A stretch of 47,967 bases of DNA from Polaribacter sp. GTDB taxonomy: Bacteria; Bacteroidota; Bacteroidia; Flavobacteriales; Flavobacteriaceae. The position numbers and the translations under genes were made by a program. Shown one piece after another: positions 1 through 47,967 of this stretch. The notes under the pieces were generated by a model, which searched no databases, was not told the DNA's origin, and was given only the letters and a program-made list of their open reading frames with translations. How positions within the stretch are numbered: the first letter of the stretch is position 1; the number at the start of each line of letters is the position of its first letter. The stretch spans positions 48,254-96,220 of the forward strand of contig JABAZI010000071.1 of assembly GCA_018608545.1 (NCBI GenBank). Reading direction: 5' to 3'.

Positions 1-694
1 TAAATGACTTATAACCCAATATTAAGAAGACACTTATCAATAGTAATTGAAAACCTAATCCAAAGGTTGAAATTAAGGTCATCAACCAATTAGGGAAAGG
101 TTTTCCACGAGATGCATTCTTATCTAAAGTATAAATAATCTTATCAAATACCCCATAAAATAATTTATATAAGAAGAAAAGAATATTTACATTCTTTTGT
201 TTTTCACCTGGTAAAGCTGTTGGAGTTTTATTTTCAAAAATTCGACTGGTAGTGTCTCCATCAAAACGGTTTCTTAAAATCACATAATAATAATTGTATA
301 AAGTACCTTGAAGTTGTATTCCAAAAAAAGCGAGAAATGCCAGCGCAAGACTAATTTCAGTGACTTGCCATAATGTGACGAAAATGATCAAATTCAAAAT
401 AATATCAGAAACAGAATCCAAGAAACGTCCGGTATAAGAGGGTGTTTTTTTAATTCTTGCCAATTCACCATCTGCCGCATCTAAAATAGACTTAAAGATC
501 AAGAAAAAAGCCGCGGTGAAATAATACTCTTTAGTAATACAATAAATACCTATTAATCCTGATATTATAAAAGCAATCGTTACATCTACAGGAGTAAATT
601 TCGTATTTCTTAAAGAATTCGCAATAAATCTAGCGATGGGTCTGCCGTAATCAGATAAATCTAAAAATTGATATTTCGCAGGTAATTTAGACAT
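1..694 (-). CDS. CDP-alcohol phosphatidyltransferase family protein (3' end cut by window edge)
   Basis: Reverse-strand frame from ATG at 694 stays open to position 1: MSKLPAKYQFLDLSDYGRPIARFIANSLRNTKFTPVDVTIAF... with the motif DAADGELARIKKTPSYTGRFLDSVSD, matching D(x)2DG(x)2AR(x)nG(x)3D(x)3D. Absent from the ORF track because no stop lies inside the window. Confidence 0.88.
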   Translation of the reverse strand, partial: MSKLPAKYQFLDLSDYGRPIARFIANSLRNTKFTPVDVTIAFIISGLIGIYCITKEYYFTAAFFLIFKSILDAADGELARIKKTPSYTGRFLDSVSDIILNLIIFVTLWQVTEISLALAFLAFFGIQLQGTLYNYYYVILRNRFDGDTTSRIFENKTPTALPGEKQKNVNILFFLYKLFYGVFDKIIYTLDKNASRGKPFPNWLMTLISTFGLGFQLLLISVFLILGYKSF

Positions 695-863
695 AAAATG
701 CTTTTGTAGTGAGCATTTTTATTACCTCTAAAAGTCATAAAACAGCACAGTATTAATTATATTTCAAAATTATGTAAAAAGTGGAACAAATAGGTAAGAC
801 TTTTAAAGTTTTTTTATAAACACTTAAAAGCATTATTTTAGTATATAAATAAAATACAAACAT

Positions 864-896
864 AAAAAAAAGCGCAGCAAATGCTACGCTTTTTTA
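864..896 (-). terminator. Rho-independent terminator of the lipoprotein/TonB receptor operon
   Basis: AAAAAAGCG-c-AGC-AAAT-GCT-a-CGCTTTTTT hairpin with flanking A and T tracts, just 3' of the 915..1487 CDS. Confidence 0.8.
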
Positions 897-914
897 TTCA
901 TTGGAATTTCAGTT

Positions 915-1487
915 TTACTGAACCGTAACATTAAAAGTTACTTCTATATCTGTACTTCCACCAGCACTAGCTGAAGTCCCATCATTTGGTTTTGTAGGTT
1001 CGTGTTTCAATACAACAGTGATAGAACCAGAACCCGCCGCTCCAGAAGTTAGGGAAGTTTCTAATCCCAAAGGATTGCCATTACCGTCAACGTCTGTTTT
1101 AGAAATTGTTAAACCAGTAACTGTTGAAGTAAAGAAAAATTCATGCTCGTCATCTTCTTCCTCTATTTCTTCTGTCATATTTTCAGCAGGAGATTCTGTT
1201 TCATTCAACAACTCAATGGCACCTGCATAGGTTGTATTTGCTGATAAAGAACCAGAAACCGTAGTTACCCCTTCATTTCCACCTTCACCATCTAGATCTC
1301 TATAAGTTAAAGTAACTACGTCACTACCGCTTGTTAAGGTGTAATTTAATGTTGTAATTACCTCTTCTTCATGATCATGATCATCATGATCATCATGATC
1401 ATCTTCAGAACATGCTGTGAAAGTTATAGCTGAGATAAATAAAATTGCTAGTAATTTAATTGTTTTTACTGTATTTGTAATTTTCAT
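915..1487 (-). CDS. Asp/His-rich lipoprotein of the flavobacterial family often labelled 'type 1 periplasmic binding fold superfamily protein'
   Basis: Signal peptide and lipobox (ITFTACSEDD), then DDHDDHDDHDHEEE and a beta-rich domain (NYTLTSGSDVVTLTYRDLDGEGGNEG...LKHEPTKPNDG...). Directly 3' of a TonB receptor gene. Confidence 0.75.
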   Translation of the reverse strand: MKITNTVKTIKLLAILFISAITFTACSEDDHDDHDDHDHEEEVITTLNYTLTSGSDVVTLTYRDLDGEGGNEGVTTVSGSLSANTTYAGAIELLNETESPAENMTEEIEEEDDEHEFFFTSTVTGLTISKTDVDGNGNPLGLETSLTSGAAGSGSITVVLKHEPTKPNDGTSASAGGSTDIEVTFNVTVQ

Positions 1488-1498
1488 AATTGTGATTT

Positions 1499-3898
1499 TT
1501 AATAGTTTATTTTAATTTTTATGTTCAAATTTCTTCCTAATTCATCAGCAAAGAATCGGAATCTATTTAAATATTCTCTGTAAGACACGTTCAATATATT
1601 TTCTATATTGAACTCAAGTTTCAAACTTCCTTTATGTGAAGTTTTTAATGTTGCAGAAGCACTAAAATCAAATAGTGAGTATGCAGGTGTTGGAGAACTA
1701 ATATCTACAAAGACTTCTTGTTGAGTAGTTGGGTTAAATGTGTTAAAATTATAATTAGGATAGTCGTTTTGACGCAATACCGTTGTATTTCGTAAACTAA
1801 AAGTTAAATCATGCCATTGTTTATTTGTATATACAATACGATTGCTAAAATTAGTACTAGGCATGTGAATTAAAGGAATATCTTGTGTAATATTCTCTCC
1901 TTTTATTAAACTTATGTTTCCCAGATAATCCAACTGACTGTTGATTTTTTTATTGATGTCAATGTCAATACCGAAAATTTGTGCATCTACTTGATCGTAC
2001 TCCCAAACAGGAAATGCCCCTTTAATTGTAGTGGTAATACCTGTTGGAATTAACTGAATAAATCCGTTGATTCTCTTATAATAGGGACTTATAATAAAAC
2101 CAAAATCATCATTTTTTCTCTCTAATGAGAGATTAAACTTGTTGGCAATCTCCTTTTTGATATTCAAATAACCAATTTCAAATCGAGCATTGCTATGATG
2201 TACACCGTCACTATATAACTCTGAAGGATTTGGAACTCTATTTCCCAATCCATAATTGATTAAAAAAGTCAACTCATTTTTCCATCGTTTTGAGAAATTC
2301 AAGCTAGCAGAAACATTGTGAAATGTGAATTTTGGATTTGTTTTAATTCTAGTATTGTCAATTTCACCCTCAAATTCAGGAAACAGTTGGTCAAAATTAT
2401 ATTTTTTCCAATCCGCTAACAAATATGTTTTATTGGCATCTATTGAAGAATAATCATACCGAATTCCAGCATTTATTTCAGTAGTTTCATCTATTTTATA
2501 GTTTCCTATTGAATAAACGGCGGCATCGATTTTTTCATAATCAGGGATCAACGGTCGAGATCTCGTTCCTGCAACAGCATTATTTTGTTGAAAGCGTCCT
2601 AATAAGCCTATATCAAATTTAACATTGGGTAAAAAATCAATGTGAAGATTTGGTTGAATACTTGTTGTAAACAGTCGTAAATCAATAACAGGTGTATTCT
2701 CTCTATTTCCCCTACCTAAATCATACTCTTTTCTTCTATTTAATTGAAAATCGTATTGTACAGATAATTTACCAAAACCTTTGAAACGCTTGTAGGCTTC
2801 AATCTTACCTAAATGATGTAAAATAGTTTGTTTAGGGTTTTCAATTTTATGAGAAAAATCTTCAGTATTTCTTGGTTCTGAACTATTAATTGCTTGAACC
2901 AAGTCATTTACATTACCAATGTGTGATAATTGTAAAATACCAAAATTATTGTTCACTAAACTGTAATAGGCTTCAAATCCCTTTTCAAAGCTATTATAAC
3001 CAAACCTGAGGGAAGCATTCAAATTTTCCATTCCAGTATTCGTTAAATAATAATTAGGAGCTCTAAAATCTCCAAAGCGTTTGTAACTGGTTTGAAATTT
3101 CCCATAATAACCAGTTGAATAGGTTTTGACAATTTCTGTATTTATATTTCCACCAAAACCATTAGAATTTAACGAAATAGAAGATTTGCCAAAAACACTG
3201 TCTTTAGCAGCATACTTTTTTCCACGAATAAGGATTAAACCACCGATTGCATCATTACCATATTTTAAAGTATTTGCTCCTTTTATGACGTCAATCCTAT
3301 TGCTGGAATTTAAATCAAAATTTGGTGCATGCTCATCTCCCCATTCTTGATCAAACAAACGTACATTATTATTTATAATTAATACCCTACTACTATGTAG
3401 ACCATGAATCATAGGTTTTACAATTGTACTCCCTGTATTTAGAGAAGAAACACCACTAATTGATTTTAGTGCATCACCTAGAGATTTATCTGTGTAATTT
3501 TCAAGTACATCTTCTTTAATGGTTTGTTCTATACTAGTGGTAGTTGTTTTTGTATTGGTTGTTACGATTACCTCGTTTAGTTCTTCTAAATGGTGCTCTA
3601 AAAAAATTTCTTTGAAAAGATTATTCTTTAGATGAATCGTTATTTTTCTTGTTTCGCATGCAATATGTTGAATTTCTAGTTCTATTTTCCCCTCACACAA
3701 ACCTTTAAACTCAAAAAAACCGTCCAAATTAGAAGTGGTGAATTTATTTAAATTTAATAATTGTATGGATGCACCAATGATTGGTGTATCGACGTGAAAG
3801 TCAGTTACTTTACCCCTAAAGTTAAAGTTACAATTTTGAGCTGCTGTATTTATGTGTATAAGAAATAGAGCAATGCACAAAAAAAATATTTTTTGCAT
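1499..3898 (-). CDS. TonB-dependent receptor with N-terminal carboxypeptidase-regulatory-like domain, ZnuD-like
   Basis: Signal peptide, CarboxypepD_reg-like domain (FRGKVTDFHVDTPIIGASIQLLN), plug (LKSISGVSSLNTGSTIVKPMIHGLHSSRVLIINNNVRLFDQEWGDEHAPNFD), long beta-barrel and aromatic C-terminal end. Confidence 0.9.
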   Translation of the reverse strand: MQKIFFLCIALFLIHINTAAQNCNFNFRGKVTDFHVDTPIIGASIQLLNLNKFTTSNLDGFFEFKGLCEGKIELEIQHIACETRKITIHLKNNLFKEIFLEHHLEELNEVIVTTNTKTTTTSIEQTIKEDVLENYTDKSLGDALKSISGVSSLNTGSTIVKPMIHGLHSSRVLIINNNVRLFDQEWGDEHAPNFDLNSSNRIDVIKGANTLKYGNDAIGGLILIRGKKYAAKDSVFGKSSISLNSNGFGGNINTEIVKTYSTGYYGKFQTSYKRFGDFRAPNYYLTNTGMENLNASLRFGYNSFEKGFEAYYSLVNNNFGILQLSHIGNVNDLVQAINSSEPRNTEDFSHKIENPKQTILHHLGKIEAYKRFKGFGKLSVQYDFQLNRRKEYDLGRGNRENTPVIDLRLFTTSIQPNLHIDFLPNVKFDIGLLGRFQQNNAVAGTRSRPLIPDYEKIDAAVYSIGNYKIDETTEINAGIRYDYSSIDANKTYLLADWKKYNFDQLFPEFEGEIDNTRIKTNPKFTFHNVSASLNFSKRWKNELTFLINYGLGNRVPNPSELYSDGVHHSNARFEIGYLNIKKEIANKFNLSLERKNDDFGFIISPYYKRINGFIQLIPTGITTTIKGAFPVWEYDQVDAQIFGIDIDINKKINSQLDYLGNISLIKGENITQDIPLIHMPSTNFSNRIVYTNKQWHDLTFSLRNTTVLRQNDYPNYNFNTFNPTTQQEVFVDISSPTPAYSLFDFSASATLKTSHKGSLKLEFNIENILNVSYREYLNRFRFFADELGRNLNIKIKINY

Positions 3899-3930
3899 TT
3901 TTAGTTTTTATGTTCAACAAGAAAAGAAAT

Positions 3931-4317
3931 TTATGTTAGAACTTTGATAGGGGGACCTCTGAGTGAAAAAGATAATCGCTGATGATTTTTTAAGAAATTA
4001 TTTTTAAGATTTTCAATTGATGTGATTTCAATATAATTGATGAAATTAACCACATGTTTTTTGGCGTAAAAGGGACTGTCATTTAAAAGGTGAAGCTCAC
4101 ATTTAGCCTCTTTTTGATGTATATGATTCTCAACCTTAGATAAACAGATACGGTGCTCGTGATTACTAAAAGAGTGTAAAAATAGTATTATTGTAGGTAT
4201 TATAAATACCGATAATAAGAGAGTACTGACGTTATGTTTATTGTTTTTTAACAATCCTATTTTATTTTTATCCCTAGATGTTATATTTAAATAACTATTA
4301 ATAAAAAGCGATCGCAA
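3931..4317 (-). CDS. Small His/Cys-containing membrane-anchored protein, probable partner of the TonB receptor
   Basis: One hydrophobic segment followed by HSFSNHEHRICLSKVENHIHQKEAKCELHLL and a C-terminal RGPP. The ORF-track start is TTG at 4317, so the true start is uncertain. Confidence 0.6.
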   Translation of the reverse strand: MRSLFINSYLNITSRDKNKIGLLKNNKHNVSTLLLSVFIIPTIILFLHSFSNHEHRICLSKVENHIHQKEAKCELHLLNDSPFYAKKHVVNFINYIEITSIENLKNNFLKNHQRLSFSLRGPPIKVLT

Positions 4318-4393
4318 GTTAGAATATTCTTAAGGAATTCAATCTAAATATGGAACCTTTTTTTGTGCGACCAAAAAGGTGCTTTTTTATAAT

Positions 4394-4813
4394 TTATTCG
4401 ACTTTATATATGGTACCATCAGTTTTGAATTTACTAAAGCCAATTTTAGCTGAAAAACTATAAGAGGAATCGGTTACTTTCACAATTTGTACATATATTG
4501 GTTTTTTATCCAGTTCTTTTTTTGGTGACTTCATATTTAACGTATAAAAGAAATTATTTTTCCATTTGATATAAAGTGTGTCAGTGTGTGAAATTATTTT
4601 TTCACTTGCGGAACTATCATTAGAAATTGAAATCACTTTCTCATATTCTTCAATTTGAAGGCTATCAATTCTTGTGATTTTAGTTTTGCCATATCCTTCA
4701 CCTGCTGGAATTTCAAAAACCCCTTTTTTAAATCGATCTGAATTGTCTATAATTTCAGTTGTACACGAAGTTAGTGCAATGATGATGATGAGTATTCCAA
4801 ATGTGTTTTTCAT
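4394..4813 (-). CDS. Putative small lipoprotein of unknown function, coupled to purB
   Basis: Lipobox (IIIIALTSCTTE), 139 aa; the start codon overlaps the purB stop (TAATG). Confidence 0.7.
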   Translation of the reverse strand: MKNTFGILIIIIALTSCTTEIIDNSDRFKKGVFEIPAGEGYGKTKITRIDSLQIEEYEKVISISNDSSASEKIISHTDTLYIKWKNNFFYTLNMKSPKKELDKKPIYVQIVKVTDSSYSFSAKIGFSKFKTDGTIYKVE

Positions 4814-6156
4814 TAAATTCCTGTGTAATTTGCAGGTGATATTGCCTTTAATTCTTCTTTAATTTCTGATGAAACATCCAAAGTATCTATAAAATTTGCA
4901 ATCGAGACCTGGTTTATTCTCTCATTTGTTCTTGTCAACCCTTTTAAAGCTTCATAAGGATTTGGATACCCTTCTCGTCTTAAAATAGTCTGAATTGCTT
5001 CGGCAACAACAGCCCAATTATTTTCCAAATCTTGTTCGAACTTTTGTTTGTTTAATAACAACTTATTCAATCCTTTAAGTGTAGAACTAAATGCAATCAT
5101 GGTATGACCGAAAGGAACTCCTACGTTCCTTAGTACGGTACTGTCTGTTAAGTCTCTTTGTAAACGGGAAATTGGTAATTTTGCAGAAAGGTGTTCGAAA
5201 ATAGCATTGGCTAATCCTAAATTCCCTTCAGAATTCTCAAAATCTATTGGATTTACTTTGTGAGGCATTGCAGAAGACCCAACCTCACCAGCCTTAATTT
5301 TTTGTTTAAAATAATCCATTGAAACATAGGTCCAGAAATCTCGATCTAAATCGATTACAATTGTATTGATACGTTTTAATGCGTCAAACAACGCAGCCAT
5401 ATGATCATAGTGTTCTATTTGGGTAGTTGGAAAAGAATGATGTAAACCTAATTTTTCTTTTACAAAATTACCACCAAATTCTTTCCAATCAATAGAAGGA
5501 TAGGCAACTTTATGAGCATTAAAATTACCAGTTGCACCCCCAAACTTCGCAGCATTTGGGATCTTATTTAACAAATTAAATTGTTCTTGTAAACGGGTTA
5601 CAAAAACAGCAATTTCTTTACCTAATCTTGTTGGAGAAGCTGGTTGACCATGTGTTCTTGCTAACATAGAAACATCTTCCCATTCAATAACCAATTCCTC
5701 TAAGCGTTCTAAAACCTTTCGGTAACTTGGTACATATACTTCTTGCATTGCTTCTTTGATAGAAAGCGGAATTGCAGTGTTGTTTATATCTTGAGAAGTC
5801 AAACCAAAATGAATGAATTCTTTTTGTTTTTCTAAACCTAACGCGTCAAATTTCTCTTTTATAAAATACTCAACAGCTTTCACATCATGATTGGTAATAG
5901 CCTCAATATCCTTTATTTTTTGAGCATCTTCAGAAGTGAAATTTTTGTATATTTTACGCAAATCATCAAATAAATCGCTGTTAAAGTCTGCTAGTTGAGG
6001 TAAAGGAATTTCACACAACCCAATAAAATATTCAATTTCTACACGAACTCTGTATTTTATTAAAGCTTCTTCAGAAAAAAAGTCCGCTAATTGTGATATT
6101 TTATTCCTGTAGCGCCCGTCAATAGGGGAGATGGCATTTAATTTTGTCAAGTTCAT
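4813..6156 (-). CDS. purB: Adenylosuccinate lyase
   Basis: MNLTKLNAISPIDGRYRNKI..., signature GEVGSSAMPHKVNPIDFENSEGN. The ATG at 6156 is preferred over 6192 because a TAnnTTTG element (6180-6187) lies inside the longer ORF. Confidence 0.96.
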   Translation of the reverse strand: MNLTKLNAISPIDGRYRNKISQLADFFSEEALIKYRVRVEIEYFIGLCEIPLPQLADFNSDLFDDLRKIYKNFTSEDAQKIKDIEAITNHDVKAVEYFIKEKFDALGLEKQKEFIHFGLTSQDINNTAIPLSIKEAMQEVYVPSYRKVLERLEELVIEWEDVSMLARTHGQPASPTRLGKEIAVFVTRLQEQFNLLNKIPNAAKFGGATGNFNAHKVAYPSIDWKEFGGNFVKEKLGLHHSFPTTQIEHYDHMAALFDALKRINTIVIDLDRDFWTYVSMDYFKQKIKAGEVGSSAMPHKVNPIDFENSEGNLGLANAIFEHLSAKLPISRLQRDLTDSTVLRNVGVPFGHTMIAFSSTLKGLNKLLLNKQKFEQDLENNWAVVAEAIQTILRREGYPNPYEALKGLTRTNERINQVSIANFIDTLDVSSEIKEELKAISPANYTGI

Positions 6157-6179
6157 TTTGTTGTTGTTGTTATTGATTG

Positions 6180-6187
6180 CAAAAATA
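6180..6187 (-). promoter_or_regulatory. Putative Bacteroidota -7 element (TATTTTTG) of purB
   Basis: Reverse complement of CAAAAATA matches TAnnTTTG; short CAA-rich leader to ATG 6156. No clear -33 TTG seen. Confidence 0.5.
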
Positions 6188-6360
6188 GTCATTTTAACAG
6201 ATTTATAAAGTTGATTTTAGATGTTTTTATAGTAATTGCGAAATATGTTTTTAAACGGAACTTTTTTCAGAATTATGAATAATTTCATGCGACCCTCTCA
6301 ATATTATTTTTTTCGTGCATTATTATTAATAACGTATCTTTGTTTTATAACGATCGCGCT

Positions 6361-7074
6361 ATGTTCCCCCTAAATAAATTATTTATCATTCTTCTTTTGG
6401 TTGCTTCTTTTTGTTTGAATGAAGCACTTTATTCTCAAAAAACAAATCAATATAATCACAATAACAAGAGGACAGGAGTATGGAAAAAATACTATCCGAA
6501 TAAAAGAGTAAGGTATGTAGGTCAATTTAAAAATGGGAGAGAGATAGGCGTCTTTAAATTCTATGACATCAGCTCTTCCAAACATCCAATAATTATAAAA
6601 ACTTTTTTCAACAATCCAGACTCACTATTCGTTCAATTTTATACTATTAACGGCTCAATAAAAACACAAGGAGTTTTATACCAAAGAAAACGTGTTGGAA
6701 GTTGGAACTATTTTTATACGAATGGTGCACTAATGTTGGAAGAAAATTATAAGAAAGGGAATTTTCATGGCAAACAATTTATCTATTATCCAAACGGTAA
6801 CGTCACTGAAATAAGAATCTATAAAGACGGATTGCTAGATGGTATTTGTCGTAAATTTTCCGACAAAGGTATTTTAATTGAGAAAGTATCTTATAAACTA
6901 GGTAAGCTTAATGGATTGGCCGAATATTTTGAATTGAATGGAAATATAAAAGAGACAGGTGCTTATAAAGATGGAATAAGAGTAGGAAAGTGGGAATATT
7001 ATATTGACGGTGAAATTGCTGTTGATCACGATAAAAAAAAGAAACCCTCTTTTACAAAGCAAAAAAATAATTAG
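6361..7074 (+). CDS. Secreted MORN-repeat protein (YwqK-like)
   Basis: Signal peptide MFPLNKLFIILLLVASFCLNEALYSQ and repeats such as GVWKKYYPNKRVRYVGQFKNGREIGVFKFYD, GKQFIYYPNGNVTEIRIYKDGLLDG. Start at 6361 rather than 6340 because TATCTTTG spans 6335-6342. Confidence 0.8.
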   Translation: MFPLNKLFIILLLVASFCLNEALYSQKTNQYNHNNKRTGVWKKYYPNKRVRYVGQFKNGREIGVFKFYDISSSKHPIIIKTFFNNPDSLFVQFYTINGSIKTQGVLYQRKRVGSWNYFYTNGALMLEENYKKGNFHGKQFIYYPNGNVTEIRIYKDGLLDGICRKFSDKGILIEKVSYKLGKLNGLAEYFELNGNIKETGAYKDGIRVGKWEYYIDGEIAVDHDKKKKPSFTKQKNN

Positions 7075-7154
7075 TTTTATAAATTTAATCAAGAACTTTT
7101 TTACTAAAAAATATTGCATTCAAAGTTGTAACTTTGTCACCTCAAAATTAAATA

Positions 7155-8342
7155 ATGAAACGAGTAGTTGTTGGTCTTTCTGGTGGAGTAGATTCTAGTG
7201 TTACGGCCTATTTATTAAAAGAGCAGGGATATGAAGTTATCGGGTTGTTTATGAAGAATTGGCACGATGATTCTGTAACAATTTCTAATGAGTGCCCTTG
7301 GCTAGAAGATAGTAATGATGCAATGATTGTTGCAGAAAAATTGAAGATACCCTTTCAAGTTGTTGATCTAAGCAATCAATACAAAGAACGTATTGTCGAT
7401 TACATGTTTGATGAATATAGCAAAGGAAGAACTCCAAACCCAGATGTACTTTGTAATCGAGAAATAAAGTTTGATGTATTTATGGACATTGCCTTAAACC
7501 TTGGAGCAGATTATGTGGCTACGGGTCATTATTGTAGAAAAGATACTGAGATTATCCACGGAAAGCCAGTTTATAAATTGCTCGCTGGTAAAGATGGAAA
7601 TAAAGATCAATCCTATTTTTTATGTCAATTATCTCAAGAACAATTAACAAAAGCATTATTTCCCATTGGGGAACTTACGAAGCCCGAAGTTCGGGAAATA
7701 GCAAAAAAAGCCAATTTAATTACAGCCGACAAGAAAGATTCACAAGGATTATGTTTTATTGGTAAAGTACGATTGCCAGAATTTTTACAACAAAAATTAC
7801 AACCAAAAGAAGGGGTTATTATAACCATTCCAGCTGATTTTGAGCAGTATACTAAAAGAGTTTCAGAATTTGAAAACAAAGAAGCCGAACTCAACTATTT
7901 TTCAACAAAGTTTTCTTACTGCCAGGATGATGGAAAAGTTGTTGGGAAACACCAAGGAGCACATTATTATACAAAGGGTCAGCGTAAAGGATTAAATGTT
8001 GGCGGAACCAAAGAAGCCTTATACGTTATAGAAACAGATGTGTTGGAAAATGTAATTTATACAGGTGAAGGTAAAAACCACCAAGGATTATACAGAAATG
8101 TATTATTTGTTTCCAATAAAGAAAGCCACTGGATACGCGAAGACTTAACCTTAAATAATGGAGAATTTATGCAGGTTGAAGCCAGAATTAGATATCGGCA
8201 GACATTAGAAAAAGCTACTTTGCATAAGGTCGAAAAAGGGCTGTATGTAGCATTCGAAAAGAAACAGTCTGCCATTCAAGAAGGGCAATTTGTGGCCTGG
8301 TATCAGGATGAAGAGCTTATCGGTTCTGGGGTTATTTCATAA
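7155..8342 (+). CDS. mnmA: tRNA 2-thiouridine(34) synthase MnmA
   Basis: [36 protein letters not shown] (PP-loop), [35 protein letters not shown]. Confidence 0.96.
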
Positions 8343-8355
8343 ATTAGTGTTCCTT

Positions 8356-9150
8356 ATGATTAAACAACTTTTAATTCTAATAATTTTATTTTTTTCTTAC
8401 ACAGGTTACTCTCAAGAAGAAATCATCACCCTATACAATTCAAAAAGAAAAGTAACAAAAGACCCTTCCAAAGCAACATTTTATCAAAAGGTAACAAAAG
8501 AAAATGATTCTCTTTGGTTATTTAGAATGTATAGAAGAAATAATCAACTGACTAGTTATTGGTATTCTAAGACTAAAGATTCCAAAAAAAGAATAGATAA
8601 AAAGGTTTCCTTTGGATTAAATGATAGTATTTCAAGTATTTTATTTTATAATGATAAAGGAGAAAAACATGGGAAGCTTTCTGCATGGTTTGATAATGGT
8701 AATAAATCCCAAGAGGGAAGATATGTAAATAGTAAAAAAGAAGGTTTGTGGAGGAATTATTTTTATAGTGGAGAAATTGCAGCAAGAGCTTTTTTTAAAA
8801 ATGATTCATTAATTACTGAAAAATTTTATGATAAGAATGGAAATGAAAGAGTTTTAAAAGGAAATTGCTGTAGAAAAAAACCCGAGTTCACGGGAGGAAG
8901 TAAAAAATATAAAAAAATTGTACGGAGGTTGGTAAGTAAACTAAAATGGAAAATTAAGGGAACTATAACGGTAGATTATACAATTAGTGTTACTGGAGAT
9001 TTAACAAATATTAGAATTTATGATACTCTTCCGGATAATTTACGTCAGGAAATTATAACGTTCTTTAAGCAAATAAAAGGTTGGAAACCAGCATTTAATA
9101 CTGGTAGGCTAATACCTGTTCAACATTCTTTTAAATTAATTTTTGAATAG
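8356..9150 (+). CDS. MORN-repeat protein with C-terminal TonB-like (energy transducer) domain
   Basis: MIKQLLILIILFFSYTGYSQ signal; MORN repeats (GKLSAWFDNGNKSQEGRYVNSKKEGLWRNYFYSGEIAARAFF); C-terminal GTITVDYTISVTGDLTNIRIYDTLPDNLRQEIITFFKQIKGWKPA. The ORF-track start at 8290 overlaps mnmA; ATG 8356 fits the signal peptide. Confidence 0.72.
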   Translation: MIKQLLILIILFFSYTGYSQEEIITLYNSKRKVTKDPSKATFYQKVTKENDSLWLFRMYRRNNQLTSYWYSKTKDSKKRIDKKVSFGLNDSISSILFYNDKGEKHGKLSAWFDNGNKSQEGRYVNSKKEGLWRNYFYSGEIAARAFFKNDSLITEKFYDKNGNERVLKGNCCRKKPEFTGGSKKYKKIVRRLVSKLKWKIKGTITVDYTISVTGDLTNIRIYDTLPDNLRQEIITFFKQIKGWKPAFNTGRLIPVQHSFKLIFE

Positions 9151-9153
9151 ACA

Positions 9154-10095
9154 ATGCAAAACAAAATCACACAACTTTTTAATATCCAATATCCAATCAT
9201 TCAAGGAGGAATGATTTGGGTTTCTGGTTGGAAATTAGCTTCTGCAGTATCAAATGCTGGAGGACTGGGGCTGATTGGAGCAGGTTCGATGTATCCGGAC
9301 GTTTTAAGAACACATATTCAGAAATGTAAAAATGCAACAGATAAGCCTTTTGGAGTAAATGTACCCATGTTGTATCCTGATATAGAAATAGTAATGGCTA
9401 TCATCATTGAAGAAGGAGTAAAGATTGTGTTTACTTCTGCTGGGAATCCAAAAAAATGGACTTCTTTTTTAAAAGAAAAAGGAATCACAGTGGTTCATGT
9501 GGTTAGTTCTGTAAAGTTTGCTTTAAAAGCGGAAGATGCAGGTGTTGATGCTGTTGTTTGTGAAGGATTTGAAGCAGGAGGTCACAATGGTAGAGAGGAG
9601 ACAACAACGTTTACATTAATTCCTATGGTAAAGCAACAAGTTAAAATTCCAATAATCGCTGCAGGTGGAATTGCTTCAGGAAGGGGGATGTTGGCTGCGA
9701 TGGTTTTAGGTGCAGATGCTGTTCAGTTAGGAAGTAGGTTTGCTGCTACAAAAGAATCTTCTGCTCATCAAAACTTTAAAACTACGATTATAAATGCTAA
9801 AGATGGTGATACCCATTTAACCTTAAAAGAATTAGCACCCGTTCGTTTGTTAAAAAATAAATTCTATCGAGAGTTACAAGAGTTGTATCTACAAAACCCT
9901 TCTAAAGAACAACTAAAGCAATTGTTGGGTAGAGCTCGAGCAAAAAAAGGAATATTTGAAGGAGATATAGACTCTGGTGAATTAGAAATTGGTCAGATCG
10001 CAGGATTAATTGATGAAATAAAACCAGCCAAAGAGGTCTTAGATCAAATTATTAATGAGTTTAATTTAGTTAAATCATTAATTTACAGTTATTAA
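9154..10095 (+). CDS. Nitronate monooxygenase / 2-nitropropane dioxygenase-like flavoprotein
   Basis: FNIQYPIIQGGMIWVSGWKLASAVSNAGGLGLIGAG, EGFEAGGHNGREETTTF, IPIIAAGGIASGRGMLAAMVLGADAVQLGSRF. Confidence 0.9.
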   Translation: MQNKITQLFNIQYPIIQGGMIWVSGWKLASAVSNAGGLGLIGAGSMYPDVLRTHIQKCKNATDKPFGVNVPMLYPDIEIVMAIIIEEGVKIVFTSAGNPKKWTSFLKEKGITVVHVVSSVKFALKAEDAGVDAVVCEGFEAGGHNGREETTTFTLIPMVKQQVKIPIIAAGGIASGRGMLAAMVLGADAVQLGSRFAATKESSAHQNFKTTIINAKDGDTHLTLKELAPVRLLKNKFYRELQELYLQNPSKEQLKQLLGRARAKKGIFEGDIDSGELEIGQIAGLIDEIKPAKEVLDQIINEFNLVKSLIYSY

Positions 10096-10147
10096 AGTTT
10101 TTTTAATATAATTTAAATAATTAGTGTTAGTTCTAAATTAATGTTAT

Positions 10148-10155
10148 TATATTTG
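10148..10155 (+). promoter_or_regulatory. Putative -7 promoter element (TATATTTG) of the cold-shock gene
   Basis: Exact TAnnTTTG match about 56 bp before the csp ATG; -33 region only weakly TTG-like. Confidence 0.6.
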
Positions 10156-10210
10156 CACTTTAATAAAACGTTGTTAGTAATAAAATTAACAACACACTAA
10201 TTTTTTTATA

Positions 10211-10402
10211 ATGAATAAAGGTACCGTAAAATTTTTCAATGAATCTAAAGGATTTGGATTTATCACTGAAGAAGGATCAAACAAAGAACATTTTGTACAT
10301 GTTTCAGGATTAATCGATGAAATTCGTGAAAACGATGAAGTTGAATTCGACTTACAAGATGGAAGAAAAGGATTAAACGCAGTAAACGTAAGAGTATTAT
10401 AA
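10211..10402 (+). CDS. Cold-shock domain protein (CspA family)
   Basis: MNKGTVKFFNESKGFGFITEEGSNKEHFVHVSGL, 63 aa, RNP1 (KGFGFI) and RNP2 (HFVHVS) motifs. Confidence 0.97.
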   Translation: MNKGTVKFFNESKGFGFITEEGSNKEHFVHVSGLIDEIRENDEVEFDLQDGRKGLNAVNVRVL

Positions 10403-10434
10403 TATATATCTATTACTAGTTAAACTTTTATCTA

Positions 10435-10467
10435 AAAGCCTATCAAATTTTGATAGGCTTTTTTTAT
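10435..10467 (+). terminator. Rho-independent terminator of csp
   Basis: AAGCCTATCAAA-TTTTGATAGGCTT stem-loop followed by a T tract. Confidence 0.88.
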
Positions 10468-10505
10468 TTGTAAGAAGATGTTTTTATTTCATGAGAGATA
10501 GGTTG

Positions 10506-11408
10506 TTATTTTACAGGAATTTTGATTTCGTACAACTTTCTGCTTGCATTGTTTAATTTATTTTCTCTTAACCAAGGATTATGAATTTTTAATTCTTTGT
10601 ATGTAATCCCGAATTTTTTTGCAAATAAGGTAATATTCGAAATGACAGTATCTACTTTTATAAGTCTAGTTTTAGTATGGGTGTATAAATCTTCATCATC
10701 AAAAATAAAACCGTATTTCTTGGGGTTTGAAATGACTTCTTTTAATGCAATGATTCTAAAAATATACCGTTCTGTTTCATTCGCTAACAATGCATCATAA
10801 TAATTAGTAACTTGTTGTTTTTCTAGTTGCTTATGAATTCCATAATTACCAGCATTGTATGCAGCAGCAGCCAAAGTCCAAGAATTAAATCGTTCTTTAG
10901 ATTTCTTTAAATAAGCAGCAGCTACTTTTGTTGATTTTTCAATATGGTATCGTTCATCGACATTCTTATTTATTTCTAACCCATATTCTTTTCCTGTTCG
11001 TTTCATAAAATGCCAGATTCCTGCGGCTCCTGCAGAAGAGGTCTCGTCAGTAAAAGCACTTTCGGCTAGAGCTAAAAATTTAAAATCGTCTGGCAAACCA
11101 TGTTTTTTAAGTAACGGTTCTAAGATTGGAAAATATTTATTGGCTCTTTTTATAAGAAGCAATCCGTTTGATTGCCAATACGTATTTACTAACAACTCTC
11201 TGTCCATTCGCTCTCTAATGTCCTTTTTTTCTATGGGAACTCTCTCTCCAGCAAGATTTAAATCTGAAGGAAGTTTGATTGCTTTAATTTTATAAAATTC
11301 GTGTGTAAATATTTTTTTACCTGATGTTTCTTTTTGTATTCCATTAAGCAATAATAGGGTAACAAATAAAACAAGGATTAGAGAAAGAATACGAAATGAT
11401 TTACTCAT
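10506..11408 (-). CDS. Lytic transglycosylase domain protein (MltD-like)
   Basis: FLALAESAFTDETSSAGAAGIWHFMKRTGKEYGLEINKNVDERYHIEKSTKVAAAYLKK...NSWTLAAAAYNAG: SLT catalytic Glu and AYNAG motif. Confidence 0.9.
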   Translation of the reverse strand: MSKSFRILSLILVLFVTLLLLNGIQKETSGKKIFTHEFYKIKAIKLPSDLNLAGERVPIEKKDIRERMDRELLVNTYWQSNGLLLIKRANKYFPILEPLLKKHGLPDDFKFLALAESAFTDETSSAGAAGIWHFMKRTGKEYGLEINKNVDERYHIEKSTKVAAAYLKKSKERFNSWTLAAAAYNAGNYGIHKQLEKQQVTNYYDALLANETERYIFRIIALKEVISNPKKYGFIFDDEDLYTHTKTRLIKVDTVISNITLFAKKFGITYKELKIHNPWLRENKLNNASRKLYEIKIPVK

Positions 11409-11527
11409 AGTTTTTTTATTTTAAATATAATGTGTGATTTCTTTTATCAACTTAGAGATAATTAGTTCACCCAGATAATAGTTTTTAATTAGCAAAAATG
11501 TAAGATTTAACCTTCTAAAACATTTTT

Positions 11528-12847
11528 TTAGTTTACAAAATGAAACCTTACCAAACCATCGCTGTCAATTTCTGTAAGAGAAATTGTATGCAAGGTGTTC
11601 ACCAATTCAGGATTCCAGGGGGTTTTAACTTTTACATAGTTTTCTGTAAATCCGTTTATGAAACCTTCTTTATTTTCGTTTTCAAACAATACTTTAGCAG
11701 TCTTTCCAAGTTGACTCTCATAAAAAGAACGTCTTTTTTTAGCTGATAAACCTCGTAGCATTTTACTTCTTTTTGCTCGAATTTTCTTAGGGACCACACC
11801 GTCTAGTTTAACAGCTTCTGTATTGGGTCTCTCAGAATAGGTAAAAACATGTAAATATGAAATCTCCATTTCATTTAAATAATTGTAAGTTTCTAAAAAT
11901 AATTCATCAGTTTCACCTGGAAATCCTACAATAACATCAACACCAATGCATGCATTTGGCATCACTTCTTTAATTTTAGACACTCTATTTGTATACGTTT
12001 GAACAAGATACCTACGTTTCATTTTCTTTAATAATTCATCGCTTCCTGATTGCAAAGGAATGTGAAAATGAGGTACAAAAGATTTTGATTTTGATACAAA
12101 TTCAATTGTTTCATCTTTTAGTAGATTGGGTTCAATAGAAGAAATTCGTAAGCGATGAATTCCTTCAACGTTGTCTAATTTTTTTACGAGTTCTAAAAAG
12201 GTATGTTCATGTTTTTTGTTCCCAAATTCTCCTTTACCATAGTCACCTATGTTGACACCTGTTAAAACAATTTCCTTAATTCCCTTTGACGAAATCTCTT
12301 TGGCGTTATGAATCACATTTTCTAATGTATCACTTCTAGAAATTCCACGAGCTAAAGGGATTGTACAATATGTACACTTATAATCACAACCATCTTGTAC
12401 TTTTAAAAAAGCACGTGTTCTGTCTCCAATTGAATAAGATCCTACGTAAAAGTCTGCTTCAGAAATTTCACAAGAATGTACTTCACCAACATTATTTTTT
12501 GTTAGATCATTTATATAGCTTGTTACATTAAATTTTTCTGTTGCTCCTAAAACCAAATCAACACCGTCAACTGCTGCTAATTCTTCAGGTTTTAGTTGTG
12601 CATAACATCCAACTGCTATTAAAAAAGCCTCACTATTTTTTTTTAAAGCATTTTTAACAATAGATTTAAAACGTTTATCGGCATTATCTGTAACCGAACA
12701 GGTATTGATCACATAGATATCTGCGGTTTCCTCAAAATCAACACGTTTGAACCCTTCGTTCTCAAAATTTCGAGCGATCGTAGAAGTTTCTGAAAAGTTC
12801 AACTTGCATCCTAAGGTGTAAAAAGCAACATTTTTTTTTGTATTCAT
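11528..12847 (-). CDS. mtaB: tRNA t6A37 methylthiotransferase MtaB
   Basis: MiaB/MtaB radical SAM: YTLGCKLNFSET, INTCSVTDNADKR, QDGCDYKCTYCTIPLARG, C-terminal TRAM-like region. Confidence 0.94.
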   Translation of the reverse strand: MNTKKNVAFYTLGCKLNFSETSTIARNFENEGFKRVDFEETADIYVINTCSVTDNADKRFKSIVKNALKKNSEAFLIAVGCYAQLKPEELAAVDGVDLVLGATEKFNVTSYINDLTKNNVGEVHSCEISEADFYVGSYSIGDRTRAFLKVQDGCDYKCTYCTIPLARGISRSDTLENVIHNAKEISSKGIKEIVLTGVNIGDYGKGEFGNKKHEHTFLELVKKLDNVEGIHRLRISSIEPNLLKDETIEFVSKSKSFVPHFHIPLQSGSDELLKKMKRRYLVQTYTNRVSKIKEVMPNACIGVDVIVGFPGETDELFLETYNYLNEMEISYLHVFTYSERPNTEAVKLDGVVPKKIRAKRSKMLRGLSAKKRRSFYESQLGKTAKVLFENENKEGFINGFTENYVKVKTPWNPELVNTLHTISLTEIDSDGLVRFHFVN

Positions 12848-13080
12848 TCACATGTATTTAACCAAGGGTAAAAATACAATATTATTCACCATTTTTTAAA
12901 TAGAAAGATGAATTGTTACCTGTCTTCGTATTGGCAAATTTATGTATTTGACAAACTTATATTACTCTGGTGTATCATCTGAAATTAAATCATATTACAA
13001 CGAAGTGAGTCAGTTCTGACTATGATGTTTATTTTTTAAGAAGAGTCAATTATTGATGATAGACCTTTGTTTGGAAATTG

Positions 13081-14094
13081 TTAGAGCCAATTAACCCTTG
13101 CAAGAATAGGGTAGTGGTCTGAAAATTCTATTGAAAAAGAGGTAAATTGATTTACAGTTGCAGCGTTGTCCGTTAAGATAAAATCAATTCTCATAGGAAA
13201 CCAGTAATTATATGTTTTACCAAATCCATTTCCAGCTTCAATAAAACCATCTTTTTTATTGTTAGAAATTTGGGTGTATACCCAAGAATAGGCTGTATTA
13301 TTAAAATCTCCACAAATTATTTTTTTTCCTTTCCAATTTTTTTCATGAACTAAAAATAATTCAGTTTGTTTTGCTTGTTTAAGAAAGTTTTTTTCAAGTT
13401 TTTTAATTAATTTTTCAGAATTTTCTTGGCCAAAGTTTTCTTTTTTTGGTGAAATATGAAGAGACTGTAAATGCAAATTATAGATTCTAATAGTATCGTT
13501 TCCTCTTAGAATATCTGCAAAAATTATATTATTTGATGTATTCTTTAATTTAAGAGAACCTCTATTTACAATCGGTAGTTTTGAGTAAATAGCCATTCCA
13601 AAATGGTTTTTAACATTTTTTTTGTCGATGTATTTGTACGGAAATTCAAGATCATATTTTTCTGAAGTACTATTTTCTTGAACAACAAAAACATCAGGTT
13701 TATTATCTTCTATAAATGAGAAAATCTTTTTTTCAATATTTTTTTCATCCAATGATTTAAAATGATTAAACATTCTCACATTGAAACTCATTACTTTTAA
13801 ATCGGAGTTTAAAGAAGTGTTTTTCTTCGACAATTTATAGAAAGGTGAAACACTAAACCAACCAACCAACAAGATCAAACCTGATAGTAAAAGTTGTTTT
13901 TTTAATTGTGTCAGCCAATAGATAAAAAAAAGAATATTTACAATTATTAAAACAGGTACAAACAGACTTAAAATCGCAAAAAAAGGAATGTTTTTTGGGG
14001 ATATATAAGGTAACAAGTATGACAATAATAGCAGTAAAGAAATTAAAGAGTTTATAAGATACAAAAGCTTGTCAAAAAACGATAACTTTTTCAT
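13081..14094 (-). CDS. Endonuclease/exonuclease/phosphatase family membrane protein
   Basis: Hydrophobic N-terminus, then VMSFNVRMFNHF, DVFVVQENS, NLHLQSL, ICGDFNNTAYSWVY, DFILTD, FSDHYPILARVNW. ATG at 14094 preferred over the ORF-track start 14133. Confidence 0.9.
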   Translation of the reverse strand: MKKLSFFDKLLYLINSLISLLLLLSYLLPYISPKNIPFFAILSLFVPVLIIVNILFFIYWLTQLKKQLLLSGLILLVGWFSVSPFYKLSKKNTSLNSDLKVMSFNVRMFNHFKSLDEKNIEKKIFSFIEDNKPDVFVVQENSTSEKYDLEFPYKYIDKKNVKNHFGMAIYSKLPIVNRGSLKLKNTSNNIIFADILRGNDTIRIYNLHLQSLHISPKKENFGQENSEKLIKKLEKNFLKQAKQTELFLVHEKNWKGKKIICGDFNNTAYSWVYTQISNNKKDGFIEAGNGFGKTYNYWFPMRIDFILTDNAATVNQFTSFSIEFSDHYPILARVNWL

Positions 14095-14095
14095 G

Positions 14096-14950
14096 TTACT
14101 TTTTTCCCTGTTTAAATAAAAATTCTTTCTCACTCTGTGTTAAAGCGTCATAACCCGATTTACTTATTTTATCTAAAATCACATCAATTTGTTGTTGAGT
14201 TAATGAGGTATTTGTTTCCTTTTTTACGCTCTTTTTTGGTGATTTATATACTTTTCTAAAGGGTCTTTTTTTGGTTTTGAAAACAGACAAGATTATATTT
14301 AAAATATTGCTTTCTTTTGTTGTTCCTCGACTTACGTATATAAAACCGAATAATGCACCTCCCAGATGAGCAAAGTGTCCACCTGCATTCGATCCAGATA
14401 ATGCTAAAATATCCAATCCTATCCATATTGCCGCCAAATACCATAATTTCACAAAACCAATAAAACGTATTTTAAATTGATAAGTAGGAATGTAGGTTGT
14501 GATTCCTATAAATATTGCAGATATTCCTGCAGATCCCCCTATTAAAATTGAAGATCTTCCTTCAAATAAAGGAAAATAATTATGGCTAAGCAGGTATAAT
14601 ATTCCACCAAAAAATGTTCCTAACAGGTAAAAAGTAAGCAGCTGTTTTTGTGTAAAATACTCTATAAATAAATTACCAATAAAATTTAATGTTATTAAGT
14701 TTAAGAGGAGGTGTATAAAATCTGCATGTAAAAAACCATAGCTAATGATGGTCCAAGGTTTAGAGAGGAGTATTGAAAAATTATGATCTAAGGCAAACCA
14801 TTTTAAAATTCCGTTGATTTCAATTTTATACAACTCTTGAATTACTGAAATGAATAACGTTAAAATAAATATAATTGAATTTATGTAGATGATTCTTTCT
14901 ACAATGTTTCCTTTATTATAGCGAGATTTTATGTATTTTATATAATTCAT
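14096..14950 (-). CDS. Rhomboid family intramembrane serine protease
   Basis: HADFIHLLLNLITLNFIGN, GGSAGISAIFIG and AGGHFAHLGGALFGFIY: candidate Ser and His of the rhomboid dyad. Confidence 0.88.
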   Translation of the reverse strand: MNYIKYIKSRYNKGNIVERIIYINSIIFILTLFISVIQELYKIEINGILKWFALDHNFSILLSKPWTIISYGFLHADFIHLLLNLITLNFIGNLFIEYFTQKQLLTFYLLGTFFGGILYLLSHNYFPLFEGRSSILIGGSAGISAIFIGITTYIPTYQFKIRFIGFVKLWYLAAIWIGLDILALSGSNAGGHFAHLGGALFGFIYVSRGTTKESNILNIILSVFKTKKRPFRKVYKSPKKSVKKETNTSLTQQQIDVILDKISKSGYDALTQSEKEFLFKQGKK

Positions 14951-15681
14951 TAATTAATTATGTATTGATTTTTTTTCCAATACCATGCAATTATAAAACC
15001 TATGATAGCACCCCCAATATGTGCAAAATGAGCAATATTTCCAATAGAGTAATCTGTCATACCAAAGAATACATCAATAGCAATAAGTATTGGAATAAAG
15101 TATTTTGCTGCGATGGGAATTGGTAAGAATATCAAGGCTAGTTTTGCATCTTTAAAGTACATTCCAAATGCAACTAAAACCCCGTATACTGCACCAGATG
15201 CACCAACAGCTTTTGCATTATACAGTCCAATAATACTATTAAATTGTTCTTGAGTTATATATTCAATAACTCTTAAATCATTTGTTTTTGCTGATTCTAA
15301 GATAGTAATTATTTCAGACTGTTGTAAACCTGCATTAATAAACAAATTATAAATTTCGTTAAATTGGTAATAATTAACTAGTGTGTATACCAGTCCCGCT
15401 CCAATACCTGCAGAAAAATAGAAGAATATAAATTTATTTTTTCCCCACATTTTTTCTAATGGTGATCCAAAAGCCCATAATCCATACATGTTAAAAAGAA
15501 TATGACCAAAGCTGCCATGCATGAACATGTGGGTAATATATTGCCAAATTCCAAAATGTTCATTTTTTGGAAAATGAAGTGCCAACAGATTTGAAAAATC
15601 CAACTTCATAAATTGTGGACCAACAAATAAAATTACATTGATTATGATTAAATGTTTTATGGCACCTGTTATGTTGTTCAT
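14950..15681 (-). CDS. Rhomboid family intramembrane serine protease
   Basis: HGSFGHILFNMYGLWAFG, GASGAVYGVLVAFG (GxSG), HFAHIGGAIIGF. Overlaps the next rhomboid gene by TAATG. Confidence 0.92.
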   Translation of the reverse strand: MNNITGAIKHLIIINVILFVGPQFMKLDFSNLLALHFPKNEHFGIWQYITHMFMHGSFGHILFNMYGLWAFGSPLEKMWGKNKFIFFYFSAGIGAGLVYTLVNYYQFNEIYNLFINAGLQQSEIITILESAKTNDLRVIEYITQEQFNSIIGLYNAKAVGASGAVYGVLVAFGMYFKDAKLALIFLPIPIAAKYFIPILIAIDVFFGMTDYSIGNIAHFAHIGGAIIGFIIAWYWKKNQYIIN

Positions 15682-15683
15682 CT

Positions 15684-17492
15684 TTATTGGTTAAATAAAT
15701 TGTCTATTTCGTTCAAAGTTAATGTTTTGAATGTTGGTTTCCCAAAAGGAGAAACGAGAGGTTCTTTACAAGAGAATAAATTGTTTACAAGCTCTTCTTG
15801 TTCTTTTTCAGACAATTGGGTTCCTTTTTTTATTGATAATGTTTTAGCAAACGACTTTGCCATTACATCAAAGTGACTAAAACTTGCATCAGGAACTTCT
15901 AAAGTAATATCATTTAATAATTCTTCCAAAATAGTTGTAATCTTACTTTCGGTAATTGAAATCGGAATGCCTTTTATCGTGATATCATTTTTTGTAAATT
16001 CTTCAAAAGAAAATCCAACATTTTCTAATTCTGTTTTTATTGTATAAATCATTTCTATTTCAGCTGAAGAAAAAGAGATTTTTACAGGAAATAACAATTG
16101 TTGGCTGTTGGCGTCTTTAATAGTAATGTTTTCTAAAAATTCTTCATACAAAATGCGCTGATGTGCCGATGTCTGATTGATTAAAACAATTCCAGATTTT
16201 ATGGAACTAAGGATATATTTTCGCTGAATTTGAATCGTTTTTTGAGTTTGATTATTTTGTTGGTTCTCAAATAATTCTGTTTGATTTTCTTCCTCATTTA
16301 CAGTGTTAGAAGTATATAGTGATTCCCAACTTTGAGTATGTTTTTCTCTGTTGTATGGGAAAGAAATTTCTTTCTGTTCTTTAAAAGGGTTGAAATCTGG
16401 ATCTACAGAAATTTCAGGAGTTTTTGTAGCCTTGGGATTTGTGTGAAATTGATACGAGGTATCTAAATTGGCATCTCGATTAAAATCTAAAATAGGTGCG
16501 ATATTATATTGTCCTAAGCTGTGTTTCACAGTTGCTCTTAACATTGCGTACAACGCTTTCTCATTATCAAACTTAATTTCTGTTTTTGTTGGATGAATGT
16601 TAATGTCAAGTGTATTTGCAGGGACTGTTAAATATAAAAAATAGGAAGGGTGTGAACCTTGTTCTAAGAGGCCTTCAAACGCATTTACAACAGCATGATT
16701 TAAATAAGGACTCTTTATAAAACGATCATTTACAAAAAAGAACTGTTCTCCTCTTTTTCTTCTTGAAAACTCTGGTTTAGCGACAAAACCTTCAATAGCA
16801 ACAATATCCGTTTGTTCGTTTATTGGAACCAGTTTTTCATTCATTTTGTTTCCAAAAACATTCACAATTCGCTTTCTTAAATTACTGCTTTTTAAATGAT
16901 ATATTTCATTATTATTGTGATACATTAAAAAAGAAATAGTTGGATGCGCTAGACAAACCCTTTGAAATTCATCAATAATATGTCTTGTTTCAACGGTATT
17001 CGATTTTAAAAAATTTCTTCTTGCAGGAATATTGTAAAATAAATTTTTTACGGCAATACTTGTTCCTTCACTTGTTGAAATAAAATTTTGAGAGATAATG
17101 TTACTTCCTTCAATTTTTATAGAAGTTCCAAGTTCATCATTATGTTGTTTTGTTTTTAATTCTACATGTGCAATTGCAGCGATTGAGGCTAGAGCCTCCC
17201 CTCGAAATCCCTTAGTAGAAAGGTTGAATAAATCTTCTGCTTTTTGAATCTTTGAGGTTGCATGCCGTTCAAATGATACTTTAGCATCTCTTGGACTCAT
17301 GCCTTTTCCGTTATCAATTACTTGAACCAGCGTTTTACCAGCATCAATTAACAATAATTTTATATTGGTTGCACCAGCATCTATAGCATTTTCGAGCAAT
17401 TCTTTTACAACCGAAGCTGGACGTTGAACGACTTCTCCTGCAGCAATTTGATTTGCCACATGATCTGGTAACAATTGAATAATATCAGACAT
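15684..17492 (-). CDS. mutL: DNA mismatch repair endonuclease MutL
   Basis: MSDIIQLLPDHVANQIAAGEVVQRPASVVKELLENAIDAGAT..., DNGKGM, RHATSKI, FRGEALASIA. Confidence 0.97.
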   Translation of the reverse strand: MSDIIQLLPDHVANQIAAGEVVQRPASVVKELLENAIDAGATNIKLLLIDAGKTLVQVIDNGKGMSPRDAKVSFERHATSKIQKAEDLFNLSTKGFRGEALASIAAIAHVELKTKQHNDELGTSIKIEGSNIISQNFISTSEGTSIAVKNLFYNIPARRNFLKSNTVETRHIIDEFQRVCLAHPTISFLMYHNNNEIYHLKSSNLRKRIVNVFGNKMNEKLVPINEQTDIVAIEGFVAKPEFSRRKRGEQFFFVNDRFIKSPYLNHAVVNAFEGLLEQGSHPSYFLYLTVPANTLDINIHPTKTEIKFDNEKALYAMLRATVKHSLGQYNIAPILDFNRDANLDTSYQFHTNPKATKTPEISVDPDFNPFKEQKEISFPYNREKHTQSWESLYTSNTVNEEENQTELFENQQNNQTQKTIQIQRKYILSSIKSGIVLINQTSAHQRILYEEFLENITIKDANSQQLLFPVKISFSSAEIEMIYTIKTELENVGFSFEEFTKNDITIKGIPISITESKITTILEELLNDITLEVPDASFSHFDVMAKSFAKTLSIKKGTQLSEKEQEELVNNLFSCKEPLVSPFGKPTFKTLTLNEIDNLFNQ

Positions 17493-17767
17493 TAATTTAT
17501 TTTGAAAATAGATAAATCGAAATCGATGATGTATAAGAAAATAAAAACTAAAATTGCAACGATGATAAGAAGTGTTTTATTTACACTTTTATCTGAATTT
17601 TTTAAATCATTTATTGCGTCATTAAAATTAGCCTTAATTCCTTTATTTTTACCAGCAGTTTTTCTAAATTGATCTAGTTTGTGTTCAATTTTAAAAGGGT
17701 TTCCTTCTCCTTTATAATATCGAGGTTTGTAATCAAACTTATTATGTGTACGTTTTAAAAATCCCAT
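17492..17767 (-). CDS. Small hypothetical protein with C-terminal transmembrane helix, between ribH and mutL
   Basis: 91 aa; hydrophobic TLLIIVAILVFIFLYIIDF near the C-terminus; overlaps the mutL start by TAATG. Confidence 0.75.
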   Translation of the reverse strand: MGFLKRTHNKFDYKPRYYKGEGNPFKIEHKLDQFRKTAGKNKGIKANFNDAINDLKNSDKSVNKTLLIIVAILVFIFLYIIDFDLSIFKIN

Positions 17768-17814
17768 ATTTTTAAAAAAATAATTTGTTGTTTGTGATTT
17801 TTAGAAATCAAAAA

Positions 17815-17841
17815 CCTAGCCATTTGAATAGGCTATTCAAA
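17815..17841 (-). terminator. Probable ribH terminator with two mutually exclusive hairpins
   Basis: TTTGAATAG-G-CTATTCAAA (17823-17841) overlaps TAGCC...GGCTA (17817-17821/17831-17835); on the minus strand the latter is followed by GGTTTTTG. Confidence 0.5.
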
Positions 17842-17917
17842 GTTAATAGAATTAAAAGAAATTCTTTCAAAAAACCCGACGAATGTATACTTTATTTTTT
17901 CTTTCAAAAAAAAGCTA

Positions 17918-18424
17918 CTAATAACCTATATTTTTTTGAGTTTTATCTATATTTTTTAGGCTAGCCATCTTAACAGCAGCAAGGGCACATTCAATTCCTT
18001 TATTTCCTAGTTTTCCTCCAGATCTATCTATAGATTGTTGTTTTGTTATGTCAGTTAACACACAAAAAATTACAGGAACATCATATTTAAGATTTAAATC
18101 TACAATACCTTGGGTAAGACCATCGCATACAAAATCAAAATGTCTTGTTTCTCCTTGAATTACGTTTCCTATTGCTATAACTGCATCAACTTGATGTGAT
18201 TGAATCATTTTTTTACATCCAAAAACGAGTTCAAAACTTCCAGGAACTTCCCAAGAATAAATATTCTCTTCTAACGCGCCACAATCTAATAGAGTTTGAA
18301 CTGCTCCTTCTTGTAGGTTTTTAGTAATCTCAGGATTCCACTCTGAAACAACAATCCCAAATCGAAAAGATTTCGCATTTGGGATTGTTGCTTTATCGTA
18401 GTGCGATAAATTAGTTGTTGCCAT
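17918..18424 (-). CDS. ribH: 6,7-dimethyl-8-ribityllumazine synthase
   Basis: FGIVVSEWNPEITKNLQEGA, VPGSFELVFGCKKM, AVIAIGNVIQGETRHFDFVCDG, PVIFCVLT, GNKGIECALAA. Confidence 0.96.
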   Translation of the reverse strand: MATTNLSHYDKATIPNAKSFRFGIVVSEWNPEITKNLQEGAVQTLLDCGALEENIYSWEVPGSFELVFGCKKMIQSHQVDAVIAIGNVIQGETRHFDFVCDGLTQGIVDLNLKYDVPVIFCVLTDITKQQSIDRSGGKLGNKGIECALAAVKMASLKNIDKTQKNIGY

Positions 18425-18481
18425 TTTTTTAGTTTGATAGTTTACAGTCGAGTTATACTATAACAGCTCGTTGTAAATTAA

Positions 18482-19246
18482 TTATTCAGCATATTTAGCA
18501 GCTGCAATAAATTTTTGTATGTTTTTACCTTGTTCAGATTTAGGGAATTCTTCTTCTATTTTTGTAAACAACATTTCTGCTTTGTTGTATTTTTTTAATT
18601 CCATCGCAGCTTGTCCTGCTTTGAAGAGAAATAAAGGTGATGTGAATTCATTGCTTTTTTTAGTAGCAGCTTGTTCATAATAGTTCAAAGCATCTCCTAG
18701 TTGATTGATATCTGCAAAAGCATCTCCAATAGCCCCTAAAGAAACAGGTCCTAACATTTCGTCATCAGACTCAAATTTATTCAAATACTCAATAGCTTTG
18801 TCATATTCTTTCATTTGTAAATATGAAATACCTGCATAGTAATTCGCGAGATTACCAGCATCCGTTCCGCTATATTTGTTGGCAATATTCAAAAAACCAT
18901 AATTTCCTTCAGCACCTTCCAAACCTAATCTTAGTAAAGAATCTATTCCAGACCCAGCGATGGCTGCTTGATCAAAATATTTTCTTGGAAAAGCGATTTC
19001 GTTAGAAGCTTCTTTCTCATTGGGTTCAATTTGATATTTATTGTATCCCATGTAGGCAACAAAAATAACAACGATAGCCACCAATGTGTAAAACAAAGGT
19101 TTACTATTTTGTTCAATCCATTGTTCTGATTTTGAAGCAGTTTCATCTAACGTGTTTAAAACTCCAGCTGTTTCAAATTCTGATTCATCAATTTGATTTT
19201 CTTCTTTTTTACCTTCTGGTTTATATTTTTTCTTGTATGTTGCCAT
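18482..19246 (-). CDS. Membrane-anchored tetratricopeptide repeat protein (YfgM-like)
   Basis: Charged N-terminus, TM (PLFYTLVAIVVIFVAYMGYN), TPR-like helices (YYAGISYLQMKEYDKAIEYLNKF, GDALNYYEQAAT). Confidence 0.82.
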   Translation of the reverse strand: MATYKKKYKPEGKKEENQIDESEFETAGVLNTLDETASKSEQWIEQNSKPLFYTLVAIVVIFVAYMGYNKYQIEPNEKEASNEIAFPRKYFDQAAIAGSGIDSLLRLGLEGAEGNYGFLNIANKYSGTDAGNLANYYAGISYLQMKEYDKAIEYLNKFESDDEMLGPVSLGAIGDAFADINQLGDALNYYEQAATKKSNEFTSPLFLFKAGQAAMELKKYNKAEMLFTKIEEEFPKSEQGKNIQKFIAAAKYAE

Positions 19247-19358
19247 GTTTATTTTAAATTATGGTCACAAAAATAGTTTTTTTAATTGGATTTTAAAAGT
19301 AGATAATTCCCAAAATTTTCAATAATTTGCAATGCGTTTTTAATATTAAATTTCACGA

Positions 19359-20444
19359 ATGTATTTACAGAAAATTTCTTTAGTTAATTATAAAAATATC
19401 ATATCGCAATCTTTTGATTTTCAGAAGAAAATAAATTGTTTTGTTGGTGAAAATGGTGTAGGAAAAACGAATGTTTTAGATGCTATTTATTATTTATCGT
19501 TTTCTAAAAGTTATTTCAATTCTGTTGCAATTCAAAACATAAGGCATGGAGAAAGCTTTTTTATGATCGAAGGGGACTATCTTTTAAATCAGAGAAACGA
19601 AAAAATTGTTTGTAGTCTTAAAAAGGGACAAAAAAAAGTTCTTAAAAGAAACGGAAAAAGTTATGAAAAATTTTCAGATCATATTGGGCAGTTACCTTTG
19701 GTAATTATCTCTCCTGCTGATCGAGATTTTGTTACTGAAGGAAGTGATACTAGAAGAAAATTTATAGATGGTGTAATTTCACAACAAAATAAAGGGTATT
19801 TGCAAGATTTACTTTTCTATAATAAAGTACTTTCTCAAAGGAATGCTTTGTTGAAATATTTTGCTGCCAATAGAACTTTTGATGCGTTGAACTTAAGTGT
19901 GTATGATGAGCAACTTTCTGAGTATGGGACTAGAATTTACGAAGTAAGAAAATCTTTTTTAGAAGAATTTATTCCAATTTTTAATCAAAAATATCAAATT
20001 GTTTCAGGCGATAAGGAGTATGTTAATTTAATATACAAGAGCCAGTTACATGATTTTTCCATGAAAAACCTATTAGAGAATTCTTTAAAAAAAGACAAGA
20101 TTCTTCAATATACAACAACGGGAATTCACAAAGACGATTTAAACTTTGAAATAGGTGAGTTTCCTATAAAGAAATTTGGTTCACAGGGTCAACAAAAATC
20201 ATATTTAATAGCTTTAAAATTGGCTCAATTTGAGTTTATAAAACAACAAGCACAGGTAACTCCGATCTTATTATTAGATGATATTTTTGATAAATTAGAT
20301 GAAAATAGGGTACTACATATTATTCAGTTGGTCAATAATGATGAATTTGGTCAGATTTTCATAACAGATACTCATATTGAGAGAACAGAGAATATTTTAA
20401 AAAAAGGGAGCAAAGCATATCAAATTTTTAAATTAGATTCCTAA
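19359..20444 (+). CDS. recF: DNA replication/repair protein RecF
   Basis: [32 protein letters not shown] (Walker A), [18 protein letters not shown] (signature), [15 protein letters not shown] (Walker B). Confidence 0.97.
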
Positions 20445-20531
20445 TAATAATGAAAAATAAATAGTGTAATTTTTATAATTTTTGAAAAATAACGTAGTTT
20501 TATAAATCTCCGAGATAGGTAAATAATATAA

Positions 20532-20831
20532 ATGATGGCAAAACGAGAAAATAATTCTTTTTCCGTAAAAGATTTAATGCAAAGTTTTATCAAGGAAAAT
20601 AACTTGAGTAAAGGAATGCGTAAGTTAAAAGTTGAGGAAACGTGGGCAGAAATGATGGGGCCAGGTGTCATGGCTCATACAACTTCGGTTAAGCTACAAA
20701 ACAAAACTCTTATCATACAATTAACTTCTTCTGTGTTACGAGAAGAATTAAGCTATGGAAAGGAAAAAATCATAAAAATGATGAATGAAAAAGTTGGAGA
20801 AGGAGTCATTTTAAAATTGATGCTGGTCTAA
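20532..20831 (+). CDS. DUF721 / DciA-like protein
   Basis: 99 aa, LMQSFIKENNLSKGMRKLKVEETWAEMMGPGVMAHTTSVKLQNKTLIIQLTSSVLREELSYGKEKIIKMMN, typical DUF721, directly after recF. Confidence 0.85.
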   Translation: MMAKRENNSFSVKDLMQSFIKENNLSKGMRKLKVEETWAEMMGPGVMAHTTSVKLQNKTLIIQLTSSVLREELSYGKEKIIKMMNEKVGEGVILKLMLV

Positions 20832-20860
20832 TAAAAAAAACTCACAACAAAAGTTGTGAG
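20831..20860 (-). terminator. Rho-independent terminator of ndk
   Basis: CTCACAAC-AAAA-GTTGTGAG; on the minus strand followed by a T8 tract. Confidence 0.82.
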
Positions 20861-20890
20861 CTATTTATTATTTTAAAAAAAAAGTGATTC

Positions 20891-21310
20891 TTAGAATTGC
20901 TCTCTTCCAGAAAAATGAAAATTTCCTTCTATTTCTGCATTTTCACTTGAGTCAGAACCATGTACTGCATTTTCGCCCATGGAAGTTGCATATAGTTTTC
21001 TGATTGTTCCTTCTGCTGCATCTGACGGATTTGTTGCTCCTATTAAAGTTCTAAAATCATCAACTGCATTTTCTTTCTCTAAAATGGCAGCGACGATTGG
21101 TCCACGTGTCATGAACGTAACTAACTCCTGAAAAAAAGGACGTTCATTATGGACAGCATAAAAAGTTTCAGCATCCGTTTTTGTCATTTGAGTTTTCTTT
21201 AATGCTACAATTCTAAATCCAGCGGTATTAATTTTTTCTAGAATAGCACCTGTGTGTCCGTTTTCGACAGCATCTGGCTTAAGCATTGTAAATGTTCTAT
21301 TTTTTGGCAT
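20891..21310 (-). CDS. ndk: Nucleoside diphosphate kinase
   Basis: [32 protein letters not shown]-like segment ([16 protein letters not shown]), catalytic-site [16 protein letters not shown]. Confidence 0.97.
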
Positions 21311-21344
21311 TTTATAATCTTTTAGTTTTGATAATATTCTTGTA

Positions 21345-21360
21345 AATGTTGTACAACATT
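21345..21360. promoter_or_regulatory. 16-bp perfect palindrome AATGTTGTACAACATT, candidate operator
   Basis: Read directly; lies between divergent ndk and nrnA and just 3' of a TAATTTTG (-7-like) element for ndk at 21366-21373. Confidence 0.45.
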
Positions 21361-21365
21361 CAGAA

Positions 21366-21373
21366 CAAAATTA
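21366..21373 (-). promoter_or_regulatory. Putative -7 element (TAATTTTG) of ndk
   Basis: Reverse complement of CAAAATTA; matches TAnnTTTG. No clear -33 TTG seen. Confidence 0.45.
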
Positions 21374-21409
21374 CATATTTTTTTTAATTAAATTGTATAT
21401 TCGCCATCT

Positions 21410-22438
21410 ATGATTTTAAAAGGATTTGAAGATTTAAAGCGCTTTCTAGAAAAACCAAAAAATATTGTAATTGTTGGGCACAGAAATCCTGATGGAGATG
21501 CGATGGGTTCTTCTATGGCATTAAAGTATTATTTGGATAAAAAAGGACATCAAGCAACAGTGATTGTTCCTAATGAGTACCCCGAATTTTTACATTGGTT
21601 GCCTGGTGCCGACAAGGTATATCGCTTTGATAAACAAAATTCTCAATCCCTAAGACTACTCAATGCTTCGGATATTGTTTTTCTTTTGGACTTCAACGCA
21701 TTGCATAGAGTTGGTTTTGATATGCAAGCTAGGCTGGAAAAATACAAAAATGACTTTGTGATGATAGATCATCATCAGCAACCAGACACTGTAAAATACA
21801 TGTATTCAGATGTTACGATATGTTCTACATCGCAAATGGTTTATCAATTTATAGAAATGAATAGCGATCTAGATCTTATTGATACAGATATTGCTAGCTG
21901 TTTGTATACTGGTATTATGACAGATACAGGTTCTTTTCGTTTTAGATCTACAACCAGTTTTACTCACAGAATTATTGCAGATTTAATAGATAAAGGAGCT
22001 GAAAATCATAAAATTCATAGTAATGTGTATGATGCAAATTCCTACAACAGGTTATTGTTATTAGGGCAAGCCCTTAGTAATTTGCAAATTTTACCACATT
22101 ATAAAACAGCCTTTATAACGTTATCAACTTTAGAAAAAAAACAGTTTGATTTTAAAAAAGGAGACACTGAGGGAATAGTTAATTATGCACTTTCTTTGAA
22201 AGGCATTATTTTTGCAGCAATTCTTATTGAAGATAGTGAGCAAAAAATTGTAAAAATGTCATTTCGTTCAAAGGGAGCCTTTTCTGTAAATCAATTTTCA
22301 AGAAATCATTTTAGTGGAGGAGGACATGATAATGCTGCTGGTGGAAAATCAGATTTATCATTGACAGAAACAGTAACAAAATTCACCTCACTATTATCAG
22401 AATATGAAGAAGAATTAAAAGAATCTTATGAAAATTAA
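21410..22438 (+). CDS. nrnA: DHH-family bifunctional oligoribonuclease/PAP phosphatase (NrnA-like)
   Basis: IVIVGHRNPDGDAMGSSMALKYYL, DIVFLLDFNALHRVG, VMIDHHQQPD, GIMTDTGSFRF, C-terminal SGGGHDNAAGG. Confidence 0.93.
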   Translation: MILKGFEDLKRFLEKPKNIVIVGHRNPDGDAMGSSMALKYYLDKKGHQATVIVPNEYPEFLHWLPGADKVYRFDKQNSQSLRLLNASDIVFLLDFNALHRVGFDMQARLEKYKNDFVMIDHHQQPDTVKYMYSDVTICSTSQMVYQFIEMNSDLDLIDTDIASCLYTGIMTDTGSFRFRSTTSFTHRIIADLIDKGAENHKIHSNVYDANSYNRLLLLGQALSNLQILPHYKTAFITLSTLEKKQFDFKKGDTEGIVNYALSLKGIIFAAILIEDSEQKIVKMSFRSKGAFSVNQFSRNHFSGGGHDNAAGGKSDLSLTETVTKFTSLLSEYEEELKESYEN

Positions 22439-22961
22439 ACTCTTTTTTTTTTTTATAATTTTTTGTTGCTATCGTTGTACCAAAGTTCAGCCAAGAAGAC
22501 CTATTGATTTCAAGTCTTCATCAATTATTTTAAAAGAAACATTAAAAAAATCCATACAATTAAATCGTATAGAAGATGATAAGATTACAGCGCTTATTAA
22601 AAAAGATACGACCAACTCATATCAAGTTTCCCCTAACGGATTTTGGTATGCTTACATCAATAAAAAAGAAGCGATTGTGCAAACTCCAAAATTTGGAGAT
22701 GAAGTTACTTTTGAATATAATATTACCGATTTAGAGGGGAATGTTATTTATAGCAAAGAAGAATTAGGAATCATGAAATATCGCATCGATAAGGAAGATT
22801 TTATTTTTGCACTTCAATTAGGAATAAAGTTGATGAAAGTTGGAGAAACTATTATATTTGTAATCCCATCATACAATGCTTTTGGTATTTCTGGAGATGG
22901 AGAAAAAATAGGAATTAATCAATCAATAAAAAGTACCGTAACATTATTAAATATTAAATAA
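22428..22961 (+). CDS. gldI: Gliding motility-associated FKBP-type peptidyl-prolyl isomerase lipoprotein GldI
   Basis: FCCYRCTKVQPRRPI lipobox, GFWYAYINKKEAIVQTPKFGDEVTFEYNITDLEGNVIYSKEELG, FKBP-like fold. Overlaps nrnA by 11 bp. Confidence 0.87.
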   Translation: MKIKLFFFFIIFCCYRCTKVQPRRPIDFKSSSIILKETLKKSIQLNRIEDDKITALIKKDTTNSYQVSPNGFWYAYINKKEAIVQTPKFGDEVTFEYNITDLEGNVIYSKEELGIMKYRIDKEDFIFALQLGIKLMKVGETIIFVIPSYNAFGISGDGEKIGINQSIKSTVTLLNIK

Positions 22962-22962
22962 A

Positions 22963-23667
22963 ATGAAGATTATAAAAAGTGTTTTAACAATTACAGTAAT
23001 AGCATCAATGTTTTCTTGTGGAAATCAATTAAAAGAAGTGAAATCTCTTAACACAGAGATTGACTCGGCAAGTTATGCTTTAGGATTAGATATGGCTTTA
23101 AAAGTAAAGGCAAACTTTGAAGAAGCCGATAGAGATTTGTTTATACAAGGATATAAAAATGGAATAGATTCTACCAATTTATTAATTACTACAAAAGATC
23201 TTAACGGGTTTTTAAGAAGTTTTTTTCAGAAACAACAACAACAAAAGTCAGCTAATAGAGCTGAAAAATCGTTCGGTGTAAATAAAATAGCGGGACAAGA
23301 ATTTTTAGCTACAAATAAATCTAAAGAGGGTGTTATTGAAACTGAAAGTGGTTTACAATATATCATTATAAGAGAAGGGAAAGGTAAAAAACCACTAACT
23401 ACCTCCAAAGTAAAAGTTCATTATCACGGTACAAATATTGAAGGTGAGGTTTTCGATAGTTCTGTCGATAAAGGTACTCCAGCAGAATTTGGAGTTACCC
23501 AAGTAATCAAAGGTTGGACAGAAGGGCTACAATTAATGAAAGCAGGAGGAAAGTATAAATTTTTCATACCTCAAAATTTAGCTTACGGAGCTCAACAAAG
23601 AGGTGCTGCTATTAAGCCGTTTTCTACGTTGATTTTTGAAGTTGAGTTGTTGGAAGTTATCAATTAA
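22963..23667 (+). CDS. FKBP-type peptidyl-prolyl cis-trans isomerase (Mip/FkpA-like)
   Basis: N-terminal dimerisation-like helices (SYALGLDMALKVKANFEEADRDLFIQGYKNGID) then FKBP domain (VKVHYHGTNIEGEVFDSSVDKGTPAEFGVTQVIKGWTEGLQLMKAGGKYKFFIPQNLAYG). Confidence 0.94.
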   Translation: MKIIKSVLTITVIASMFSCGNQLKEVKSLNTEIDSASYALGLDMALKVKANFEEADRDLFIQGYKNGIDSTNLLITTKDLNGFLRSFFQKQQQQKSANRAEKSFGVNKIAGQEFLATNKSKEGVIETESGLQYIIIREGKGKKPLTTSKVKVHYHGTNIEGEVFDSSVDKGTPAEFGVTQVIKGWTEGLQLMKAGGKYKFFIPQNLAYGAQQRGAAIKPFSTLIFEVELLEVIN

Positions 23668-23673
23668 TAAATA

Positions 23674-24711
23674 ATGAAGAATTTAACTTTATTTTCTGCT
23701 ATATTTTTTCTAATGCTATCTTGTAAATCTCATAATTACAAAGGTTTAGATGATGGGTTGTATGCTGAATTACAAACTAACAAAGGAAATATTTTATTGC
23801 AATTGTATGCAAAAAATGTACCGATGACTGTGGCAAATTTTGTTTCCTTAGCAGAAGGTACTAACCATAAAGTAATAGATTCTATCCATGGCACCCCTTT
23901 TTTTAACGGAATCCGTTTTCATAGAGTTATCAAAAACTTCATGATTCAAAGTGGAGATCCAACCAATACAGGTAGGGGTAATGCCGGCTATAAATTTCCA
24001 GATGAATTTCCGATTGATTCTCTTGGAAACCTTGTGTATAAACACGATGCCAAGGGTATTTTGTCCATGGCGAATTCTGGTCCAAAAACAAATTCAAGCC
24101 AATTTTTTATAACACACAAAGCAACCCCTTGGTTGGATAGAAAACACACTGTTTTTGGAAAAATTAAATTAGGAGAAAACACATTAGATAGTATTGAAAA
24201 AAATGATACAATAGAAAAAGTATCCATTATAAGAGTAGGTAAATTCGCAAAAAAATTCAAAGCACCCAAAGTATTTGAGTCAGAATTATTGAATATCGCT
24301 TCCAAAGAAGAAAAATACCTAGAAAAGTTAGAAGCGATAAAAGTTGCTTTTTTGAAAGAAAAAGGACGCGATAAAGCAGTTAAAACAAGCTCTGGATTAA
24401 AGATTCTTGAATTAGAAAAAGGAACAGGGAAAAAATTTGATAGTACACTACCTGCTTCAATACACTATACTATTTATCTCGCTTCAGGAAAGCAAATACA
24501 ATCTTCTGAAGGTAAAGAGCCTTTGCGTTTTGTGCTTAGTAAAAATCCGATGATAGCGGGTGTCACAGAAGCACTTAAAGAGATGAAGGAAGGAGATAAG
24601 AAAAGGCTTTTTATCCCATATTACTTAGGGTATGGAGAAAAAATGTACGGACCTTTTCCTTCTAAGTCAGATTTAGTTTTTGATATTGAACTTTTAAAAA
24701 TCGGTAAATAA
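23674..24711 (+). CDS. Cyclophilin-FKBP fusion peptidyl-prolyl isomerase lipoprotein
   Basis: Lipobox (FLMLSCKS); cyclophilin (TVANFVSLAEG, FHRVIKNFMIQSGDPTNTGRGNAGYKFPDEF, SMANSGPKTNSSQFFITHKATPWLDRKHTVFGKI); C-terminal FKBP-like domain (SGLKILELEKGTGKKFDSTLPASIHYTIYLASGKQIQSS...AGVTEALKEMKEGDKKRLFIPYYLGYG). Confidence 0.92.
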   Translation: MKNLTLFSAIFFLMLSCKSHNYKGLDDGLYAELQTNKGNILLQLYAKNVPMTVANFVSLAEGTNHKVIDSIHGTPFFNGIRFHRVIKNFMIQSGDPTNTGRGNAGYKFPDEFPIDSLGNLVYKHDAKGILSMANSGPKTNSSQFFITHKATPWLDRKHTVFGKIKLGENTLDSIEKNDTIEKVSIIRVGKFAKKFKAPKVFESELLNIASKEEKYLEKLEAIKVAFLKEKGRDKAVKTSSGLKILELEKGTGKKFDSTLPASIHYTIYLASGKQIQSSEGKEPLRFVLSKNPMIAGVTEALKEMKEGDKKRLFIPYYLGYGEKMYGPFPSKSDLVFDIELLKIGK

Positions 24712-24712
24712 T

Positions 24713-25273
24713 TTGTTACAAGACATCATCCAAATTGATCAAAATCTACTAATTTATTTAAATAATTTAGGGAGCACCAAATGGGATTCATTATGGCTAT
24801 TTATTACCAATCAATTTTTTTGGTCCCCTTTATTTATTTTAATATTTTATTTAACCATTAAATCTTATGGTTGGAAAACGGGTGGATTTTTAATTTTATC
24901 GATGATTGTACTGGTCGCTTTTTCTGATCAGTTCACTAATTTTATAAAAAATACAGTACAACGGTCTCGTCCAAATAACAATGAGGAAATAAAACATTTA
25001 TTACGAGTTTTAATCAATCCACAGAGTTATAGTTTTATGTCTGGTCATGCAACTACATCTACATTTTTTTCAGTCTATGTGCTGCTTTTATTGAAAGATA
25101 ATTATAAATATATTTATTTAATATTATTCTTTCCTTTGGTCTTCTCTTATAGTAGATTGTATTTAGGAGTTCATTTTCCTATTGATATTTTTGTAGGTAT
25201 TTTAATAGGAGTCACCTTTGCAAATCTCTATTTTATTCTTTCTAAGAAAGTTATAAAAAAGCTTTTTATTTGA
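24713..25273 (+). CDS. PAP2-family phosphatase (TTG start)
   Basis: PAP2 motifs KNTVQRSRP, FMSGHATTS, SRLYLGVHFPIDIFVG. No in-frame ATG before the conserved region. Confidence 0.9.
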   Translation: MLQDIIQIDQNLLIYLNNLGSTKWDSLWLFITNQFFWSPLFILIFYLTIKSYGWKTGGFLILSMIVLVAFSDQFTNFIKNTVQRSRPNNNEEIKHLLRVLINPQSYSFMSGHATTSTFFSVYVLLLLKDNYKYIYLILFFPLVFSYSRLYLGVHFPIDIFVGILIGVTFANLYFILSKKVIKKLFI

Positions 25274-25341
25274 TTTTTAACCACCTAAAAATAAACTTTT
25301 GTTTTTAAAATGAAAAAAGAGGATAAAAAATAGTTTTTCAG

Positions 25342-25349
25342 TAAATTTG
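25342..25349 (+). promoter_or_regulatory. Putative -7 element (TAAATTTG) of pheT
   Basis: Exact TAnnTTTG match 26 bp before the pheT ATG; no clear -33. Confidence 0.45.
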
Positions 25350-25374
25350 CAAATATTAAATCAGGGGACAGCAT

Positions 25375-27801
25375 ATGAAAATATCATACAATTGGTTACA
25401 ACAATTTTTACAAATAGATTGGGAACCTTCTAATACCGGAGAATTGTTGACAGACCTTGGTCTGGAAGTCGAAGGTATTGAAATAAGAGAATCTATAAAA
25501 GGAAGTTTAGAAGGAATTGTTGTAGGCAAGGTTTTAACTTGTACACAGCATCCAAATGCCGACAGATTAAAAATAACTACAGTAGATTTAGGTACCGGAG
25601 AACCTGTTCAAATTGTCTGTGGAGCTCCCAATGTAGCTTCAGGTCAAAAAGTACCAGTAGCGACTATTGGAACTACGTTATATGACGAGAAAGGAGAAGG
25701 TTTCAAAATTAAGAAAGGAAAAATTAGAGGAGAAGAAAGCTTTGGAATGATATGTGCTGAAGACGAGTTAGGGTTGGGTAAAGATCACGATGGCATTTTA
25801 GTTTTAGATAAAACTTTATCAGTAGGAACTCCTGTTGCAGAAGTTTTTAATATAGAAACTGATTCTATTTTTGAAATTGGTTTAACCCCCAACAGGTCCG
25901 ATGCCATGAGTCATTTTGGTGTAGCAAGAGATTTACGAGCAGGTTTAATGCAACAAGGAGTAAATTTAGAATTAATATCACCTTCTGTAAGTGATTTTCA
26001 TGTAGATGAAAGAACTTTAAGAATAGATGTAGAGGTAGATGATAAACAACAAACTCCAAGATACTGTGGAATCACCATTACAGATATAGAGGTTAAAGAT
26101 TCTCCAGATTGGATTCAAAACAGATTAAAAGCCATTGGTATCTCTCCTAAAAATAACATTGTAGACATTACAAATTATGTGTTGCATGAACTAGGACAAC
26201 CTCTTCATGCTTTTGATGCGCAAAAGGTAAAAGGAAATAAAATATTAATCAAAACATTAGAACAAGGTACAAAGTTTACAACTTTAGATGAAGTAGAAAG
26301 AGAATTGTCTTCAGAGGATATTATGATTTGTGATGCCGATTCAACTCCACTTTGTATTGCGGGTGTTTTTGGTGGGTATAATTCAGGTGTTACAGAACAT
26401 ACAACTTCAATTTTCTTAGAAAGTGCTTATTTTAATCCAGTTTCTGTTCGTAAGACAGCTAAAAGACATGCGTTAAATACAGATGCTTCCTTCCGTTTTG
26501 AGCGTGGAATTGATATAAATAAAACTAAATATGCATTAAAACGAGCAGCATTATTAATAGAAGAATATGCTGGTGGAAAAATGGGTTCTGATATTTCTGA
26601 TTTCTTTCCTGAAAAAATTGAAGATTTTCAAGTTTTTTTATCCTATGAAAGTGCCTATGGATTGATTGGTCAAGAAATACCAAAAGAAACTATAAAAAAT
26701 ATTTTAGCTTCCCTAGAAATTAAAATAAATAGTGAAACAGAAGGAGGTTTGGGACTGACAATTCCATCATACAGAACAGATGTCCAGCGTGAAGCAGATA
26801 TTATTGAAGAAATTTTAAGGGTTTATGGCTATAATAATATTGAATTTTCTCACAAATTAAATACGTCTATTTCTTTTGATTCGAATAAAGAAACAAAAAT
26901 TGAAAACATCACTGCGAACCAACTTACTGCTCTTGGATTTAACGAAACGATGTCAAATTCGTTGACGAAGCCCGAATATGCATCTTTGTCTGAAAATATA
27001 AATCAAGAGGCTAGCGTAGAGATGTTGAATCCGTTGAGTAACGATTTAAAAACCATGCGTCAATCTTTATTGTTTAGTGGTTTAGAGTCCGTTGCATACA
27101 ATATCAATAGAAAAAATAGTTCTTTACAATTTTATGAGTTTGGAAAAACCTATCATAAATACAATGAAAAGTATGAAGAGATTAAACATTTAACTCTTTT
27201 TGTTACGGGTAATAGAGCTAAAGATAGTTGGAGTATAGCTAATAAAACCTCAGATTTCTTTTATTTAAAAGGAATTATAATTGCGCTATTAGGTAGATTA
27301 GGTATTGACAAATTGAAATCGACTCCAAGCAAACAAGATGTGTTTTCAGAAGGAATCTCTCTTGGCTTGGGGAAACATAAGCTTGTAGATTTTGGAAGAC
27401 TTAAACAGTCCGTTCTCAAAGAATTTGGAATAAAACAGGAAGTTCTTTTTGCAGATTTCAATTGGGATAGTATTCTAAAATTAACAGGAAATAAAAAAAA
27501 TAAAGTAACTGAATTGCCGAAGTTCCCCTCAGTAAAAAGAGATTTAGCCCTTTTGTTAGACACTAATGTAGCTTTTGATGAATTACATAATTTAGCTTTT
27601 CAAACTGAAAGAAAGTTGTTGAAAGAAGTAGATTTATTTGATGTTTATGAGGGTAATAAATTACCCGATGGTAAAAAATCCTATGCAGTTAGCTTTTTAT
27701 TACAAGATGAAACAAAAACATTGGCGGACAAACAGATTGAAAAAATAATGCAAAAATTAAAGCAAACTTTTGAAAAAAATTTAAATGCTGTTTTAAGATA
27801 G
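25375..27801 (+). CDS. pheT: Phenylalanine--tRNA ligase subunit beta
   Basis: MKISYNWLQQFLQIDW..., tRNA-binding domain (VVGKVLTCTQHPNADRLKITTVDLG), C-terminal anticodon-binding domain (KFPSVKRDLALLLDTNV). Confidence 0.97.
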   Translation: MKISYNWLQQFLQIDWEPSNTGELLTDLGLEVEGIEIRESIKGSLEGIVVGKVLTCTQHPNADRLKITTVDLGTGEPVQIVCGAPNVASGQKVPVATIGTTLYDEKGEGFKIKKGKIRGEESFGMICAEDELGLGKDHDGILVLDKTLSVGTPVAEVFNIETDSIFEIGLTPNRSDAMSHFGVARDLRAGLMQQGVNLELISPSVSDFHVDERTLRIDVEVDDKQQTPRYCGITITDIEVKDSPDWIQNRLKAIGISPKNNIVDITNYVLHELGQPLHAFDAQKVKGNKILIKTLEQGTKFTTLDEVERELSSEDIMICDADSTPLCIAGVFGGYNSGVTEHTTSIFLESAYFNPVSVRKTAKRHALNTDASFRFERGIDINKTKYALKRAALLIEEYAGGKMGSDISDFFPEKIEDFQVFLSYESAYGLIGQEIPKETIKNILASLEIKINSETEGGLGLTIPSYRTDVQREADIIEEILRVYGYNNIEFSHKLNTSISFDSNKETKIENITANQLTALGFNETMSNSLTKPEYASLSENINQEASVEMLNPLSNDLKTMRQSLLFSGLESVAYNINRKNSSLQFYEFGKTYHKYNEKYEEIKHLTLFVTGNRAKDSWSIANKTSDFFYLKGIIIALLGRLGIDKLKSTPSKQDVFSEGISLGLGKHKLVDFGRLKQSVLKEFGIKQEVLFADFNWDSILKLTGNKKNKVTELPKFPSVKRDLALLLDTNVAFDELHNLAFQTERKLLKEVDLFDVYEGNKLPDGKKSYAVSFLLQDETKTLADKQIEKIMQKLKQTFEKNLNAVLR

Positions 27802-27832
27802 TTTGTATCTTTTTTTATCTATCGCTTTTAAT

Positions 27833-27868
27833 ACAAAAAAAACCATCTTTTATAGAGATGGTTTTTTT
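27833..27868. terminator. Bidirectional rho-independent terminator between pheT and lipA
   Basis: A8-AACCATCT-TTTATAG-AGATGGTT-T6 hairpin between convergent genes. Confidence 0.88.
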
Positions 27869-27887
27869 ATACGTTGTACTGATATTT

Positions 27888-28757
27888 TTATACGGCGTGT
27901 TTGTGCGCTTTGTAAGAAGAACGCACTAAAGCTCCACTTTCTACGTACATAAACCCCATTTCTAATCCAAGGATCTCATATTTTTTAAATTGTTCAGGTG
28001 TAATGAATTCTTTTACAGGTAAATGTTTTTTGGAGGGCTGTAGGTATTGACCGATAGTCAATACATCCAATCCAACTCCTTGTAAATCTTTCATCGTTTC
28101 TATAACCTCTTTTTCAGTTTCACCTAAACCTAACATTAAACCAGTTTTGGTTCGCATTCCTTTTTCTTTAAGGTATTTTAAAACGTCTAAACTTCGATCA
28201 TATTTAGCTTGAATTCTAACTTCACGTGTCAATCTTCTCACCGTTTCCATATTGTGAGAAACTACCTCTGGATGTACTTCAATAATCCGATCGATTTGTT
28301 TTGTGTTTCCTTGAAAATCAGGAATTAAGGTTTCTAAAGTTGTCGTTGGATTCGCTCTTCGAATTGCATCTACAGTTTCCGCCCAAATGATAGAACCACC
28401 ATCTTTTAAATCATCTCTATCTACGGACGTTATTACAGCATGTTTTATACTCATTAATTTAATAGAACGTGCAACTTTTTCCGGCTCATCCCATTCAACA
28501 GTCTCCGGTCTTCCTGTTTTGACACCACAAAAGCCACAAGAACGTGTACATATATTTCCTAAGATCATGAATGTTGCAGTTCCTTCACCCCAACATTCGC
28601 CCATATTTGGACAGCTTCCACTGGTACAAATTGTATTCAATTGATATTTATCAACCAAACTTCTTAATTCCGTATATTTCTTACCCACAGGTAATTTTAC
28701 ACGCAACCATTTGGGTTTTTTTGGCCTTTCTGCAACTATTATAGGTTCTATTGACAT
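27888..28757 (-). CDS. lipA: Lipoyl synthase
   Basis: CTSGSCPNMGECWGEGTATFMILGNICTRSCGFCGVKTGRP; both Fe-S motifs. ATG 28757 or 28763 possible. Confidence 0.97.
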   Translation of the reverse strand: MSIEPIIVAERPKKPKWLRVKLPVGKKYTELRSLVDKYQLNTICTSGSCPNMGECWGEGTATFMILGNICTRSCGFCGVKTGRPETVEWDEPEKVARSIKLMSIKHAVITSVDRDDLKDGGSIIWAETVDAIRRANPTTTLETLIPDFQGNTKQIDRIIEVHPEVVSHNMETVRRLTREVRIQAKYDRSLDVLKYLKEKGMRTKTGLMLGLGETEKEVIETMKDLQGVGLDVLTIGQYLQPSKKHLPVKEFITPEQFKKYEILGLEMGFMYVESGALVRSSYKAHKHAV

Positions 28758-28777
28758 TTCCAAATAAATTTATAATG

Positions 28778-28785
28778 CAAATATA
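28778..28785 (-). promoter_or_regulatory. Putative -7 element (TATATTTG) of lipA
   Basis: Reverse complement of CAAATATA just upstream of the lipA start. Confidence 0.5.
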
Positions 28786-28797
28786 CAAAGGAAAGTT

Positions 28798-30033
28798 TTA
28801 AATACTTGTTAAAAACCATATGCTAAATGCAATTAAAAAAAGGATTCCTATGATGCTTAAAAATTTCAAATAAATTCCAGGGCGATGTTTTTTTGGAGTA
28901 TGTTTTCCAAAGATTAGTAGGGAATTTAATATCGCATAAAAAGGAGCTGTTAAAAACGATAAAATAGTGGCGATCTTAACTAGTGTTCCCATATTCCCCA
29001 TAAAGAATTTTAAGATTAAAAAAGTACCCACAAATAAAAAGAGAATCCAAAACCAGTATCCATATTTATATTCTTTACCCTTCCCCCGAAGTAACGCTGT
29101 GGCTTTATTCATAGCTCTGGGCGAGGCATCCAGCGTCGTTATCGTTGTACTAAACATTGTTGTAAATGCAGCAATTGCAATAAAAATATAGAAAAATTGT
29201 CCTAGGTTTTCCGTGTATAAATTAATTAATTGCGAAGCAAAAACACCTCCTTGATTTGAAAATTTTTCTCCAGTTTTATACATCACCAATGCTCCTAGAA
29301 GCACAAAGCAAATACCTAAACAAAGTGTTCCAACATAACCTACATTAAAATCAAATATTGCATCTTTCCTTTTTGTTTTTATTAGCGTTGTTTTGTCTTT
29401 TTCTACCGACCAGATAGAATGCCAAATAGAGACATCTAATGGAGCGGGCATCCAACCTAAAAAAGCGATTAAAAAAGTAAGCTCAACAGAACCAGAAGGA
29501 AGTATTTGTGTTACATCAAATGCGTCTTTGGTGCTAAACAAAGCTACACATACCGCAATAATTGTACTGATTGTTAAGATGATGATGATATATTTCATCA
29601 AAAAATCCAACCATTTATATTTACCACCGACCAAAAAAAGAATACTCGTAAACATCAAAATAGAGGACCATATTACCAAATCATTTGTAAATCCAAAAAG
29701 TTGGGAAGCCAAACCAGCGGTTACAATTGTTACAGCAGCTTGGATGGTAAACATCGTTGCAAAATTAAGGATGTAATATGCAACTAAAATTCCCTTCCCT
29801 AATTTTTGATAGCCATCTAATAAGGTTTCTCCTGTTGCAGCTGCATAGCGGGGACCAAATTGAAAGAATGGATATTTAAATAGATGAACTAATAAGAGTG
29901 CCCAAAGTAATCCAAAACCAAATTCTGCACCTGCTTTTGTAGATTGGACCAAATGTGAAACTCCAATTGCCGCTCCTGCAAATAATAAGCCTGGACCCAA
30001 AGAATTGAGGAATGATTTTTCATTTTTTTTCAT
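28798..30033 (-). CDS. Nramp-family transporter with non-canonical substrate motifs
   Basis: SLGPGLLFAGAAIGVSHLVQSTKAGAEFGFGLLWALLL aligns to Nramp TM1; TM6-like GWMPAPLDVSIWHSIWSVEKDK; multi-TM throughout. Confidence 0.88.
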   Translation of the reverse strand: MKKNEKSFLNSLGPGLLFAGAAIGVSHLVQSTKAGAEFGFGLLWALLLVHLFKYPFFQFGPRYAAATGETLLDGYQKLGKGILVAYYILNFATMFTIQAAVTIVTAGLASQLFGFTNDLVIWSSILMFTSILFLVGGKYKWLDFLMKYIIIILTISTIIAVCVALFSTKDAFDVTQILPSGSVELTFLIAFLGWMPAPLDVSIWHSIWSVEKDKTTLIKTKRKDAIFDFNVGYVGTLCLGICFVLLGALVMYKTGEKFSNQGGVFASQLINLYTENLGQFFYIFIAIAAFTTMFSTTITTLDASPRAMNKATALLRGKGKEYKYGYWFWILFLFVGTFLILKFFMGNMGTLVKIATILSFLTAPFYAILNSLLIFGKHTPKKHRPGIYLKFLSIIGILFLIAFSIWFLTSI

Positions 30034-30091
30034 TTTTTAATAGCTATTTAGTTTATCACATATTTTCAAGAGCTAATATTTTTTTGTGAAA

Positions 30092-30655
30092 TTAAGATCT
30101 TTTAATAACCTCTGCCAACAGCTTTTTTGCACGTAGTAATTTTACTTTTACATTGTTGATTGGTTCATTAATTTGTTCCGAAATCTCTTTGTAGCTTAAT
30201 TCTTGAAAATATCGCAATTGAATAACTTCTTGATATTTTGGTTTTATCTGTTTGATATCTCTTAATAATTTTGCTAAGTTTTGTTCTGTAATAATTTTAT
30301 CTTCTGGAGTCGGACTTTCATCAACAATTTGATAGACTTCATCTTCTTGGTTTTCAGAAGTATCTGCTTTAATAGAAATATTTTTTTTACGTAAAGAATC
30401 GATGTGAATATTTTTGGAAATAGTAATTAACCACGTTTTAAAATTATATTTTTCATCATAAGTGTCAATCTTATCGAAAGCTTTTGAAAATGTTTGTATG
30501 GTAATATCTTCCGCATCATTTTCATTTTTATTTCTTTTTAATTGAAATAGATAAACATCAGTCCAAAAGGCATCTAATAAATATTTAAACGCAGTTTGTT
30601 TACCATTTTTAGCTTTTGAGATATTGATGTCAATTTCTGTACGGTTTATTTCCAA
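30092..30655 (-). CDS. ECF-type RNA polymerase sigma factor (sigma-70 family)
   Basis: NDAEDITIQTFSKAFDKIDTYDEKYNFKTWLITISKNIHIDSLRKK (region 2) and YQEVIQLRYFQELSYKEISEQINEPINNVKVKLLRAKKLL (region 4). Confidence 0.95.
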   Translation of the reverse strand: MEINRTEIDINISKAKNGKQTAFKYLLDAFWTDVYLFQLKRNKNENDAEDITIQTFSKAFDKIDTYDEKYNFKTWLITISKNIHIDSLRKKNISIKADTSENQEDEVYQIVDESPTPEDKIITEQNLAKLLRDIKQIKPKYQEVIQLRYFQELSYKEISEQINEPINNVKVKLLRAKKLLAEVIKRS

Positions 30656-31749
30656 TGAGTTGGTTTTGATGACAAATTAGTAATAAATATTGAAAATTGA
30701 AAAAGTAAGAGAATAATTTCTAAAAAAGGAAACACATAAGAGATCATCGGTTCGTTTAATTTTTTAGAAGAACGATGAATTACAATAAATTGAACTACAA
30801 AATAGAATACAATCAGAGGTAGAAGAACCTTGATTGGGTAGAAAAAGGATAGTACTATTGCCAATAAGTAAAAGAGGACTTTAGAAAGAAAGAACAATCC
30901 TAAAAAAAACCGATGAGTAAACCTGTAATGATTGGCTGAAGAGATATGTCTTCTCTTTTGTTGAAACCATTCAGAAAAAGTATTTGGAGCAATAGATTCT
31001 GTAAAACTATCTTTAGAGGTAGTGATGATCGTGTTCTTTTTATTTGCCGCATCTTGAATAAATAAATCATCATCACCAGATTTTATGTGCATGTGATTAA
31101 TGAATCCTTTTACCTTAAAAAATTCTGATCTATGGTATGCTAAATTTCTACCAACAGCCATATAGGGAGATCCTATTTTTGCATAACTAAAATACTGCAT
31201 GGCAGTCAATAAAGTTTCAAACCTGACAAGTAAATTTAGTAATGATTTTTCTTTTTTATATTTTCCATAACCTAAAATAATTGTTTTTTCGCTATTGAAA
31301 TTTTGGGCCATTTCATATATCCAATTCTTAGAAACAGGACAACAATCTGCATCAGTAAAAAGTAAATGTTCATTTTTTGCAGCTTTAATTCCCAGGGTAA
31401 GAGCATATTTTTTATTTCCCCAAAAAGTTTCAATATTTTTTACTGTAATGATCTTAATTTTTGAACAATTTTTAGCAAATGTTTCCATCACTTCTGAGGT
31501 TTCATCCGAAGAAGCGTCATTGATTAATATAATTTCAAAATCAGGATATGTTTGGTTTATAATAGTGGGAAGAAAATTTTTTAGATTTTCAGCTTCGTTT
31601 TTTGCACAAATAATGACAGAAACTCCAATTTCTGGAAGTTCTTTACTGCTTTTTTTTGGGTCAATTAAAAAAGAAGAAAAAATCAGGTAATAAATAATTT
31701 GAATGGCTGTAAATGCTACAAAACAGTAGAAGAGTACAGTTAAAATCAT
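30646..31749 (-). CDS. Family 2 glycosyltransferase, membrane-associated
   Basis: N-terminal TM, VSVIICAKNEAENLKNFLPTIINQTYPDFEIILINDASSDET, TDADC, QKRRH motif, C-terminal TMs. Confidence 0.92.
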   Translation of the reverse strand: MILTVLFYCFVAFTAIQIIYYLIFSSFLIDPKKSSKELPEIGVSVIICAKNEAENLKNFLPTIINQTYPDFEIILINDASSDETSEVMETFAKNCSKIKIITVKNIETFWGNKKYALTLGIKAAKNEHLLFTDADCCPVSKNWIYEMAQNFNSEKTIILGYGKYKKEKSLLNLLVRFETLLTAMQYFSYAKIGSPYMAVGRNLAYHRSEFFKVKGFINHMHIKSGDDDLFIQDAANKKNTIITTSKDSFTESIAPNTFSEWFQQKRRHISSANHYRFTHRFFLGLFFLSKVLFYLLAIVLSFFYPIKVLLPLIVFYFVVQFIVIHRSSKKLNEPMISYVFPFLEIILLLFQFSIFITNLSSKPTHWK

Positions 31750-31761
31750 CTAAATATAAAA

Positions 31762-31965
31762 TTAGTTATGTTCTACTTCTACACAAGAATCAAATTGTTC
31801 TGGAGATTTTCCACAAAAACCACAAGATTCTCCTGTTTTGTTTAGCATTGGATTTTGACTGGCACAAGTTCCAGCAAATTCTCCATCTTTTTTGATCCAA
31901 ATTTTAATTGCAATTCCTGCAAAACCCAGAGCTAGTAGACCTATAGTAAGTAATAATAATTTCAT
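31762..31965 (-). CDS. Small membrane-anchored Cys-rich protein
   Basis: From ATG 31965: MKLLLLTIGLLALGFAGIAIKIWIKKDGEFAGTCASQNPMLNKTGESCGFCGKSPEQFDSCVEVEHN; the ORF-track start at 32064 looks like an unsupported extension. Confidence 0.72.
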   Translation of the reverse strand: MKLLLLTIGLLALGFAGIAIKIWIKKDGEFAGTCASQNPMLNKTGESCGFCGKSPEQFDSCVEVEHN

Positions 31966-32195
31966 AAAAAAAATAATTAACACGGTAAAGATACGCTTAT
32001 TTATATGTTCTTTAAAATGCATGTAACCTCTTTTTTCTATGGATAAACTTTTAAAATAAACCACCTTTTTAAGAGTATTAAGTGTGTTTCGTTTAGTTGA
32101 TTTAGAGTAATAATAGATTTTTATGATTATTCATGAGTTGTTTTTTAAACTATTTGTAACTTTAAATGTCTAATCAACAACAAAAATCCACTTAG

Positions 32196-32984
32196 ATGAA
32201 TCAACAACAATTTTTAAAACGTTCACTTTTTCTTATTTTTTCATTGATCATATTTATTTCTTGTAGCTCTCCAGAAGATGTAAATAAAGAAGATGTTGAT
32301 GACACACTAATTCCAATACCTTCTACAAATTATGATACTACACCTATTTTAATATTTTTCGATAACATTGAGGCAGTATCTTACTCTGTAAGTGGAAATA
32401 CTGTAACTTTTACAACGACTGATTTACCGAATCATACGAGTCCTTATTGGAATTCTTCTCATCCATTATATGAGGCTTACAATGGAACAAACTCTAATTG
32501 GAATAAAAATCCAAATTCAATTGGAGAGCAAAACATAACGTTTACAATGCCCTTAAATCCCTCTGAATCATTAACAAAAACGGCAACTCCATTAGGACCG
32601 ATAGGAATCGCAAGAAATGGAGTAGTTTTTTTTAATCAATATGCGGGTCGAAATAATCAACCCTTAACAAATGAAATAAATTCTTTTGATCAGTGGTTAG
32701 GTCATCCTGCAGGAACTCAATACCATTATCACATAGAACCTTCTTTTTTAACTAATAATTTTGGTAAAAATGCATTTTTAGGGTTGCTTTCAGATGGATT
32801 TCCTGTGTATGGTCCCTTAGAAAATGGAGCGACAATTACAAATGCAGATTTAGATGATTATCATGGTCATGTATCTGTAACAGAAGATTTTCCGGAGGGA
32901 ATTTACCATTATCACATCACAAACGAAGATCCTTATTTAAATGGAAATGGTTTTTTTGGAACAGCAGGAAACATAACACGATAG
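32196..32984 (+). CDS. YHYH-domain lipoprotein
   Basis: Lipobox (IIFISCSSPE); GTQYHYHIEPSF, DDYHGHVS, GIYHYHITNEDPY motifs. Confidence 0.88.
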   Translation: MNQQQFLKRSLFLIFSLIIFISCSSPEDVNKEDVDDTLIPIPSTNYDTTPILIFFDNIEAVSYSVSGNTVTFTTTDLPNHTSPYWNSSHPLYEAYNGTNSNWNKNPNSIGEQNITFTMPLNPSESLTKTATPLGPIGIARNGVVFFNQYAGRNNQPLTNEINSFDQWLGHPAGTQYHYHIEPSFLTNNFGKNAFLGLLSDGFPVYGPLENGATITNADLDDYHGHVSVTEDFPEGIYHYHITNEDPYLNGNGFFGTAGNITR

Positions 32985-32987
32985 TTT

Positions 32988-33590
32988 GTGAAGCTTTATA
33001 AAATTGGTTTTGTATTTAGTATGCTTTTTATTTCTTGTAATTTGGATGATCAAGCGAATGAGGGGCTTATTCTTCAAAGTGAAATAAAGATTCCTTCAGT
33101 AGAAAAAAATAAAAAAGATGCTAATTTCGAATTAAAAAATGGTGTGTTGTTTTTTAAAGAGAAAAAGTATTCAGGAATTGTAAACGAATTTTACCCCAAA
33201 GGAGCATTCAAATCAATGTCTCAATATTATAAAGGTCAAAGGGAAGGGATGTTTTTTGGCTGGTATTCTGACGGAACACATTGGTTTGAGCGATTTTATA
33301 AAAAAGGATTAAAGTCATCCACTCACAAAGGTTGGTATAATAATGGGAATCAGATGTTTTTGTATCACTTTAATAATAAAGGACGATATCATGGGGCTGT
33401 GAAAGATTGGCATCCCAATGGAATTTTAGGAAAGCATTTTAATTTTATGGAAGGAAAGGAGAGAGGAAGTCAAAAAATGTGGGACTTAGATGGGAAAATT
33501 ATGGCTAATTTTTATACTGTTGAAAATGAAAGACATGGTCTAATTGGTTTAAAAAACTGTATTAGTAATCTAACTTTAGAAAACAAATAA
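32988..33590 (+). CDS. MORN-repeat (YwqK-like) lipoprotein, GTG start
   Basis: GTG at 32988; SMLFISCNLDD lipobox; KYSGIVNEFYPKGAFKSMSQYYKGQREGMFFGWYSDGTHWFERFYKKG repeats. Confidence 0.82.
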   Translation: MKLYKIGFVFSMLFISCNLDDQANEGLILQSEIKIPSVEKNKKDANFELKNGVLFFKEKKYSGIVNEFYPKGAFKSMSQYYKGQREGMFFGWYSDGTHWFERFYKKGLKSSTHKGWYNNGNQMFLYHFNNKGRYHGAVKDWHPNGILGKHFNFMEGKERGSQKMWDLDGKIMANFYTVENERHGLIGLKNCISNLTLENK

Positions 33591-33591
33591 A

Positions 33592-34245
33592 ATGAAATTA
33601 AAGATATTATCTATCGCTTCTATTTTTGTCATGTTTTTCTCCTGTAATAACCAAATTTCAATAGATAAAACAAAAACACTTCCTTTTTATAATTCAGAGG
33701 AATATACACCACAATGGATTTCACAAAGTGATCCAAATTATACTAACATTCATACCATCGCACCGTTTGAGTTCACAAATCAAAACGGAAAAAAAATCAC
33801 GAATAAAGAGTTTGAGGGTAAGATTTACATCGCCGATTTTTTTTTTACAAGCTGTCCAAGTATTTGCCCAATTCTAGCAAAAAATATGGAAGCTATTCAA
33901 GCATATTATAAACATGATGAGACCATTTTATTGCTTTCACATTCAGTCATGCCTTGGGTAGATACCGTTGAAAAAATAAAAGCATATGCAACAGAAAATA
34001 ATGCAATAGATACTAAATGGCATTTAGTTACAGGTGATAGAAATCAAATTTATCAACTCGCTAGAAATTCCTATTTTGCTGACGAAGATTATAAAAAAAC
34101 AAAAGACGAACTTGAATTTATTCATACTGAAAATTTTATATTGGTTGATAAAAAAGGGAGAATTAGAGGTGTTTACAATGGCACTTTGGCATTAGATATT
34201 CAAAGATTGCAACGTCATATAGAATTACTCAAATTAGAATACTAA
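33592..34245 (+). CDS. SCO1/SenC-family lipoprotein
   Basis: Lipobox (VMFFSCNNQ), YIADFFFTSCPSICPILAKNM (CxxxC), WHLVTGDRNQIYQLARNSYF, FIHTENFILVDKKGRIRGVYNG (conserved His). Confidence 0.92.
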   Translation: MKLKILSIASIFVMFFSCNNQISIDKTKTLPFYNSEEYTPQWISQSDPNYTNIHTIAPFEFTNQNGKKITNKEFEGKIYIADFFFTSCPSICPILAKNMEAIQAYYKHDETILLLSHSVMPWVDTVEKIKAYATENNAIDTKWHLVTGDRNQIYQLARNSYFADEDYKKTKDELEFIHTENFILVDKKGRIRGVYNGTLALDIQRLQRHIELLKLEY

Positions 34246-34251
34246 AATAAC

Positions 34252-35262
34252 TTATTCAATAATATTTACCTCAATTTCTAAGGCGACTTTAAATTTATTT
34301 AATACTTCTTCTTTGATCTTTTTAGCTAGTTCATAAATCTCAACACCAGAAGCATTTCCGTAATTTACTAAGACCAAAGCTTGTTTGTTATGGACACCTG
34401 CATCACCAAAACGTTTCCCTTTAAAACCAATTTTTTCTACTAACCAGCCTGCAGGTATTTTTATTTCAGTATCAGATATTGGGTAACTAGGGATCGACGG
34501 ATATTCTTTTTTAAGTTGTAAAAAATGATGAATAGCAATCACAGGATTTTTAAAAAAACTACCGCTATTCCCAATTTCTTTGGGATCTGGAAGTTTTGTA
34601 TTTCTGATGGAAATGACAGCGTCTGAGATGTTTTTTAATGAAGGAGTAGTAATTTTTTTTGAAATTAATTCGGTTTCAATTGCTCCATAAGAGGTATTAA
34701 GTTTGTGATTTTTTTTAGTTAATTTAAAACCGACAGACGTTAAGATAACCTTTCCTTTATGAGTGTTTTTAAAAATAGAATTTCTATATCCAAACTTGCA
34801 GTCTTCATTGGAAAAAGTAACTAATTTTCCTGTTGCTATCTCTATACCTTCTACGCGTGTTATTGTATCTTTAACTTCCACACCATAGGCCCCTATGTTT
34901 TGAATTGGACTGGTTCCAACATTTCCGGGGATTAAAGATAAGTTTTCAATTCCTCCATAATTCTGAGAAACACACCATAAAACAAAATCATGCCAATTTT
35001 CTCCTGAGTTTACTGTTAAATATACAAATTCCTCCTCCTCTTTATCAATTGAAATACCTTTTGTATTGATATGAATAACTAATTTTTCAATATTTTTTGT
35101 AAGCAACATATTGCTTCCTCCAGAAATTAAAAAAACCTCCTTATTAATTTTTAAAAGTTGTTGCAGTTGATAAACTGAATCAATAGAAATAAAGCGTTTG
35201 GCAAATGCAGAAATACCAAATGTATTGTATTTTTTAAGTGATATGTTTTCTTTAATATCCAA
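34252..35262 (-). CDS. murB: UDP-N-acetylenolpyruvoylglucosamine reductase (TTG start)
   Basis: MDIKENISLKKYNTFGI, ISGGSNMLL, GIENLSLIPGNVGTSPIQNIGAYGVE, GNSGSFFKNP. Confidence 0.95.
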   Translation of the reverse strand: MDIKENISLKKYNTFGISAFAKRFISIDSVYQLQQLLKINKEVFLISGGSNMLLTKNIEKLVIHINTKGISIDKEEEEFVYLTVNSGENWHDFVLWCVSQNYGGIENLSLIPGNVGTSPIQNIGAYGVEVKDTITRVEGIEIATGKLVTFSNEDCKFGYRNSIFKNTHKGKVILTSVGFKLTKKNHKLNTSYGAIETELISKKITTPSLKNISDAVISIRNTKLPDPKEIGNSGSFFKNPVIAIHHFLQLKKEYPSIPSYPISDTEIKIPAGWLVEKIGFKGKRFGDAGVHNKQALVLVNYGNASGVEIYELAKKIKEEVLNKFKVALEIEVNIIE

Positions 35263-36453
35263 TTAGCTATTATATTTTTCTAAAGCTTTTGCTAAAATAT
35301 GAACAGCTTTGATTAAATTATTTTTGTTCAAAACATATGCAATTCTTACTTGATTTTTTCCTTCACCCTTAGTGGAATAAAAACCGCTAGCTGGAGCGAT
35401 CATTACCGTTTCATTATTGTAATTATATTTCTCTAAAATCCATTGAGCAAAATGATCAGAATCTTTAACAGGTAATTCAGCTACACAGTAAAATGCTCCC
35501 TTTGGGTTTGCTACTTTTACACCTTTTATTTTTTGCAACTCACGAATAAGTGTATTTCTTCGTTCTATATATTCTTCTTTCACTAGGTCGAAATAACTTT
35601 GGGGAGTATCTAAGGCAGCTTCACTCGCAATTAAGGCATAGGTAGGAGGACTTAAACGTGCTTGAGCAAATTTAATACTCGTATTGATAAAGGCCTTGTT
35701 TTTGGAAACAATACAACCAATCCTCGCACCGCACATGCTATAGCGTTTTGAAACGGAATCTATTATAATTGAATGCTGTTCTAAACCCTCCAAAGACATG
35801 ACTGAGGTGTGCTTTAAGCCATCATATGTAAATTCTCTGTAAACTTCATCAGCAATTAGAAATAGATCATATTTTAAAACAATTTTTTTTAACTTTTCAA
35901 TTTCTTCTTTCGAATACAAATAACCTGTTGGATTCCCGGGGTTACAGATTAAAATTGCTTTTGTTTTATTTGTAATTAGTTTTTCAAAATCTTCAATTTT
36001 TGGTAAGGCAAAATTATCTTCAATCTTGGATATCACAGGAACAATTTTAACTCCGGAAGCCGTAGAGAAACCATTATAATTTGCATAGAATGGTTCTGGT
36101 ATAATAATTTCATCTCCAGGATCTGCAATACTGCCTATGGTAAATAGTAATGCTTCAGAGCCTCCCGTGGTAATCACAATATCATTTGAAGAAACAAGAA
36201 CATTGTGTTTCTTGTAATAACTTGCTAGCTTTTCTCTATAACTTTCAGAACCTTCAGAGCGAGCATAAGCTAAGGTTTCTAACTCATTATTTTTAACAGC
36301 GTCTAAGGCAATTTGAGGTGTCTTTACATCAGGTTGACCAATGTTTAAATGAAATACTGTAGTGCCTCTTTTTTTAGCATCTTCAGCAAAAGGTACCAAT
36401 TTTCTGATTGGTGATTCAGGCATTTTTATCCCTTTCTTAGATATTTTTGGCAT
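35263..36453 (-). CDS. Class I/II pyridoxal phosphate-dependent aminotransferase
   Basis: FHLNIGQPDVKTP, ICNPGNPTGYLYS, LIADEVYREF, SVSKRYSMCGARIGC (PLP Lys). Confidence 0.94.
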   Translation of the reverse strand: MPKISKKGIKMPESPIRKLVPFAEDAKKRGTTVFHLNIGQPDVKTPQIALDAVKNNELETLAYARSEGSESYREKLASYYKKHNVLVSSNDIVITTGGSEALLFTIGSIADPGDEIIIPEPFYANYNGFSTASGVKIVPVISKIEDNFALPKIEDFEKLITNKTKAILICNPGNPTGYLYSKEEIEKLKKIVLKYDLFLIADEVYREFTYDGLKHTSVMSLEGLEQHSIIIDSVSKRYSMCGARIGCIVSKNKAFINTSIKFAQARLSPPTYALIASEAALDTPQSYFDLVKEEYIERRNTLIRELQKIKGVKVANPKGAFYCVAELPVKDSDHFAQWILEKYNYNNETVMIAPASGFYSTKGEGKNQVRIAYVLNKNNLIKAVHILAKALEKYNS

Positions 36454-36707
36454 GTTTATAATTTATGCGTTATGGATGCGAATTTCCGAAATATATATCA
36501 GTTTTTTCAAATTTATTTGTATTAACTGTAAAAACAAATAAATAAGGTATTTGATGTGTTATATGATATAATCGCTAAATAAAGAAATACATCAAGTTTA
36601 GTATGTGAATGTATTTATAAATCTTTTCATTATCACAGAAAAAATTAGTTTGTTAAAAATGCCAAACAGATAAAATAATATCTTTCAAATAAGATAATTC
36701 TTGTAAA

Positions 36708-37112
36708 TTAATTATCGATTACAATACTTTTTTCTTTTAGTAAAGAAATTTCTTTGTTCACAATTCCTTTTATTCTAATAATTTTTCTTGGATTTTTTGC
36801 ATTTGACATGATGGTTATAGATTTAGAAAAACCACCAACTCTTTTGGTGTCATAGGAAACTTTAATCTCTCCATCTTCACCTGGCATTATAGGTTTCTCA
36901 GGTTTTTTTGGAACAGTACAACCACAAGAGGATTGAATTTTATTTATGATAATGGGTTGGTCTCCAATGTTTTTAAAGATAAATACTTTTGCTCCATCAG
37001 AGCCTTTGTCTATTTTTCCGTAATCTATTACTTCTTCTTGAAATTTAAATTCTTGTGCATTTAATGAAAAAGATAAAAAGAGAAGGACTAAAAGTGATCC
37101 TGATAATTTCAT
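36708..37112 (-). CDS. DUF1573 domain protein
   Basis: Signal peptide; FKFQEEVIDYGKIDKGSDGAKVFIFKNIGDQPIIINKIQSSCGCTVPKKPEKPIMPGEDGEIKVSYDTKRVGGFSKSITI. Confidence 0.92.
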   Translation of the reverse strand: MKLSGSLLVLLFLSFSLNAQEFKFQEEVIDYGKIDKGSDGAKVFIFKNIGDQPIIINKIQSSCGCTVPKKPEKPIMPGEDGEIKVSYDTKRVGGFSKSITIMSNAKNPRKIIRIKGIVNKEISLLKEKSIVIDN

Positions 37113-37238
37113 ATGTTGAATTTTTTATTTAGGTAAAATTAATATTAATAATTTGTTTTAAAAAATCAATGACTAATTTTCTCTACAAAATTAGATAATT
37201 GTATTTTTACCGTCGATATTTTAAAAAAAATAGGAAGT

Positions 37239-39875
37239 ATGACAATTCCATCTAAGTATGATGCAAAGCAAGTAGAAGATAAATGGTATGCGTATTGGAT
37301 GAAAAACAACTATTTTCATTCAACACCCGATGAAAGAGAGCCCTATACAATTGTAATTCCTCCACCAAATGTTACAGGAGTATTGCATATGGGTCATATG
37401 TTAAATAATACAATTCAAGATGTATTAATTAGACGTGCACGATTATTAGGTAAAAATGCATGTTGGGTTCCTGGAACCGATCATGCCTCTATTGCAACTG
37501 AAGCTAAAGTTGTTGCCAAATTAAAAGAGCAAGGAATTCAAAAAACTGATTTAACTCGAGAAGAATTTCTTCAACACGCTTTTGATTGGAAAGATGAATA
37601 TGGAGGAATTATCTTAGAACAATTAAAAAAATTAGGGGCGTCTTGTGATTGGGAAAGAACAGCTTTCACAATGGATCCTGAAATGTCTGAATCTGTCATT
37701 AAAGTTTTTGTAGACCTTTATAATAAAGGCCTTATTTACCGAGGTTATCGAATGGTCAATTGGGATCCAGAAGCAAAAACGACTTTATCTGATGAAGAAG
37801 TAATTCATGAGGAAAGACAAGGGCAGTTATATTATATAGAATATCAAATTGAAGATTCTAAAGACACATTAATCATAGCAACGACGAGACCAGAAACTAT
37901 TTTTGGAGATACCGCAATTTGTATCAACCCAAACGATGATCGTTTTACTCATTTAAAAGGGAAAAAAGCAATTGTCCCTTTATGTAATAGAGTGATACCG
38001 ATAATAGAAGACGAATACGTTGATATTGAATTTGGTACAGGTTGTTTAAAAGTGACTCCTGCACACGATGAAAACGACAAAGCATTGGGCGATAAGCACA
38101 AATTAGAAGTGATCGATATTTTTAATGATGATGCCTCTTTAAATTCCTTTGGATTGCATTATCAAGGAAAAGATAGATTTGTAGTTCGAAAAGAGATTTC
38201 AAAAGAATTAGAAGAAAAAGGGTTTTTATTAAAAACAGAAGTTCATACAAATAAAGTAGGTACCTCAGAGAGAACCAAAGCCATTATAGAGCCAAGATTA
38301 TCTGACCAATGGTTTTTGAAAATGGAAGATTTGGCAAAACCTGCAATTGATGCAGTATTAGGAGAGAATGCCGACATCAATCTATTTCCAAAGAAATTTA
38401 AAAATACCTATCGACATTGGATGGAAAATATTAGAGATTGGAATATTTCTAGACAACTTTGGTGGGGGCAACAAATTCCTGCTTTTTTCTATGGAGATGG
38501 AAAAGAAGATTTTGTGGTAGCAGAAAATAGTACCGATGCATTGGTTTTAGCCAAAGAGAAAACAGGGAATCCCTTGCTTTCAGAGTCTGATTTAATCCAA
38601 GACGAAGATGCCTTAGATACCTGGTTTTCTTCTTGGTTGTGGCCTATGTCTGTTTTTGATGGTATTAGAAATCCAGAAAACGAAGAAATAGCTTATTATT
38701 ATCCAACAAATGATTTAGTTACTGGGCCCGATATTTTATTTTTTTGGGTTGCTAGAATGATCATAGCAGGGTATGAGTACAAAGACGTAAAACCATTTAA
38801 AAATGTTTATTTAACAGGTTTAGTTAGAGACAAACAAAGAAGAAAAATGTCGAAATCATTAGGAAATTCTCCTGATGCTTTAAAACTAATTGCTGATTAT
38901 GGGGCAGATGGTGTAAGGGTTGGTTTGTTATTAAGTTCCGCAGCAGGAAATGACTTAATGTTTGATGAAGAGCTATGTCAGCAAGGAAAGCAATTTGCAA
39001 ATAAAATATGGAATGCTTTCCGATTGATAAAAGGATGGGAAGTTGATGCTACGATAGCTCAGCCAGAGACCGCAAAAATTGGCTTGGCTTGGTATGAAGC
39101 TAAATTTCAAAAGGCAATAATAGAAATAGAAGATCATTTTAGTAAATATCGTTTATCAGACGCTTTAATGACAATTTACAAATTAATCATGGATGATTTT
39201 TCTTCTTGGTTATTAGAGATTGTAAAACCTGTCTATCAACAACCAATCGACACAAAAACACTTGAAGCGATTATTGAGATCTTAGAAAATAATTTAAAAG
39301 TATTACATCCCTTTATGCCCTTTTTATCAGAAGAAATTTGGCAATTTATAGCACCAAGAACTAAAGAGGAAGCACTTATTATTGCTAAATATCCAGCTCA
39401 AAAGGAGTTTGATGAACAAATTATTAATGATTTCAATTTTACTTCGGATATAATTTCAGGTGTTAGAACAATTCGAAAAGATAAGAATATCTCCTTCAAA
39501 GATCCTATTAACCTATTTGTTGTTGCGCAGGATCAAAGTTCCAAAAGATTTGATATGGTCATACAAAAGCTGACAAATATTGAGGAAATAAATTATGTAT
39601 CAGAAAAAGTTGAAGGAGCTTCATTTAGAGTAAAATCCAACGAATATTTTGTACCAATTTCTATTGAGAACATAGATATAGAAGCTGAAATAAAAAAATT
39701 AGATGCAGAATTAAAAAGAGCAGAAGGGTTTTTATTTGGTATAAAGAAAAAGTTATCTAATGAACGATTTGTTTCTAATGCTCCAGAACAAGTAATTAAA
39801 ATAGAAAGAAAAAAAGAAGCCGATACAGAAGCAAAAATTGAAACGATTAAAAGAAGTCTTTCCTCACTAAAATAA
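37239..39875 (+). CDS. valS: Valine--tRNA ligase
   Basis: [16 protein letters not shown] (HIGH), [25 protein letters not shown] (KMSKS), C-terminal coiled coil. Confidence 0.98.
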
Positions 39876-39909
39876 TTATAAATTAACATTAAATATTCAA
39901 GTAAAAATA

Positions 39910-40767
39910 ATGAAAAAAACAACCATTTCGATCACAGCGATCCTCTTACTATCAATGTCTTGTGTTTCTAAAAAGAAATACGTTGCTCTAGAAACTCAGT
40001 ACACAGACATTAAAGCAAATCTTCAAAAAACAACCTTAGCTAAAGAAGATCTTCAATCGAAGTTTACAAAAATTGAAAACAGAGTAACCCAGTACAATGA
40101 AAAAATTAATTCATTAAAAGGTGATAATATTTCACTAAAAAAAGAAAATTATATCAAATTAGATCGGGTCGAAAATAGTTTGGTTATCTCTAAAAAAAAC
40201 CTAGAGACGATGAGGGAAACATTGTTGAAGGTAACTCCAGCAGTGTTGGCAAAAGCAAAAAATTTAAAAGATTCTTTAAACCTAGCTATTTCATACAATT
40301 TAAAAAATAAAATCAACAGTTCAAATCTTAGTGATTCTGAGAATATTGATATCGACATAGATCAAACTGTGGTGATGATTTCTATTTCTGATAATTTATT
40401 ATTTAATACTGCGAGTTATAATGTTAAAAACGGTGCTTATTCCATCATTGAAAAATTAGCAAATGTTATAAAATCTGAACCAAGCATGGATGTAATGATT
40501 GAGGGTCACACAGACTCCAGAACAATTAGTACTGATTTCATACAAGATAATTGGGATTTGAGTGTAAAGAGAGCAACTTCTATAATAAGGGTTTTAGAGA
40601 ACAAATATAAAATAGACGGGAGTAGGCTTATCGCTGCAGGAAGGGGAAGTACCATTCCTGTTGTTCCAAATACAACCAAAGAAAATAGAGCTAAAAATAG
40701 AAGAATTAGAATTGTAATACTTCCAAATTTAAATAAGTTTTTTGCTTTACTTGCAACAGATCAATAA
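39910..40767 (+). CDS. OmpA-family lipoprotein
   Basis: Lipobox (LLSMSCVSKK), coiled coil, OmpA domain (DVMIEGHTDSRTIS...NWDLSVKRATSIIRVL...GRGSTIPVVPNTTKENRAKNRRIRIVI). Confidence 0.94.
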   Translation: MKKTTISITAILLLSMSCVSKKKYVALETQYTDIKANLQKTTLAKEDLQSKFTKIENRVTQYNEKINSLKGDNISLKKENYIKLDRVENSLVISKKNLETMRETLLKVTPAVLAKAKNLKDSLNLAISYNLKNKINSSNLSDSENIDIDIDQTVVMISISDNLLFNTASYNVKNGAYSIIEKLANVIKSEPSMDVMIEGHTDSRTISTDFIQDNWDLSVKRATSIIRVLENKYKIDGSRLIAAGRGSTIPVVPNTTKENRAKNRRIRIVILPNLNKFFALLATDQ

Positions 40768-40794
40768 AAAAACAAATTGCATACTAGCTATAAT

Positions 40795-40823
40795 AAACCC
40801 CTTTTTTAAAGGGGTTTGTTGTT
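40795..40823. terminator. Hairpin terminator between OmpA and aldo/keto reductase genes
   Basis: AAACCCC-TTTTTTAAA-GGGGTTT followed by TGTTGTT; overlaps the 3' end of the convergent CDS. Confidence 0.72.
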
Positions 40824-41819
40824 ATGAGTAATCTCATTAATTTTATTGAGTTCTTCCTCTGAAAATTGAGTGTTTTCAATAGCCTTCACACTATCTAAAA
40901 TTTGCTCAGTTTTACTAGCACCAATTAAAACAGAGGTAATTCTATTGTCCTTTAAAATCCAAGAAATTGCCATTTGAGCTAACGTTTGATTTCTGTCTTT
41001 TGCAATTTTGTTTAAAGCAATAATTTTAGGTAATGTTTCTAAAACTTTGTTTGAAGTTAAAAAGGGACTTTCTTTTATCGCTCTAGAATTTTTTGGAAGT
41101 CCACTGAGGTATTTATCGGTTAATATTCCTTGTGCTAGTGGAGAAAAGCAGATCGAACCAACACCAGAAATTTTTAATAAATTTAATAATCCATCTTCAA
41201 TCCAACGATCAAATATATTATATTTTGGTTGATGAATTAAACATCGAGTGCCTAAGTCTTTCAAAATTTCAAATGCTTTTTCTGCTTCAGAGGGTTGGTA
41301 ATTTGAAAGGCCAACATACAATGCTTTTCCCTGTTTTACCATCAAATCGAGCGCCCCCATTGTTTCTTCTAAAGGGGTTTCAGGGTCTGGTCTGTGGTGA
41401 TAAAAAATATCAACATACTCTAGATTCATTCTCTGAAGACTCTGATCTAAACTAGAAATTAAATATTTCTTTGAGCCATTGTCCCCATAGGGTCCAGGCC
41501 ACATTCCATAACCTGCTTTCGATGAAATGATCAATTCATCACGATAGTTTTTAAAATCTTTTTTTAAAATTTTTCCAAAATTCTCTTCAGCAGCTCCCGG
41601 AGAGGGACCATAATTATTCGCCAAATCAAAATGGGTAATTCCATTGTCGAAAGCACACTTCAGTATATTCCTTCCATTTTTGAAATTGTCATTATCTCCA
41701 AAATTATGCCACAAACCCAAAGATAGCTCAGGTAATAATAAGCCGCTATTCCCCGTTCTTCTGTAGTGCATTTTTTCATAGCGGTTTTCAGCTGCTACAT
41801 AGTTGCTGTTTTTGGCCAT
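40806..41819 (-). CDS. Aldo/keto reductase (YghZ-like)
   Basis: MHYRRTGNSGLLLPELSLGLWHNFG, FDLANNYGPSPGAAEENFG, IISSKAGYGMWPGPYGDNGSKKYLISSLDQSLQRMNLEYVDIFYHHRPDPETPLEETMGAL. Confidence 0.93.
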   Translation of the reverse strand: MAKNSNYVAAENRYEKMHYRRTGNSGLLLPELSLGLWHNFGDNDNFKNGRNILKCAFDNGITHFDLANNYGPSPGAAEENFGKILKKDFKNYRDELIISSKAGYGMWPGPYGDNGSKKYLISSLDQSLQRMNLEYVDIFYHHRPDPETPLEETMGALDLMVKQGKALYVGLSNYQPSEAEKAFEILKDLGTRCLIHQPKYNIFDRWIEDGLLNLLKISGVGSICFSPLAQGILTDKYLSGLPKNSRAIKESPFLTSNKVLETLPKIIALNKIAKDRNQTLAQMAISWILKDNRITSVLIGASKTEQILDSVKAIENTQFSEEELNKINEITHNNKPL

Positions 41820-41825
41820 GATAAT

Positions 41826-44723
41826 TTATAGTAATGCTTCTCTTAGTAAAGTAATTGGATGCTTTGCTAGTCTTTTAGTACCATCAAATATTTGATGTCT
41901 ACAACTTGTTCCTGCTGCTGCAATTTCAGTATCAGTACTACAATTTCTTATTTTCGGAAATAAAGTATCTTCTCCAACTTGCATTGAAACTTTATAATGC
42001 TCCTTTTCATATCCAAAAGAACCTGCCATTCCACAACATCCAGTATTTAATATGCTTACGCTATAATTCGAAGGGATGTTTAAAACTTGAAAGCTCGCAT
42101 GGGTTCCAGATAATGCTTTTTGATGGCAATGTCCGTGAATCTTCAATGTCTTGGTCTCAGAAGTAAAAAGAGAACGATCTATATTTCCTTTCTCTAATTC
42201 TTGTGATAAAAACTCTTCGAAAGTAAAGCTATTTTTTGCAATTTTTTCTGCGGAACCTTTGTCATCTGCTAAGCGAATATATTCATCTCTAAAACCTAAA
42301 ATTGCAGAAGGTTCTATTCCTATTAAAGGAGTTTCCGCTGTGATGATATCTTTAAAAATAGCAATATTATTATTGCAAATTTCTTTTGCTTCTTTTAAAA
42401 ACCCCTTAGAGATATGACTTCTACCACTTTCGTCATGACCAACCGTCTTTACTTCGTATCCTAATTTTTCTAACAAGATAACAGCATCTATTCCAATTTC
42501 TGCATCGTAAAAATTAGTAAATTCATCATTAAATAAATAGACTATTTTTTTTGATTTTTTAGGATCATGTTTTTTAAACCAACTTTCTAAGGTTTGATTT
42601 GCTAATTTTGGAACTGAGCGTTCAACAGCAACACCTAGTACTTTTTTGGCAAGGATTGAATTCGTCAAAAAGTTAGTAATTGTAGGTAAATAACTTCCTA
42701 ATTTGTTGTATTTAGCATTGTTTGCAAATAATTTATTTCTAAAAGAATAACCATTTGTTTCTTGATATTGATATAAGAATTCTGCTTTTAAAGTGGCAAT
42801 ATCCACGTTACTTGGACATTCGCTTGCACATGCTTTACAACTTAAACAAAGATCAAAAACTTCTTTTAATTCAGAATGGTTAAATTTATTTTGTTCCGTT
42901 GAATTTGTCAGAAACTCTCTCAGTGTATTTGCTCTTGCCCGGGTAGTATCTTTTTCATTTTTTGTAGCTCTGTAGCTAGGACACATTGTGCCACCAGCAG
43001 AAACAGGCTTTCTACAATCTCCAGAACCATTACATTTCTCTGCTAATTTTAGAATACCCTCATTATCAGAGAAATCTTGAATCGTTTTTATTTCAGGTTC
43101 TATTCTGTCAATGTCATAACGTAAATTTTGATCCATTGAAAAAGCATCCGTAATTTTTCCTTTATTAAAAACATTATTAGGATCAAAAGCTTTTTTAATT
43201 CGTCTTAATAACTCATAATTTTTTTCACCAATCATTAAAGGAATAAATTCTGCACGAACAATTCCATCTCCATGCTCACCACTAAACGAGCCTTTGTATT
43301 TTTTTACCAGTTTTGCAGTATCAGTCGTTATTTTTCTAAATAAAACAACATCTTCTTTTTTCTTTAGGTTTAAAATTGGTCGTAAATGCAACTCTCCAGC
43401 TCCAGCATGTGCATAATAGACTGCATTTTGCTGGTATTTTTCCATTATTTTGGTGAATTCTTCGATGTATTTAGGGAGGTCTTCCAATGCGACTGCAGTG
43501 TCTTCGATACACGCAACTGCTTTTTTGTCTCCAATCATGTTTCCTAATAAACCTAGACCTGCTTTTCGAAGATAATGAACTTTGGAAATGTCTTCTCCAT
43601 ATACTTTTGGATGGTGATATCCAAAGTTATTCTTTTCTAGGTTCTCTATTAAATTGTTTGCTAAAATTTCTGCTTCTTCGATCGTGTTAGCAGCAACTTC
43701 TAACATTAAAACTGCTTCGGGATCCCCTTTTAAAAAGAACCTATTTTTTACTTGTTCCCTGTTGCTTTTAGTACAATCCAAAATGGTTTTATCCATTAAT
43801 TCACAATTGTATAAATTGTGTTCCATTGCAGTAACAGTTGCTATTAAACTTTCATTAATACTCGTAAAATGAGAACAAACCATAATACTTTCCTGAGGAG
43901 GTAAAGCATCTAATTGTAAGGTTATTGAGGTAGAGAAAGCTAAAGTACCTTCGCTTCCTGAGAGGAATTTTGCAACATTAATCGTTGGAGAATTTCCACC
44001 AAACAAATCTGAAGTTAAAAATTCATCTACCGCATATCCTGTATTTCTTCGATGAATCGCTTCTTTTGGGAATTGGTCGTATATTTCTCTTTGAGCTGAT
44101 TCAGAAATTAATTCTGAGTAAATAGATTGGTATATTTTTCCTTCCAAAGAATTTTCTTTGGTTTTTTGGAGGAATTCTTTGGAGGTGATTTCTTTAAAAG
44201 TAGCGGAAGTTCCATCACTTAAGATTGCGTCTATTGCTACTACTTTATCACGGGTAACTCCATACTTTATAGAAGTGCTACCAGAAGAGTTATTACCGAC
44301 CATTCCTCCAATCATACAGCGATTAGATGTAGAGGTGTTGGGACCAAAAAATAGTTGGTATGGTTTTAGAAAAACATTTAAAGAATCTCTGACAATTCCG
44401 GGTTCGAGTGTGATCGTTTTTAATGTTTCGTCAAAAGAAATAATATTGGTAAAATGTTTAGAAACATCTACCACAATACCGTCTCCTACACATTGTCCTG
44501 CAAGAGAAGTTCCTGCCGTTCTCGGTATTAAGGTAATCTTATTTTTAGTGGCAAATTCAATTAAAATTTTGAGATCCTTTGTATCCTTAGGAAAAGCAAC
44601 AGCTAGCGGGATTTTTCGATATACAGAAGCATCTGTAGCATAGAGCGTTTGATGTAATTTATCAAAAAGAACCTCACCAGTAAGTGACTTATGAAGGGTT
44701 TTTAAAGTAGTATTATCGATCAT
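41826..44723 (-). CDS. FAD-linked oxidase / Fe-S (CCG domain) fusion oxidoreductase, YdiJ/D-lactate-dehydrogenase-like
   Basis: PCMH FAD domain (LIPRTAGTSLAGQCVGDGIVVDVSKHF, GGMVGNNSSGSTSIKYG), CLSCKACASECPSNVD ferredoxin motif, HGHCHQKAL and NTGCCGMAGSFGYEKEHY CCG motif. Confidence 0.93.
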   Translation of the reverse strand: MIDNTTLKTLHKSLTGEVLFDKLHQTLYATDASVYRKIPLAVAFPKDTKDLKILIEFATKNKITLIPRTAGTSLAGQCVGDGIVVDVSKHFTNIISFDETLKTITLEPGIVRDSLNVFLKPYQLFFGPNTSTSNRCMIGGMVGNNSSGSTSIKYGVTRDKVVAIDAILSDGTSATFKEITSKEFLQKTKENSLEGKIYQSIYSELISESAQREIYDQFPKEAIHRRNTGYAVDEFLTSDLFGGNSPTINVAKFLSGSEGTLAFSTSITLQLDALPPQESIMVCSHFTSINESLIATVTAMEHNLYNCELMDKTILDCTKSNREQVKNRFFLKGDPEAVLMLEVAANTIEEAEILANNLIENLEKNNFGYHHPKVYGEDISKVHYLRKAGLGLLGNMIGDKKAVACIEDTAVALEDLPKYIEEFTKIMEKYQQNAVYYAHAGAGELHLRPILNLKKKEDVVLFRKITTDTAKLVKKYKGSFSGEHGDGIVRAEFIPLMIGEKNYELLRRIKKAFDPNNVFNKGKITDAFSMDQNLRYDIDRIEPEIKTIQDFSDNEGILKLAEKCNGSGDCRKPVSAGGTMCPSYRATKNEKDTTRARANTLREFLTNSTEQNKFNHSELKEVFDLCLSCKACASECPSNVDIATLKAEFLYQYQETNGYSFRNKLFANNAKYNKLGSYLPTITNFLTNSILAKKVLGVAVERSVPKLANQTLESWFKKHDPKKSKKIVYLFNDEFTNFYDAEIGIDAVILLEKLGYEVKTVGHDESGRSHISKGFLKEAKEICNNNIAIFKDIITAETPLIGIEPSAILGFRDEYIRLADDKGSAEKIAKNSFTFEEFLSQELEKGNIDRSLFTSETKTLKIHGHCHQKALSGTHASFQVLNIPSNYSVSILNTGCCGMAGSFGYEKEHYKVSMQVGEDTLFPKIRNCSTDTEIAAAGTSCRHQIFDGTKRLAKHPITLLREALL

Positions 44724-45020
44724 TATTTACTATTGGAAAGTAACGGTTATATACAAATATCCGAATAAAAAATAGGATTGTATATATAAAAGGTCATCGT
44801 TATTAATAATTTTATTGAATTATCAATTTTATGCTTAAAATTTAGAGAAATATTAAATTATTTCTTCGAGATAAAAACTTTTTTTGTAATTATAAATTAG
44901 ATTTTAATCCGCAATCTTAGAAAGATGATGCCGTATTTGAAGACTCATAATTTTACTGTAAAAGAGACTTTTAGTAAATAATAATCAACTAAAAATAGTT
45001 TACCTCTTAAATAGAATATT

Positions 45021-45028
45021 TATCTTTG
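45021..45028 (+). promoter_or_regulatory. Putative -7 element (TATCTTTG) with TTT at about -33 for the HMG-CoA-lyase-like gene
   Basis: TTT(44999-45001)-N19-TATCTTTG, six bases before ATG 45035. Confidence 0.55.
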
Positions 45029-45034
45029 GTTCAG

Positions 45035-45889
45035 ATGAAAAAAGTTAAAATCATAGAATGTCCACGAGATGCAATGCAAGGAATAAAATCGCATTTTATC
45101 CCTACAGAAAAAAAGGCATTGTATATCAATTCGCTTTTAAAAGTTGGTTTTGATACCATTGATTTTGGAAGCTTTGTTTCTCCAAGGGCAATCCCTCAAA
45201 TGAGAGATACTGCAGCTGTTTTGTCTAAATTAGATCTCTCCAAAACTACAAGTAAATTATTGGCAATTATTGCGAATGTAAGGGGAGCTAATGATGCCTC
45301 TCAGTTTGAAGAAATTGATTATTTAGGGTATCCTTTTTCGATTTCAGAAAATTTTCAAATGCGAAATACTCACAAAACAATCAAAGAATCGATAGAAATT
45401 TTAGAGAAAATTTTAAGCATTGCAGATGCATCAAATAAAGAAGTCGTAGCTTATTTATCCATGGGGTTTGGCAATCCATATGGAGATCCATGGAATGTAG
45501 ACATAGTTCGTAATTGGATAGAGAAATTATCAAAAATGGGTGTTAAAACACTTTCATTATCAGATACTATAGGGAGTTCTAATCCAGCAACAATTGAATA
45601 TTTATTTTCAAATTTAATTTCAGCATATCCAGCAATAGAATTTGGAGCACATTTGCATTCAACTCCAGATAAATGGTATGAAAAAGTAGCCGCTGCATTT
45701 AAAGCAGGTTGTGTTCGTTTTGACGGAGCAATAAAAGGGTATGGAGGCTGTCCAATGGCAAAAGATGAGTTAACGGGTAACATGCCTACAGAAAAATTAT
45801 TGAGCTATTTTACAGCAAACAAAGTAGCAACAGGAATTAAACCAATGAGTTTTGAAAGTGCTTATAATAAAGCTTTAGAGATCTTTTAA
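45035..45889 (+). CDS. Hydroxymethylglutaryl-CoA lyase-like protein
   Basis: MKKVKIIECPRDAMQGIKSHFIPTEKKALYINSLLKVGFDTIDFGSFVSPRAIPQMRDT, LSLSDTIGSSNP, FGAHLHSTPDKWYEKVAAAFKAGCVRFDGAIKGYGGCPMAKDELTGNMPTE. ATG 45035 preferred over the TTG at 45026. Confidence 0.92.
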   Translation: MKKVKIIECPRDAMQGIKSHFIPTEKKALYINSLLKVGFDTIDFGSFVSPRAIPQMRDTAAVLSKLDLSKTTSKLLAIIANVRGANDASQFEEIDYLGYPFSISENFQMRNTHKTIKESIEILEKILSIADASNKEVVAYLSMGFGNPYGDPWNVDIVRNWIEKLSKMGVKTLSLSDTIGSSNPATIEYLFSNLISAYPAIEFGAHLHSTPDKWYEKVAAAFKAGCVRFDGAIKGYGGCPMAKDELTGNMPTEKLLSYFTANKVATGIKPMSFESAYNKALEIF

Positions 45890-45937
45890 TACTTAAATAA
45901 TGAACTTAAAAATTACATTTAAAAGAACCATCGAAAT

Positions 45938-47452
45938 ATGAAACATATCAAATTAATTTTTTATCTATTCTCTCTTTTTATCATCGTTTCTTGTTCAAAA
46001 GATGATGGTAAAATAGACCTTACTTTTTTACAATTGAACGACGTATATGAAATAGCACCCATACAAGGCGGGGAATATGGAGGGTTGGCCAGAGTAGAAA
46101 CCGTTCATAAAGAATTGGTCGAAGAGAACCCGAATACAATGCTTTTTTTAGCTGGTGACTTTTTAAATCCTTCTTTATTAGGGTCTATAAAGGTTGATGG
46201 AGAAAGAGTTCGAGGTAAACAGATGATAGAAGTCATGAACGCTATGAATTTCGATTTAGTAGCTTTTGGAAATCACGAATTTGATGTATCACAAAAAGAG
46301 CTTCAAATGCGATTAAACGAAAGTAATTTCCCTTGGATTTCCGCAAATATAAATTTGAAAACAGAGAAAGGTTTGACCTCTTTTTACAAAGAAATAAATG
46401 GACAAAAACAACCAATAGGAAAAACCTTTATCAAAGAATTTTCAGATGAAGATGGCACAACAATAAAAATAGGTTTCGTGAGTGTCTGTATTCCTTCAAA
46501 TCCAAAAGACTTTGTCGTGTATGACGATATGTATGAAAAAATAAGTAGTTCCTATGAGTCTATAAAAGACCATGTTGATGTTGTTTTTGGATTAACACAT
46601 GCGACACTGGAAAACGATATAAGAATTGCAAAATTATTGCCTAATATTCCCTTAATAATGGGGGGGCACGAACATGCACACAGTAATAATTTAGTTGGGA
46701 ATGTTCAAATTTATAAGGCAGATGCCAATGCAAAAACAGTATATATTCATAAAATCACCTATGACAAACACACAGGAAAAACAAGTGTTTCATCAGAATT
46801 AAAAGAAATTAATTCATCTATCAAAACTGACAAAAAGGTAGGATCAATTGTAAAAAAATGGCAAACAATTTTAGTTGCTCAAATTAAAAATGTTATTAAA
46901 TACCCAGATGAAGTTATTTTCGAAGCAAAAACTCCTTTGGATGGAAGAGATACTCCTATTAGAAGTGTACAAACAAATTTGGGTCAAGTAATTTCCAAAG
47001 CTATGTCTTTTGCTTTTAATGACAAAGTAGATTGTGCATTAGTAAATGGAGGTTCAATAAGAATTGATGATCAATTAAGCGGTCCTGTTACAGCAGTAGA
47101 TATTTTTAGAGTATTGCCTTATGGAGGAGGAGTGTTAAAAGTAGGTATTAAAGGAGAGCTTTTAGAACGTGTTCTTAACTATGGTGTTAATGCTCGAGGA
47201 CAAGGTGCTTATTTACATCGATTTAATGCATACAAAGTAGGGGATCAATGGATGATTAAAAATAAAGCATTGATTTTAAACAAAACCTACACGGTCGCTA
47301 TATCAGATTATCTATTAAAAGGTCTAGATATTCCTTTTTTAACAAATAATAATAAAGACATTACCTTCGTTTTTCAACCAAAAATTAATGAATTAGCCTA
47401 TGATATTCGAAAAGTAGTAATTAACTATTTAAAAAAATTACTATTCAAATAA
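45938..47452 (+). CDS. Metallophosphatase/5'-nucleotidase (UshA-like) lipoprotein
   Basis: Lipobox (FIIVSCSKDD), LTFLQLNDVYEIAP, LAGDFLNPS, FGNHEFDVS, LTHATLENDIRIA, MGGHEHAH, C-terminal 5'-nucleotidase domain (ALVNGGSIRIDD, VDIFRVLPYGG). Confidence 0.93.
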   Translation: MKHIKLIFYLFSLFIIVSCSKDDGKIDLTFLQLNDVYEIAPIQGGEYGGLARVETVHKELVEENPNTMLFLAGDFLNPSLLGSIKVDGERVRGKQMIEVMNAMNFDLVAFGNHEFDVSQKELQMRLNESNFPWISANINLKTEKGLTSFYKEINGQKQPIGKTFIKEFSDEDGTTIKIGFVSVCIPSNPKDFVVYDDMYEKISSSYESIKDHVDVVFGLTHATLENDIRIAKLLPNIPLIMGGHEHAHSNNLVGNVQIYKADANAKTVYIHKITYDKHTGKTSVSSELKEINSSIKTDKKVGSIVKKWQTILVAQIKNVIKYPDEVIFEAKTPLDGRDTPIRSVQTNLGQVISKAMSFAFNDKVDCALVNGGSIRIDDQLSGPVTAVDIFRVLPYGGGVLKVGIKGELLERVLNYGVNARGQGAYLHRFNAYKVGDQWMIKNKALILNKTYTVAISDYLLKGLDIPFLTNNNKDITFVFQPKINELAYDIRKVVINYLKKLLFK

Positions 47453-47502
47453 TTGATTATCAAGTAAATAGTTTTTTTATTTTTATTTATTCTAAATAAG
47501 CT

Positions 47503-47532
47503 TTGTAAATATTGTTTTCTGTCATATATTTG
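47503..47532 (+). promoter_or_regulatory. Bacteroidota promoter TTG-N19-TATATTTG for the DUF4856-like gene
   Basis: TTG at 47503-47505, 19-bp spacer, TATATTTG at 47525-47532, 40 bp before ATG 47573. Confidence 0.75.
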
Positions 47533-47572
47533 CAAAAGAAAAAAAAACTATTTATAATTAATCTTAATAAAA

Positions 47573-47967
47573 ATGAACAAAGCAATTATATCCCTAGCAG
47601 TATTATCGTCACTTTTCGTCTCTTGCGATAATGAATCAAATGTAAATATCGAAAAACAGGTTGAAGTTCCAGATACATATGTATTTACTAGAGGTGGTGA
47701 ATCTACTGTCAGCTATGTAGGGCAAACAACAAGATTAGAGATGACAGCATCTTTAATGGAAAAATTAAATACCGAAAATGTTTCTTCATCAAGTCTCTTA
47801 ACCATGTTTAATGAAGGGACTGGATTTAGTGATGCTGCACTTAACTCATCTGGAAAAAAATTAGGAAACAAAACGGCTGCATATGGAGATGCATCTGTTC
47901 AACCAAAAATTGAAGGATTTTTAACCGAATATGCAGAAGATGTTTCAACTAACTTTAGTACTGATGC
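47573..47967 (+). CDS. DUF4856-like lipoprotein (3' end cut by window edge)
   Basis: MNKAIISLAVLSSLFVSCDNESNVNIEKQVEVPDTYVFTRGGESTVSYVGQTTRLEMTASLMEKLN..., open to the window end. Family recalled from the PDTYVFTR...STVSYxGQTTRL pattern. Confidence 0.8.
   Translation, partial: MNKAIISLAVLSSLFVSCDNESNVNIEKQVEVPDTYVFTRGGESTVSYVGQTTRLEMTASLMEKLNTENVSSSSLLTMFNEGTGFSDAALNSSGKKLGNKTAAYGDASVQPKIEGFLTEYAEDVSTNFSTD

Follow-up and report, generated by a model that had tools for sequence, protein, structure and literature searches.

The SCO1/SenC copper chaperones (PF02630) are the closest described relatives of one protein of the locus analysed here. SCO proteins have a thioredoxin-like fold. A second protein carries the YHYH domain (PF14240), a widespread domain of unknown function that is also present in phage tails; its predicted metal site consists of three histidines and an aspartate, and a metal-dependent hydrolase has been predicted for the phage-tail form (PMC7824862). 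Two further types of described system are relevant, the CnrYXH-type combination of an ECF sigma factor, an anti-sigma factor and a periplasmic metal sensor, and the Cus/CopA copper efflux loci. A literature search found no paper in which the terms 'YHYH' and 'SCO family protein' occur together, and a search on 'YHYH domain' returned only phage papers; no earlier description of the locus was found in the literature searched, and a sequence-only reading of the same DNA had put it forward as a candidate for an undescribed system.

The window, a stretch of 47,967 nucleotides from Polaribacter sp., contains three tandem lipoprotein genes on the + strand at 32196-34245, separated by gaps of 3 and 1 bp in the list of open reading frames. 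The first gene (32196..32984, ATG start, 262 aa) encodes a YHYH-domain lipoprotein (76.7 bits against PF14240, cut-off 25, E = 3e-21), the second (32988..33590, GTG start, 200 aa) a MORN-repeat lipoprotein, and the third (33592..34245, ATG start, 217 aa) an SCO-family lipoprotein (97 bits against PF02630, cut-off 22.8, E = 9e-28) that also matches solved SCO structures. The lipobox cysteine was invariant in each family (Cys23 in 47 YHYH relatives, Cys17 in MORN and Cys18 in SCO). The layout and spacing given in the sequence-only reading agree with these data, and the motifs that it listed were found, QYHYH, DYHGH and IYHYH in the YHYH protein and CPSIC with His178 in the SCO protein. The three genes are probably co-transcribed. 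An Rfam search for regulatory RNA gave no match, promoter and terminator scans gave counts no higher than in shuffled sequence, and no TTTG/TAnnTTTG promoter was found before the operon. Divergent from the trio, at 31762-32064 on the - strand, lies a gene for a small conserved membrane-anchored protein with many cysteines (GTCASQNP...CGFCGK) and no curated Pfam match.

When genome contigs were scanned, 63 loci were obtained, 59 having a YHYH gene closely related to that of the window and the remaining four having distant YHYH proteins. The YHYH-MORN-SCO order and strand were intact in 56 of the 59; two of the exceptions stop at a contig edge after the MORN gene, and in the third (L091) the reading frames are disrupted. 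The hosts are chiefly Flavobacteriaceae (Polaribacter, Tenacibaculum, Algibacter, Maribacter and others), together with Cyclobacterium and Reichenbachiella, and several genomes (those of L034, L045, L055, L080 and L087) carry a divergent second copy of the entire trio. When the MORN profile was searched against 301 family genomes, 71 strong matches were obtained in 66 genomes, with a clear score gap between trio-type and generic MORN proteins (133 versus 89 bits). A trio-type SCO gene lay immediately downstream of 66 of these 71, among the matches listed, and every one of 30 fetched loci had YHYH upstream and SCO downstream of MORN. The distribution is patchy, the trio being absent from the complete genome G132, which belongs to the same genus. 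A phylum-wide sample of 396 genomes contained 19 with a strong trio-type YHYH gene and 18 of these had the complete trio; four of the complete trios come from outside the class. The three proteins have correlated pairwise distances (r = 0.79-0.84), to which shared ancestry contributes. The linkage across genera, families and classes and the existence of diverged second trios were counted in favour of a single module. We conclude that the trio is a real, conserved three-gene module with linkage beyond chance, and the conserved linkage on which the earlier proposal had been staked is borne out.

Because Cys88 and Cys92 of the CPSIC (CxxxC) motif (33853..33867, +) and His178 (codon 34123..34125, +), the third copper ligand position of SCO proteins, are kept in all 29 aligned trio members, the trio SCO is, by its sequence, competent for copper. 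Homology to SCO proteins would also fit copper delivery for cytochrome oxidase assembly, a role that the sequence-only reading had entertained. However, the window's genome has two further SCO genes outside the trio, one in a cluster that by inspection includes haem-O synthase, oxidase subunits III and IV and a DUF420-like protein, and the other adjoining a FeoB-like gene and a c-type cytochrome. Of the 301 family genomes, 295 have an SCO protein that matches the trio profile at E ≤ 1e-35 and only 66 have trio-type MORN, so that SCO proteins outside the trio are near-universal whereas the trio is found in about 22% of family genomes. Furthermore, a motif scan of about 80 loci found no oxidase genes beside trios. 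Given the separate cox-linked SCO and the near-universal SCO matches, the oxidase role was rejected as highly implausible. In the cox cluster, an SCO-like protein of 220 aa without CxxxC (L159 3611-4273) directly adjoins the canonical SCO.

In the YHYH protein, Asp165, His170, His177, His179, Asp200 and Asp220 are conserved whether or not a YHYH protein belongs to a trio, the codons of the three histidines falling in the core motif GH...YHYH (32703..32732, +; 97-100% kept). This conserved histidine triad with aspartate agrees with the published prediction of the metal site (PMC7824862). His80, His223, His225, His238 and His240 are conserved in the trio proteins and less so in other YHYH proteins, although His80 is still kept in 73% of the latter; the DYHGH (His223, His225) and IYHYH (His238, His240) motifs, at 32856..32915 (+), are 93-100% conserved in trio proteins and 17-42% in others. 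This pattern suggests an additional ligand set that is typical of the module. The structure model, with a pLDDT of 78.9, has matches among predicted viral YHYH proteins (E about 1e-8), and neither sequence nor fold comparison with the PDB gave a match to a solved structure.

Other YHYH proteins occur in different settings. YHYH genes on annotated non-Bacteroidota plasmids had no annotated SCO or MORN neighbour, a Deinococcus YHYH gene is paired with HupE/UreJ, and in one case (L080 6611-7741) YHYH and EF-hands are parts of a single fusion protein. Downstream of longer YHYH paralogues lies a gene for a DUF6702-like protein (L080 851-1468 and 2504-3094; also L083, L084, L092, L093 and L094). This protein is predicted to begin, once mature, with an invariant histidine and has a second invariant histidine internally; these residues possibly form a histidine-brace metal site.

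Lipoproteins of Bacteroidota with an acidic stretch just past the lipidated cysteine go to the cell surface, the export consensus in Flavobacterium johnsoniae being SDDFE (PMC5080379). At least two acidic residues at positions +2 to +6 were present in 30 of 47 YHYH, 6 of 29 MORN and 2 of 29 SCO proteins, a count that covers the three trio families alone. The SCO proteins are basic in this stretch. Based on these signals, the YHYH protein is probably on the cell surface and the SCO protein in the periplasm, and the co-localization that the sequence-only reading thought probable is doubtful.

The neighbourhoods of the trio were also compared. A Persicobacter plasmid carries a trio that is flanked by an AraC-type regulator on one side and, on the other, by genes for a DUF3347 protein, CusB, an AcrB-type pump and an HMA P-type ATPase (CopA-like); this is the one copper-gene neighbourhood among the about 80 loci of the motif scan. 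Another trio adjoins a ZnuA-type uptake system; at this locus (L183 768-4755), an ABC permease has a C-terminal iron-dependent repressor domain. Taken together, the Persicobacter, ZnuA, DUF6702-like and HupE/UreJ contexts point to metals, while the choice of copper as the metal rests mainly on SCO. In 20 of 57 loci the same-strand run includes a sulfatase gene, as it also does in a distant phylum lineage, a BNR/beta-propeller-like protein neighbours the trio in 20 of 57, di-haem peroxidase genes adjoin five trios, and CotH, EF-hand, VTC and DUF4956 genes lie near some. Co-occurrence of CotH is weak at the genome level (p = 0.001). In L034, L049 and L087, a block of CotH, VTC, DUF4956 and DUF2490 genes adjoins YHYH genes, sometimes with EF-hand proteins.

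The sulfatase, CotH and peroxidase neighbours are not uniquely copper-related and leave room for reading the YHYH protein as a surface enzyme. In the main rival explanation, it would be a Zn-dependent surface hydrolase acting on cell-wall or algal polymers, with SCO and MORN aiding its maturation and the module taking part in surface polymer processing with the sulfatase and CotH. The hydrolase prediction from phage tails (PMC7824862), the recurrent sulfatase and the surface-export-like signal all favour such an enzyme, but its constant partnership with an SCO bearing intact copper ligands is left unexplained, and the Zn/hydrolase idea is itself a prediction; we consider it unlikely.

In many relatives, the trio is preceded by genes for an ECF sigma factor, a small protein with one transmembrane segment that is a putative anti-sigma factor, and an anchored CpxP/Spy/CnrX-type sensor. 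The putative anti-sigma factor had no match in a Pfam search, and the sensors scored mostly below the Pfam cut-offs, one member exceeding that of Metal_resist. In the 301 family genomes, 26 of 37 sensor genes are within 10 kb of a trio, and four more adjoin a longer YHYH gene; sensor and trio co-occur at the genome level with a Fisher p of 2.6e-15, a value that ignores relatedness. The sigma-sensor-trio arrangement was also seen at L170, L176 and L177, loci from distant phylum members. In the window the cassette is not beside the trio, and a search of the window's own genome for the trio-linked sensor gave no match.

The MORN label of the second protein needed some qualification, since the window protein alone scores below the cut-off of MORN_2 (PF07661; 14.4 bits against 29.6, E = 0.046). 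Nevertheless, the label holds for the family, in which 24 of 29 orthologues match MORN_2, and for the fold, the AlphaFold model (pLDDT 87.5) matching the solved MORN structures SET7/9 and MORN1. Besides the lipid cysteine, Cys191 (codon 33558..33560, +) is the only invariant cysteine (29 of 29). Together with the thioredoxin-like SCO fold, the adjoining di-haem peroxidases and the CpxP/Spy-like sensor, this residue fits an envelope thiol/redox module, in which SCO would be a thiol-disulfide reductase for the MORN cysteine and for other lipoproteins in oxidative stress, with metal being incidental. We regard this as improbable, as the distal histidine of SCO is never lost and the YHYH protein has no invariant cysteine other than its lipid cysteine.

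Our preferred explanation, to which we give about an even chance, is that the trio is an accessory, metal-responsive envelope module, distinct from the cytochrome oxidase assembly system, whose SCO protein serves a YHYH metalloprotein. The metal is likely copper. The SCO protein, lipoprotein-anchored and probably facing the periplasm, would act through its CxxxC and histidine, either binding copper and passing it on or keeping cysteines reduced. The YHYH lipoprotein would be the recipient, combining the superfamily metal site with the extra histidine set, and the MORN protein would be a docking partner or scaffold whose invariant cysteine may join the transfer. Since an ECF sigma factor, a putative anti-sigma factor and a CpxP/CnrX-like sensor precede the module in many relatives, it is probably turned on by metal or envelope stress. 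The envelope copper-handling module of the sequence-only reading keeps the backing of conserved ligands, one copper-efflux locus and a metal-sensor-like cassette, but loses its oxidase role. Against a copper module are the copper context in a single scanned locus, the window genome without the sensor, neighbours that are not copper-specific, and a YHYH model whose ligand geometry is unsupported by any solved-structure match. A more specific form of the explanation, in which YHYH is a new extracellular copper protein, loaded in the periplasm by SCO with MORN assisting, exported to the surface and controlled by a metal-sensing ECF system, appears distinctly unlikely.

The order of sigma factor, small membrane protein and anchored CnrX/CpxP-like sensor upstream of the relatives' trios is that of CnrYXH-type systems; the cassette differs in that its putative anti-sigma factor lacks a Pfam match, metal sensing is a prediction and the window's genome lacks the sensor. 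The Persicobacter plasmid trio sits inside a Cus/CopA-type copper efflux locus, whereas the other scanned trio loci have no such efflux genes. The YHYH protein shares the six core Asp and His residues with YHYH domain proteins at large, including those of phage tails, but is a short lipoprotein with an extra histidine set and fixed SCO and MORN partners, and the fixed partnership with a copper-type SCO offers a testable lead to the chemistry of the domain. If the preferred explanation is true, SCO proteins would act beyond oxidase assembly, in the way abundant marine bacteria deal with metals at their surface. The trio SCO has the CxxxC motif and distal histidine, the SCO domain and the membrane anchor of SCO1/SenC chaperones such as Bacillus YpmQ/Sco and human SCO1, but it forms a distinct subfamily that is always found with YHYH and MORN genes and outside oxidase clusters.
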